64,000 nt of DNA from positions 156,468-220,467 of the forward strand of contig JAIVFJ010000108.1 in NCBI GenBank assembly GCA_025765615.1. The letters run 5' to 3'. The notes beneath the pieces are model-generated. The model searched no databases. It was not told the DNA's origin and saw only the letters and a program-made list of their open reading frames with translations. Both the position numbers and the translations under genes were made by a program. Positions 1-64,000 of this stretch are shown one piece after another (position 1 is the first letter of the stretch; every line of letters starts with the position of its first letter). Source of the stretch: Zopfochytrium polystomum. Its lineage: Eukaryota; Chytridiomycota; Chytridiomycetes; Chytridiales; Chytridiaceae.

Positions 1-490
1 AGTGTGATTTGAACTTTCGCTCCTAGGTGGGCATGTCTGCACCCTCAGTTGGAGTTTTCATTATGGCTTATGGCGGAGACGAGAGTGATAAACACCTGAA
101 TGGTGTTGACGCGATTGTGTTTGTTTTCATTACTTTGAGCTGACATGCTGCTTCGAGGTGATGAGCAAACGGTCATGCTGTCCACTGCCACGCTTAAATA
201 TTAGACGCTTGTTTGCCAAGAAGAGCGGATAAAACTGCGTAATACCACAACTGTACTCAGCCTTTTCAGCTGGCATAGCGTTGGCAAATGCGGATTTACC
301 ACATCTTCCAATTTGCTCTACCGTAGGTGCAAGATAGTGGACAGGGCTTCCAACAGAAAAACTCATAGCACCTGCGGGAATACTGTAAGTGCATTTGCCT
401 GCTCTGTCGCTTTTCCTTTCTACAATCTTGTTGCTACGGTAAATCGCAATGGGGGTGCGGTAAAACAGGGACAGAAACCAAACACATCAG
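1..490. other. 5' edge, no confident gene
   Basis: No gene can be supported here. A 78-codon open frame on the minus strand (130-366) reads as plausible protein but has no recognisable domain and no clear start context. The stretch may hold 5' exons of the gene at about 0.5 kb: a consensus-like donor GTAAGT lies at 384 and AG acceptors lie near 470-490. I could not join them convincingly. Confidence 0.4.
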
Positions 491-500
491 TTTATGGAAA

Positions 501-1512
501 GTGACAGCAGTGATGCTGAAACTGATTGCTGATTCAATCCACTTGCCAATGCCACTCACTCCAAAAGATTGGAAGGACGAGCACACAACCCTGTTCTTGA
601 AGATTGTGTCGGCACACAAGGGACTGTTGAGCAAGCTCAAGTCGTCTGATGTGCTGAAAGAGGTTTCCGGCAAACTCGCAAAGTTCTCCCTGCAAACGCT
701 CGCCGCAAAAGTATCTGGAGTGACAGGTATGATATGATCGTCACTCAGTTTGCGACAGGTGCGGACTGGCGATCTCAAATGACCTGGCAGTCGCTTCCCT
801 TTCTGACAGTTCCGCTGCCTGCAGTCTCATCATTCCCGTGTCCCCATGACACTTGTGATCAGCATCTCACCTTTTCTCTCGCTTTAAAAGGCACCAAGGG
901 TCGTTTGATCAACACCACCCCTCGACTGCTCACACCAACTCCTGCCTTTTGGCAAGCAGTCAGGAAAGAAAACGTTCCCCATCCACCCAGTAAGCGAAGC
1001 CACGTCGACGAACAATCGCCATCAGTCGAGTCGGAAGAATCAGTTGTTGAGGTTCCCAGTTTCGCAGATCTCTGCCAGATTGGATCCTACTCAACAGACA
1101 ACAATGAGCGCCGCCTTGTTGTCCTGATCAGTTGGCTGTTTGACTACGATTGCAATGTTGAGGTCGTACAAGGGACACACCTTCGTGTTGTTTCCAGTCA
1201 AAAGCCAATGGCGCGAAACATTGGATCGACCCATCTGTTGCCCCAGAAGACCTGCTGTCCCATCCCGAGTCCCGAATGCTCCTCCAGATGTTCCTGCCAA
1301 TCGACCAGGAGCAGGCTGTGAAGAGCTTCACGTTCAGTGTGAAGTTACCAGAGCCAGTCAGCGATGGGATTGGAAGCAAAAGAGGGGCGCAAAAGTCTGC
1401 AAAGCGGGCTGACGGCACAGCACTGAAAATTAGTTGTGCTATGGTAGTGACATTGAAAGTGCAAGAGGCCGTGGGGAGCTCCGTTGGTGACAACGCTTGG
1501 GTGATAGAGTGA
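501..1512 (+). CDS. unidentified gene, at least three exons, 5' end unresolved
   Basis: I do not recognise this protein. An open segment ending at 726 joins in frame to a segment from 810 by a good intron (727-809, GTATGA to CTGACAG). A third coherent frame ends in TGA at 1510-1512 and begins after the AG at 1197. Reaching it needs either a very short intron (donor 1163 or 1166, 32-35 nt), a longer one from 1121, or a frameshift. The visible protein is mixed alpha-helical and charged, with a Ser/Glu-rich linker; I see no signal peptide or membrane segment. An AATAAA at 1525-1530 fits a 3' end here. The true start is probably further upstream. It could also be a decaying gene. Confidence 0.35.
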
Positions 1513-1548
1513 ATTTGGTCGTTTAATAAATTGGACGGTTTACTACAT

Positions 1549-1668
1549 CTTCCAGGCTTTTCAGCGACGCCATAATTATTTTTGAAAAAGAACTTTTCAG
1601 GGGAGATAGGCGGGGCCTTACAGGTTGGGGCGGTCTGTGTTCTGTCAGGGAAATCATGGTTCAATGTC
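1549..1668 (+). repeat. dispersed repeat, copy A (inverted partner at 53.5 kb)
   Basis: About 120 bp beginning with GGCTTTTCAGCGAC and containing CCATAATTATTTT and CAATGTCAGGGAAATC. The reverse complement of 53445-53592 contains the same blocks in the same order (GGCTTTTCAGCGAC, CCATAATTATTTT, CAATGTCGGGGAAATC), with small indels between them. The copies are 52 kb apart in opposite orientation. There are no obvious terminal inverted repeats or coding capacity, so the family is unknown. A non-autonomous transposon relic is most likely. Confidence 0.7.
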
Positions 1669-2378
1669 AGGGAAATCCGTTGGGGAGAATTTGAGCGCCA
1701 AAATCCACTTTTCCTTTTTTATTTATTTTTCTTTTTTTTTGGAAGTTGAACCGACACTGATGGGTCAAGTCGACTGATGGTTTAAGGGCGCTGACAGCGG
1801 TGTCCAAGTGTATGAAACCCCCAGGGGGACATACATTTCCGGGCACCCCAAAAGCTCAAACTCCATCACAGGAGCCCAGTGCACAAAACTAACTCAACTC
1901 TCGATTTTTATTGGCAAACTTTCAAACTTTGAGTACAGTCAGGACATTTGTTTCAGTGGCAAGTTCCCCTGCTAATGGACAAAAATGGGAAAATCACTAA
2001 TCCTCTTGAGTTGCGCCTCTTTGAGCAGTTCGCGAGAATTCTTGCAGAAGGCAAAATGTTGAAACAAAACTTTATCAACGTATATGATCATTTCGGGATT
2101 CGAAGTGGGGGGTCTAAATGTTCTGTGTGATGTCCAGCAGCGTAAGAAGTGAGAGCAGCACGACGAGTTGCGAATGTGCATTTTTCTAATTTCTGTCATT
2201 TTGATGAACATGCGTACCGGCAGCGTCTTGCGCGCGATCGCACACATTGCCGCGGGTTTGCGGTGAGGGGGTGAGGGCAGGAGGAGGAGGAGGTGGAGGT
2301 GGTGGAGAAGGGCATACCGATTGACACAGCTGTGGCGTTGTTGTTGTTGGTGCTGCTGCTGAGGGTGGAAGACAGAGA
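1669..2378. other. intergenic, one coherent 60-codon frame
   Basis: No clear gene. The plus-strand frame 1948-2130 (60 codons) reads as normal protein and could be an exon or gene remnant, but no partner exon or family was found. Around 1715-1740 there is a T-rich tract. From 2240 the sequence becomes GGA/GGT-rich and leads into the microsatellite upstream of the PARG-like gene. Confidence 0.4.
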
Positions 2379-2397
2379 GTGAGTGAGAGAGAGAGAA

Positions 2398-2481
<84 letters not shown>
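2379..2481 (+). repeat. compound microsatellite (GA)n-(GT)n
   Basis: Near-pure GA repeat (about 2379-2446) passes directly into a pure GT repeat (about 2447-2481). A (CA)n tract at about 2895-2950 ends at the ATG of the PARG-like gene. If these lie in one leader transcript, the GU and CA runs can base-pair. Confidence 0.95.
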
Positions 2482-2484
<3 letters not shown>

Positions 2485-2894
2485 CATAGAAATCTCTCGG
2501 ACATGAACAAAGAGCTACTCACGTTTCGTTCCAGAAGCCCTGTGCTGGCACATGCCAGCCGCTTTCGCTATGTTTGTTTTTTTCAACGCTAGAAAGAAAA
2601 AAAAAAAAAAAAGCAAGAAAGAAAAACAAAGGAAATAGGGAAGAAAGAAAGTCAGTCGCCAGCAAGCAACTACCGCAGCAGCACCAAGCAGCTGCCAGCC
2701 AGCCAGCAGTACCCTCAGTTACCGCCCCCTTGCCGACCCCCGCCCCGGTTGCTGAGGAGACGGCTCTCTCTCTCCCTCACTTCCTCACTTCCTCTCCTCA
2801 CCCTACCACCGCCGCGTAGTGCGCACGTTTACCACCCCTACAGCCAACAGCAGGGCTTTCCAGCCTACCGCCCCACCGCCAACCTCACTCGCCC

Positions 2895-2925
<31 letters not shown>

Positions 2926-2950
2926 GACACACCGCACACACACACACACA

Positions 2951-3480
2951 ATGTCGCCATCCTCCCGCCCCCTCCCACCGCCGCCCTTCGCCCTCTCCCC
3001 GCCGCCCGCGACCGCCCCCTCCACCACCGCCCCGCTGCCGCGCGCCCCGGCCCCCGACGCGCTCTACGCAAACGCAACGCACCCCGCCACCCCCGCCGAC
3101 GCGCGCGAAAAGGCGCAGCTGGCCATCGCGACGCGGTACGCTTTCAGCCCCGCACAGTGGCTCGTGTGGTGGCGCCGCGCGGCGGCGGCGGCGGCGGCAG
3201 GGCCCGGCGGTTTCCAGTTCAGGCGGCGGCGCGACGGGGGTCACGGGAGGTGGGGGGGCGGCGGGCGGCGGCGGCGGCGGCGGCGGCGGGGGTGGGGTGG
3301 CGGGGGTAGTGAGGGCGGCGGCGGCGGCGGCGGAGGAGGAGGAGGAGCGGGTGGAAGCTTTGGCGGCGTCGCGGAGCAGGGGCTGCGGTGCGTGGTGCAG
3401 ATTGGCACGGTGAGAGAAAATTCCTTCTTTTTTTTTGCGTCTGTAGGGGGCTCTTACGACTCACACGCTCTCTCTTTTGA

Positions 3481-3546
<66 letters not shown>

Positions 3547-4464
3547 CACACGCACACTCACGCGCACACATACACACGCACGCACACAGATTCACGCGTG
3601 CCTGCTCGGACGCTACCGCACGCCGCAGGGCGGCGAGGTGCGGCTGCGGCGTCAGCTGCTGCGCGCAGCGGTGACGGACGCGCGGCTGTTTGACATGGAG
3701 AGCGTCGGCGTCGTGGGAGGCGGCGGCGGCGGCGGAGGCGGAGGCGGAGGGGGCGGCCGAGGGGGCGGCGGAGCGGGAGGAGGCGGGCGCGACGCCTCGT
3801 CGTCGCGGATGCGCGCCGACATGCTGTCGACCGCGTCGCTGCTGGCGCTGGCCGTCCACACGCGCGTCATTGTCGTCGACGGAGACCTGCTGAACGGTTC
3901 GTAATTCATTTTTGCTATTTACAACTCATGCTCCGCCCCCCCTCAACTCAACACCCCCAGTCGCGCTGCAACTACGCCGCATCTTCAAGCACACGCCCGC
4001 GGTCTTTGTGCCCGTCAACGCGTCGCTGCCCGGCGGGTTCTACCGGCGCGGCGGATCTGCCGCCCCAGAGGAAGAGGTGTGCCGGCGCTCCAACCTGTGG
4101 GAGTGCCTGGACGATCCGTACGGCCCGCGCCACGGTCGGCGTCGGTGCGGGCGGCAGCAGCAAAGGCGCAGCGGGCGCGGCCGGCGGCGGGCTGGGTTCG
4201 GGCGATGTGGGGTCGTCGTCGGCGTCGGTGGCGGCAGCGTCAGCGGCAAAGGGTGGCGGCGGAAGGAGCTGGAGGTACCCGCTGAGTCAGAGCCAGTGCG
4301 TGTACGTTCCCGACGTTCAGGTGATATTTTTTTATTTTATTTTTTTAAATTTTTTTTTATTTTTTTATTTATTTATTTTTTTTTTTATGTCGCTGCATAT
4401 GGAAAGGGGGAGGACAAGCACTTTTTGAGGAGCCCTGTTTGCTGAAATCTCTCTTTTTGGGTTT

Positions 4465-4495
<31 letters not shown>

Positions 4496-6201
4496 CCCCC
4501 ACTTTCTTTTGCTGGCCCCCACCACGCCACCACGCAGGTGTTCCGCTCGACCGAGAGCGACGGGTACGCGTTCCTACCGCAGCCCGGCCGCATCTCGTGC
4601 ATCTGCGTCCCGCAGGAGGCCGTGCGCGACTACGCCGCAACCGCCACGGCTACGGCGGCGTCTAGGGCGGCGACTAGCAGCAACAATAACCGGCGGCCGT
4701 CGGGGGATGTTTGGCGGGGCGAGCGCGGCGAGCACCGGACCGAGCCGCGGATGCAGGGCAAAGCGGCGCGGGCGTATACGAGCAAGGTCGAGATGATGCT
4801 GAGGGTTGCCATTTCTCAGGGCCGGCGAGTTGAGTGTTTTTTTGTTTTTTTTTTTTTTTGGTTTGGTTTGGTTGTTTCCCCAGAGCCAAGAGTCGCGAAA
4901 GATCTGACAAAAAAAACTTTTCCCCGTGTCTTTCGTGTCTCTCTCGCTCCAGCTTTTCGTGCTTGGTGCGATGGGGTGCGGCGCCCACGGCGTGCCACCG
5001 CGCCACGCGGCCGAGATCTTCCGCGACACCATGGTCAAGGTCGACCCGCGGGGCGAGCACTTTGACTTGATTGCCTTTGCGATCATCGAGGACGGGAACT
5101 GCTTCAAGCTGCACAACCCTGAAGGTAGAGACGAGCGCGAGCATAAGGAGAGCCACAAAATAGAGAAAGAAAGAGAGAGAGCGAGAGACAGAGACAGAGA
5201 GAGAGAGGCACATTCTTTTCGCGAAAGTAAATTCAGTAACTCTCAACGCGCTTTTAAAATCCCCTGCAGGCAACATCATCCCCTTTGCCGACGTCCTGAC
5301 CGCCGGCGCAGTCACGACGCTCACGGACCTGGAACGCACGCCCGAGGTTGTCGACAGCGGCAGCGCACACGATTCCACCAACCTCGACTCCGGCAGCGTC
5401 AGCAGCGTAGCGGCGACGGCCACCGCGACCACGTCGTCTTCGTCCCTGGCCAGCGCCACCTCTGCCGTCGCCGGCGGGTCGACGGCTTCCTTTGGCAGCA
5501 GCCCGAGCGTCGTTGCCGCTCGGCGCATCATCCCACGCTCGGTCGGCCGCACGGCGGCAGCAGCCGTCGCGGCGGGTCTCCCGCGCCGTGCGCTGTCCCT
5601 CAACGCCGGTACGCACGTCGACGTGGGTCGACCGCGGCCGCTGGAGCCGCGCCGCGCGCAACCGCCTCCACCGCCATCCTCACGTGCGGCCGCACGCCCG
5701 GCCGGCGTCAGCAGCAGTGGCAGCCTGTCTGCGCTCTCCGCCCGCGGGCCGTCAGTGCCGTCGCTGTCGTCGAAGTCGTCGTCGCTGCAGCTGTCTGCGG
5801 CGTCGTCGTCCTCGAGCCTCGGGCGCAGCCGCGAGCTACAGACGGGTGGCGGCGGCAGCGGCGGGGTCGCGATGACGGGCGGCAGCGTCGGGGCGCTGCG
5901 GCGGGCGATGGGGGTCAGGCGGCAGGATCGGCGTGCGGGGGCTGCGGCGTCGTCGGAGTTTACGCTGACGGACAGCCAGGCGGACATGAAGGCGAGGCGC
6001 GCCGGCAGCCTGGGGTCGTCGTCGCAGCTGTCGGGCGTGGTGGATTCGGGCCGTGTGGGGGCCCTGGTGGTTGGCATCGACGATGGCGACGACGGGTGGT
6101 CGAGGCCGTCGCTGCCGCGCAAGGTCGGGCTGATCAGCAAGTCGGAGGTGGAATTGATGCAGTCGAGGTCGGCTGAGAGCTTGAGCGAGTGGAGGATGTG
6201 A
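2951..6201 (+). CDS. microbial-type PARG (TIGR02452/DUF2263-like macrodomain) protein
   Basis: Predicted ADP-ribose hydrolase of the poly(ADP-ribose) glycohydrolase fold. Exons: 2951-3409, 3590-3896, 3961-4117, 4158-4320, 4538-4828, 4953-5124, 5270-6201, giving 826 codons. Family hallmarks in order: an N-terminal helical part ending IGTIHACLLGRY, a VIVVDGDLL strand, the pocket loop VNASLPGGFYRRG followed by PEEEVCRRSNLWECL (about residues 270-300), a Y/VPDVQVFRS strand, and LFVLGAMGCGAHG (about 460-472) before the FAIIEDG strand. The usual GGG-x(6-8)-QEE signature reads PGGF...EEE, so the tandem glutamates are kept but the third Gly and the Gln are not. The last 300 residues are low-complexity Ser/Ala/Gly. 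Exon 1 has a long Gly/Ala/Arg tract from GGC repeats. The 40-nt intron 4118-4157 is needed to hold frame; a frameshift is the alternative. The start is the first ATG after the CA repeat. It converges on the GT31-like gene. Confidence 0.78.
3480..3589 (+). repeat. (CA)n microsatellite filling the 3' half of intron 1
   Basis: A CA repeat of about 60 bp, then degenerate CA/CG, runs directly into the splice acceptor of intron 1 (3410-3589) of the PARG-like gene. The intron length is a multiple of three and it lacks stops, so an unspliced reading frame stays open and adds a His/Thr-rich stretch. Confidence 0.9.
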
Positions 6202-6307
6202 TATGTGCGTACTTTTTTCTTGTCGGTTTAGTAGTAGTATTAGTACTAGTAGCAGTCAAAAGGTAGTATGTAGTGCCAATCCTGTCGTGTGCAGTAAATA
6301 CCATCAA

Positions 6308-6313
6308 AATAAA
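6308..6313 (+). terminator. polyadenylation signal AATAAA
   Basis: Canonical AATAAA about 107 bases after the stop codon of the PARG-like gene, in the 437-bp convergent gap before the GT31-like gene. Nothing else is visible in that gap. Confidence 0.55.
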
Positions 6314-6638
6314 ACACAAAACCTGGTCGTTTTCCACGAACGTCGCACTGGGCAGAAGACTTTGAAAAGCGCAGTCCGGAGATTGAAGTTGCGGTCTCAA
6401 ATCATGTGAACGCATGGGTCCACTATTTTGCACACAGACGATCGTATTCTTTATAAGCAGAAAATGCCGGTTTCGTACTCTACTGCACACACACTCTGGA
6501 GCAGTCATTTAAAAGTGCCCAATGAGCGATCATATTCATTTCCACTGGCAGTCCCTCTTAATGCTTCATTTCATGATTAACTTTTGTCGTTCCTGCGATT
6601 CTTTCAACAATCAGCAGCACTTAAAAAAAAGGGAAGCT

Positions 6639-9600
6639 CTACGATACTTCACGCGCGGACCCGCCGTTCGCCTCAGGCAGACCGCCCCCACCCATCCCGC
6701 ATTGGTACCGCTCGTAGACCACCCCACTCCACTTGCGCGACGAGCGTGTTTGTCCCGTCTGCCCAGCCGCTCCACCAGTCGGCTCCTCCGTCGACTCAGC
6801 GGGGTTGACACTGCCCATCGCCCCGCTCTCCTCCCGCGCCGCGACCGGAATGCCCTTCTTCAGCGCGCACACGCCGTCCGCGATGGTCCACGCCGTGCAC
6901 TGTGGATGCTCCAGGCAGAGGTTGAGGCACGTCACGGCCGCATCGTAGTCGCGCTCGTCCGTGTACGGGAGCGACTCTGCCGCCGCTGCGTCGCCGCCGC
7001 CACCGCCGTCGCCTGCCGTCTGCGGCGCCAGCACGTGCGTCTCGAGGTCGCTGCCCGGCCGCGCCGTGTCGGGCTCCATGTCCGACGCCAGCATCTCAAA
7101 CTCGACGCGCTGCTGCGGCGTGTACAGTGACCCCTCCTCCTCGTCGTCGTCCTCCTCGCCGCCGCCGCCGCCCGCACCCACGCCGCTCTTATCGGTGCCA
7201 TCGCCAGTCGCGACACCGTCGACCTCGTCTAGCTCGTCGTCGTCGTCGACTTGGCTGGCCTTCGAGCGGTACTTTAGCGCGTCGGCGCGGAGCTGTCCGA
7301 GAACGTCGGCGTAGACGACGTTGGTGGGGTTCTCCCTCCGCCGGAGGTACTCTTCCAGGTCGTACATGCTCTGCGTCTGCGTGGTCGACATTTGGCCGAA
7401 CGTCAGCGGGCGCGCGCACGGGTCGGACGGCCAGTTTGTGGAAATGATCGACGGCGGGAACGGCTGGAACGCGAGGCCTTCTTGGAGGTGAACGCCGACA
7501 TCGCGGAGACAGAGTCCGAGCTGGATGTCGCCCGCTGAACGAAAAGAAGGCGCAGTTAGGCGAAAAATCGAGGATCTCTTCGTTTTAAGCCCTTCAAGCA
7601 ATGAAAATAACCCGGGGGGAATCACGGATTTTCACTCACTTGGTCCGCTCGTGCAGGCGCTGTACTTTTGTTCGCACTCGTCCAGGCGTGGAAGCACCGC
7701 TTTGACCGCGCCGCGGGACAGCACTATCCCCGCGGACCCGTACGCAAAAGACGGGCCTTCCCCAAAAGTTCTGACGCCGTCACAACCGGAGAAATCGGCC
7801 GACGCGCCAAAGTAGTACGATTCGTCTGGATTGAACGCGCTGAGCAGCTGAAGCACGTTTTCGAGAATCGGGTAGGTCGCGTCTGTGAGCAGTAGGTACC
7901 AAGGAGACGACGGGAACTGAGCGAAGAGCGCCGCGATACCGCGGAGGGTGAGGGGAATCGGTTCGTTCGACTGAGCCGTCGTCGGCGAAGATTGGTCATC
8001 GCCAGCCGCAGGCTGCACCTGAACGCCCTCTGGAACTCTCGCTGGTGGGTGCTGCGCGTCTTCCGGCGCTTCCTCAGCTGCTGGTGGCTCGGGCTCCTCC
8101 ATCGCATCAGGAACGTTTCCAGACTCTTCATTACGCTCACGACGAGGTTCATCGCCGCCGAATCGCTCATGCTCCTGTAACTCTTGCCTTTCTGCGGCAT
8201 CGTCGGCGCTATCTTCCTGCCTTTCGTTTGCTGGTGGGTCCTCCGGTGAGCCGAGCCGGTCCAAGCTGTCGGCGGTGTCCCCAAACGCCTCGTTGCCGTC
8301 CGCGCCCTCCACTTCCTCCTCCGAAGGGCTGGTGTCTCGATCCGTATCCTCTGCAACGGCGACCTCATCGTCCACCGCCACGTTGCCAAACTCCTCGTCG
8401 CTCTCGTTCGGTGGCGCCGGCTGCGGGTTCCGACGCACGAGCCTGCGGTACCCACCGGCCTCTCCGTCGCCGTCCTGGCCGTCGCCTCCGTCCGCCTCGT
8501 CCTCGCCGGCCGGCGCAAATCCTGACTGACCCTCTCCGGCCTCTGCCTCCACCACCTCTTCGCCCCCATCCCCTCGCTCAGCAGCACTCGCTCCCCCCGT
8601 ACCCTGCTCCTCCGCTTCCCCTCCTTTCCCAGACTCGTCCCCACCGCCCTGCAGCCCCGACTCCGCCGCCCCCTCCATCTCCGCCTCGCCACGCGACGAC
8701 GCATCCACACCCTCCTTCCCCTCCGCCCCTTCCCCTTCTCCGCCCCCTTCTCCTCCCCCTTCCCCGACACCGCCGCCGCTTCCACCGCTCCCCTCCTCCA
8801 CGCCGGCGCCGCCGCCACTCCCGCCGTCGCCGCCGTCCGCGCCAGTCTCCGCATCATCGCCGACAGCGACGACCGGCACCTGCCCGACCTTGAGTCCGGC
8901 GGTGGCGCTGACCAGCACCACGGCGTCCTCGGCGCCGCGCAGGAACGTCAGCAGCGCTATCGGGATGCGCGACGTGGCCGTCTCGGCGCTCGTCAGCACC
9001 GCGATCGCGACGCGCGGAGGCGGAGGCGGAGGCGATGGCGACGACGCCCCAGCCCCCGCCCCCGCCCCCGCTCCCGCCGCACCACCGCCGCCACCGCCTT
9101 CGTCGCGCCCGGCCCCACCGTCGCCGCCGCCGTCCTGCCCCGGCTGGTCGTAGTGGTAGTGGTGATGGTGGCGATCGTCGCCACCCTCCGAGCTCTCGGC
9201 ATCACCGGCGTCGCCCGCGGGACCCGCGGCATCGGCGGCGGGCAGCTGGGGCGGCGGCGGTGGCTGCTGCACGGGCGGGTCGGCGTCCGCGACGGTCTCG
9301 ATTGGTTTCGGCTGCATCGGCGGCTCATGCTGCTGCGAGTTCGGCTGCACCAGTTGCCTGGACGCGACGACGTCCACGACGGGGTACGACGGGGCGAGGG
9401 CGTAGAAGGCGAGGAGGGCGGCGAGAGCGACTGCGAGGAGAGCGGCGGCGGCGAGTGCTGAGAGGCGGCGGCGGTTGCGCGGGTGGGAGAGGCGGAGGAG
9501 ATGGTCGCGGGCGGCGGCGGCGACTGCTGCGGGGAGGTGGCGGAGGGGCCAAGCGGCCGCCGCAAAGGACGAGGGCGGTGCGGGTTTCGTGGGCGAGTCC

Positions 9601-9824
9601 TCTGGGTACTCTGCGGCGCTGATGGCGTAGATCGCCTCCTGCGCCGTCGCTGCTGTTGAGAGTTGGCGCTGGCGGCGAGCAGCGTCTTTGCCGTTGGGCT
9701 CGATCAGGCGGCAATGCTCTCCGTCCTGCGAGCGAAACGTGTCGGGGTTGTGCTGCTGCTGCAGTTGGCGCTGGCGACCGGAAGAAGCGCCCTCAACGAA
9801 AGCTTCCGATGCCGAGGTTTGCAT
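6639..9824 (-). CDS. type II membrane GT31/fringe-like glycosyltransferase with C-terminal PAN module
   Basis: Two exons (9824-7640 and 7534-6639; intron 7535-7639, GTGAGT to TTCAG), 1026 codons. A cytosolic N-terminus precedes one hydrophobic anchor (about residues 121-144), so a type II Golgi-like topology is expected. A long disordered lumenal stem follows (His cluster, Gly/Asp/Glu-rich to about 600). The C1GALT1/fringe-like core includes SPWYLLLTDATYP (about 640-652), the YYFG strand, GEGPSFAYGSAGIVLS (about 688-703) and GDIQLGLCLRDVGV followed by FQPFPPS. A Cys-rich PAN/apple-like module (about 925-958: VTCLNLCLEHPQC, then CALKKG) lies near the C-terminus. The family transfers sugars, typically galactose or GlcNAc, in the secretory path. 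The metal-binding DxD/DDD of the family reads TDAT here, so activity is doubtful. Confidence 0.75.
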
Positions 9825-11062
9825 GCTGGTCTAGCTGGGCCGAGTACGACTTTGAAATAAAGGAGGGGGCTTCTCCTTTCAAGAGCCTGGACTGGCTGAT
9901 TGAGGCAGGTGGTGGTGCGGGGTCGACCGTGCGGCACGATGCCTCCTCGCCTCTGCACGGAAACGCTCCTGGGGGCGTCGCTGACCAAGCCACCAAACAA
10001 CAACTCGTTTCCAACAGGTAGAATTGTCCAAACATCTGAATTGTCTATATGTTCGGAGGACGAGACAGAGTCCCAACCACCCCTTCGATCGAATTCTCTC
10101 CATTCACGGCAGTCGCTTACAGCTTCCACTTCACGACCTTTCGATGAATGCATTAGTTTCGCAAAATGGTGCATGTACCAATGCTCCTGCATTTGTTCCA
10201 AAGGAACAGAGAGCGTTATTACCAACTGGGAATAAATTTTCGAGAGAAACGCGAAAGAGTCCTAGAGAGATGCAACCTGAATTGAACCAACCGATACCGA
10301 AACAGCAACGTAGATGAAAGAGAAACTCGAATGAATTGGATTTTCTTCAAAGAAATAAGGCGAATATTCAATTAAGTGTCTCCAGCCATCGCCGCCCATT
10401 TTCGAAAGCAGCTTACGTTTAACCCTCGTCGACGACCCTGCGGAAAACAACACACCAAGAAGACCACCCACAAAACTGAGCTCACAAGCAGAAACCACTC
10501 CCATAGAAGCAAATCTCCCATAAACAGCTCGTTTTAACCCAAAAATCAATTTCTCACCAATTAGAAAAGAAGACAGCATTGCAATTGCAGCTCGATAACT
10601 AAATCAGGACCATGTTCAGGAACCTTTTTGCAAGATTTTTGGTATGATTCGGAAAGAAGATATCAATATTTGACCTGTTTCACAAACAATATCCATTTTA
10701 ACTCCAGTTCGAATCAATCCCTCTTTGGCAGAAGCTTAGCAGCTTTGCTTCATCATCAATAACAACCTTGCTGAGATAAATCGGGAGGTGACCAATCAAT
10801 ATTGGGATGCTGGCAATGTGTCGGAACGGGTGGTGAAGATATCAAACGTGATGTGTGCCAACGGTTTAACTAGGATGGTTTAATCAGTAGAGAAATCACG
10901 ATAGTCGCCCACGAAGACATGTATTCTTTTTTTTTGTTGGCGACTGCTTCAAAGCTTGCCACCGCCCATTTTTTTTTAAAAAAAATATTTAAAAAAAAAA
11001 GAGACAAAAAAAAAATATAGAGCGAGAAGAAAAAGCGAAGGAAAACTCTGTCCTCAGCCAAA
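9825..11062. other. intergenic 1.2 kb, no supported gene
   Basis: Several open frames exist (plus 9900-10235; minus 10262-10579, with hydrophobic stretches), but none shows a domain, splice partner or consistent composition. A/T-rich tracts occupy about 10925-11010. The left part should hold the promoter of the GT31-like gene and the right part the 3' end of the Mit_KHE1-like gene. Confidence 0.5.
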
Positions 11063-12736
11063 CTAGTCCGCTCTGCGAACGCCCCTGAAGCCCTCCCCGG
11101 CGTCACCACCACCAGGAGCACCAGCAACAGGCGCGCCTGCCGACGCCGCCGCCGTCGCCGCCACTGTAGCCGCAGGGGTCGCCCCGACGCCCTCGCCGCG
11201 GACAAAGTACTGCATCCGCGCGCGGCGGTAGTTCCGCGCGAGCTCGGCGGAGCGGAGGTCGCGCTCGAGCAGCTCGACGACCGAGTCGTGGAGGTCGTGC
11301 ACGTCGGCCATGTTAATGTTAGCGGCAGCGGCGGAACCCGGGTGGTCTTCCTTTCCGTCGATCGACCAGACGCGGCTGCGGCGGGGGGGTACCGCAGCAG
11401 CCGCGCCGGCGGCGCCGCCGCCTCCGTTGTTCGCCGCCGCCGCCTCGTCCGCATCCCTCCGCAGCGCGTCCGTGACCTGCCTCGACCGACGCACGATCAA
11501 GTCGGCGAGCTCGGGCGACGCGGTCCAGGTGACGTACGTCTCCGGGTTGCTGAGGAAACGGCTGAGGGTGTTGATGGCGGTGAGGGCGCGCCAGTGCGAG
11601 ACGATGCGGAAGAGCTGGTAGCACAGCAGCGCGTTTGCGGCGACGAAAAAGATCTTTGCGAGGTAGAGTACAAAGGGGAAGCTGATGCCGTAGATGAAGA
11701 GGAGGTTGCGGTGCTTGTCGCGGGCTTTTTTGGGGGGTTTTGAAGGGGGTGGGTTGTTTTTGTGTGTGGTTGCGTGCGCGGGGACATTAATGGTTGTTTT
11801 GGTTTGGTCAATGAATGCAATCAATAATTTACCTGAAATCCACGAGTGCAGCTGCTCCTTGATCAGGCGCGTGCTGACGCCCGCCGGGTAGATAAACTCA
11901 ATGTGCTGCGACCACAGCGGCACCGTCTTCAAAAAGTACTCGTCGGCGGCGTCGCGCGTCCCAAGGCGGTTACCCGCGCGGTACAGCCACCCCCTCCACG
12001 ACGCCGCCGGCGCCGCCTTCTTCACTCGGCTCGCACCCGTCTCGGCCGTCTCCACCGCGGCCGCCCCTGCCGCCGCGGCCTCATCTCTCAACGCTCTAGC
12101 GCCAAACGCGTGCCACGGGGCGGCGACGACCCGTTCCCAAAAGTCGTACCTGTACCTGCGCATGAAAAACGCGAGGACGACGGCGTTGCGCTCGAGGGTC
12201 CTGTACGGGCGCGAGCGGGCGATGTGCACGCCGTCCGGGACGGCGGACGGCGGGATCTGCTCGGCAGGGAGCCGCGCGTGGAAGACGAAGTGCGGCGACG
12301 TGGTCGGGAGGACGTACACGCGCGCCGTGCCGGGGATGTGCGCGGTCGCAGAGAAGACGAGCGGGCTGCCGCGGTTGTTGTTGGCGGATCTCGCTGTGCC
12401 GGTCGCCATGTGTTGTTGTTGATGTGGTGGTGGTGGTGTTGGTGGTGGTGGTGGTGGTGAGGTAGAGGAGGAAGAGGAAGAGAAGGGTTCGGCCGAGTAC
12501 ATGCGCAAGGAGGAAAAGGCGGCAGGAAGGCGGGGAGTGGACAGTGGGCAGCGAGAAGAAGCAGAAGAACAGGGAGTAGTGGTGGAGCGGACGAGCATGC
12601 GAGTAAAGAGAGCAGTAGCATTAGAAGCAGACGAAAGTAATCGCACGCAACCACCGCCTGCTGCTGCTCTGGTCGGCGGCGGCGGCATCGCCATCATCGC
12701 CTTCACGAGCTTCGTCCACACGATCGCCGCACCCAT
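11063..12736 (-). CDS. mitochondrial Mit_KHE1-like (K+/H+ exchange-related) protein
   Basis: Two exons (12736-11833 and 11724-11063), about 521 residues. The 108-nt intron 11725-11832 (GTAAAT donor, AAG acceptor) is frame-neutral, so the unspliced frame is also open. The N-terminus is rich in Arg, Ser and Ala with few acids, as in a mitochondrial presequence. Family resemblance comes from RVYVLPTTSPHFVFHARLP, a conserved WERVVAAPWHAFG block, FIYPAGVS, and the hydrophobic segment ending in FRIVSHWRALTAINTLSRFL, which matches the family's 'R-x-S-H-x-R-A-L' end. This family is linked to mitochondrial potassium/proton homeostasis. The assignment is from memory of the pattern, so moderate. The C-terminus is Ala/Gly-rich. 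Confidence 0.55.
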   Translation of the reverse strand: MGAAIVWTKLVKAMMAMPPPPTRAAAGGGCVRLLSSASNATALFTRMLVRSTTTPCSSASSRCPLSTPRLPAAFSSLRMYSAEPFSSSSSSTSPPPPPPTPPPPHQQQHMATGTARSANNNRGSPLVFSATAHIPGTARVYVLPTTSPHFVFHARLPAEQIPPSAVPDGVHIARSRPYRTLERNAVVLAFFMRRYRYDFWERVVAAPWHAFGARALRDEAAAAGAAAVETAETGASRVKKAAPAASWRGWLYRAGNRLGTRDAADEYFLKTVPLWSQHIEFIYPAGVSTRLIKEQLHSWISGKLLIAFIDQTKTTINVPAHATTHKNNPPPSKPPKKARDKHRNLLFIYGISFPFVLYLAKIFFVAANALLCYQLFRIVSHWRALTAINTLSRFLSNPETYVTWTASPELADLIVRRSRQVTDALRRDADEAAAANNGGGGAAGAAAAVPPRRSRVWSIDGKEDHPGSAAAANINMADVHDLHDSVVELLERDLRSAELARNYRRARMQYFVRGEGVGATPAATVAATAAASAGAPVAGAPGGGDAGEGFRGVRRAD

Positions 12737-13030
12737 CCGCTGCTTCTTCCAAAGGTGCCTTAACTTGCCTTGTCACCCTTGTATTTGTAGCACTTTGTCA
12801 CGTCCCCTAAGACCACAGTATTCCTCCAAGAACGGGGCGCGCGGCAACAACAATATTTCGTGGAAGAGCGACTAGAAGAAGGGCGGGCAGGCTCCTGCGC
12901 GTGATGCGCATTTTGATTGAGAGCCTCAACGGGGGGGGACCCCGGATGGTCGAAGATATAATCGTCCGCGAAGCAAGAAGAAAAAAAAAATAGAGAGAGA
13001 AGAGCGATGGGGGCGCAAGGTGGGTCCGGC

Positions 13031-13110
<80 letters not shown>

Positions 13111-13458
13111 GGCAAAAACTTTATACCCCGAACCAAACAGTAACGAGAATCTGGATCTGGCAGACAGAGAGTTGCGAGAGGATTGGTGAGGGAGAAAAGA
13201 AAGGCAAAAAGAAACACAGCATTTGCGGATAAGCCCCCGACTGAGTGCGGAATAGTTGGACGTGGAACCCAAACGCAGCGTTTGAAAATGTAAAAAGCGA
13301 ATACGAGGTGGATGGGGAGAGCGGAGAAACAAGGCGAAAGAAAGGAAAAAGAAAGAGAATCATGGCGAACAGAAACACAAGAGGAAAGAACATTGTAGCT
13401 TGCTTGTACCCAACTCCAAAGTTGCAAAACGATGAGAGTTCTCAAACCCATCAATCCA
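12737..13458. repeat. intergenic with (GA)n microsatellite
   Basis: A GA repeat of about 70 bp spans 13033-13104. The rest is A/G-rich sequence between two minus-strand genes and shows no coding frame worth reporting. It should contain the 5' region of the Mit_KHE1-like gene. Confidence 0.8.
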
Positions 13459-16400
13459 TCAATCGCTCGTCGACTCGCCGGGCGGTGGCGCAGCTTCTGC
13501 CCCTCCCGCCACAACCGACGTCCCCGTTCCCTTCTCCGCCCCCGTCCCCGTCCCCGCCAGCTTCGCCGCAATCTCCTCGCCCGAGAGCGCTCCGCACTCC
13601 CTCAGCTTCCACACGTACTTCATCCCGACGTCGCCGTGCGCGAGCGCAAAGTCCAGTGGCGTCTTGCCGTTCGAGTCTCGCACGTTGATCCAGTCCGGCC
13701 GCGCCTCGGCCAGGACGCGCACCGTCTCCTCCGTGCCCTTCGCCTCGAGAGCAACGTGCAGCGGCGTCGCGCCCGTGCGGTCCAGGCACGACGGCAGGTC
13801 CGGCCGTTCTACGCCCGCCGCGGCGTACCGCGACGCGGGGTCTTCCTCTTCGCCGCCGCCGTCCGACCCCAGCAGGCTGCGGAACGCGCCAAACACGATC
13901 CGCTCCTCGCGCTCCGTCCACCGGTCCGCCTCCACGCTCACTGGGATGCCGCCCCACACCTCGACCGCCAGCATGCGCACCGCCTGGAGGTGGCTCATCT
14001 GAGCCGCGCGGTGAAGCGCCGTGAACCCGGGCCGCTCGGGGGGCGTCGACGTGGCGTCGTGCCTCGCAAAGGGGTCCGCTCCGCGCGACTGCAAAAGCCG
14101 TGCGAGCGTGATGTTGCCTTTCTCCCCCGCGGCAGAGTAGAACGGGGACTGACCCATCACTGTCGCCGCGTTCGGGCTGACCTTGTGCTTGTCGAGAAGG
14201 TGCTCGAAGAGCGCCCGATTGTTGTGGAAAATGGCGAGATTCAGCGGTGTCCAGTCCTTTTTGGAGAATTTGCGGACTTCACCGCGTGGCTGAGACAAGT
14301 CGAAAGCGGGGCGAAGCACTGCCGAGTTGCTCCATGGATACGTAAATCCGTTTGCTTGCGCGCCAGCTGGATCAAGGTCCGAGGAGGAGGAGGAGGAGGA
14401 GGAGGAGGAGGGGGAGGACAAGGACGAGGACGAGGATGATGAATCGGCAGAAACAGCCACCCCGGGAGATTGCACTATCGGCTCCGAAACAAATGGGGAC
14501 GCGGCCTGCGCGAAATGCAAGCCAGATGCTTCTCCAGGGAATCCGATCTGACCATTACTGACTCTAGCTTCAGTCGTGGTCGCCGACGCAGGGACCGCGC
14601 CCGCCGCTCCATCCCCACCCGCGGCTTCTGAAGTCTCCGCCGCCGGAAGCTCGTCGACCCACATGTCTTCGTTCGGTTCGAGCGGCGCACCGAGCTCAAC
14701 CATCTTGTCAATAACCTTCTTGACGTCGTCACGGGTCGACTCGCACACGATCTCGTAAAAGGAAATCAGGTCCACACGACTGCCTTTTTCCAGCAAATAA
14801 AGCACAACATCGCACGCGTCCGCCTGCTGGGCAAGTTGTATCGGCAACAGAGAATTCGGCCATGGGACAAAGGGCGGGGTTGGCGCAGGTGCAGAGACGT
14901 CCGCTGCCCACAGGTCCACAGGGAAGCCATACAGCTCGACAAGTTCCTTGACGACGGCCAGATTCCCAGAGCTCGCGGCCGTGTGCAGCAATGTGTGTCC
15001 TGTCACAGTGTTGACCAACGAGAGATCTGCCCCCATCTTCACCGCCAGGGGCAACGCACCGGCCGGGCCAGCATCGGCTATGAAAAAGGCGGGTGTCTGG
15101 TCGCCGTCATTTTCGAGCTTTGCGTTGATTAGTGGATGAAGCTGGGGAACCTCGTTGGCGATGAAGGTGAGAATGTCCAGTGATTCGTTTCTGGCCACGT
15201 AAAAAAGCACGTTCCAGCCATTGACGTCTCCAATATTCAACTGGAAAAAATACAAAGTTAGCAATTTCGTTTGAGTTCATAAACAAAAACATCACAACTG
15301 CCAACTTACTCTTGCTCCGTTCTTTACCAAAAATTTGAACGAATCAAGGTACTCGCACTCGGCCGCATGATGTATCGGTGCCATACCCATGTGCTGTTGC
15401 GATGTGAACAGCAGCAAGAGGTGAATAAACGCAAAAGACCATCAGGAGGAAAAAAGGGGGGGAAAAAATAAATTGGAAAAATATAAGGGGGAGAGGGCAA
15501 GTACTCACAAACTTATCCAGCTTCGCTTGCCCAGACTTAACCAGAAGCTCGAGCATCTTGACGTCGTCGTTCAGCACCAGATCGCTGACGGTTGTCGCTG
15601 TGAGGAATCCGGCTGTCAAAAGTCTCTCGAACGCTTTCTCGTTGTCTGCCCGACAAGCGGCGTCTGTCCAAATGTAATCGATGGCACGCCGCTTTCGCCG
15701 CTTTCGCTCTCCATCAGAGATCACCGACGCGTCCTCCTCCATGTCTTCGTCGTCCAAGTCGTCTTCGTCGTTGTCGTCGTCGTTATCGTCGTCGCCATCT
15801 TCACCGTCGTCATCGCCGTCATCGTCATCGCCATTGTCTTCATTTTCGTCATCTTCCCACAAGCTGTCGTCGTCATCTTCATTGCCAGTTGCACCAGCGG
15901 TTGGAGCGGCAGCTCCAGAGGCAGCTGCAGCAGAGGTGTGTCCACTGCTGTCTGCCGTCTCAATTCCGCCAAAAGGTACGCTGACTCCCTGTGCGTTAAG
16001 CAGGGCCTCCTCCTCTAGAATATCCTTAAGCGGGCGCAATATCTTGGTGCGAATGAGCACTTCGAGTATTTCGTCGGCGTCAGGGCGGTGCATGAAATCT
16101 AGAATCTTTTCAAATTTTAGCAGCCATCTGCTCTTTCGTTCCTCCCCCTCTTCTTCGTCCCCTCCTTCGTCGTCGCTGTCGTCGAATTCGTTGTCGTTCC
16201 CGTCGTTCCCGTCGTTCCCGTCGTTCCCGTGTTCCACTTCATCTCGGTGGGTGTCCCGGCGCCGAAGACGACGACTTCCTTGGTCCCCAGCCGTCGCGGT
16301 CCGGCTTCTGACTGGCGGCGGAGGAATTTCCTCCTCGGCATCGTCCTCCTCGTCAACCCACCCGTCTTCGTCATCGTCATCTCCTTGCTCATTGGCTTCA

Positions 16401-17985
16401 TCGTCTTCGTCCACCCAGCCGCTTTCAGACTCCTCGTCTTCCCACTGGCTGTCGCCGTCATCGTCTTCGACGGCATCGCCCTTATCACTTGTGTCAGCTT
16501 TCGCTTTTCCGGCCGCGTTTCCTTGTCCAGCTGCCGTGTCGGCGTCGGCGAAACTGCTGGAGCGGACGACAATGGAAGGAATATTGCGAGAAGGTGCGTC
16601 CGAGCTAGTCGAAGTTGGGGACGAGGAGTTGTTTTGAGATGCTATTGGGGCAATCACCTCGGGAGTTTGGATTTCCGGGTTCGGGTTCGTTCCATTGATG
16701 GCGCTCGAGTCCTCATTGGCGGCAACGGCAGTATCGTTGTCACCGTCACCATTGTTGTTGGTTTCGGCTTCTTCTTCGTCCTCATCCTCATCCTCGTCTT
16801 CATCGTCCTCGTCGTACTCGTCAGCTTCGATGGCAGCGCGCCATATGCGTTTCGCGACAAACTCGATGCGACGGGTGACACCCTTCAAATCGAGTCCGCC
16901 CAGCCCCATCTTTACAACGATCGCTGCTTTCACGAGAGGTGTCCAGCAAGCACCACGGATGTTACGAGAGATGCTTGAGAGTTTCGCCAGATCGTCAATG
17001 TTCGAAGAGCTAATGACCATAATATTGACCCAAATCTCGACTGGGAGCTTTGCGACGACCGCTGGCTTGCGTGCACCTCCATTCCGCGAGCGATCACGGC
17101 TGGGGCGCCGCCGGTGAGATGGAAGGACCGGAGTAAGAAGGTGCGCCTGTTTCAGAAAAGACAAGTGAGTTGGCGCGTGCAGGATACTGTTGCCTGCGGA
17201 GGAAGGGGAGAGGGAAGAGGAGGGCGATCGCCCACGGCGACTAGGGATTCTGCGCGAGAAGGATGGAGACCGGAACTGTAACGCCGTGGACGACGACGCT
17301 GAAAGGGACCTGGAGGACAGTGAGGTTGTCGTCGCGGAGCCCTCTGATCTTGGGGGTGATGGTAGCAGAGAAGGTCTTGCAGACGGAGAGGCAGCGGCCG
17401 AGCTCGAGGGCGGTGTTGCGGGAGGTGTGGAGTTGGCCGAAGAGGTCGGAGGCGGCGGACGGCGGAGCTGGAGGGATTGAGACAGCAGAGAGGTCGCTTG
17501 GGAGGAGACTAATAGCTCTAGAAAAACAAAGGATAGGATGGAAAGATTACACTTTAGCGAGAGATTGCGCAACAAGTTGAAGATGAGGCTGGACTTTGCC
17601 CTATGGTCAGGTCCTCACCTGAGGACGACAGGGACGGCGAAGGAGCGAGGGAGACGGTGATGTCCGCACCACCGTAAAGGTCACCTCCAGTAGGTAAATC
17701 GCGGACACGGGCGGGAAGGGCCGAGCCGCCAAGCGGATCAGACCGCGACAACGCGGCAGCGAGTGCGGGTAGGGGGGGAACCGCAACAGCAGCAGCCTCA
17801 GCCATTCCGGTGGCACTAGCAGCTTCGTGGACAGCGTCATGAGGAGGGGACGCGAAATCTGTCGCTGTTGGAGGGGCCGTCGGTGGTACTACGGGAGAAG
17901 TCGGGGCGAGCACGTACTGGTCCTCCTCCGACGTGGTGGAGCTGCCATCGTCGCTGTTGGTGGTGGTGTTGCTGCTGCTACTCAT
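13459..17985 (-). CDS. large F-box, acidic-tract and ankyrin-repeat protein
   Basis: Four exons (17985-17619, 17517-15509, 15393-15310, 15240-13459) give 1413 codons. All three introns have GT-AG ends and keep phase. Order: Ser/Pro-rich N-terminus; an F-box (about residues 280-325, AKLPVEIWVNIM then DDLAKLSSISRNIRG); long Asp/Glu-rich tracts containing four Trp-acidic motifs (WEDEE, WVDED, WVDEE, WEDDE); then ankyrin repeats from about residue 770 to near the C-terminus (for example MAPIHHAAECEYLDSFKFLV, GHTLLHTAASSGNLAVV, FTALHRAAQMSHLQAV, TPLHVALEAKGTEETV, KTPLDFALAHGDVG). Such proteins usually act as SCF ubiquitin-ligase substrate adaptors; the target is unknown. It shares an intergenic promoter region with TSC13. 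Confidence 0.8.
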
Positions 17986-18471
17986 ACTTGGGGGATTGGG
18001 AGGGCTGGGGAGCACCAAACTGTTGTCACCAGCTTTTTTCGAAAATAAAAGGGGGGGTGGGGGAAACAAACGGTGGGAAAGGCACAAAAAGATGAGATGA
18101 GGAGGAGGAGGAGAAGGTGGAGGGACGGGACGGAGGGACGCGGGCGTGGGTGCGAGGGGGTCGGCAAGGTCGAGATCGGCACCGGAAGGGGACCGCGCAG
18201 AAGGGTCAAAAACGATAGCTGGCTTGGTTGGAGAACTAGGCAACAAAGACCACCCCCAAAAAAAGAAGGAAATGGAACGAGGGGACACACACACACACAC
18301 ACACACACGCACGCACGTCTCTCGCTCTTTCTTTCTCTCGCTCTCGCTCTCTCTCTCTGTCACTCTCTCTCACCCAAAGAACAAAAAAAAAAAGAAAAAG
18401 AAAAAGAAAAAGAAAGGAAAAAGAAAAAGAAAAGAAAAAGAAAAACCTATTACACACTCAACATAACAGAA
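17986..18471. promoter_or_regulatory. divergent promoter region between F-box/ankyrin gene and TSC13
   Basis: 486 bp separate two divergent start codons. It contains a short CA tract (about 18285-18310), CT-rich sequence and an A/G-rich tract ending just before the TSC13 ATG. No classical TATA box is evident. Confidence 0.5.
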
Positions 18472-18920
18472 ATGAAGGTGGTGCTCAAGGACCGCAAGGG
18501 CAAGGTGCTCGCCGCTGGCGTCGATCTCGGCCAGGGCATCTCGCCCGCGGACGCCACCGTGCAGGACCTGTCGCGCGCAATCTTCAAGGCCTTTCCCAAG
18601 TGGAACCCCTCCAGGCAGCGCCTCACCACAGCGCCGTCGTCGTCGTCGTCGTCGTCGTCAACAGACGCGGTCGTCCTCGCCCCCGGAAAGCGTCTCGCCG
18701 AGTACAACATCCGCGACGGCGACACGGTCATCTTCAAGGACCTGGGCCCGCAGGTCGGATGGACCACCGTCTTCTTGATCGAGTACCTCGGCCCGCTGCT
18801 TATCCACCCGCTGCTGTTTTTCGGAACGAGCTGGATCTACGGCAGGGACGAGCGCAAGACGGTCGTGCAGATGTGAGTGACCTGGGGACGTTTGCCGTTT
18901 GCATCGTGCATGGGATATAT

Positions 18921-18952
<32 letters not shown>

Positions 18953-19114
18953 ATGTGCGTGTTTCGATGATGCGTCTGTGCCTGCTTCGTGGAACAAGGC
19001 GGGCAAGGGTCCCCTCGCCATACACATTCACGCCAACCGACAACCCCAACGCGCCACCAGCCATGCAAACCCCGAACCAATTCGTGCACCCGGCTCCATG
19101 AAATACGCTGACCC

Positions 19115-19159
<45 letters not shown>

Positions 19160-20059
19160 CAAACACATCAGCGTCACGTTCTGCATGGTGATGGTCCACT
19201 TTCTCAAGCGCGAGTACGAGACGATCTTTATCCACCGCTTCTCCAACGACACGATGCCGCTGCGCAATCTCCCGAAAAACTGCTTCCACTACTGGGTCCT
19301 GTCGGGCGCTCTGATGGGCTACTTTGTGTACCAACCGGGCTTTACCGGCGGCGTGGTGGGATCGATTCACCTTGACGCCCTCCCGTTCATCGTTGGAATG
19401 TTTGTGGTGAGCGTGTGTTTTATTGTTGAGCCCTTAGCGGGGGAATAGCCCCCCTTCACAGCTCGCACGCGTCGCGCATAGAACTCCACTGACTGCTGCA
19501 TTTACATCATTTCTTTATAAAAAAAACCAGTACGCGGAGGTCTCAAACCTCATAACGCATATGATCTTGTCCGACCTTCGCCCACCCGGATCCAAGGTCC
19601 GCAACATTCCTTTCGGCTACGGGTTTACGTATGTCACCTGCCCCAACTACTTTGTAAGTAGCAAACAAATTGCACCGTTCGTCTGTGGGTTTGTTGCCTG
19701 GTTGCAGGACCACCGACTAATATCACGCTTGAAATGACCTCAGTACGAGTGCATGGCCTGGCTCTGTGTCGCCATTGTTAATGGCTCCCTTGCGAGTAAG
19801 TATCTACCTTTACCTCTTTTTCCACTTTTAGTTTACTGCAGCCCGATTTCGCATGGTTTCCGCTTTCCGACATTAACCGGGAACCTCCCCCACATAACAC
19901 CAAACCTTGCGCTCGCGACTTCAACCAGCCTACTTCTTCTTTGTCGTCTCGTTCGTGCAAATGTACATCTGGGCGCTCAAGAAGCACAAGCGGTACCTCA
20001 AAGAGTTTGGCGACAAGTACCCCAAAAACAGGAAGGTGATGGTTCCCTTTTTGCTGTGA
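18472..20059 (+). CDS. TSC13: very-long-chain (3R)-3-hydroxyacyl/enoyl-CoA elongation: trans-2-enoyl-CoA reductase
   Basis: Last step of the ER fatty-acid elongase cycle: NADPH-dependent reduction of trans-2-enoyl-CoA to saturated acyl-CoA. Five exons (18472-18872, 19172-19406, 19531-19653, 19744-19795, 19929-20059) give 313 residues, close to the usual 300-310. The N-terminal 90 residues form a ubiquitin-like domain (MKVVLKDRKGKVL...DGDTVIFKDLGPQVGW). The C-terminal steroid-reductase-like part has several membrane helices. FLKREYETIFIHRFSNDTMP, the LPKNCFHYW lysine and the VTCPNYFYE tyrosine match the positions known to be catalytic in yeast Tsc13. The C-terminus is rich in basic residues (KKHKRYLKEFGDKYPKNRK), as in ER-retained members. 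All introns are GT-AG with consistent phase. A Ser run lies in the linker. Confidence 0.93.
18923..19157 (+). repeat. complementary (GT)n and (CA)n tracts inside TSC13 intron 1
   Basis: A GT run (about 18923-18951) lies 50 nt after the donor and a CA run (about 19116-19157) ends 14 nt before the acceptor of the same 299-nt intron. In RNA the (GU)n and (CA)n runs are complementary and can form a stem of about 28 bp or more. Confidence 0.9.
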
Positions 20060-20373
20060 GCAGGGAGAAACCAAAGAAGAAGGCTGTTTTGGGTTGTGGT
20101 AGGGAGGGACGAGAACCGAAAGTTTCGCAGGGGGCCAAAATGGATGAAGGAAGGCGAAGACAACGAGGTGCCGGACCAGGAGGGGAAACGAGTCTGCCGT
20201 TCAAGCAGGCTCTACACCGTCGACGCGACGCTGCTCCTAGCTTCGCGGGCCGGCGTCTGACTGGACGTGGAGCCTTTCCGCGCAAGTTCTCTGCGGGCCA
20301 AGTGTCGCTGATAAAGGAATGCCTTTTTTTTTTGGTTTTGCCATGGGAGAAACAAAGGGAAAAAACATTTTGT

Positions 20374-22292
20374 TTAGAAATTATTACACCACGCGTCGCT
20401 TACAACAGTGTTAACGCTGCCGCCCGCGTTGACGGTCGAGACGAGGAAGAAGATGCCGCCGTAGCGCTCGGTCTTGGCCACGCCGACCATGATGCCGTAC
20501 ACCGCCATAGGGACAAACGTCGCAACGATGATGGCGACGTATCCTGTAGTGTTGTTGGTGTTGTTGTTGTTGGGGATTTTTTTTTTAAAGGTTTTTTGGG
20601 ATTTGGTATTCTTAGACGTGGCGGAAAGCTGGGGGGTTGGGGGTTTACTACTCAACGCGAAGTCTTGATGATGACGGCGCGCTGCACGCGGTCGGCTAGA
20701 CCACCGCCACCACCCGACACCGGGCTCGACGAGGCGGCGGCGGCAGGGTTGTTGGCCTTTGCGATGTTGCCAACGGCGGAGGCGGTGTGGCTGCGGACCG
20801 CGTAGACTTTTTTAAAGATGAGGGTGTAGCTGCAGAAGGGGGGGTGGAGGGGAGTAGTGTTATGCTGGGTTTAGCGCACTAGGTGAGTTTTATCGTTCCA
20901 ACCCCCTTCCCCTTGCCCCGCCTGGAAAACTGAAAAATGAAAAAAAAAAAGTGGCAATTTCGTAGATCGCGGACAGCCACCACCCACAGAAAGCAAGGCA
21001 AAATGAAGCAGGCCAAGCAAAAGATGCCGATGGCGCCGAGAATGTCGACGCCGTTCTGGTTGGACGTGTTGAAGAAGCAAAAGTAGAGGTCGGGACCCAG
21101 TCCGTCGAGGGCGTCTATTTTTGGCGAGCGAAGGGGGGGGAGTTGGTTCGATAAAAGTCGAAACGCAAAGGGAGAAAACGGGCCGGAAGCTCACACACGA
21201 TGACACAAGGACACGCACACACACAACACACACATACACACTCTCTCTCGCGTCTCCTCCACTCAACTGAACAGCAGTACGCCGAGGGCGGGAACGCCGA
21301 GTGTCAGGGAGATGAGGATCCAGTCGTACTGGCCATAGTAGAGGGGCCAGTCGAACTGCACGGCCATGAAGAGGGACAACGCCATGACGACGGTCATGAC
21401 GGCCTCGCCCATCAGAAAGAACTGGAAGAGTGTTTGGGCGGTGAGTGAAAAAATTGACTGCGTGACGAGTGTGTGTGATGAGAGCAAAACGACAGGGGGG
21501 ACGCACAAACAGGAACGAGGCGAGGGCCTTGCACGACAGCATGGGTACGTGACCGTTCAAGTAGAAAAATGTAGAGTGGTCGATCGTGTGCGTTGTTGAC
21601 CAACACAATTTTAATAGTGAAATGTAAAAGGGGAACCGGTCGCCTTTTTGAACGATTCGTCCCGTTTTATTTTGTGTTAATTTTTTTTTTTTTTTTGGTT
21701 GTGTGTGTGTGTGTGTGTCGGCTATTAGTAAAGTGGGGGACGCACACACACACACGCACCCACCTCGCACACATTGATCTCCCCACTCCCCCCACTACCG
21801 CCCTCATTCAGACTCTGCCCAAACCTATCGACCCATAGCTCTTCTCCTTCACGGTGCAGAAAACAATGTACGCCGAGCCGAGCAGGGACAGGACGCAGTT
21901 GGTGATGGCCGAAACGTGCAGCGCGCCGTTTGCAATCGCCGACGGCGGATCGAACGTGACCGGGTACGTCTGGGGGGGACAAGAGTGGGGGGGTCCGCGG
22001 ATGGGAAAGAGGTTGGTTTTTTTATATATTTTTTTTTAGAGCGTTGTCGTACGCGTGTTCCGGAGTGCGGGGGGAGGGGGGGATGGGAAAGTGAGCAGAA
22101 GACGAGTGCAGAGTGCTGGCCCAAAAGCTTGCAAGGAGTATCTCAGCTCCCCCTGCGGAGTGGGCTCCGTAACATATTATTTCCATTGGGAGGGCTGCGC
22201 GGGTGAGGGACCGGGGTGTGCTTGTGCCCTGCCCGGCGGGTTTTACTCCCACTCTCCGCGCTGCTCACCATGGGGTCGAGGTAAGTGGCCAT
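20374..22292 (-). CDS. seven-transmembrane receptor-like protein
   Basis: Seven exons (22292-22269, 21969-21825, 21643-21507, 21421-21268, 21114-20988, 20829-20657, 20543-20374) give 309 residues with all phases consistent. Seven hydrophobic helices can be read in order: ANGALHVSAITNCVLSLLGS region, RFPFYISLLKLCW, the KALASFLF/FFLMGEAVMTVVMALSLF pair, WILISLTLGVPALGVLLF, ILGAIGIFCLACFILPCFL, a cytosolic loop with Arg/Lys and Ala/Gly/Ser, YVAIIVATFVPMAVYGIMVGV, and a final GGIFFLVSTVNAGG helix. The short N-terminus, the loop-3 basic patch and the size fit a G-protein-coupled receptor. I cannot assign it to a class; cAMP-receptor-like or Git3-like are possibilities. It converges on TSC13 with a 314-bp gap, where I see nothing but an A/T-rich 3' end. 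Exon 1 is only eight codons, so the start is the least certain part. Confidence 0.65.
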
Positions 22293-23140
22293 CTTTGCAA
22301 TTTTACGTTGGTGAGCAAGGGCAGAGCGCGGAGGGAGCGCGAGATGTGGTCTTCGTGGTTCTCCGTTTTTTTTCATTGTGCACATGTATTTGTGTTTTTT
22401 TCGTTTGCTTTTTCTTGTTTTTTTTTTTTTTTTTTTTTTTTTTTTGTTATTCGTGTCGATCCCTGTCCCAACCCAGATAAGTTGTCAAGGTGTCATGTTT
22501 CTTTCGTATTTTTTTTTTTTTTTTTTTGTTCTTTCTTCTTTATCACTTTTTTTTTTGAAGCAGATCGCACGGTTAGTCACCGTTTGTTGGTGCAACCTTT
22601 CGAGAATGACCCGACCACAAAGGGACGCGCCTCGGTCGCGAACGCGAAGAAAAAAAAAATGAATGTATTTATGTGGGAAAAGGATGCGTTATTTGTGGTC
22701 CGCTTCACTCAATTCAGATGTGGTAACTAACAGTTCACTATTCCCAATTTTTTTTTTCTTTTCCTTTTTTTCTTTTTTTTCTCCCCTTCTTCCTCTCCTT
22801 CCAGGCATGGCACGGCCCCACCACCACCCAACGGTGGAACTTTATAAAGTAGTTTGTGGGCAGAGGGAATGAACTATAGATCGCATATAGTGCGGGAGAG
22901 ACGGAGACGGACAGAGAGAGAGAGAGTTGAAACCCAAAGAATAAAACACAGTTTATGTCGTTCAGGATCGTTTCTACCAGACTATAGAGCGAAAAAAGGA
23001 TAATAATAGTTTCTGAAGACTCCAACTACACCAGTCCCCACATAATAGAGTGCCGATAAAAGTGAAAGAGACCTTTTGTGACTCGAAAGAAAAAAAATCG
23101 AAAGAAGGTTGGTAAGAGAGAGCAGAGGCGCAACAAGGAC
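22293..23140. other. intergenic with long T tracts
   Basis: 848 bp between two minus-strand genes. Poly-T/pyrimidine tracts at about 22420-22445, 22510-22530 and 22750-22800 dominate. No gene is supported; open frames here are products of T runs. It should carry the promoter of the seven-helix gene. Confidence 0.6.
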
Positions 23141-24379
23141 TCAGATCACCCCAATGCTCTCAATGACCAATTCAAATGGGCCCGAGGTCTGCACGCCAAA
23201 ATAGCTCTGCACCATCACGCTCAGGCTCCGCACGCTGCGCCAGTCCATCGCCTCGCCCTCCCTGTTCGCACCAGGGCCCTTCTTGATTCCCTCGGCACCA
23301 CCTTCGCCTTCGCCGTCGCCGCCGCCGCCGCTGGTGACAAGCTTGCCCCGATAGTACGGGCGAAAAGCCGCGAACGGCAGAACCACGGTAGCAACGGGCG
23401 CAGCCGCACTAGACGCAGCCGGCGGCGGCGGCAGTGGCGCGTCGACAGCGAAAGACGCCTTGTACTCCAACGCGGCCTCGATACGGCCGGACGGCAGGGT
23501 GCGCCCGAGGACCGACCGCACGTTCAGCGAGTAGATGCGGGCGTCGGCGCGGATGATCCGGAGCACGATGGCCGTCGGAGGGGACGAAGAGGACGACGAC
23601 TCGCGCGGGATTTGCGGCGGCAGGCGCCGCTGCATGTCGAGCGGCTCCGGGGACGGGAGAAACCGCTGGGAGGCGAAGCCGGCCGTTCCCAGCGTCTCGG
23701 TGTCCAGGGAGCCCGAGAACCGCGCGGCGACGCGGGCAACCCCTCGGTCGTCGCCGACGGGTACTGTCACCAGGTCCATCTTGCTGGAGGAGCTCCCGCC
23801 GCGGATCCTGTCGTCGACGGCGGTCCAGAGCGAAACGTCCCATCCGGGGCCTCGGCCGTTCGATGAGTCGACGCCGAAAAGGATCGTCGCTGGAGCCGTC
23901 TTTAGGAGCGTTTGGAGGTCTTGATCTGTCTTTTGTCGTTCCAAAGATGAGGACAATGCATCGGCTGTTGCCGGGTGGTCGGCAGCGGCCCCGTTCGTCG
24001 AATTCACCGTTGAGAAAGGAAAAGCGGGGATCAAGGGCGGTGAAGACGACGCTGGGGCCGAGGAGGAGGAGGATGAGGAGGAGGAGAGCAAAGCAGCCGT
24101 GGCGGCGAGGGCGTCGGGCAAGATGACATTATAAATCACGACGGGCTGCTGCTGCTGCTGCTGCTGCTGGGCCAAAGGAATCGGGGCGGCCGAGGCGGAG
24201 GTCGTCGAACTGGAGAATGTAGTCAGCATCCGGAACAACGGCATGGGAGAGAAAAGCGACAGCCGGCGCCGAAGCGGAGAGGACAAAGGCGACGTCGTGG
24301 CGGCCGACGCCGACGCCGACGCCAACGAGGACGGAGATGAACCCATCCAAAAGACGACGATCAGAAGGACCCCCCACAT
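23141..24379 (-). CDS. CIA30-family (NDUFAF1-like) protein
   Basis: Single-exon gene, 412 residues from the chosen ATG; an upstream in-frame extension to 24484 is possible. The C-terminal half matches the CIA30 domain in order: WDVSLWTAVDDRIRGGSSSS, then ARFSGSLDTETLGTAGFAS, IVLRIIRADARIYSLNVRS, VLPFAAFRPYYRGK, and a final SGPFELVIESIGVI. The family founder is a complex I assembly factor; many fungal members are uncharacterised, some secretory. The N-terminus has a hydrophobic segment (MWGVLLIVVFW) then Ala/Ser-rich sequence, which could be a signal anchor rather than a mitochondrial presequence, so location is uncertain. There is a polyglutamine run from CTG repeats and long Ser/Ala linkers. 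Confidence 0.75.
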   Translation of the reverse strand: MWGVLLIVVFWMGSSPSSLASASASAATTSPLSSPLRRRLSLFSPMPLFRMLTTFSSSTTSASAAPIPLAQQQQQQQQPVVIYNVILPDALAATAALLSSSSSSSSSAPASSSPPLIPAFPFSTVNSTNGAAADHPATADALSSSLERQKTDQDLQTLLKTAPATILFGVDSSNGRGPGWDVSLWTAVDDRIRGGSSSSKMDLVTVPVGDDRGVARVAARFSGSLDTETLGTAGFASQRFLPSPEPLDMQRRLPPQIPRESSSSSSPPTAIVLRIIRADARIYSLNVRSVLGRTLPSGRIEAALEYKASFAVDAPLPPPPAASSAAAPVATVVLPFAAFRPYYRGKLVTSGGGGDGEGEGGAEGIKKGPGANREGEAMDWRSVRSLSVMVQSYFGVQTSGPFELVIESIGVI

Positions 24380-25385
24380 TGTTGGTAAGAAAGAAAAAAA
24401 AAAAAAGAGAGGGACTAACAGTTGTTCTCCCACAGCCCACCATAGACATAGTAATACCCCCACCTCGCTGCCATATGCCCCCAATCATTACGGTAACCTT
24501 GCAGTACTACGCTCGGGTGGGGTGGGGGGTGTAATGACATTTTGATCTTGGAACAATTTCCCCTCAGTTTTTCCCCGACAGCTCGTGTAGAGACTTGAAC
24601 CCCCTGTTTTCCCTGCTAGGCAGGCTATCGTGGGGTACCCCTCCTCGCTGGGAAAGTCTCCACACGAACGTTTAGTTGTCCTCGAGCCAATGATTGTGGG
24701 AGACACTTCCTTCCCGAGTCGAGACAGCCGGGTTGGCTTGCCACCCGTCTGTCTTTGCCACTGTTGGGTGGCTGGGTGATCGAGAGACAGACAGACACAC
24801 AGAGAGGCAGGCAGACAGACGGATAGACAGACAGACAGACCAGGAAAGAAGTGGCCGCCCCCTCAGCCACCCTCCAAACCTCTCTTTCTTGGCCAACGAG
24901 GCGAGACGATGGCTCCTGCCGATGCCGCCGCCAAGTGCGGCCGCCCGTTGTTTGCTGCTGCGACCCCCGCTGGACCCGCAACATACCACCCTCACGCGCG
25001 GGCCAAGGAACAGCATCATCATCGTCGTCATCATCGTCATCATCATTATCATCATCATTGTCGTCGTCACGCTGCCACTCATTCCGCCTCCCGGACGTCT
25101 CTATTCGCTCTCGCCTCCCCCCCTCTCTCCTCCTCATTCCCACGACCACACCTGACCCATCGCGATCTCCTGTCACAACGCTCGATCGCGCACCGGCAGC
25201 AGATACAGCCGTGGCGGCAGTCGCTGCTCATTGCACTGCAGTTCTCGATTCGTCACCGTGGCCGGCGGCGTCTCGGCCGGCGGCGATGTCGCCTCAGTCA
25301 CTCCTCAACCCCCGACTCCAGCGTCAAAACTACAACTTTAATTGCGATTCCCCCCCAACTGACGCTCCTCGTGCTGCTTCGACGA
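24380..25385. other. divergent intergenic region with microsatellites
   Basis: About 1 kb between divergent genes. It holds a degenerate (GACA)n tract (about 24780-24840) and an imperfect ATC/GTC trinucleotide tract (about 25015-25065). GC-rich open frames across 24850-25385 have no recognisable content; some may be 5' coding sequence or leader of the S41 peptidase gene. Confidence 0.5.
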
Positions 25386-28300
25386 ATGTGTTCGCCAAAG
25401 AGCTCACTCCAGAGATCGGCCAAGAGGATGCAAGTTCCATTGAGCAGATGCAGAGCAAACCGTCCGTCCGAGTTTTCACAGCTCAAACAACGTCGAAGAC
25501 TGGCACAGCACTTTCACGGCGCTCCGGCTGCTCCGGTACCAAACTCTTCCCCTGAACTTCTCCCCCGGAGCAGCGATGTCCTCCAAGGTTCGCCAAGCGT
25601 TTGGACGATCGGATCCATCGTTGCCGTCATTGTCACAGTCCTGGCCTTGGCCTCAGCATCCGCGTCAGCATTGCCAGAAGCATCCGCCCGAACGGCGATA
25701 CCCGATTACCACTGGACCTCTCAAAGGAACGCCGGATTTCTTCTAAGCGCTTTCGCACCAGGATTAGCAGATACAGCTGCTAGTCCACCTCAGAGGGCTC
25801 CTGTGCCCCCAACTCTTCCTCAACCGCTTCAGGCAGTCTCTGCTGAAGAACCGTCATCGGACTCGGAAGGAACAGCCACGAATGCGAATGTCACTTCTTC
25901 GCCGAACCCGGCCGACCCTTGCTACCTTCTTTCGGTGAAGCCTTTCGTCTCTCCCGCTCAAACCTTTGCCTGCTACAACTCTTTCTCTGTTTCTCCTGGA
26001 GTTCGCTCGCGTCAGGCAGGTGCACTCAAAGGCTATCTGCAGCTGTGAGTTGTACCTTCATTTTATGTTCTCACGTTCGCCTAACGGATCGTTGCGCTTT
26101 CCAGCTCTCCTTACATTGATCTGTTCGCCAACTCATCTGTTCCGGGCCTTTTCCCTTCACACGTCGATATCTTTACTGCCCTAGACGCCGTTGCTGCGGA
26201 CGATTCAATCCAAACAGAGTTTCAGCTGCACTCAGCGCTTGGGGACGTTGTCTCCTCCCTTCGCGATCCTCACATTGCTTATCGCTCCGGTTGCTTCACC
26301 CAGGGAACTTTTTTGCAACCGTGGGTCATCGCAGCCAATTACTCATCCTCACCAGCCCCCAGCAAAAGATCCCAGCTTTCTTCATCCCATAACATCACCA
26401 TTGTTCTGAAGTCGACCGTTTTTGAAGGATCCGCGTACCTTCGCGGCAAGCGCGGCTCAGACCCAACCCGCATGTCACACCTCACAACCTACTTCCTGGA
26501 CTCCACCGGCGGCCGCAATCCACACGACTACGTTGGTTGGATCGTAGAGTCGATTAATGGAATTGATCCTGTCAAATATATTCAGGATTATGCAGACCGA
26601 TTCGTCAGCATTAGCAAGTCGCCTGACACACGCTTCAATTTGGCATTAGCATCGGTGCAGTACGTGGAAGGGGAATGGCGCCCTTTCGATGGATATTTGT
26701 ACCGCACAAGTAACCTCATGGCTGTGATCTCCTCCGGTGGAAAACGCCCCTCAAGTGCCGACAGCGACTTGAAGCAAGCTGGCGCAAATGAAGCAATCGG
26801 TTCCGTGCGTTACGCACTTTTAGATCCATCGACGGGTCGTAGGGAGACGGTTACGGCTAATTGGGCTGGTGACTTTGAAGGATTTCGCGACGGCCTGGCC
26901 AGTCGAGAAGCCTACTACGGAAAGTGCGCTGGCCGCAAAGCCGTTGTGCCACCGGCTCCTGGAGCCAGTCGAAGCGGCGATGGTGACGGCGTCTACGGGA
27001 GTAGTGGCAGCCATTCTGATTCCGGGGTTGAAAATTCCCTGGACAGTGAAGAAGTTGATCTTGCAGATTTTGCCAATGCAGATTTGACGACGATAGAGAA
27101 GCTCTTCAACAATCGTCTTTACCGTTGCCGCCTCGGTACCGCCGCGGTCAGCGCTACGCATCTCTTCAGACCCCGACGAACGCGAACGTCCCAAAAATGT
27201 TTGCAAACGGGAACAACGAGATCATAAGCAGCGAGCTGTACAATGTCATGGCTGCTCCGCAAGTGGACTGGAACTACTTACGGGACAAGATTTCCCAGAC
27301 TCACGGAGACCTGATCACACCGACCCATCCGTCCTCCGTGCAGCCTCAGGACCTACCCGCGGCAGCACGATCGAAAGGGGAGAACCTCACAGTTGGGATT
27401 CCAGCTCCCCAGCGACCTACCAAGAAAAAGGACGAGAGAGAGCCGATCGTATCAGACAGAAATGGTGCGTTCTACAAGCTGGACAATGCTACGGGTGTTT
27501 GGGTAAGCCATTCAGTGGCCATTTTGTCATCTTTTAACGTCTCCTCTCACAATCTTTGGGTGTGGAAAGGTTTTGTCAACGTTTATTCCTTCGGCACAAA
27601 CTCCGCGCGGTGTGGCGGATTGGTTGGGCAGCATGGTCCGTGGCTTGGATGCACTTGAGGATGTCGGCGTTCGAAAGCTGCTCATTCACGTGTCGGGCAA
27701 CGGTGGCGGGTTCCAGTGCGTAGTACCGGCTATTGTTCAAGTGGGTCTTCTTTTGCTCATTTTCCTCCGCAAACGGTTTTCTTGTCAAAACCTGACCGGC
27801 TCATAAATACCTTTCCTTGCAGTTTCTTTTCAACTCCAGTATCCCTCTCTCCTTTGACATGAGATACACACCATTGTTGGAAACTCTTATCGCCTCTGCT
27901 CCGCCCATCTCCCCGCTTTCTGTCACGGGCGTCGGGATTCTACCAGCCAACGCTACGGCTCCCACGACTCCCGTGACGCCGGACGATCCGCCTGCGGCCG
28001 TAGCGTACGCGAGGAACGTGTCTGACGTGTTCCCCACTGACCCAGACCAGCAGCGCGTACTCACCCGTGGTGGTCGCTCTTCCGTCTACTCGGTGCGATT
28101 CAACCAGGTGGCTCTGTGCAACGAGTTTGTAAACGAGTTTGCATCGATGATGAGGGGGCGGCTTGGTGGCAGCAAGGGTCGACGAGCCGGGACCAGTGCG
28201 CGGAGGGACGCAGCGCCAGGGAAGGACGGTGGCGACGGGGAGGGCGGCGACTCAGCAAAGGCTGGTGATGGCCATGGGGATGTGGATGGAACGACTGCAG

Positions 28301-29052
28301 GGGACATTAGCGAAGACAAAGACGCGCCCGGCCACATTGCCTCGCCCAAGCTCGACCAGTACCACCGCCGGCTGTGGGATCCGCGCGATATCGTCGTTGT
28401 CTCGGACGGGTTCTGCGGGTCCGCGTGCGGACACCTCGTCAGGTGAGGCGCGGCGGAGGTGTGATGGGTCGGGGCAGAAACCTTTCGAATCTAATGTGTT
28501 TCCATCCCTCCTTCCCACAGAATGCTCCGCGACGGCCACGGCGTGCGAAGCATCGTCTACGGTGGCGGGCTTGCGTCCGCGCGTGCCGCCACCGGCGGCG
28601 CGTTCACGCCGTCGTCGTTCGAGGGCGCGAACGTGGTGATGTTCAACGACCTCCTCTCGGTTTACCGCCGGTCTCAGCGGACCGCCACGCGCACCGGCGA
28701 CCCCGCGTCGAACCATCGCCGCGACGCCTCGCCGTCGCCGCCGCCGCAAGAGCTCTTTCCGTTCCCACTGCGCGCCCGTGGGCAGGTCGCGCTGTGGGAG
28801 GCATACTCGGACTCGGGGTCCGGCGGCACGCGCGCGCCGATGGAGTGGGTCGTGCATCCGGCCGACGCCGGCGTCGGCGCCGCCGCGACCGCTGCGGCTC
28901 CCGGCAGTGGCGGTGCTGCTGCGACTGCGGGGCTGGGCGTGGCCGACCCGGAGGGCGTGGTGCGTGTGTGGAAGCGGGCGACGGCTATGTTGGACGCGTG
29001 GAGGCCCGCCGGAGGTGGGGCTGCCGCCGCGGCTCCGTCATCTGGGAAGTAG
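25386..29052 (+). CDS. peptidase S41 family protein, secreted or membrane-anchored
   Basis: Serine peptidase of the tail-specific/CPAF-like S41 family. Blocks: about 25386-26044, 26105-27502, 27570-27740, 27823-28442, 28521-29052; intron ends GTGAGT/CCAG, GTAAGC/AAAG, GTGGGT/GCAG and GTGAGG/CACAG. A hydrophobic segment (VWTIGSIVAVIVTVLALASA) near the N-terminus suggests a signal peptide or anchor. Family marks: LRDPHIAYRSGCF, VGWIVESINGIDP (PDZ-like), LLIHVSGNGGG, and VVVSDGFCGSACGHL containing the catalytic serine, then VYGGG. The second block changes frame at about 27.09-27.22 kb (DLTTIEKLFNN before, YASLQTPTNANVP after); I found no convincing intron, so either an unrecognised splice or an indel. 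The start is uncertain: ATG 25386 or 25428, or an upstream exon. Insert regions are Gly/Asp/Ala-rich. Confidence 0.72.
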
Positions 29053-29588
29053 AAGACTTTTTGGAGAATATTTCTTCCCGTTGTTCCGCTCCTCGTCACC
29101 TGCACGTGGACCAAGGCTTACGTTACTCGGCACGAGGCAGGGTGTGAGGGTTCCTCCGCCGTAAAACAGCACTTAGTGTCATAACCAACCACCTTCTATC
29201 GCTACACTCCATTCCATTCACGCACCTTCTTTTTCGTCCTCCTCTACTTCCTTCCCCTTTTCCATCTGTTTTCATTGGGTAAAAGAGTAAAGTATTCCAG
29301 TTTTTTTGAACTCTCTGAAATGCTGCCGGCATCAGCGATTGAACGCTGTAATATTCTTTGCTGACTGCAATGTTTGGCGGAAGTATTTCTTGCAAACAAG
29401 ACTGTGGGATATGGGGCTCCGAGTTTGGCAACTTCACGACGACGAAGGAAAATAAGTTGTCACACCATATCTGTGTTTGTGTGTTGCTCACTGTGTTTCT
29501 GAGAAACTCACTGCCGCCCACAAGCTCGCAAGCGAGCCGTCGACCCGCAGCTCACCCGAGGCGACCCGCGGGGGGCCGCCCGCCCAAG
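29053..29588. other. convergent intergenic gap, nothing supported
   Basis: 536 bp between the 3' ends of the S41 gene and the multi-pass membrane protein gene. Mixed composition, no coding frame with recognisable content, no strong repeat. Confidence 0.6.
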
Positions 29589-30803
29589 TCAAACCTGCAC
29601 ATCGACAGAAGCACGCGGCTTACTCCCTACCGACCACGCCGCTCCCGACGACGACATGACGCTGGCGGTGCCCACCGACGACGCGATGCGCGTCGCAATG
29701 GCGACGGGCGCAAACAGGCTGACTGTCATCAGCGTGATCTTGACGACATCGATCAGGTGCTGGAAGCCGGTGCGCGCTGGCGCGAAGCCGCCGACGAGGC
29801 CGGCGGGGTCGGACGCGTTGGCGAGCTTGTAGGCCTCGATGGCGGCGACGAGGGCGAACTTGAGGCAGTCGGAGCCGAGAATGACCCGGTACAATGGCGA
29901 ACCGCCGCCCCCGCCGGCGCCGCCGGTGACACCACTCGCGCTCACGCTGGCGGCGGCCACGCGCTGCTGGGCCGCGATGATGCCGACGAGGGCGTGGAAG
30001 GTTCCAGCGAGGATCACGGCGCCGATGGCCATGTCGGCTGCGTAGAGGATGACCTTGAGGTACCAGCCCTGAGGCGGCGACGACGTGTACCCGCCGGCGG
30101 CGTTGTTCGCGGCGTACGCCATAAAGTAGTAGGTGACGACGACGACGACTCCGACGTAGACAAGCATGAGGACGCGGAGGGTCCATCCGTAGGCGAGCTG
30201 GGCGGGGCGCGGGCTGCTGGAAAGGAGGACGGCGAGGCGCTCGTAGAGAAAGTACAGGAGCAGCATCGGCGCGTGCAGCGCAAAGTACACGGCAAAGTAG
30301 CGGAACCGCGGCTCCTGCCAGAACGCGACGCCGTAGAAGAGCGCCACCGCCGCTTTGAACGCCTGCAGCGCGCTCGCAAGGAACGCGACCGCGACAAAAC
30401 CCAACGCGCCCCCGCCGCTCCCGCCGCCGCCGCCTCCTCCCGTGCCGCCGCTGCCGCCGCCGAACGCCGCGAGGCTACTAAGCATCGCGCGCGCGTCACC
30501 GCCCGTCGACCGGTACGCGGCCAGCAGGCTGACAGCCAGCTTGCGGGTGGTGAAGAGGAGGAGGAGCGCGGCGAGCGCCAGGGCGGCCGAGAAGAGGGCG
30601 ACGTCGGCGGTGGCGGCGGTCGCAGTGTGGCCGGGGAGAGACGTGTTTGTGCTGTTGGCGGTCGCGCTGGTCGCCACCGAGAAAACGGGGGCCGGGTTTG
30701 GGTCCGTGGCGGCACTGGCCCATGTCGGCGCTGCTGTGGTCGCCAGCAGCAGCGACGGCGGCGGGCCCGAATTATCAGGCGAAGCGCGCTCGGTCGCGCT
30801 CAT
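29589..30803 (-). CDS. multi-pass membrane protein of unknown family
   Basis: Intronless, 404 residues. At least seven hydrophobic segments can be read: ALFSAALALAALLLLFTT, ALGFVAVAFLASALQAFKAAVALFYGV, FAVYFALHAPMLLLYFLYERL, VLMLVYVGVVVVVTYYFMAYA, VILYAADMAIGAVILAGTFHALVGII, VILGSDCLKFALVAAIEAYKL, IDVVKITLMTVSLFAPVAIAT. A Ser/Thr/Ala/Pro-rich N-terminus could be glycosylated and outside. The layout is receptor-like, but there is no motif I can tie to a known class. Codon use is GC-rich like its neighbours. Confidence 0.6.
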   Translation of the reverse strand: MSATERASPDNSGPPPSLLLATTAAPTWASAATDPNPAPVFSVATSATANSTNTSLPGHTATAATADVALFSAALALAALLLLFTTRKLAVSLLAAYRSTGGDARAMLSSLAAFGGGSGGTGGGGGGGSGGGALGFVAVAFLASALQAFKAAVALFYGVAFWQEPRFRYFAVYFALHAPMLLLYFLYERLAVLLSSSPRPAQLAYGWTLRVLMLVYVGVVVVVTYYFMAYAANNAAGGYTSSPPQGWYLKVILYAADMAIGAVILAGTFHALVGIIAAQQRVAAASVSASGVTGGAGGGGGSPLYRVILGSDCLKFALVAAIEAYKLANASDPAGLVGGFAPARTGFQHLIDVVKITLMTVSLFAPVAIATRIASSVGTASVMSSSGAAWSVGSKPRASVDVQV

Positions 30804-31740
30804 CCTGCGATCGATGGATTTTCACGCGCTGCTATTGTTCGTCCAGACTTCTCTGTCGAATACCAAATTTCTCGGAAAAGGCCAGGCATTCAATCTGGCA
30901 GAAATCGAACCTTTGGGGAAATCGCAAGGTTTTTACCTGCACTGCACATTATGTAAGCGAAAATATATGTCATTTGTAGCAAATTTTGATGCTGACATGA
31001 CGGAGCTGCAGATTGAATCCTCGGAAGATGCAAATTAGCCTGCGGCATTCTCAGACACTTATATGCTGGCTGGCTTGGCCGAGTTTCGGTTATATTCGAC
31101 ATAATATATTAGAACCGACAAATTGTTTCATTCAGGCTTTTTGGGGTCCCAAATGTCAATGTTGATGTTATGAGCAAGTAAAAACGGTCGAGATCCACAT
31201 CATTGCAGCTGGACGGTCAGCTGCCCACACGATCTGTACCCTCCCCATTTGAACCCAAAGATTATGATCTCTAGTTAATTCACCATCAGTGGTGAAAATT
31301 TTAGACCAGGGAGGAAGATCAGTCAAAATTGAAAAAGAACTGCTGCTAATGTCGCGAGTTATCGCAAACTCACCATATCATGCTAGTGTAAATATCCGGA
31401 GTTTGACACTCTGCCGTTTTCAATAATAATAGTGATAATAAAATTTCATCAATCCGATTTCATTTTTCTTGCTTCTGTGGCAGATTGAGCAAATTTCCTG
31501 ATTCCTGAATAAACCCCTGAATGAGCATTGGCAAAAAATAAAAGAAATTGAGCAAGAAAAACTTCCCCTAACAAAAGCAAATTCTCAATAGACAGCTTGC
31601 AATAACTCAAAAGTAGCTTCTTATCAATCAATCAATCAAGTAAGGAAGCAACATCAAAATCGCAGCTTTGTGGCCTGAAAATTTTTTTTTCGAGACTGGT
31701 GCCGATTCCTTGCACACTGTAAGTATCTTTGTAAAGCAGA
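30804..31740. other. start of AT-richer region, no gene
   Basis: GC content falls sharply beyond about 31.0 kb. No coding frame over 60 codons looks real. It contains the promoter of the membrane-protein gene and ends at the first solo LTR. Confidence 0.6.
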
Positions 31741-32043
31741 TGTCAGGAACAGGGCAGGACAGGACAAGGCAGACAAGGGACTGATGATTGTATTGGAAAC
31801 AATAATTCACTTGAGGGATGGGACAGGTCTCCCATCCCCCTTTTATACCTTTTGAGAGTCTTCCTTGTCAAGACTCAAAGAAAGTTCCAGAAAGTGAAAT
31901 TAGTATTACAATGATACCAATGATACCAATGACAACAACAAGACAAGTCAGGAAAGCAAAGAAGGTTCCATGAAGGTTCCTCAAGGTTCCATGAAGGAAT
32001 GCTCTAGAAGGTTCCAGAGGTTTCCAGAGGGTGATTCATAACA
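31741..32043 (-). mobile_element. solo LTR 1 of the Ty3-like element
   Basis: 303 bp with TG...CA ends; in plus orientation it begins TGTCAGGAACAGGG and ends GTGATTCATAACA. Flanks GCAGA and GCAGG differ at one base, fitting a slightly decayed 5-bp target duplication. Orientation is set by the copy attached to pol at 57 kb. Confidence 0.88.
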
Positions 32044-33850
32044 GCAGGGGTCCTGCTCTGAACCCTCATCCTTTCATTGAAGCGCTATCGATTGAAATAA
32101 ATGCAGTCATACGAACATCTCTCACTAAGGCTTGGGTCGGCAGGTTTCCAACCGATCCCTAACTGAGAACTTTCAGTTTCCAAAAAGCGGGTAAGAATAA
32201 TTTTGGGTTCAAGAGAGATTTATCCTATACTATCAAAGTTGAGTATTCCAACATTACAAGTCTCATTTCCATTTTTGCAAATTCCCACAAGTCCGCTTAA
32301 CGAAGTCACAACTCGTAAGGGCTTCAGAAAAATATAATCCCTTTCAGTGGGAAGCAATCAAATCACATGCGGATGAGGCATTTACTTTATTTGGATAGAT
32401 GTGGAAAATTTGGACAATTCTTATTTTCGACGATTACCAATGAACTTGGGAATGAGGATGGTTAATTTGTCATTTTAAGGTGAAAGAGCGACAACAGGCC
32501 TAAGGATCGGCGGATTTTTGGTTATATCTGCAATCTGAGCTTATTGTGAGACCACACCAAGGTCTCAGTGATAAGTCTAGGGATTTTATTTGCAAAAACA
32601 AGCGTACCTGTCATAAACTGCAAGGATTGGGACCCCTATTATTATTTCTAGTCTTTAGCTTCCAAGGCATTATCAAAGTGTATGTGTAGCTTACCTGTCT
32701 TTATTATTGGGACCGCTTTTACTACTTTTGCCTTTACAGTTTCTGTTGCACCAGGTTATTCCCAACATATTTTCTTTTTGGTGACTAAGAAAGGCTGCCT
32801 GGATGGGTGCCTGACAGGCTGTACCTCACACCCGCCTAATTTATTATTTATTTTCCGCACTTGTACATACATGCATAGGGTTGGGGGACTGAGAGCATTT
32901 GTGGTGGATGCTCTAAGTCCGGGGTGTTGACTTGTCAATTTTCTCTCTCTCTGAGGATCCCAGGCACTCGCTTGCCCTCGCCCCCTTCATCCCTGTGAGG
33001 GTGTTGGGGGCAGCGCAGAGCGCTGCCCCCAACGCCTGAGAGTTCAATCTTCAAGTGCCTGCCTCAGTCCTTTTAGCTGTGAGAGAGAGAGTTGTGTGAG
33101 CACAAGTGCAATGCGATAAAGCCTATTGGTTGAGTGGTTGCGCCAATGCATGCAGGATCGCAGGTGTTTCCACATCCAAGTTCCCTGCCAGCGACCTTCT
33201 GACCCCTACGTAGTTGACTCCGTTATCCCTCTCCCTCTTGTCGCTGGCGACGGCGAGGATCCTGCAGCACTCTTGGGACAAGGGTGCTAGGTCGTGCCCT
33301 GTCAGTCCCGTCACTATTAACTGCTCCTGTTGTGTTTGAGATTTGATTTGCAAGATAAAACCCCCATTGCCGTCTTCTCTCTCTTTATTCCACAGTTGTG
33401 TTGCACTCTTGGGAGTGCCCTTCCATTTCCCCTCACACCCTCCGTTTCCCCTCGCACCATGTGATTAATTGGTGCTCCCGCACTGATCCTTCAGAGGATT
33501 GTCCCTCTGAATGTTCATTCTCAATGTTTGAGACCCCAGTTAGGCAGATGAGTAGGTATACTTTGTGGACTAGGCAAGTAGTAGGGTTCAAACGCCCCCT
33601 GGACAACAAGTTAGTTTTAGCCTATTATTGCTTTCCTTCACTCAGGGAAAATTGCTTAACCGCAGTGCGGTTAGAATTCAGTTTAGATATGGTTAAGGAA
33701 ATGCTTATCCTGGAACTTGCCTTGTGGCTATGTCGTTTGTCTTATTAGATCAAGATTAGCGGTTCAATTTCGTACCAATAACTGATTAGCTGTGCCTCAG
33801 ATAATTGGTTGATATGGTTGTTACGGTTAAGGCCTGGTTGCAGCGGTTAG
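32044..33850. other. AT-rich intergenic sequence, no gene
   Basis: 1.8 kb without a credible coding frame. It contains the 14-bp perfect hairpin at 33003-33033. A stretch near 33125-33190 faintly resembles a tRNA-derived SINE head (GGTTGAGTGGTTG). Otherwise I see only AT-rich, unstructured sequence, likely old transposon remains. Confidence 0.55.
33003..33033. repeat. perfect GC-rich hairpin
   Basis: GTTGGGGGCAGCGC, a 3-nt loop AGA, then its exact reverse complement. Fourteen perfect base pairs in an AT-rich setting. Confidence 0.95.
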
Positions 33851-34159
33851 TGTTATGAATCACCCTCTGGAAACCTCTGGAACCTTCTAGAGCATTCCTT
33901 CATGGAACCTTGAGGAACCTTCATGGAGCCTTCTTTGCTTTCCTGACTTGTCTTGTTGTCATTGGTATCATTGGTATCATTGTATCACTAATTTCACTTT
34001 CTGGAACTTTCTTTGAGTCTTGACAAGGAAGACTCTCAAAAGGTATAAAAGGGGGATGGGGGACCTGTCCCATCCCTCAAGTAAATTATTGTTTCCCAAA
34101 CAATCATCACTCCTCTCAGTTCCATGTCTGCCTTGTCCTGTCCTGCCCTGTTCCTGACA
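33851..34159 (+). mobile_element. solo LTR 2 of the Ty3-like element
   Basis: 309 bp, begins TGTTATGAATCACCC and ends TTCCTGACA. Flanked on both sides by GTTAG, a perfect 5-bp target-site duplication. It carries a TATA-like GTATAAAAGGGGG and a partly decayed set of GAA/TTC repeats. Confidence 0.95.
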
Positions 34160-34387
34160 GTTAGGATACACTTAAGAAGGGTTTGGGATAGGATGCTGTT
34201 TCGGTTAAGCCACTTTTATCCTTTCCTTTGCCCAAAACATTTCACAAGCACAGAAAGAGAGGTTAACTTGGGTTGTGTTTTATTTGCCGATATTTATGTG
34301 GGGCACACAAAGGAAAAATAATAGGCGATGTTAGAAAAAAATATTGCCACTGTCACAATAACAACAACTGCAGAAGAGGCATGCTAT

Positions 34388-34500
34388 ATCTTTTTTTGAC
34401 TTTCCGAAACTCAACCTTTCTGACTGCTTTCTGACAGACTTTTGGCAGTCCGAAAGTCCATGTTGAAGGTTAGACGTGTCTGGGCCAAAGTTCCAGGGAT
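34388..34500 (+). repeat. hairpin-rich repeat, copy 1 (partner at 42.6 kb)
   Basis: Shares with 42613-42720 the blocks GACTTTCCGAAA, GACAGACTTTTGGCAGTCC or its variant, AAAGTCCAT and TTGAAGGTT in the same order and orientation. Both copies contain short inverted repeats. The partner lies just after the Helitron helicase, so this may be a second copy of that element's 3' terminal region. Confidence 0.7.
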
Positions 34501-34519
34501 CAATCTACTAAAGAAAACA

Positions 34520-34872
34520 AGGCTTTGCGGGTAAACTGTTTTCCTAATTGCAATTAGTGGGGGTATAACCTTTTGTCTTTGGTGCCCAATCAAAACTCAG
34601 TGGAAAAATCGAAAATCGGCGGAATCGGCAGAAAAATCCGAAAAGGAAGGAGCTCAATGCGTTGTCTGTCTACCAGATTGTCTCTTGGCTGTCTGTCTCT
34701 CTGTCTGTCTCTCTGTCTCTTTGCTCTGTCACTCTCTCTGTCGCTTGCCACTCTCTGTCTGTCTGTCTCTCTCTCACTCTGTTTCTCCTCTCTTTGCCTG
34801 TCTGTCTGTCTGTCTGAGTATCTGTCTGTCTGTGTATCTGCATCTCTCTCACTCCCCCTCTCTGTCTCTCTC

Positions 34873-34905
<33 letters not shown>

Positions 34906-35001
34906 TCTCTCTCTCTCTTCTCTCTTTTGGGGCAGAGAAATTTTTTTTGCCCTAGGTCTATCTCTCTCTTCCCTATCATTCTACCTGTCTCTCAGTCTCT
35001 C

Positions 35002-35047
<46 letters not shown>

Positions 35048-36720
35048 TCCCTCCTCTCTGTTTCCTGGCAGGCGCAGGTGGGTGTTGTTATGCTCTGCAC
35101 AAATGTGACCACAAGGTGGGCGATGACAACGACCTTTGGCCATTATCACTGCAAGGAGTGGGAGCAGCAGGTTCTCCATCTCTTTCCCTTCTTTCTATGT
35201 GCATTTTCGAATGGTGGACTTGCTTGCCCAAGGACAGCCTTACAGCCTCTGTTGCTGCAAAGCAGCAGTCAGCAGACATCCTTTGGTATTCATTTCCATC
35301 TCTTCCTCTCCATGAACAGCAATCAATGGGTTGTCTGTCTCGCTCTCTGTTTCTGGCTCTGAATGTTGGCTGTAGATGGAAAAGGAATAACATTGTCTGC
35401 AATCTCTCACTCTCTCTGTCTTTTTCAAGCAGGGGGGTTGAGGGGGGGGCGGCAGCCCCACCCACCGCAGGAGGCTCAGGGGGCAGGAGCCCCCTGACTC
35501 AAAAAAAACAACCCAGACTCTCTCTGTCCACTATGTAAAACCAATAGTGGAGTAGGGGGGACAGTGTGGGTTTAATGTTTTTTCTTTAGTGCCCAATCTA
35601 AACAGAGTGGCAAAATCAACACACTAAAGAACACAAGGCTTTGTGGAGTGGCAAAATTTATAAGGAAGTCAACGGGCTGTCTGTTTATCTGAGTGGAAGT
35701 CAACGGGTTTGTCTGTCTACCTCCCTCCCTGTCTCTGAGTCTGAGACTGGCAGTCAATGGGCAGTCAACAGGTTGTCTGTCTTGCTCTCTGTCTCTGACT
35801 CTGTATGTTGGCTGTTGTTGGAAAAGGAATAAAATTGTCTGCAATCTCTCACTAGATCTCTGTCCCTTTCAAGCTGGCGGGGTTGAAGGGGGGAAGCAAC
35901 CCCCACTGGGGGGCTCAGGGGGCAGGAGCCCCCATACAGAGAAGCGAGATGTGGCTGAACCCCGCCCCCCCACCAAACTAAATACTATTACTATTTCTGC
36001 TTATGATTTTCCAAAGTCAACTGGGCTGTTGTTTCTATCATTCAATGATTTGTCACTCTCTGAAAGTGGCAGTGAAATTCAAAAAGGAAGGAAGTCAACA
36101 AGCTGTCTGTCTATCTGAGTGGAAGTCAACAGGTTGCCTGTCTACCTCCCTCCCTGTCTCTGAGTCTGGGAGTGGCAGTCAACGGGCAATCAATTGGTTC
36201 TCTGTCATCCTCTATGTCTCTTACTCTGGCTATTGGGCTGTTGGTGGACAAGTTATCAAATCAGCCGCGCCCTATCTCTTTTGAGTGGGGGGTTGAGGGG
36301 CATCAGTCCCCCCACAAGGGCTCAGGGGGTTCCTGCCCCCTGACTCGAAAACATTTTTCCCCTATCCCTCTACATGGCGTGCCACTGCATTCATTGTGGA
36401 CTACCACACTCCTCAGTATCTTCTTTTTTTCTACTTTTTTTTTGGGAAGGATTGCTTATAAGTCAACAGGTATCCCCTAGTCTATATAATATTTGCTGCT
36501 AAACTGATTTTCTAATTGCAATTAGTGGAGCAGGAATTTTTGTCTTTGGCGCCCAATCAAAACTCAGCGGAAAAAATCGGAAAAGGAAAGAAATTTGATC
36601 AGTTGTCTGTCTATCAGATTGTCAGTCTACCTCCCTGTCTGTGGGACTGGCCCTCCATGGGCTGTCTGTCAGTCACTCTGTGTCTCTCTTTCTCTCTCTC
36701 TCGCTGTCTCTCTTTCTGCC
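34520..36720 (+). repeat. diverged direct repeats with CTGT/CT-rich cores
   Basis: About 2.2 kb with a repeated plan. AATTGCAATTAGTGG followed by TTTGTCTTTGGTGCCCAATC occurs at about 34551-34590 and again at about 36517-36560; a shorter version is near 35580. Each is followed by CTGTCTGT/CTCTCT simple sequence (34690-35055, 35660-35770, 36600-36770). Long open frames here are only simple-sequence translations. I read this as tandem, diverged copies of one non-coding repeat or nested insertions. Confidence 0.65.
35431..36345 (+). repeat. three copies of a G/C-rich double-hairpin module
   Basis: Modules at about 35431-35500, 35878-35934 and 36286-36345 share a GGGGTTGAGGGG start, a GCAGCCCC-like block, then GGCTCAGGGGGCAGGAGCCCCC. 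The second half folds as TCAGGGGGC, loop AGGA, GCCCCCTGA. They sit inside the 34.5-36.7 kb direct repeats, one per unit. Confidence 0.8.
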
Positions 36721-37175
36721 TCCTCTCCTCTGCTCTGGTCGCTCTCTTTCTCTCCGCTGTCTCTCTCTCGCCGGGTACTCACGCGGAGCTTGGGAGCAGG
36801 CAGGTTGGAGACTCAACCCATGCCGATCAACCAGACTGCCAACGACGCGGCCACGACGCGGGCTGAAGAGACGAAGTACGATCACACATACCCGACACTC
36901 TCACACACCCCAACACCACACACACATACACACACACACAAAACAAACAGCTCTATCTCGCTCTCACTCGTCCATCCTCGCGCTCGCTCTCTGTTCCGCT
37001 CTTCCAGCTCTCTACTCTCGCTCTATCTGTCCTCTCTCTTCGCTCTATCGTCTCTCTCTCCTCTCTCATTCCTCTCTTCTCTCTCTCTCGTCCGCAATCG
37101 GCTCATCGTCGCTCTCTCTCTCTCTACTCGGGCCGGTCTGCCAAGTGCTAAAGATTAGGGGGGACCGCAACTAAG
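36721..37175. other. CT-rich region upstream of Helitron first ORF
   Basis: Pyrimidine-rich sequence with a CA tract near 36905-36940. No gene. It may include the Helitron 5' end, which I cannot place. Confidence 0.5.
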
Positions 37176-37811
37176 ATGACCTTTTCCAACTGCAACAACT
37201 GCAAAAATCCCAGAAACCACTTGGCCATCACCTACTCAAACCAGAACTCATCAAGTCATCTACGTCGAAACGCTCTTGCCCTGCATGTGGGGGTTTGGAT
37301 CACCAACGCAGGACTAGCAAAAAGTGTTGAGCAAACACAGGCTGCCCATCCTGTGGAAGTAACTCACATTACCGAAATCAATCTGTCAACTGCCCTTTTT
37401 TTGCTGGCTGCTCTGCATGTGGACAGTTGACCCATGGAAACCATGACTCCATTCGTTGTCCCTGCTTTCCTGGCTGCTCTGCGTGTGGGTTTGTCACCCA
37501 TGTAAACCAAGACTCGATTCACTGTCCCCAATTTCCTGGCTGTTCTGTGTGTGGGCAGTTGGACCATGCAAACCAAGATTCCCTTCTTTGTCCCCGCTTC
37601 ACTGGCTGCTTGGCGTGTGGGCAGTTGAACCATGCAAATCAAGGCTCACTGCTCTGTCCCCAATTTCCTGGCTGCTCTGAGTGTGGACTCACCAATCATA
37701 TTGACCAAACTTCCCCCCTCTGCCTTAACTTTGCTGGCTGCACCTCCTGTGGACGCCACAGTCACCATGGCCCAAACTCTCGTCAATGCCCGAACCGCCA
37801 GCCATTCCCAA

Positions 37812-38164
37812 TGTTATGAATCACCCTCTGGAAACCTCTGGAACCTTCTAGAACATTCCTTCATGGAACCTTCTGGAACCTTCTGGAACCTTCTAGAACA
37901 TTCCTTCATGGAACCTTGTGGAACCTTCTGGAACCTTCTTTGCTTTCCTGACTTGTCTTGTTGTCATTGGTATCATTGGTATCATTGTATTACTAATTGC
38001 TCTTTCTGGAACTTTCTTGGAGTCTTGACAAGGAAGACTCTCCAAAGGTATAAAAGGGGGATGGGGGACCTGTCCCATCCCTCAAGTGAATTATTGTTTC
38101 CCAAACAATCATCACTCCTCTCAGTTCCTTGTCTGCCTTGTCCTGTCCTGCCCTGTTCCTGACA
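37812..38164 (+). mobile_element. solo LTR 3, inserted in the zinc-knuckle ORF
   Basis: 353 bp, TGTTATG...CCTGACA, flanked by perfect CCCAA duplications (37807-37811 and 38165-38169). Longer than copies 1, 2 and 6 by about 45 bp because of an extra block of GAA/TTC repeats. TATAAAA at 38049-38055. Confidence 0.96.
37841..37938 (+). promoter_or_regulatory. heat-shock-element array in LTR U3
   Basis: GAA and TTC triplets alternate at exact 5-bp steps: four at 37841-37858, eight at 37866-37903 and more to about 37938. This is the nGAAnnTTCn pattern bound by Hsf1 trimers (three units are usually enough). It lies 110-210 bp upstream of the TATA-like box. The same array in reverse is at 39141-39180 (eight units) in LTR 4 and 57267-57284 (four units) in LTR 6. 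Confidence 0.75.
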
Positions 38165-38568
38165 CCCAAGATGCGGCCTTTGGAATCACCTACACGAGCG
38201 CTCAAGGCTTTGCCCTCGGCCTTGCCTCACTTGCGTGGGCAATGAGCCTGCTGACATTGCCGAATCTCACAAGTCTGTCAATTCACTTGACGGTCCCTAC
38301 TGCCTTCTGTGTGATGCCTGTGGTAGCATGGATCACCTTGACCACTGGAGCGAAGATTGTCCTGGCCACATCCCCTGCCCTGCCTGCAGCCAAAGAACCC
38401 ACCAAACGAGGCGGGACCGTCGATGCCCAAAGACAATTGCTCAGCTTGGGATAGCAGTGGCTCAGGAGTTTTGTGCTGATCAGGTGAGGTCCATTCTCTT
38501 TTGCCTTGCAGTATTGGTGATGCCCTCCAGATCACACACCCCCAATTTTTGCATTTTTGACCTTAAGA

Positions 38569-39850
38569 TCCGGGGCAAAGATGTTGACAAGGACTGTTGC
38601 TGCCACTTCCTTGGTCCGATGCAGACAGCCTGTCCACTCTGCAATGCGATCATGTTCTTTCAAGAGCAGACCAGCAGATCATCGAAAAAAAACCCAAAGT
38701 TTTCGCTCTGCTGCAGTTGTGGTCAAGTCTCCCTGCTGCCGTTGGCTGGCCCAACTCCCTTCATCAGTGAGCTTCTCCTGGGCAATGACTGCCTGTCCAA
38801 AGAGTTCCTGTCCAACGCATGCAACTACAACAGCCTCATGGCGTTTGCATCTGTTGGTGCAAACATCACCAGCCACAGCTGTCAGGAACAGGGCAGGACA
38901 GGACAAGGCAGACAAGGAACTGAGAGGAGTGATGATTGTATTGGAAACAATAATTCACTTGAGGGATGGGACAGGTCCCCCATCCCCCTTTTATACATTT
39001 TGAGAGTCTTCCTTGTCAAGACTCAAAGAAAGTTCCAGAAAGAGCAATTAGTAATGCAATGATACCAATGATACCAATGACAACAAGACAAGTCAGGAAA
39101 GCAAAGAAGGTTCCAGAAGGTTCCACAAGGTTCCATGAAGGAATGTTCTAGAAGGTTCCAGAAGGTTCCAGAAGGTTCCATGAAGGAATGTTCTAGAAGG
39201 TTCCAGAGGTTTCCAGAGGGTGATTCATAACAACAGCCAAGGTGTTCCAGTCTTCACCATCAGTGGACAGCTTCACCACAGCATCTCCAACTTTTGCAAC
39301 AACCCCCAGGATCACCCCAAGTTCTCTCAGATGTACATTTATGACTCTGCCCAGCAGTTCAACGCCAGAATGACGGTCGCTGGTGGAGGATTTGGCTCCT
39401 TACGCCCAATGCCGGAAATAGTGGAGATGCTGCAGGCTGAATTGCTGGAGGTACGTTTCTCCCTCTTCTGTTTGTGGTTCTTCAACGGTCTGATGTTGAC
39501 TCCCTTTTTTTCTTCTTTGCTCTTTCCCCGCCACAGTTCAACCCATATGCCAGGCTTTATCAGACGGCTGGAGAGTGTCTGCGTCGCAATCCATCAGAAA
39601 GCTTTTGCATCCAGTTTTGCTCACCATCTGCTCACACGATAACGTACAATGCTCCAACCGGCGATGTCATTGCTGCAATCCTGCCTTCAGACCCTGAAGT
39701 GGAGGAAGGTGCTTATCGAAGCATTGTTGTACGGGGGCGGGATGGCAAATTGGTTCACATTCCTCCAGAACACCCCTGCTACCTCCCACTGGCCTACCCT
39801 TTGATCTTTCCCTGCGGTGACCAAGGCTGGATGCTTGGCATTGCAAAAAT
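38569..39850 (+). pseudogene. Helitron-like N domain, split by LTR 4
   Basis: Two pieces. 38569-38879 has ACPLCNAIMFFQEQ, FSLCCSCGQVSLLPL and NYNSLMAFASVGANI; 39233-39850 has VFTISGQLHHSI, PKFSQMYIYD, then, after an intron (39451-39536), FNPYARLYQTAGE, YNAPTGDVIAAILPSD and YPLIFPCGDQGW. This order is the conserved preamble of Helitron Rep-helicase proteins. Frame is continuous if LTR 4 and one ACAGC are taken out. The next expected block, the HUH nuclease with its tyrosines, is missing. Confidence 0.85.
38880..39232 (-). mobile_element. solo LTR 4, inserted in the Helitron-like N domain
   Basis: 353 bp, in plus orientation TGTCAGG...CATAACA, with perfect flanking ACAGC (38875-38879 and 39233-39237). 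Same length class as LTR 3, including the extra GAA/TTC block (39141-39180). Confidence 0.96.
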
Positions 39851-39906
39851 TGCACCACAGACTGGACAGGATCAGGACAGGACAGGACAGGATCTGGACA
39901 GGACAG

Positions 39907-40195
39907 TGTCAGGAACAGGGCAGGACGGGACAAGGCAGACAAGGAACTGAGAGGAGTGATGATTGTATTGGAAACAATAATTCACTTGAGGGATGGGACA
40001 GGTCCCCCATCCCCCTTTTATACCTTTGGAGAGTCTTCCTTGTCAAGACTCAAAGAAAGTTCCAGAAAGAGCAATTAGTAATACAATGATACCAATGATA
40101 CCAATGACAACAAGACAAGTCAGGAAAGCAAAGAAGGTTCCAGAAGGTTCCACAAGGTTCCATGAAGGAATGTTCTAGAAGGTTCCAGAGGTTTT
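39907..40195 (-). mobile_element. truncated LTR 5 at the Rep deletion
   Basis: Begins TGTCAGGAACAGGG at 39907 and follows the family consensus until GGTTCCAGAGG at about 40194, where it stops about 25 bp short of the usual end and runs straight into Helitron coding sequence. No duplication is detectable. The 40 bp before it (39866-39906) is a short GGACAGGA-type tandem repeat. Confidence 0.88.
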
Positions 40196-40580
40196 GATGC
40201 CTGCTATGTGTCTGCTCAGGAGGCCTGCTGGAGGATCTTTCAGTTCCACATGCAAGGCCGGATACCAGCAGTCACAAGATTGGCTGTGCATCTCCCTGAC
40301 CAGCAGCCAGTGTACTTTGACGAGGATGCTGACCTTGAGGAAGTCGCTGCCCTTCAGAGGGGCTCCAAGCTTCTTACTTTCTTCAGACTGAACAAGCGTG
40401 ATGAAGATGCAAGGAGGCTGTCGTACTTTGAAGTTCCTGACCACTACACGTGGAACGAGAGGCAGGCAAGGTGGGCAAAGCGTCAGAGGCAACAATTGGT
40501 AGGATGCATGCGGCAAGCCCTTGGGACTCTGAGAGATATTTCCTCTGCGTTCTTCTGGACAACGTCCAAGGCCTACTTTT
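40196..40580 (+). pseudogene. Helitron Rep-helicase linker fragment
   Basis: Encodes YVSAQEACWRIFQFHMQGR, then VTRLAVHLPDQQPVYFDED and FEVPDHYTWNERQ, the block that follows the nuclease in Helitron proteins. The frame then shifts by one base near 40495 (to GRMHAASPWDSERYFL) and again near 40570. Confidence 0.8.
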
Positions 40581-42590
40581 GAGCACCTCCGGACTGTGGA
40601 AGGAACCACCGTTGGAACGTTTCAGGAGGCCTGTGTGCAACATGGGTTGACTGCTGATGATTGTGATGCAGTTCAGTGCTTGCAGCAGGGCGTGCGTGTG
40701 ATGACAAGCTCAAGAGAGTTTATCAGGCTGTTTGCACTGCTCCTTGCTTTCAATGCTCCAGCAGATCCAAGGGCTCTCTACAATGATTTCAGGAATGAGA
40801 TGGTCGCTGACCAGCTTCGCACAGCTCAGATGGAGCATGGGAATCTGGATCTTGCCCCTACAGACCGCATGTACTGCACTGCGTTGAGGCTTCTGGACGC
40901 GTCCCTGCAGAGTTTGTCAACCTTGCTGCGCAACTTCCCCACCCTGACGCAGCTGGAAGAGTTCCAGCCTGAGCCTGTGCTGGCGCTAGAAGGCCAGCTC
41001 CAGCTGATTTTTCAAAGGCTAAACTCGGAGTACAACCAGCAGCAGCTGGAGGCCGTTGTGGCAAATGCTGAAAGGAGCTTCAACCAGGAGCAGGCCTTTG
41101 CTTACAGGGCAGTAGTGGATGCTGTTGAGCAATGTGGACAACCTGGAGTGTTGCTTCCCCCAGAAGGTCAAATCTTTTATCTTCAGGGAGTGGGAGGATG
41201 TGGCAAGACCTATGTCTACAATGCCATCTTGGCAAAATTCTGCAGCAGTCAAGGCTGCTTTGGTCAGGGCAGGATTGCCCATGCTGTAGCTTCTTCAGGA
41301 ATAGCTGCGCTGCTGCTGGCTGCCGGGACAACTGCCCACTCTCGATTTGCCATCCCCATAGAGCTTGATGCTGACTCTCAGTCTGGCATCAAAATGTCCA
41401 CTGACCATGCACTGGAGCTGTACAAGGCTGATCTCATTGCATTGGATGAGATATCCATGCTCAACTCCTTGGCTCTGGATGTCATTGACAGAGTCCTGCA
41501 GGATGTTGTCAGGCCCTTGGATCCTCAGATGGCTGAAACCCCATTTGGAGGAAAAGTAGTGCTTCTTGGGGGCGACTTTCAGCAGACTGCACCTGTTGTG
41601 TCCAACGCCACAAAGACCATGATCCTGAAGGGTTCCTGCAAGTTCTCAAACCTTTGGAGGCATGTCAGGATGCTTGAGCTGAGAACCAACATGAGGCTTG
41701 CACAAGGAACAGCAAATCAGAATGCTGTTTACTTTGCTGGATGGTTGGTTCGCCTTGGCAGGGGCGGCCTGCAGCAGTTTGACACTCCAAATGGAGCATC
41801 CAATCATGTCATTGTCCCAGACTACATCAGCACCCTCACCTTTCCTGCAAATGATGGCAGTCCTCGTGTGAGGCATCTGTTTGAGGCAGTCTATGATGAT
41901 TTTGGTGCAGCAGTTCAGCAGCCAGGAAGCTTTGGCATCCTACCTGGCAGACAGGTGTATTTTGGCTGCAAGGAATGATGTGGTTCATCTGTTCAATGAG
42001 TATGCTGTGCAGCAGCTTCCAGGAGATACCCAGGAGCTACTTTCTGCTGACTCCCCAGTTGGAGACAACGAAGGCGACAGCCTTCTCGTTAGCCCCGAGT
42101 TCCTCAACACCCTTAGCCCTTCCCGCCTGCCTCCCCACAGGCTAATTGTCAAAGTGGGAATGCCTCTCATCCTCCTTCGCAACCTGACAGATGGACTCTG
42201 CAATGGGACACGCCTCATCCTATGTGAGGTCTGCCCCAATGTGCTGCTCTGTGAAGTTGTTGTGGGCAGCAGGAAAGGAGAGAAAGTCTCCTTCCCAGAA
42301 TCTCTCTGCAACCCAGTGATTCAGGATTTCCCTTTGAGTTATGAGAAAGCAATTTCCTGTTAGACCTGCGTTTGCAATGTCCATCAACAAGTCCCAAGGC
42401 CAGACTTTGAAAAAGGTTGGACTGGATATGTGGGAGGATGTGTTTGTGCATGGACAGTCCTATGTTGCTTTTTCAAGAGTGATATCCCCAGCAGATCTTA
42501 TCATAACTGCAAAACACAATCAAGAAAAAGGTGGACCAACTATTAGAAATGTGGTTTACAAGGAGTTGTGGATCATCTTAGGTTTTAATT
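40581..42590 (+). pseudogene. Helitron Pif1-like helicase, frameshifted
   Basis: The longest frame (40596-41978) carries TFEHLRT-VEG-like junction sequence, Walker A LQGVGGCGKTYVYNA (about 41186-41220), Walker B IALDEISML (about 41440), GGDFQQTAPVV and an arginine-containing LRTNMRL. At about 41955 the frame shifts into ILAARNDVVHLFNEYAVQQL (to 42363), then again near 42345 into FAMSINKSQGQTL and YVAFSRVISPADLI (to about 42590). At least three one-base shifts make it non-functional. SF1B 5'-3' helicase by family. Confidence 0.88.
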
Positions 42591-42612
42591 CATTCTGTGC
42601 AGGGTTAGGGTT

Positions 42613-42720
42613 ATTTTGACTTTCCGAAAGTCGAATATTTTTTTTTTCGACGGACTTTTTGACAGTCCAAAAGTCCATATTGAAGGTTCGATGTTGAACC
42701 GACTGAGCCAAATGTCCCCT
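42613..42720 (+). repeat. hairpin-rich repeat, copy 2, probable Helitron tail
   Basis: Contains GACTTTC-C-GAAAGTC and GGACTTTT...AAAAGTCC inverted repeats immediately after the helicase. Partner copy at 34388-34500. Helitrons end in a small hairpin before CTRR, but I could not fix the exact end. Confidence 0.55.
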
Positions 42721-42788
42721 AAAAAGGAACAAAATGTATGGACGAGTTTTGCACCAGGCTTTTCCTCCCCCCACAGACTTGCGTCGCC

Positions 42789-42789
<1 letters not shown>

Positions 42790-42827
<38 letters not shown>

Positions 42828-43154
42828 GGCTGTGCGCCGGCCGCCACCGGGATTCGATCGTTCGGCATTCACAAACTTCAAACACGTGCCGTGCGTGCCG
42901 TTCAGTTTGTTTTCATTTCGTGTTATTCAGCCCCACCAAGCTGGACGTGAATTTCCAAACTGGGACATTTGTTTAGGAAAATTTTTGAAACGCAACCATT
43001 GGTGGGCAAATCCGTCTGTCTGATTGAGGGGCAAAAAACAACATCACAACTGCAAGGAAATTCTTCTGGGCTTCACAATGTTTGGACTGTATAAGCCATT
43101 TCCACTCCGCCCTTGCTATCTGTCTGCCTGTCTGCCTGTCTGTCTGTCTATCTA

Positions 43155-43209
<55 letters not shown>

Positions 43210-43439
43210 GCCTGTCTGTCTGTCACCAGTTGATTTGTCTGGTCCCTCCACAAACCTTAATCTGGCACACTGCCGCGTGCAGAGGTGTCTGTCTTTCCGT
43301 CTCCTCTGTCTGTCCCCTCACACCCCGTCGGCCCTGTCTGCATCCTAGCTCTGCGATCGAAAAATTCAAAAAAAAAATGAAAAGAAAGAAAAACAGTTAA
43401 AACCAAATCAAACAAAACGTTCTCCGAAACCGTTGTTGG

Positions 43440-43500
<61 letters not shown>

Positions 43501-43585
43501 TCTCTCACACTCTCGCCATCCAAGCAATCCCTTGCGTAACTTGCCACTCCCCCACTCACCAGTCGATACCAATTCACTGCAGGTA
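42790..43585 (+). repeat. microsatellite cluster upstream of transcription factor 1
   Basis: (GT)n at about 42789-42825, (CTGT)n at about 43115-43223, (CA)n at 43442-43469 next to (CT)n at 43470-43489. No coding content. It fills the promoter and leader of the first Zn2Cys6 gene. Confidence 0.9.
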
Positions 43586-46500
43586 ATGATGGAAGACAGG
43601 CTTGTCCACTGCTTTTACGCCTCCGCCCCTGCCGACACCGCCGACGCCCACCACGTCAACAACAGCAACAGTATCATCGGCAACAGCAATAACAAAAACA
43701 ACAGCAGCAACAGCACCTTCAGCAACGGCAACGGCATCGACAACGGCTGGACATCCCCCACGGCACGCAACAGTGCTGGCACGCCGGCGGAAGGTTCATC
43801 CGCCGCCGAAGCCGCAGCCCCACCACCACCTTGGCCTTCCGTGCCTCAAGCAGGTTTGTTTATGTTTGGGTCCGTCTGTCTGTATGGCCAGTGGGTCCGT
43901 CAGTCATGCTATCTGACGGACTGTCCGGCCAGCAGTCTGTCTGTCTGTCTGTCCGTCTGTCTGTCTGTCTGTCTGTCCGTCTGTCTGTCTGTCTGTCTGT
44001 CTGTCGTCTCCAATTTTTTTTTCTCTCCTTCCTTTTAATTTTTTTTCTTTGTTTTTTTTTTCTTTTTTTTCTGTTCTCGTTGATGCAATTACCACTCGCT
44101 GATGCCCTCGCCGCCCCCGCCGCCCTTGGCCTTCCTGCCCACGGCCGCCGCAGCAGCCGCCTTCTCGTCTCACACGCTTTCTTCTGCAGACTCCGACCCC
44201 GCCTCCTCGCCTGCACCGGTTCTCTCCGCAGCAAGGTTCCGCGGATGGGCATCGGCATCGGCAGCCGCAGCAGCAGGGGTCCCGCTCGCCTTCCAACCAC
44301 CACCACCGCCGGCCACTGGCGACCCCTCTGACGCCGCCGCTGCCGCCGCCACCGCCGAAGCCTCGTCTTCCTCCTCCTCCTCCTCCTCCTCGCTCATTGG
44401 ATCGTCAAGCAGCATCAGTACCCGCCCCGCCTACCTCTTCTCCTCGTGGAGCATTCCGTCAATAAGTGCAAAACGCTGGGGTCGACGGCCGGTCCCCTCG
44501 TCGTCTGCGTCGTCGTCGTCGTCCGCTCCCGCACCACCAGCAGCACAAGAAGCGGAGGCAGAAAGCACTCCTTCGCAGTCAGAGGCCTTGTCCGCGTCCG
44601 CCTCGTCTCTCATCTCTGTCATCGCAGCCGCCACCACACCGTCAGCCGCTGGCGCGGGATCGTCCCCGCCTCGTCCTGCAAAACTGAAGAAGCCTCGAAA
44701 ACTGACGCCTCTGATTCGTAGATGGTAAGGCGATGCCTCGGTCTGAATCCAAATCGATCACACTTAACTTTTCACCAACCGTCAGGTCGTGTGAACCATG
44801 CCGCACTCGAAAGATTAAATGCGACGGTGTCCGACCGATATGTGGCCTCTGCGTCAAGCGAGGACTCCCCGAGTCATGCCTCTTTCTTGGCCTAAAAGAG
44901 AAAGAGAAGCCAGCGTCCGACTTGGTGGACGAAAACGACGAATATGCAGCGTCGAATGGATTAACTGCCCCATGCCAGCAGCCGCCGGGCAGCGAAGAGG
45001 TTGTGGAATCACTTCAGGATCTTCTGTTGAAGGCGAGCCTTCAGGAAAACTTTTCAAAGATTACTTTCTTCCCACCGGATGACGAACCGTTACCGCCGGA
45101 GGATCATCCGTTGACAGTCCTGCCACTGCGTCCAGGGGCAGATCCTCTTGAGCAAGAAATTCTCACCGAAGCATTTTTTAGCTCAAGGTACATGATGATT
45201 CGGATCGTCCACAAGAAGTCTTTTCTGGACAATTTGAATCGAGAGCCACTGCTCTTGCGGTATGGTGCCTGCCGTGATTTTCCGCCAGGATTACATTTTT
45301 TAACGCCCTTCCCCTCGCCCCCCGCTTTTCCTAGTGCTGCCATATGTGCCTACGGCGCGTTAGACCCCGCCATGGTTAATTTTCCAATGTCAGTGCTTAC
45401 CTGGTACATAGATATCGCGCGCTCGCAAGTTCCAACAACTCTGGACCTGCCATGCATCAAACATCTTCAAGGACTGTTGATTCTGGGAATGGCATCAGCG
45501 AGTTGAGTACCACCGTGGAGCTTTTAAGTTTTCGTCTCCCTTCTCCTTGTTATTGATCCCATATCAACCGCGCCGTGCTTTGCTTTTTGGATTCCGCATT
45601 CTCAGTCATGGGGAAAATTGAGCTTTCGCGCATCCATTACGGCATGGCGATTCGACTGGTACTATTTTTTCTTCCCACAACTGGTCGCTGACGTTCTTCC
45701 ATAGGGCCATTACCTCCAGGTCGAAGTTGACCCTGACGAACTTCCATACAGCATATCACCGATCGAAAAAGAACTACGACGTCGATTATGGTGGAGATTG
45801 TTTCTAAGCGAGCAGTGTATGCGCCTTCATTTTTTATGATGGTCCATCGTTGGTTCATTTCTTCCAATGCCTTGCTAATCTGTGTTATCATTGGATTCCT
45901 TCGTAGATCTTTCAAGTACTCTAACTCGGCCTGCTGGAATAATCGAACCTCGGGATATCTCTATTCGACCCAAACTACCGTGTTCAGACGCGGATTGGTA
46001 CTCCACGGATCCCAACGCGGTTTCAGCGATGACTCCCATGCCTGTCGGAAACCATTTGGAGGCCTATCACTCGCTAATAAAACTCCAAAACGAGTCCTTG
46101 CAAGCTGCTGCTATCCTCAACTCATGTCAGTCCCCAGCAACCGAGCGGAACCAAGAGTACGTGTTTAGGGAGATCAGAGCCAAGCTGGAGGGATGGCGGC
46201 GGTCTACGGATCCCAATCTTATCTTGGACATCAACGACATTGAAGGAGCGACTGCGAGGCTCGCATCAGTGACGAAAGGGGGTTCTGAATGGTCGCCCCC
46301 GGAGCGACTGATCGATTATGCCTGCTTCTATCATTCTACTGTGCTAGCACTTGCCCTTCCATTCGTACGACGGTATCTGTCAAGCTTGCTTTCGATGGTA
46401 TACTCCGCGTCTGAGCGTCCGGAACCGAGAACATCTCTGGATGACGTTTCGGACTGCTGGAACGCCATGCACCGTCAAGGGCACGACGACGCCGACGCCC

Positions 46501-47647
46501 ACCCTCGCGATCAGTCGTCCGCAGCGGAGCGGCTCGCCCGCCTGCACGGCATCTTCGTGGCGGCGATCCCGGCGGCCCGCGCCATCGCGACCCTGTGCGT
46601 GGTGATCCGGCGGTCCGGCATGCACTTGACGATCCTGAGCGTGCTGCCTGTGGTGCTAGCGTTGGACTTTCTTTCGCTGGCGAACGCCGTCTTTGCGCTC
46701 GCCGCGATGCCGGTGACCGGGCCGGCCGAAGAGGCAGCGTTCGCGCGGGTCGGCCTGGACGCCGTCAGCGTGGCCCTTGCCGCCGCTGGTGCGGGAGTCG
46801 CCAAGAACGTTGGAGGACGCCGCTCCGGCGGCGACGGGGAAGAAGGCGGAAGAACCGCGGGCAGCGGGGGCAACGAATCGGGATACGCCGGCACGCGGGC
46901 GATGATTGGCGCGATCCTGCTGGAGGTGGAGGCCGGCCGGCAGCTGATGCCCGTCTTGGCGGCTCCCTACGCATTTTTTTTCCGCGCTGGTCGCTGGCGA
47001 CTGGGACACGGCGGCGCGCCTGGCCATGCTGGGCAAGCCGTCCGCGGGCGGGATGGCGTGCACCAGCGGCGGGAGGAGCGGCGCCGCTTCATCCAGGTCG
47101 CGGTCCTTTCCTGCGTCGTTGGCGGGGGCGGCGTCTGCAACGGGCGGCGCCTTTCCGCCCTCGGTCTCGGCTGCGTTTGGCGTTGGCGGCGGCATCGGCA
47201 ACTCTGGCGAACCGTTGCTGCAGCCGGCAGAGGCTGCGATCGGAGGCGGCGGCGACCCGACGATATGGGACGTTTGCGCGCGGAACTGGATCGAATGGTG
47301 GGGCGTGGTCAACACTGTTGCGGACGTCCAGATGGTGGAGGACATTCGCAGTTCGCTGCAGCTTGCGTCGATGGGTTTTGGCGCCGTGGGCAGCGGCAGC
47401 AGCACGGCGGCGGAGGCGGCGGAGATATGGCAAGGGCCGAGTCTGCCGCCCCCGCCGCCACTGCCGCTTCAGCAGCACCAGCTGCTGCAGCAGGTCTTTT
47501 CGCCTCAATACAGGGGAGCGGCGGGGCTGCAGGTCGCTCTCGCACGCTTCGATCTTGGCGGGGGCGGCGGCGAGCAACCTGTTTTTCCCTACGGGTGGCG
47601 ACTTTGACGGGAGGTTCGAGGAATGGTGCCAAGCGCTCTCTCGGTGA
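43586..47647 (+). CDS. fungal Zn2Cys6 transcription factor (paralogue 1)
   Basis: Exons 43586-43853, 44190-44724, 44786-45259, 45335-45501, 45606-45658, 45705-45816, 45907 to about 47647. A Ser/Ala/Asn-rich N-terminus precedes a complete zinc cluster at about 44790-44885: C-x2-C-x6-C-x6-C-x2-C-x8-C (SCEPCRTRKIKCDG, then ICGLCVKRG). The fungal_trans middle region follows (FPMSVLTWYIDIARSQ, SRIHYGMAIRL, EKELRRRLWWRLFLSEQ). These bind CGG-type DNA repeats as nuclear regulators; the targets are unknown. The frame breaks at the T8 run 46974-46981, where one T fewer gives VAGDWDTAARLAML, and again near 47550-47585 before RFEEWCQALSR. Both look like homopolymer indels. The start is the first of two ATGs. 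Confidence 0.82.
43931..44005 (+). repeat. (CTGT)n in intron 1 of transcription factor 1
   Basis: CTGT/CCGT tetranucleotide repeat within intron 43854-44189, followed by a T-rich tract and the acceptor CTTCTGCAG at 44181-44189. Confidence 0.9.
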
Positions 47648-48085
47648 CGGCGACCGGAAGCACAGCGGACGCCGTCGGGGGCGGCGGCGGCGGTGTCGTC
47701 TTGGTGGGCAGGGCCGGCTCGGCGGGCAGCGGCATCGGGACGGCCGGGTCGCTTCACCACCAACAGCAGCTTTCGGGATAGTAGAGCTCGAGCCAGAAGT
47801 GATCTCGCTGTTTTTTTTTTTTTTTTTTAATAGTTTCACAGAACCGGAGGGAAAAAAATTTATACAGATCAGTGCACTCCGGGGAAACTCGTCGACGACT
47901 TGCGCGGCGCGCGCGTGGGGGGATTTCTCGTACTGCTGGGGGAGGGGTGGAGGGCGGTGAGGGCGGTGAGGGCGGGGAGGGCGGGGAGGGCAGGGAGGGG
48001 GGGAAGTGGAGGGAGGGTGAGGTTGGGGAAAGGCAGGTCGTGTTAAATAATGAAATATTTGACGGCAACCTCAGCCCCGAGAGCC

Positions 48086-48152
<67 letters not shown>

Positions 48153-48566
48153 CAGAGAGAGAAGAAAGAAAGAATCGACGAACCAGGTTTATATTGGCAA
48201 GGGGCCCAAAGATGTTCCTTCCCGTTTGAGATCCGTCCGAGCCAGCAGCGGAGGTGCACGGGCCGAACAAGACCAGAAACGGATTGATGAAGGCGACGGA
48301 AAACGATGCAGCTCTTACTAAAATCGAAAACTGAAAAAGGAGAGAAAATCGAAAAAGAAAGAAAAAAACAAACAGGCAAAAGCTTGCCGAGCTTTTGTTT
48401 TTACTTTTTTTTTTTAAATTGTGGAGGACAGAGACAGAGACAGAGACAGAGACAGAGACAGAGACAGAGACAGAGACAGAGACAGAGACAGAGACAGAGA
48501 GAGAGACAGAGACCCGCAGAGAGGACGGCATGGAGAACGGACGCCGCCGCCGCCGCCACCGCAAAA
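47648..48566. other. intergenic between the two transcription factor paralogues
   Basis: Contains a T run (about 47811-47828), a (GGGC/GGAG)-rich minisatellite-like stretch (about 47940-48020), (GA)n (about 48091-48148) and an (ACAGAG)n hexanucleotide array (about 48425-48510). No gene. Confidence 0.85.
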
Positions 48567-51500
48567 ATGTCACAACCAGCTCCACGGGCCGCCGCCTCCG
48601 CCGACTCCGCAACGGGCTTGGCCCCGCTCAGTAGCAGTCAGTAGCAGCAGCGCATCCCCCCCGTCTGTCTTCCTTCGCAACCACAACTAACTCCACCACC
48701 CCACTACAGCCTCGCTTTCCTCGTTTCCTTCACTTTCCGGCTCGCCGCGATCGTCAGCGCCAGCATCATCGCCTTTCTCGTCCCTATCACCATCACCTTC
48801 CTCCTCCTCCGACTCGTCCTCATTCTCGCCATCATCATCTTCATCATCTTCATATTCGTCGTCATTGCCATCTGCACCATTGTTGCTCTCGTCCTGGTCA
48901 TCGCCGTCGTCACTGTTGCCGTCCTCGTCGTCCATGTCCTCGCTGCCGCCGCTGGCGACCTCCGCGACGTCCACCGCGGCCGCGGCCCGACGCGTGCCCA
49001 CCGCCCTCCGATCACCAGCTGCTATGAACGAAATCGAGGAGGAGGGGGAGCGAGAGGAACCAGAGCAGGAGCTGCGAGACGTCGGCGAGGAGACGACTGC
49101 CACGCCGGATGTGCCGGTGCGGCCAACAACACAACAGCAACAACTGCAGCAGCAGCAGCACCAGCAGCAGCAATCGTTGGGCGGGTCGGCCAAAGTACAG
49201 CTGCGGGCCAGCTTGAGCAGCGCAAGGTGGGTCAAAAGAAGAAAGTGAGAGAGCAAGCGAGAGAGACACAGAGAGAGAGAAAGATAAGACAAGCGCGACC
49301 CTCGTTGGGACTAAAACTCCAAACTCCTCAAACTAACCTTCAACACACACACACACACACTACTCAGAGTCTGCATAGCCTGCAAAAGGCGGAGCAGCAG
49401 CAGCAGCAGCACCAGCGGCGTGCAGGTTTTCAGCGACGGCTCGCGAACAGCGCGCTGCCGCTGCGCCGCGTCGACCATCAGAGTCACAGGAGGCGGCGGC
49501 GTCGGCAAACACGGCAAAGGCGAAAACGGCGGCCTTGCCGCTGCAGCGGGGGCTCGCGTCCCTCCAAAGCAGTCTCAGCAACAGTCGCACAGTCACTTGC
49601 CTCGCAAGCGAAAGGCACACTCCTCCTCCTCCCACTCCACTACCTCCACCACCACCACCACCCCCTCCATCTCATCTTCATCCACAGTATCGTTCTCCTC
49701 GCAGCTGCCCCAGCAGGATCACGGCCGCATTGCGGTCGTGGACGCCGCTGCCGCCGAGCGCAAGGGGCCGGACGTTCATCACAATGACAGCGACGGGGGC
49801 CGCGGCGACGGCGCGACGACGACGACAACGACGTCTCCGGCGAGCCTCGCTCTCCTGCTGGCAACGAGCCTGCGGCTCGTGCACTTCCCGCCGGTCGACC
49901 AGCCGCTCTCGCCGCGCGCGGCGGAACTCCTGGCCGCCGACGGCGTGCCGGTGGCGCCGGCCGCGACCCTGCCGCCGCGTCCGGGGGCCGCCGTAGACCC
50001 CACCGAGGAGGAGGCGCGCCTCGTCGATGCGTTTTTTTTCGCCCAAACTGCCAGATTTTTCAGGTTGTGCACCGCCGGTCGTACCTCGAGCGGCTCGCTG
50101 CTTCTGCCGTCACGCCGGTTATGAGGTGGGACCCCCGTAGTTGTTGCTCTTTCCGTCCCTTTCCGGCACAGCAATCCAAGGCCGAACAACCCCGCCCTAA
50201 AAATCTATTGTTTGCAACACCTTTTTAGGGCTGCCGTGTGTGCGTTGGGAGCGTTTGAAGCTGGAATGATCGGCCTTCCGTACTCGGTGTTCACGTGGTA
50301 CTACAGTTTTGCGCGCTCGCAATCGATGGTTGCCGCGATCGAGCCGACGCTCGAAGGGCTGCAGACTTGGTTAATCCTGGGCTACGCGTCCCTGCGTTGA
50401 GTAACAAGCTTTTTAATTCTTTCCGCTGCTTACTTCCTTTTCTTGTTGTCTGGTGTTGAAAAAACGTTGACGGTGCGAACTTTCGTACTTTTGAATAATC
50501 TTCGCAGTCCTCGGCAAGTCTTCGGTTAGCCGGCTGCAGTTTGGAATGGCCTGTCGAATGGTACGGACCGTGTCGATGTTTGTTGTCTTTGTCGCATCAT
50601 TGAATGGGCCGCTTCGCTCTTTCCTGCTTGCACCTCAATCAACAACAAGGCTGTGCTGCTGAAGTTGGACGTTGATCCCGATGATCTTGACGGCGACATG
50701 TCGGTTGTAGAGAAGGAGGTGCGACGGCGATGTTGGTGGACTTGCTACCTCGCAGACCGACGTCAGTTTCGCTTCCCTTCGTGCGACAGATGCAGCTCAC
50801 CACAACTAAAAAACTTCACCGTCGCCTCCCCCCAATTAAAACAGTTTCTGCCGCGGCCGCGGGCCGTCCCGCCGTCATTCCAGCCATAAGCAAATCCGTC
50901 AAATCTCCCTGCGCAGAGAGCCTGTGGCTGTCGCTGGACTCTTCGGCCGTCCCCATGCTAGCGTCACTCTCCCCACAGCGCCACACCATGGCGTTCATTC
51001 CCGTCTTTGAGATGCACAGCCACGTGATGACGATCGCGTGGCGCCTGCCGCTCCTGACCCCGCCGTCCGCGCTGACCGAAACCTGTCTCCACATCAAGGA
51101 GCTCCACAAGCAGCTGGCCGTCTGGCGCCGCTCGACGGACTGGCGCCTGCTGCTGGACGTCGATCGCATCGACGAGTGGCTGTCCGCCGCGCTGTTGGAC
51201 GAACGAGGCGAGGACGCGACGGACCCCGACCACCACCACCACCAAAATCGCCCGGCGGCGCACCTTTCGCCACCGTGGGAGTGGGCCGTCGTCCTCGCCA
51301 TGTTCGAGCGCCTCGTCTTCCTCCCGCTGTGCATCCCCGCCATGCCGCGCTTCGTCGCCGCCCTGGTCTCCGCGCGGCAGCTCGGTTACGCCTACCCGCC
51401 GCCGGCGCCGCCGCACCCACCGCCTTCCCTCACCACGCGGCGACCCGCGCGGCTTCCCTTTGCGCGCTCCTCCTCCTCCTCCTCCACCGCCGCCCTGGGC

Positions 51501-52901
51501 TTTGGCCCCCCCCATCGCGCCTTCCCACCCACCGCCATCGACTCCCCGCCGCCCATCCCCGAGGCCGCCCTGGCCGCGCTGGACGGCGGGCGCGCCGTCT
51601 TTGCGCAAGGGCTCGCAGCGGCGACGGGCATCGCCAAGATCGCGGCGGCGGTGCACCGCGCCGGGCTCACGACGCCCGTCGTCGCCATCCGCGTGCTGCT
51701 CGTCGCCGCGTCGTTTCTCGCGCTGGCCGTGCCCGCGGCGGAACTGCTGGCGTCGTCGTCGCCGCCGACGAGAGGCGGCGGCGACGACGACGAGGAATCG
51801 AAGCGGGGCGAGGGAGAGGAAGGGGAGGACGACGACGGCGACGACGAGGACGACGACTTCGAAGAGGAAGATGAGCCGGAGAAGGAGGAAGACGACGAAG
51901 ACGAATACGAGGGCGACGACGGCGGCGACGGCAGGCGCGGCTCGAGGACGGGGTATGCGGGGAGCCGCGCGCGGACCGCGGTGGCGGCGGAGGACGCGAC
52001 GCAGACGGTGGCGGCGGTGCGCCGTCATTTGCGGGTCCTGGCGAGCGCGATGAAGGCCAGCAGCCCGTCGAACCCGGTGCTAAGCGAGGCCGGCGGCTTT
52101 TTCGCGGGACTGCTGGCGGCCGGCGGCGCGCAGAAGAGACGCGCGGGAGAGACCGACGCCGACAGCGGGGCGACAGCTGCCGCCGCTCGCACCGCCGCGC
52201 ACAGATGGAGCGGCGACGGCCGTGGCCGGGGCGGCGAGGGGGCGGAGCGGTCGCTGTCGGACGTGGCCGCAAGGTTCTGGAGCGGGTGGGAGCGCGTGCT
52301 GGTGTCCGTGCCGGGCTCCGGCATCAAGGCGCTCGTGGCGGAGACGTGGGCGGCGGCCGGCGCCGAGCTGCTGCGGCAACGGCGGGAGCGGCTGGCGCGG
52401 CGGCGGCAGAGGTGGAAGCGCCGTCATCGCTCGGAGGTCACGCAGCTGCCGCCTTCGACGTCGTCGTCGCCGTCGGCATCGCTGCCCCCTTTTTTGGAAG
52501 AGCCCTACTCTAGCCCTGCGGCCGTCGCGCCCGCTGCCTTTGTCATCCCCGCGCACTCGGCATTCGTCGCCGACGACGCCGCGGCCGCACCACCGCCAGC
52601 GCTCTTCTGCACCCCCGTCGGCATCGGCGGCGGCGTTCCCTTTGACGTGCAGCCGACCGTGCCGTTCCCCGACACGCCATATCCTGCCGCGCTGCAGAGC
52701 TGGCTGACGCCCAGCGCCGCCTCCTCCTCCTCCTCCGCCGTCTCCGCCAGCGCAAGCGCGACGACGGGGTTCGCCGTGGGCGACGACCCGGACGACCCGG
52801 CGTCGTTTGAGGCGTGGTGCAAAGCGCTGCCCATCCTTCGCGGCGTCTTTTCCCCGAACATTGGGGACAGCGCCGGCGGTGGCGTCGGCTCTTTCTTTTG
52901 A
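48567..52901 (+). CDS. Zn2Cys6-type transcription factor (paralogue 2) with degenerate zinc cluster
   Basis: Exons 48567-48630, 48710-49226, 49368-50125, 50229-50395, 50509-50560, 50650-50761, 50845-52901. It aligns with paralogue 1 over the middle region (LPYSVFTWYYSFARSQ, SRLQFGMACRM, EKEVRRRCWWTCYLADR, FEAWCKALPI), and four introns sit at the same codons and phases. The zinc cluster is damaged: VCIACKRR keeps the first two cysteines, a Ser-rich insertion follows, and the part matching KxCDGSRP reads VFSDGSRTARCRC. One T is missing at 50056-50060, where the frame switches to QVVHRRSYLERL. Long Gly/Ala/acidic insertions expand it. A sequence-specific regulator by descent; DNA binding is doubtful. 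Confidence 0.78.
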
Positions 52902-53444
52902 TTTTTTGAGACGAAGCGTTACATCTCGATTTTTGGGTGCATGATGGTTGGACTGCATGAAGCATAAGGTTATATTTTTTTCTTCCCTACTGAGATGGGA
53001 TTGGGCAGTTTCAAAGCATTTTTTCTCACCAAATGGCATCTATATTAAGGTTCTTTGGGGGGCCGGGTGGGCCGGGTGGGTTTACCGCGTGGCTTGTCAC
53101 GGAAGTTCAAACAACAGCGTAAAATCGTGTGTTTTGTGTGACGGCCTTTTCAGCGAAAGCAGCATTTATTCTTGGTGGTGTTTACTGTACATACGGAAGA
53201 AATAATTCTCAGTACAGTAAGCACCAATTAGTATCGCCGCCGTTTTGGGAAGGGCGGACGGACGGAGGAACGCGTTCGCAGAACATGTGCAGAGAAGAAG
53301 CGATGGAACACACACACACGGGAGGGGCATTCACTACCGAACGGTTAGCGGGTTCTGAACCACCACCACCCACACGGCCCGCACGGCTTGAGTGCCCCAC
53401 ACACAATAATATTGATTGCGCGCGCCGTCCCAAATTGGATTTTG

Positions 53445-53592
53445 TGATTTCCCCGACATTGAACCCCATGTTTTCCCCGCACAGAGCAGGCAGATAGACC
53501 ACCCCCCGCCTGTCGGGGCCTACCCATTTCCCCTGACAAGAAGTTCTTTTGCCAAAATAATTATGGGGTCGCTGAAAAGCCCTCCAATTTTG
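53445..53592 (-). repeat. dispersed repeat, copy B
   Basis: Reverse complement carries the same ordered blocks as 1549-1668 (GGCTTTTCAGCGAC, CCATAATTATTTT, GTCAGGGGA, CAATGTCGGGGAAATC). Slightly longer than copy A at its left part. Confidence 0.7.
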
Positions 53593-53861
53593 AGTGAAAC
53601 GCACAATATTCCAACCAAAAAAAAAAAAAAGAAAGAAAGAAAGAAAGAAAAAAGGGGTGAAAAGTCTGTGTTTGCACGCAGTTTTCCTTTTTCCGTTGCA
53701 AATCAATCGAGCGTTCCGCCATCACGGCAGTTTTCCCTCGGGTCTAAGCGGAATTTGAAATGCGGAGTCAAATATGATTTACATTACAAAGCAATCACGC
53801 ACCACTTTACCAATCACACATTTTTTAAACATCACCGGAGTTCCGCTGGAGCGGCGCCTCG

Positions 53862-53868
53862 TATAAAA
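53862..53868 (+). promoter_or_regulatory. TATA box of the quinone oxidoreductase gene
   Basis: TATAAAA 133 bp upstream of the ATG at 53995, followed by a CA/CT-rich leader. One of few clear TATA boxes in the window outside the LTRs. Confidence 0.6.
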
Positions 53869-53994
53869 TGCTCTCGTCACAGCCAGACCGAAACAAACTC
53901 CACACACAGACACACACACTCACTCACTCACTAACAAGTAAACGCCACCCTCCCTTCTCCAACTTTCAGACCAAAAATCACCTTCCGTCGAGCA

Positions 53995-54858
53995 ATGTCC
54001 TTCGCCGTCTCTGCCGCCACGGGCAATCTGGGAAAGATCGTAGTTGACATCTTTGCCGACAAGAAGCTGCCCGTCATTGCCCTAGCCCGCGATCCCACCA
54101 AAGTTCGCGCCGGCGTCGAGGCCCGCAAGTTCGACTACAGCTCGGACGTCGCCACCCTCGCGGCGGCCCTGGCTGGCGTGAAAACATTCATTCTCATCTC
54201 CAGCGGCGACATCCACGCCGACCGCTTCCTGCAGCACAAGAACGCCGTCGACGCCGCCAAGCAGGCCGGCGTGACCACGATCCTGTACACGTCCCTCGTG
54301 CGCGCGCCGACGTCGGAGCTGAGCCTGGCGGCGGCGCACAAGGCCACCGAGGAGTACATCGCCGCGTCCGGGCTGAACCACGTGTTCCTCCGCAACGGGT
54401 GGTACCTCGAGAACTGGACGGGCCAGCTGGGCGTCCACCTGCAGTACGGGCAGATCCTCAACGCCACGCACGGCGCAAAGGTGTCGCCGGCCACCCGCGG
54501 CGACTACGCCGCGGCGGCCGTCGCGGCCGCGGTCCTCGCCAGCGAAGGGAAGCCGGTCAAGGAAGCGTACGAGCTCGGCGGCGAGGCTATCACGCTGGAG
54601 GACTTGACGGCCGAGATCTCGCTGCACGCGGGCAAGCCGTGCAAGTCGGCAGACGTGCCGGTCGAGGAGTTCCACAAGCAGTTTTTGGGGTTCGGGCTGC
54701 CGCCGGTCATTGTGGATATGTTGGCGTCGTCGGAGGCGGCGGCCGCAAAGGGAGGCTTGTACGTTGAGACGACGGACTTGGTCGAGTTGATTGGCCGCCA
54801 GCCGTACAGCTGGAAGCTGCATGTGAAGGAGGCTGTTGCTGCGCTGCCTTCGGCCTGA
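53995..54858 (+). CDS. type 2 NAD(P)H:quinone oxidoreductase (QOR2/YtfG-like, NmrA family)
   Basis: Intronless, 287 residues, the normal length of QOR2 enzymes, which reduce quinones with NADPH in the cytosol. The N-terminal Rossmann fold starts with MSFAVSAATGNLGK (G-x-x-G-x-x-G-type loop in its NmrA form). Further family blocks: ALARDPTKVRAG, FDYSSDVATLAAALAGV, FILISSGDIHADRFLQHKN, TILYTSLVRAPTS, FLRNGWYLENWTGQL, ATRGDYAAAAVAAAVLA, YELGGEAITLEDLTAEIS and a final KGGLYVETTDLVELIGR. It lacks the catalytic Tyr-x3-Lys of classical short-chain dehydrogenases, as expected for this family. The bacterial-like sequence and absence of introns could reflect old horizontal transfer, though its GC-rich codon use matches its neighbours. 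Confidence 0.92.
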   Translation: MSFAVSAATGNLGKIVVDIFADKKLPVIALARDPTKVRAGVEARKFDYSSDVATLAAALAGVKTFILISSGDIHADRFLQHKNAVDAAKQAGVTTILYTSLVRAPTSELSLAAAHKATEEYIAASGLNHVFLRNGWYLENWTGQLGVHLQYGQILNATHGAKVSPATRGDYAAAAVAAAVLASEGKPVKEAYELGGEAITLEDLTAEISLHAGKPCKSADVPVEEFHKQFLGFGLPPVIVDMLASSEAAAAKGGLYVETTDLVELIGRQPYSWKLHVKEAVAALPSA

Positions 54859-54886
54859 GTTGGACGACCCCAAACTATGATTTTCA

Positions 54887-54892
54887 AATAAA
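54887..54892 (+). terminator. polyadenylation signal AATAAA
   Basis: AATAAA 28 bases after the stop codon of the quinone oxidoreductase gene. Confidence 0.65.
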
Positions 54893-55291
54893 TGTGAAAA
54901 GTTGTCGTGCTCGTTCGCTCATTTGACCTGGTGTGCGCTGTTCAGAGTATTCGGATGTGAGAAGCCCACCAGCACGCCGAACCACTTCCTCAACCCGGAC
55001 CCGGCTGGCGCCGTTACTGCACGCGCGGCAAGCCCAGAAACAACGGTTTCAAAGGCCACGGTCTCATCATTGGTTTGTTTTTTCTCTCCCAGCTCTTTCT
55101 TCACCCAAACCCAAACCACTGCGCTCCTCTTAATCTGTCGACTTGCGGACTGCTCCACCCTGTTGGAGTTTTTGTTTTCCACCAGTACGCCCCCTCATGG
55201 GTTTTGGTTGTTTTTTCTGATTTCTTTCCCACCAACGTGCCCCTTTTAGCCCTACACGTTGCGCGGTCTGTTTCAGGACCTTGACAGACAT
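54893..55291. other. intergenic, nothing supported
   Basis: About 400 bp of mixed sequence with short open frames on both strands and no recognisable content. A poly-T tract (about 55329-55354) follows. Confidence 0.55.
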
Positions 55292-56483
55292 TTAATAAAT
55301 TTCTTGGTTGGGTTTGAATGGAGCCAAATTTTTTTTTTTTTTTTTTTTTTTTTTAGTGGACAGGGAAGGATAAAGCCAAAAAACTGAGTCAGGATCCAGT
55401 GTCCTTGTGGCTGTCAGCATGAAGTGGAAGAATACCCTCATTGCAGTCGATCGCTTCTCGTAGCAGAACACATCCACCATCAGTATCGGGAGCCATAACA
55501 GGCACAGTCCGAATCCCACGATCAGGTAGACTATGAAATCTGCTATCTTGAACCATATCAGTTTGAGAAGGAGCCATGTAGCCATTTCTCGACTCACACT
55601 CTCCATGATGCTCTGATTTATTGCCCAGCGTTTATCAGGTGCAATCAGCACATATCAGAACCACCTGCCCTTGAGTGTGAATTCCCCTGTCTCTACTGGA
55701 TGTGTTAGTTTGCCAGTCGCACCCATAGTTACTGCCCCGCTGTTTAAGTGATGTTTAAAAGGAGAGTTCGGTACAGCAATCAACCACCAAATGCTGACAT
55801 CCATGCATGGGTAGTTGCACTCACAATACTGTTGTGTACGAGACATTCCTACTGTATGTTCCCACTCTTGCCATCTGTGTTGTAGTGACTGTGGTTATGT
55901 TGGTGTTTGTGAGTATGGGAACGAGAGTCACTATCTGCTGTACTGATGCTGTGCTCAAAGTTATGTAATACAGCGTCGATGCATTGCCAGATAATACCGC
56001 AGTAGATGATACCACAGGAACAGTGACAGTCACATTGGCTGTAGTGAGTGTAGCAGTGGGAATCAGTGTCTCGATTGTCTGTGTTAGCACCTGAGTTACT
56101 GTGGCTATGCTAGTGGCTGGCACTATGGTCCACGTGGTATACACGGATGTAGCAGTGGTATTTTGGTAGCTTGAGGGAATATCAACAGGAAGTGCCGAGC
56201 TGCCGTACACTTTGTAGTAGCCTGGCAGTACCTGCAGCTTAGTGGCATTCACCAGCGCTATCGGTATGGCCTGCATGTATCCTGCAGTTGAGTTGGTTGA
56301 CTCCAGCATAGCAGCGCACTTGGACATGAATTCTGGTGCTGTTACCTGGCCTGGTGCGTAGTTCAGCTTACCGCAGTAATAGTCAGTTGCAGTTGAATTG
56401 CTGGACACATAGCGTGAGCCATTACACGCTGCTAGTAGGATATTGGCTGATGCTGATCCAGGTGATCTGATTAAACACGCCAT
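55292..56483 (-). pseudogene. broken membrane-glycoprotein-like gene
   Basis: Three minus-strand frames in sequence look like one decayed protein. 56483-55821 is a Thr/Ser/Val-rich ectodomain-like piece with Asn-x-Ser/Thr sites and a few cysteines (YYCGKLNYAPG). About 55846-55655 follows in another frame (YCECNYPCMDVSIWW, VETGEFTLKGRWF). 55651-55292 holds a long hydrophobic anchor (FIVYLIVGFGLCLLWLPILM) with basic residues after it. No known family is recognised; a single-pass surface protein is the natural reading. No splice sites join the pieces convincingly, so frameshift decay is likely. Confidence 0.4.
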
Positions 56484-56547
56484 GCCACTTGCCTCTGCTG
56501 ATGAAAGGCAGCAATAAAATGCGGCTGTATTACATGCTGGTGACCGG

Positions 56548-57005
56548 GTGGTAGCTATTCACTGGCACTCATTCGTTCCTGCTATAGACGGTATGCTTAC
56601 ACACACTAGACTGTTGTTGCTGTTTGGGTGCATGGTGCACTGCATCCAGCTGGTGCATGCGGCTGGTTGTGTTCCACTGTTCATGATGTTCTGTGTACGG
56701 TATCTATGCCAGTCTCCATCCGATGGACTGAAGCTAGACTTCAGCTCGTTTAAGACACCAGGAGCTAAGTCCAGTGATTGTCTTGCTGGTGCTACGTTTG
56801 GGCAATTCTATCAGTTCGCCCACTATTGCGCTGGTGGTACCTATGACTCAGGTGCAGGGACATATGCTCCTGCTATTGCACCAGCATCATACGTTCAGTC
56901 TACATTTGACTCATTCATCTCCTCTGTCCGTGCTCTGCCTAATGACAACAGCAGCCTTGCGCAGCCTGGATTGGTTGAGAATCTAGTGAAGGCCAATGCC
57001 CTCTT
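56548..57005 (+). pseudogene. gene fragment cut off by the retroelement
   Basis: Open frame with a hydrophobic leader (RLLLLFGCMVHCIQLVHAAG) then a Cys/Gly/Tyr/Ser-rich part (AHYCAGGTYDSGAGTYAP) ending exactly where LTR 6 starts. It faces away from the minus-strand glycoprotein-like pseudogene and has similar composition and AT-richer codon use. Function unknown. The 3' part may have been displaced by the insertion. Confidence 0.4.
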
Positions 57006-57313
57006 TGTCAGGAACAGGGCAGGACAGGACAAGGCAGACAAGGAACTGAGAGGAGTGATGATTGTATTGGAAACAATAATTCACTTGAGGGATGGGACAG
57101 GTCCCCCATCCCCCTTTTATACCTTTTGAGAGTGTTCCTTGTCAAGACTCCAAGAAAGTTCCAGAAAGAGCAATTAGTAATACAATGATACCAATGATAC
57201 CAATGACAACAAGACAAGTCAGGAAAGCAAAGAAGGTTCCAGAAGGTTCCACAAGGTTCCATGAAGGAATGTTCTAGAAGGTTCCAGAGGTTTCCAGAGG
57301 GTGATTCATAACA
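57006..57313 (-). mobile_element. 3' LTR (LTR 6) of the truncated Ty3-like element
   Basis: 308 bp, plus orientation TGTCAGG...CATAACA, directly abutting the end of the minus-strand pol frame. It therefore is the 3' LTR and fixes the sense strand for all other copies. It has four GAA/TTC pentamers at 57267-57284. Confidence 0.95.
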
Positions 57314-57330
57314 TCATCTCCCCCTTTTAG
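57314..57330 (-). promoter_or_regulatory. polypurine tract of the Ty3-like element
   Basis: On the minus strand AAAAGGGGGAGATGA lies immediately upstream of the LTR TG. It is the expected plus-strand priming site and overlaps the last codons of pol. Confidence 0.85.
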
Positions 57331-58310
57331 GCCTCTTCTGCAACTTGGTGGGGTACCTGGTCTTGAACTCGAGCAGAAGGTCTTGGCAGTGAGTGAGGTT
57401 TGACTCAGGCTCCCAGGTGTTGTCAGCATCTGAGTAACCTTTCCACTTAACAAGGAACTTGAGTGTTCTTCCAAACCACTTGGCATCCAAGATTTGTTCA
57501 ACCTCAAATTCCTCTTCACCTTCTACCTCAACTGGAGGAGGAGGAGGAACAACTCTGCCTGGAATGGAATTGGCCACAAACTTCTCTAAAAGGCTGACAT
57601 GGAAAACTGGGTGGATCTTCATGGATGCAGGGAGATCCAGCTTGAAGGTGACTGGATTGATTTGCTCCAAGATCTTGAAAGGTCCCAACTTGAGGTTGTC
57701 TAGCTTGGGACTTGGTCTTTTGGTCTGCAAGTTCTTCCTCAGAAGCCAAACTTGCTGACCCACAGCAAGGTCATGGTCCATTCTGTGAGTGTTGGCAAAT
57801 CTTGAGGCATCTTCTTGGGCTTGCTTCAGGGTGGAGTCCAGGAAGGAGTTGATGATCTTGAGCTTATGTAAGTGTGAAGCCGCAGCAGGAGCTTGGACAT
57901 TGGATAGGGTCTCTTGTCCCAGAAGATCTCCTCTTGGATTGAAGCCATAGGTTGCAAAGAAAGGAGATAGCTGGGTGCTTGAGTGGAGAGAATTGTTGAG
58001 AGCAAATTCTGCCAGTGGAAGGAGGGTGGGCCAATCATCCTGTTGATAGCTGACATAGCACCTCAAATACTGCTCCAGAGTCTGGTTTGTTCTTTCTGTT
58101 TGTCCATCAGTCTGAGGGTGATAAGCAGTTGACAGTTGAGACTTGATTCCAAGGGCTGCTGTGAGTGCTTTCCAAAATTGAGATCTGAACTGTGGTCCTC
58201 TGTCACTGACGATTGACTGAGGCAGCCCATGGAGCCTGAATATGTGCTGCAAAAACAGGTCTGCTGTTCCTTGTGCATCTATATTCTCAGTGCAGGGGAT
58301 GAAATGGGCC
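57314..58310 (-). pseudogene. Ty3-like pol fragment: integrase core C-terminus and chromodomain
   Basis: 5'-truncated retrotransposon. The frame enters at about 58310 (FIPCTENIDAQGTADLFLQH) and ends at 57314. Integrase signature IVSDRGPQFRSQFW and AYHPQTDGQTERTNQTLEQYL supply the second Asp and the Glu of DDE; the first Asp is lost with the 5' part. After the GPF/Y-like region (LKLGPFKILEQINPVTFKLDLP) comes a chromodomain (VEQILDAKWFGRTLKFLVKW, then YSDADNTWEPESNL), marking a chromovirus-type element that targets chromatin. Protease, reverse transcriptase and 5' LTR are absent. Confidence 0.92.
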
Positions 58311-58611
58311 TGTGAGGACGACAGGCTGTTGAGCCTGCGACCTCAAATAAAAAGAGTATACCCCGCTTTTTTAACTGATAACTTGTGAGGATTATCAATT
58401 TGACTTGACCAAACAACGTTTCACAAAGTGACGTAACACGGCTGGACCCCATTTCCTATTATTTTCATGGGTTATTATTGTCCCTGCAAGCCGAACCACT
58501 GAGATTTGGACTGTCTCTTAGCCGCGGCCATGTATATTATTCATGTTATTATTACGCACTAAGTTGCAGGCCGAATGGGTCAGGCCGCTCTGCACTACTG
58601 GCCAGAGGCCC

Positions 58612-58680
58612 TCTAGCTCAGTGGTGTAGAGCGCTCCCTTCAATGGGAAAGGTGCTAAGTTCGAGACATGCTGGCAGTCA
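58612..58680 (+). repeat. tRNA-like module 1 (SINE head candidate)
   Basis: A-box-like TAGCTCAGTGG at 58614-58624 and a B-box-like AGTTCGAGAC at about 58658-58667, with a short hairpin (TCCC/GGGA) where the anticodon arm would be. The cloverleaf is imperfect, so a tRNA-derived repeat rather than a working tRNA. Confidence 0.4.
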
Positions 58681-59381
58681 CTGACTGAATGATGCAGAAA
58701 TGCTAAGTTCTGCACAATGACTAAGCCTTGCCCCCTCACTTTTGGAAATGGATTAGGATGATGTGCTTAAGTGGGTAGAAGTACAGAGTCCAGGTGTACA
58801 CAGAGCTAACACAGAGCTGCTACATAAGCTACCATGATGAAAGGCCTCATGAAAGGGTATGAGATCATAGGGTTTTTTCTCCTTTCTTTATTGATGATTT
58901 TTACTTATTTTTTCAATTAGTAGTTTATCCTGTTTTTCCTGTTTTTACTGTTTTATCTTTTATTTATTTGTTTGTTTATTGTCTCTGTGTGTGTCTCTCT
59001 TTTCTTTTGTGGCTGTGAGTGACTGTCTTCCTCTTTGCACCAACCAGCTCTCTCCATCTCCTCCATCTTTCTTGGCAGCTGATGCCAAGAAATGCTCCAT
59101 GATTTTCTGAGCTGTCTTCCTTGTTTGATGGCTCAGCCCCATTGTTTGGTGACTCACTCCTCCTCTCTCTTCTTTGTTGTTTTATTTATTGTTTTGTTCT
59201 TTTGTATATGTTTTCCCCTCTTTTCCCTTCCTTCTTCCTTCACCCTGCTGATTCCAACCCTCTCCTATTTAAGCAGCCCACCCCCCATTCTTGTTGCCCC
59301 TTAGAACCTGTACCTGAAGTCTTCTTGCCTGCCCTTATTCCTTCTCTGACTGTGTGTATGAGCTGGGGGTGGCAGTCCCCT

Positions 59382-59452
59382 GGTGTGTGACAGGAGAATT
59401 GGTTCTCTTGGCCATTTATGGCAGTGTGCTGGGTTCAAGTCCCAGTACACCT
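59382..59452 (+). repeat. tRNA-like module 2
   Basis: Perfect T arm CTGGG-TTCAAGT-CCCAG (59429-59445) with matching GGTGT/ACACC ends and a small hairpin GCCA/TGGC between. The D arm is not convincing. Confidence 0.4.
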
Positions 59453-60578
59453 CACCATTCTGCACATACTGTTTAGGCTGGTCTGGGGTAGGAGCTACTT
59501 GATGATGGACGGTGGGAGGGTAAAACTGTGGTAGTGCCTCGCCGGTTCCTGTCAATACATCACTTCAAATCCAGGTCTCTCAAGGTGATATGAATGAGTT
59601 GGCTGGTCAGGTATTATGTGGTGGTATGGTCTCTCTGGTATTCCTCCCTGTCCCTGGTGATGGTTCCTTTGGCCTTTGGTGGGCCTGGTTCGCTGGGTTC
59701 AGACCCTCTTCCTTTCATGCTAATACCTGTGGTTGTCTTTGGTGTCTTCCTTGTGTGTGGGAGTGGGTATTGACCTTCCTTGCTTCTAAGACAGGTTATT
59801 CTCTCTGGCCTGGTGAGGCAGAGGTCTGTCTCCTGGTAGGATGGAGCAAGAAGAGTCCCACTGTCTCCCACCCTGGTTGCACCCTCTTCCTTGGATTGAG
59901 TTGGAACACTCTCCTTGGAGTGAGACAAGTTGTGTCTGGTTCTGTTAAGTGGAAAACAGTTCTGATTTGGTTCAACAGGCACCTCTGCACACTAACTGTT
60001 CCTTGTGTCTGCCCTTTGTCTCTCCAACCCCCTCCAACTCAGGGTTTGACTTGTTGTTTATTTCTTTTGTTGTTTCTTTTGATGGGTTGTAGTGGCTTGT
60101 CACTCCCCTTACCGATTCAGTCGGTCTTACCGATCCAGTCGGTTCTGTCTCTGGTCTAACTTGGCTTTGGCCTTGTGCCCCAGATGAAACCCTTCTGTGT
60201 CTTGCACCAGAGGATTATGCTTTCTTTTGTGATTGTGTCTGTTTCATGCTTTGGTGTGAGAAACCCCTCTTTTGTGTTAGAGATTTATTTGTGTTTTTCT
60301 TGGGCTTTTTAAGACTCCAAATACACTTTCCTGTCTAGTGCCCCTAGACACCCTCCTTTTGCCCCTTTTCATTAGTCAGGATTGGTATTTAGGTCCATGC
60401 TCTAGTTTCCACCTATAGCCCTAGGTGAGGAGTTAGAGAGCACAGTCTCACAGGGGGGGGCTTCCTAACTTTATTGAGAATAGGGAGTCTCATAAAGTGG
60501 GTGGCTCTCTTTCTTTTTGAACTGCCTCATAGTGCCACAATTTGTCTTGTATGGCATAATTTCAAAGCCTTTCTTGTT

Positions 60579-60655
60579 TAGTGGCTTTGAAACGGAGTTC
60601 CGCACTGCACCCCAGTCGGCATTGGACCTCGGTTCGATTCGCCCTGCAGACTCCA
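60579..60655 (+). repeat. tRNA-like module 3
   Basis: B-box-like GGTTCGATTCG at 60631-60641 with a TAGTGGC element about 50 nt upstream. Low-level similarity only. Confidence 0.3.
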
Positions 60656-60756
60656 AATGAGACATTGCAGTCAGAAAGAACTTGTGTTTTTTACACAGCT
60701 CAATAAAGGTTCGAGCTCCGAACCTCCGATCTTCAAAGAAGTAGTAACAAATGGTT

Positions 60757-60830
60757 GTGTTGTGCACTTGGTTAATGCACACGCCGTACTGATTGAATGT
60801 AGCGGGTTCAATTCCCACTCCACTCAGACT
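60757..60830 (+). repeat. tRNA-like module 4
   Basis: D-arm-like hairpin TGTGCA-CTTGGTTAA-TGCACA (60761-60783) and consensus B box GGTTCAATTCC (60805-60815). No clean anticodon arm. Confidence 0.4.
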
Positions 60831-60983
60831 CGCTTGCCCATCGAGCAACTCTCTTTCATTCATTTTCCTTTTAAGTGAAAGAAAATACTTTCTTTATTGT
60901 TTTTCTTCTTTACAAGAAGAGAAAAAAAGAAAAAAAAAAAAAAAAAAAAGAAAGAAAAGAGAAACAAATCTTTTCCATCACAG

Positions 60984-62708
60984 GATGCTCAACACCTGCG
61001 ATCTTGCCGCTGCCGCCGCCGCCGTCGCCGCCGCTGCCGTTGCTTCCAACGACTCCCTCGGCACCCAGGCCCAGCAAGCTGCTGCAGGCCCCGATCGCCC
61101 TGTCGCCTTCAACACGCTGCCTAATCAACAGCGAGGACACGGACGGTACACGCCGCCCCATCGGTATGCTTAATCTCACCTTGTGATGTCGTGGTAATGC
61201 AACTTTGCCTTACAGCCGTGATCGAGGTCGTGATCCCCAACCTCGTCCGCGATCTACGCTCAGCTACCACAACTACACACAGGAGTTCCCACCCTTGCCC
61301 CGCTCCAACCAGAACCAGGGTACCGCTCTGCATAACGAGTTGATGTCTGGTGACCGCGAAAACCGGCATCGACAGATCTGTCAACGATGTCATGGTCGAC
61401 ACCGTCCCACCGCCACCTCAAGGTCCGGTCCCTGCGTGGGTCCCGACTGCTGATGCTGCAACAGCCCAAACTATTCGTACCTCTGCACGATTATCTCATG
61501 GTCTCTCGAACTCACAAGCTGGTTCTGGAACCACATCAAGGCCTGCACCCCGCACGGCATCTGGTGCTGGCTCTTCTTCGACTTCTCGTGCTGGGTCCCG
61601 TGCCTCCCGATCGGCCCCTCAAGCCGTTTCACACGCTGGATCCAACCAAGCGCCCTTGCGGGCGCCCTCTCGTGCACCCTCAGTTACTGCAAGCAACGAT
61701 GGGAGCACCTCTGGTTCTCAACGACGTGCTCCAATTGAACTCTCGACGGTCCGCGGAGTCAATGCATCGCTAGCCCACTTCCCCCGAATGCTCACACAGC
61801 GGGATCTATCCTCAGCTCGCGATGTTAATGGTAGACCAATCGGTCGGAATTTTGCCAACAAGTGGTTGTATAATTACAACCGCATCAATCAAGATGTTCG
61901 CCAACATGCTACGCTCATCGCTTCGATGGACACACTGGGACACCGCGATGAGATTATCGACCGCCTTATCAATCATGTCGCTCCCCGACCCACTCGCCAT
62001 TTCCCCCCCCGCACCCAGCGTACTACCCCTCGTGGTGCCGGAGGACGCAAGGGACGGAAACGTGAGGTGACAGTCGACACCATGGATGTCGACAATGAGG
62101 CCAATTCCACCACCACTGTCAGGGCCGCCCGACCTGCTGCTGCGACTGCTGACACCACTGCTGATGCTGCCCACCCTGCTGCAGAGCGGAATACTGCTGC
62201 ACAAGCTGCTGGATCTTCTGTCGTCACTGTCAATGCGGTGACAATTCCCGCTGCGCCTGCTGTTCCACCTGCATCGTTCAACCCTGCCGCTGCCTTCATC
62301 GATAGCCTCTCTCCTGAGGCCTTCACCATGTTCGTTGCCACAATCGGGCGCACACCATATCATGCTCCGCCTACCCCGTCGACTGCTGATGCTGCCGCGT
62401 CCCTCGCTCTGTTGTCCAACTTGCCTGAGAAGAAGGTTACAACATCTGAAGTATCTGCGCTTGCAGCTGCTCTCACTCCTGCTGCCACGCCTGCCCACAA
62501 CATGGCTGCAACCCCTGACGGTGACCAAGCAGAAGATCAGGCTCTCCCCCCACCAGAGTCCCCAGATTCCGCCGCTGTCAACCTCACTGCCACATCAGAC
62601 GATGACTCCAACCCCTCCGTTGATTCTAATGACGCTGAGTCCACTACGTCCCGAGATCTCCTTCAATACTTTGAAGAAGAATTCTCCCGCGACTTGCCTG
62701 CCGCTTGA
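60984..62708 (+). CDS. Ala/Pro/Thr-rich protein of unknown function, possibly retroelement gag/ORF1
   Basis: Exon 1 60984-61163; intron 61164-61215 (GTATGC to TTACAG); then an open frame continuing as RDRGRDPQPRPRS and YTQEFPPLPRSNQNQG. The long C-terminal frame (from about 61350) is in a different phase, so either a short unrecognised intron or a frameshift lies near 61300-61350. The only ordered-looking part is VNGRPIGRNFANKWLYNYNR through HRDEIIDRLINH; it is followed by a basic stretch (RTTPRGAGGRKGRKREVTV) and a disordered, acidic end (YFEEEFSRDLPA). No known domain. Its lower-GC codon use, position next to repeats and similarity in style to the gene at 63473 suggest mobile-element origin. 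Confidence 0.5.
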
Positions 62709-62901
62709 CTGCCGCGCGCAACTGTGTTTTATATTTTAATCACACTTTTATTGTATCCTTACTCATTTTGTTACAATATCCTTACACATTATGATTGTAT
62801 TTTTAGAAGCTGCACTCAGTGCGTTTCCGCGTTTTCTCATTGACTTAGATTATCAATATATTCGCAATTGTCACCTTCCAATTAGGGAAGTATTATACAC
62901 T

Positions 62902-63103
62902 GCAGAAATAGCGGAATCCCGTGGTGGTGTCTTTCGGTGCTCGGCATAATTCATTACCCTGTACCTCGCCATCCCGTTGGGTTCCGCTAATGTTCTATTT
63001 ATGCTCTGCTCAAAAGTCCGTTCAGCGAATTCCGCAGAAACAACGGAATTCTGTGGTGGTGTCTATAGGTGTTTGGCATAATTTCATTACCTTTCACCTC
63101 CCA
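62902..63103 (+). repeat. pair of direct repeats, about 69 bp, period 132 bp
   Basis: 62902-62970 and 63034-63103 share GCAGAAA..CGGAAT, GTGGTGGTGTCT, GGCATAAT and CATTACC in order. They lie between the two Ala/Pro/Ser-rich genes in AT-rich sequence. Confidence 0.85.
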
Positions 63104-63186
63104 CACCCCGCAGAGTTCCACCCAACGGGATTCCCCCTCTACACACCGGTCTCCTGACAAAATAGTGTCTGCCCAACGAGTTTGGA

Positions 63187-63423
63187 TTGTTTCCATTACT
63201 CACTGGGTGCCACTTTGATCACACTCTGGTGTCTCTCTTGTGTTCCATGTCTCTCCCTGTCTCTCCTGTTAAGGGCGGGGTTCGAAACAACAAAATCAGA
63301 CAATTGCAATTGTCTGATCCTCACTATGAGCTTGTTGATATGAGTGTATTTGGTGAAATATTGCGTAAAAATAATGGAAAAATACGCAAAACATATCTTT
63401 ATTTATTACAACATAAAGAGTAA
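63187..63423 (+). other. AT-rich open frame with a 24-bp palindrome
   Basis: From about 63285 the frame reads NNKIRQLQLSDPHYELVDMS then FGEILRKNNGKIRKTY, ending TAA at 63421-63423. It uses AT-ending codons unlike any neighbour. A perfect palindrome ATCAGACAATTG/CAATTGTCTGAT spans 63295-63318 within it. Family unknown; could be a fragment of a foreign or selfish element, or chance. Confidence 0.35.
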
Positions 63424-63472
63424 AATATTTTTGAAAGCATCTTCACAAAACTTGCTTTTGAAAAACCCAACG

Positions 63473-64000
63473 ATGTCCTCCTCGTCCCCGACTCCGCCTT
63501 CAAACCCGACTGCGGCCTCAACTGAAGCCTCGACAGGTCATGGATTCCTGCGCTCCAAAGTCTCGACTGTTACACAACCTGACCCGCCCAAGGTTGCCCC
63601 TCGTGCCCCCATTGACATCTCTGCTGCAGCTGGAGCAAAGATGGCTGCTGCCCAGGCTTCACGCCCTGGCCCCTCTGTTGTCGCTGGTGGGCCTTTCAGT
63701 ACGAGTTCGGCTGCCACCAATCGTTTCGTGGAGACCCTTCAGTCCTCACCTGAGTCTGTGCAACAAGTTGCTCCTGCTGGTGCTTCTGTTATGGGCCGCA
63801 GCACGCACAACTTTCGTTCGACCCCTGCTCGCTCAGGCTATGCTCCGTCGGCCTTGCTGCCTGGACTTGAAGCACCCACCAAGAAGAATCCTTCTGGTAT
63901 CCCAGTCTCCATCCTTGCTGCAATGCGCACAACCGAGCCTGAGGAACTCAAGTCTGACGAACCTCACCCTCTGTCTACCCTCATGGCAGAGACTAAGATT
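63473..64000 (+). CDS. partial Ala/Pro/Ser-rich protein, runs off window
   Basis: Open from ATG 63473 to the window edge (176 codons, no stop). Composition Ser/Pro/Ala/Thr-rich with scattered basic residues (GHGFLRSKVSTVTQPDPPKV, VMGRSTHNFRSTPARSGYAP, GIPVSILAAMRTTEPEELKS). No known domain in the visible part. Position after repeats, and style, resemble a retroelement gag N-terminus, but this is inference. Confidence 0.6.
   Translation, partial: MSSSSPTPPSNPTAASTEASTGHGFLRSKVSTVTQPDPPKVAPRAPIDISAAAGAKMAAAQASRPGPSVVAGGPFSTSSAATNRFVETLQSSPESVQQVAPAGASVMGRSTHNFRSTPARSGYAPSALLPGLEAPTKKNPSGIPVSILAAMRTTEPEELKSDEPHPLSTLMAETKI

Follow-up and report, generated by a model that had tools for sequence, protein, structure and literature searches.

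Retrotransposons that are driven by heat under the control of HSF proteins are established in plants. As far as the available text of the relevant papers goes, the HRE of ONSEN binds HSFA2 and drives transcription on heat (PMC3907296, PMC5059998), and in the Brassicaceae COPIA elements are induced as much as a thousand-fold where 4P HREs are present (PMC5059998). COPIA78 of A. thaliana, with one 4P and one gap HRE, comprises 24 elements, eight of them full-length, and its 16 fragments or solo LTRs are described there as lacking a functional HRE (PMC3907296, PMC5059998). In the available text of a 2026 paper on Cryptococcus, activation of transposable elements via the host heat-shock machinery is presented as undescribed in fungi; one putative heat-shock element (HSE) was found in the LTR of TCN12 and two in that of TCN3, and both elements, whose temperature-dependent transposition was measured, were mobilized at 37 °C (PMC12810828). 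The LTRs of Tf2 of Schizosaccharomyces pombe contain sites for the host stress regulator Sre1, which triggers mobilization (PMC4981269). In Caenorhabditis, HSE-bearing Helitrons hold 61.4% of the HSEs of C. elegans in a clustered form, and binding of HSF-1 was shown (PMC6927752). Heat-associated changes in DNA profile were reported for Magnaporthe elements including MAGGY, in a paper whose main text, in its accessible form, does not contain the words HSE or heat shock element (PMC3978060). No other HSE-bearing LTR element from fungi or chytrids was found in the open-licence literature, a passing mention elsewhere being possible, and no LTR element with HSE arrays as long or as numerous as those reported here is described in the part of the literature compared.

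The element analysed here, a Ty3 chromovirus of a chytrid, resembles ONSEN, as the available text describes it, in being an LTR retrotransposon with a perfect multi-unit HSE in its LTR that would have arisen by duplication of a smaller motif, as is said of the HRE of ONSEN. The HSF-driven heat activation demonstrated for ONSEN is predicted for the chytrid element. Unlike the plant copia element, it is represented by about 1,870 LTRs, mostly with 8 or 16 distal units, 24 being the maximum, and its HSEs are found also in solo LTRs. In TCN12 and TCN3, too, the LTR of a fungal retrotransposon contains putative HSEs, but these elements combine one or two of them, in the available account, with a measured mobility, whereas the chytrid element has long arrays and is known from its sequence. 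The likeness to Tf2 lies in the presence of stress-regulator sites in the LTR of a fungal retrotransposon, the regulator reported there being the sterol/oxygen regulator Sre1 and not Hsf. The Caenorhabditis Helitrons, as reported, also represent a mobile element that supplies most HSEs of a genome, although in that case it is a nematode DNA transposon.

The window, by which we mean the whole 64-kb stretch of DNA that was analysed, contains six LTRs of one family (LTR1 to LTR6). An exact scan for GAA/TTC runs of at least three units found 16 of them, all inside these six LTRs: six runs of three units, eight of four and two of eight. The mean expectation from 100 dinucleotide-preserving shuffles of the window is 0.81 three-unit runs, 0.02 four-unit runs and no longer ones, and no run of four units appeared when LTR3 was shuffled 2,000 times. 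With three or more inverted nGAAn units in an exact 5-bp register, the LTR arrays fit the definition of a heat-shock element array. The observation of such arrays in a preliminary description of this DNA is confirmed, and it was understated.

LTR3 (37812..38164, + strand) is a 353-bp solo LTR with the ends TGTTAT...CTGACA and a 5-bp target duplication, CCCAA. Its distal block 1 of four units (37841..37858) and block 2 of eight units (37866..37903), both on the + strand, were found exactly where that description had placed them, together with a third block of four units (37921..37938, + strand) that is absent from it. Block 2 sits in the 45 bp by which the 353-bp form of the LTR exceeds the 308-bp form. 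The same layout is found on the opposite strand in LTR4 (38880..39232, − strand; 353 bp), a solo LTR with the target duplication ACAGC. Here the eight units had been correctly counted and their end had been set at 39180 instead of 39178 (39141-39178), and the two further four-unit blocks at 39106-39123 and 39186-39203 had been overlooked. LTR5 (39907..40194, − strand), which lacks its 5′ end, and LTR6 (57006..57313, − strand; 308 bp) both show a pattern of 4 + 4 + 3 units. The two four-unit blocks are located at 40133-40150 and 40168-40185 in LTR5, and at 57232-57249 and 57267-57284 in LTR6, for which a single one had been claimed. LTR1 (31741..32043, − strand; 303 bp), which diverges more than the other five (91% across the body), and LTR2 (33851..34159, + strand; 309 bp), a solo LTR with the target duplication GTTAG, have degenerate distal blocks, with two-unit remnants and no distal run of at least three units. 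The measured lengths (303, 309, 353, 353, truncated and 308 bp) agree with the 303–309 versus 353 bp given before. A proximal three-unit site, nearer to the TATA box, is present in all six LTRs and had been missed in every one (31880-31892, − strand, in LTR1; 33999-34011, + strand, in LTR2; 38004..38016, + strand, in LTR3; 39028-39040, 40055-40067 and 57154-57166, − strand, in LTR4, LTR5 and LTR6).

Regarding the surroundings of these LTRs, LTR3, LTR4 and LTR5 lie inside a Helitron-like region (37389-41978), which contains a run of 66-bp repeats at 37389-37718, recognized by eye as Cys/His-rich knuckles, and a PIF1-like helicase frame at 40533-41975 (Pfam PIF1, E 9e-56). LTR6 extends into a + strand open frame (56518-57129) and points toward a Thr/Ser-rich − strand frame about 450 bp downstream (55821-56558); no Pfam family was found in either frame. 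The window contains no tRNA gene and no Rfam family above threshold.

The arrays are located in the U3 region of the LTR, in keeping with their attribution to the LTR in the preliminary description, which had also correctly positioned the TATA-like box of LTR3 (TATAAAAG, 38049..38056, + strand; LTR position 238). The proximal HSE, whose sequence is unlike that of the distal blocks, ends 33 bp ahead of this box. At LTR position 273, 35 bp past the start of the TATA box, lies the sequence AAGTGAATTAT (38084..38094, + strand, in LTR3), and an 11-base complement of it is found within 30 bases after the 5′ LTR. This complementarity is present in all five elements examined (of six), and 11 bases were reached in none of 1,000 LTR shuffles. 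Tf1 and Tj1 have a PBS that is complementary to the 5′ end of their own RNA (PMC4600332), and the chytrid element resembles them, on the available description, in having a PBS complementary to the predicted 5′ end of its own RNA (PMC4600332), the arrangement of Tf1-type self-priming. The putative 11-base self-primer therefore indicates a likely RNA start at 38084. Counted from this predicted start, the proximal HSE spans roughly −80 to −68, and the distal arrays lie roughly between −243 and −146.

Judged by its predicted domains and gene order, the element is a 5.3-kb Ty3/gypsy chromovirus. Its gag contains a Retrotrans_gag domain, and in the pol of the copy L009 the Pfam domains follow one another in the order Asp_protease_2, RVT_1, RT_RNaseH, H2C2, rve, SH3_Tf2-1 and Chromo. 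This is the gene order of chromoviruses, with gag followed by protease, RT, RNase H and an integrase with a chromodomain. ONSEN has the copia gene order, with the integrase before RT; in the chytrid element RT and RNase H precede the integrase and a chromodomain is present, and this gene order excludes kinship with ONSEN and leaves a likeness in mechanism only. Hence the parallel with ONSEN drawn earlier stands for the mode of action and not for kinship, ONSEN being a copia element, while the assignment to a Ty3-like fungal chromovirus is borne out by the integrase chromodomain in pol. The LTRs have the usual chromovirus traits, namely TG...CA ends, a short target duplication (5 bp, in 20 of the 30 LTRs without internal flank) and a polypurine tract, which lies ahead of the 3′ LTR in all three elements inspected. 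In the window, LTR6 adjoins a polypurine tract and is therefore the 3′ LTR of an element. It is preceded on its own strand by the last part of a pol of the same family (57317..58342, − strand), with the end of the integrase core (just under the Pfam cut-off), SH3_Tf2-1 and the chromodomain.

Matches to LTR3 in the 80.16-Mb assembly, of which 40 of 774 candidates were scored, include pairs 4,952 bp apart. Of two copies whose frames were listed, one has gag and pol open, and the other has a shortened gag and a pol split over two frames. Among 12 full-length pairs, from loci picked for their resemblance to LTR3 or for a six-unit array, the two LTRs are identical in seven and differ by one base in two; the identity in seven pairs implies recent insertion. 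In the remaining three, the LTRs differ in both bases and length. Full-length copies devoid of the array had been named as evidence that would speak against a heat-driven family, and none is found among these 12 pairs, chosen as they were by LTR3 similarity or array. Relatives of the pol are abundant in the protein set (7,976), the top identity among the 120 listed being 69% over 75% of the query (P0002). In IMG/VR no relative of the pol was confirmed, and the six-unit pattern occurs in 15 stretches of that collection.

Several variants of the element were also observed. In contig C6 (360119-372551), four LTR/PBS and four polypurine-tract/LTR junctions are each repeated at an exact spacing of 3,171 bp, which suggests a tandem array of internally deleted copies. 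A recurrent LTR spacing of about 2.8 kb (C1:91353/94182, C3:614053/616836 and C5:536883/539716) suggests a non-autonomous deletion derivative, and its examples on C1 and C5 carry the HSE arrays of the chromovirus LTR. One copy (L013, C10:404458-409762) lies within a further family LTR, inserted into its HSE array with a 5-bp target duplication GTTCC. A preference for insertion into HSE arrays, suspected from this case, was dropped: an outer flank derived from the family was found in 11 of 89 LTRs, at mixed positions.

The number of family LTRs in the genome was estimated at about 1,870 from 940 + 932 = 1,872 matches to a 53-base pattern extending from the TATA box to the predicted start (at most three mismatches), a count which, like that of the arrays, allelic copies may inflate. 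For one insertion in the sample, the 80-bp flanks are identical on contigs C25 and C340, and another three outer-flank pairs show a similarity of 79-95%. The assembly also has several near-equal HSP70 copies (matches on C171, C285, C191 and C66) and may contain haplotypes that were not collapsed, in which case the number of LTRs would be overestimated. LTR/PBS junctions amount to 325 + 341 = 666, versus 297 + 320 = 617 polypurine-tract/LTR junctions that include the first HSE block. With longer arrays counted more than once, the perfect four-unit pattern has 7,339 matches in the genome versus 10 for the reversed control, and the perfect six-unit pattern 2,188 versus none for its reverse.

These matches were located in detail on the first contigs. 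Along contig C1 as far as base 971,043, each of the 19 clusters of four-unit matches listed has at least two blocks in the LTR layout; 13 of them coincide with the 13 exact-TATA sites of this contig, and in the other six two blocks are separated by 35 bp, like in the 308-bp LTR. A run of at least four units is present in all 13 exact-TATA LTRs of C1 and one of at least six units in eight. The contig also offers a less biased view of full-length copies, since four same-strand exact-TATA pairs are found there at full-length spacing (4,902 to 5,107 bp), and all four pairs, with all eight of their LTRs, carry runs of at least four units. On C1 to C5, all 25 six-unit places among the matches listed fall in family LTRs. 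Conversely, 21 of 51 exact-TATA LTRs (C5 to 540 kb) have a six-unit run within 400 bp, one of which, next to a truncated LTR on C2, is probably borrowed from a neighbour. A single mobile family appears to account for most strong Hsf sites in this genome. Insertion targeting is not claimed: when the 53 exact-TATA sites listed on C1 to C5 were reduced to 30 insertions, these formed no fewer islands than at random (P 0.67 at 20 kb and 0.15 at 50 kb).

About 1,870 LTRs, the excess of perfect four-unit matches over the control and the LTR layout of all the listed C1 clusters are also what would be expected if the arrays acted as a sink for Hsf, with promoter activity being secondary. Silent chromatin could hide most of these sites, however, and a sink would be of no direct benefit to the element that could account for a proximal HSE beside the TATA box. 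We regard this explanation as highly improbable.

The variation of the array was followed in LTRs from the fetched loci, which comprised 97 bodies, 89 of them complete and eight dropped. The complete LTRs measure 308 bp (n = 28), 353 bp (n = 39), 398 bp (n = 3) and other lengths, and their blocks are arranged as 4-8-4-3 (n = 43), 4-4-3 (n = 25), 4-8-8-4-3 (n = 3), 4-12-4-3 (n = 1) and rarer patterns. A run of at least four units is present in 87 of the 89 complete LTRs sampled, and the proximal site in 86. Restricting the sample to the 64 LTRs picked without the array pattern gives 62 and 63, respectively. Since similarity to LTR3 or LTR1, or a position in the window, decided the choice of these 64, the class frequencies are not unbiased, and contig C1 is the better check. 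The lengths of the arrays differ by 45-bp and 10-bp steps, as expected from the claim that units have been gained or lost between copies. Distal units in runs of at least four number 8, 16, 20 or 24, mostly 8 or 16, and forms with 16 are common among near-identical copies. Arrays of unequal length occur even within a single element, in its two LTRs (on C1, C2 and C5). In three of four length-discordant elements (L049, L039, L041 and C1:667378/672285), few as these cases are, the 5′ LTR is the longer one.

Stepwise changes of 45 and 10 bp, and arrays that differ between the LTRs of a single element, would also be produced by a minisatellite grown by slippage, which would read as an HSE by chance and have no regulatory role; the 5-bp register would then be kept automatically because duplication copies it. 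The conservation of the motif lends this explanation some room. Cores changed less than spacers across all 46 distinct LTR sequences (0.50% versus 1.66%, p = 0.003), a sample biased by having been picked in part for perfect arrays, and the difference was not significant in the 25 distinct sequences that were not picked by array pattern (0.74% versus 1.46%, p = 0.25). Selection on the motif is accordingly not claimed. A minisatellite would, however, have to account for the two separate perfect four-unit blocks already present in the 308-bp form, for an independent proximal HSE of different sequence at 33 bp before the TATA box, for the placement of the arrays in U3, upstream of that box, and for the use of the same kind of motif by two host HSP20 promoters (see below). 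We consider it unlikely, and favour a regulatory function of the arrays.

An HSP90 encoded in the assembly matches a Zopfochytrium polystomum record at 100% identity over 597 aa, against 88% for the next match, and this chytrid is therefore very probably the host. The assembly encodes candidates for the factor that would bind the arrays. HSF-type DNA-binding domains gave 14 exon matches in 11 places, and the domain is nearly complete at two loci (L029 and L030). Compared with solved structures, L029 matches HSF2 and HSF1 best (E 2.9e-25), followed by yeast HSF. It also matches 5d5w, a “putative transcription factor” (E 2.7e-21) that we take to be Skn7, and because of this match L029 is classified as HSF-type without a settled class. 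The segment that follows its DNA-binding domain, where an HSF1-type factor has a trimerizing heptad region, is heptad-like, as judged by eye. Three nearly equal HSF domain fragments (C7:485101, C459:28671 and C655:3016), each with an internal TAG, give the impression of an HSF-family gene that has decayed in several copies.

Host promoters were searched for the same motif. Two of the three small-HSP (HSP20) promoters examined (L087 and L088) have an HSE like that of the LTR, GAATTGTCCAGAA(G/A)CTTC, with 11 of 12 matches to a four-unit HSE, at 66 and 64 bp before the TATA box; this score was equalled by none of 300 base shuffles. When scored for three-unit sites, the two regions stand out less (21 and 26 of 300 shuffles). 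No HSE standing out from shuffles was found in the third HSP20 promoter (L086). The same holds for the two HSP90 upstream regions, where none clearly stands out and 12 of 200 shuffles did as well as the top-scoring site, and for two mitochondrial-type HSP70 genes, within 172 and 145 bp upstream. Host use of the motif is therefore partly verified, and the host sites are imperfect.

Alternatively, a different HSF-family protein (Skn7-, Sfl1- or Mga1-like) could bind the arrays, which would place the element under oxidative, developmental or repressive control and not under that of heat. Non-heat HSF-family proteins of yeast recognize GAA/TTC motifs, the genome has HSF-type loci beyond L029 and L030, and L029 itself matches 5d5w, although less well than HSF1 and HSF2. 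On the other hand, trimeric HSF1 prefers long alternating arrays with a 5-bp step, a heptad-like segment can be read by eye after the L029 domain, and the motif is shared with the HSP20 promoters. Control by such a relative seems improbable to us, and heat-responsive HSF is the preferred candidate.

Taken together, the layout of the LTR makes it likely that in this chytrid chromovirus the U3 acts as a heat-shock promoter, driven by Hsf in the manner of ONSEN. Upon heat or another protein-damaging stress, trimers of the host HSF would bind the LTR arrays cooperatively and drive transcription of the full-length element RNA, which would prime itself, be copied and then be inserted by the chromodomain integrase. 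Tandem duplication of the 45-bp piece and in 10-bp steps, via slippage during reverse transcription or recombination, would lengthen the array, and each insertion, as well as each solo LTR left behind, would be a potential heat-responsive promoter. Besides the partly verified host use of the motif, the non-significant core conservation and the unsettled class of L029, other points also count against the heat-promoter reading: a chromodomain integrase may direct copies into silent chromatin, and LTR1 and LTR2 are devoid of distal runs.

A more far-reaching possibility, which we put forward tentatively and hold to be rather doubtful, is that this one family owns practically all strong Hsf sites of the genome, so that each heat shock would launch the element and at the same time confront Hsf with thousands of element sites. 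The element would then be a major evolving part of the heat-shock circuit, in which longer arrays may be selected by winning more Hsf.

If the heat-promoter reading is true, heat would set off this chytrid family, a link that has been proposed but not demonstrated in fungi. The natural series of arrays, with 8, 16, 20 and 24 units, could serve to relate the dose of HSEs to transcription and copy number.
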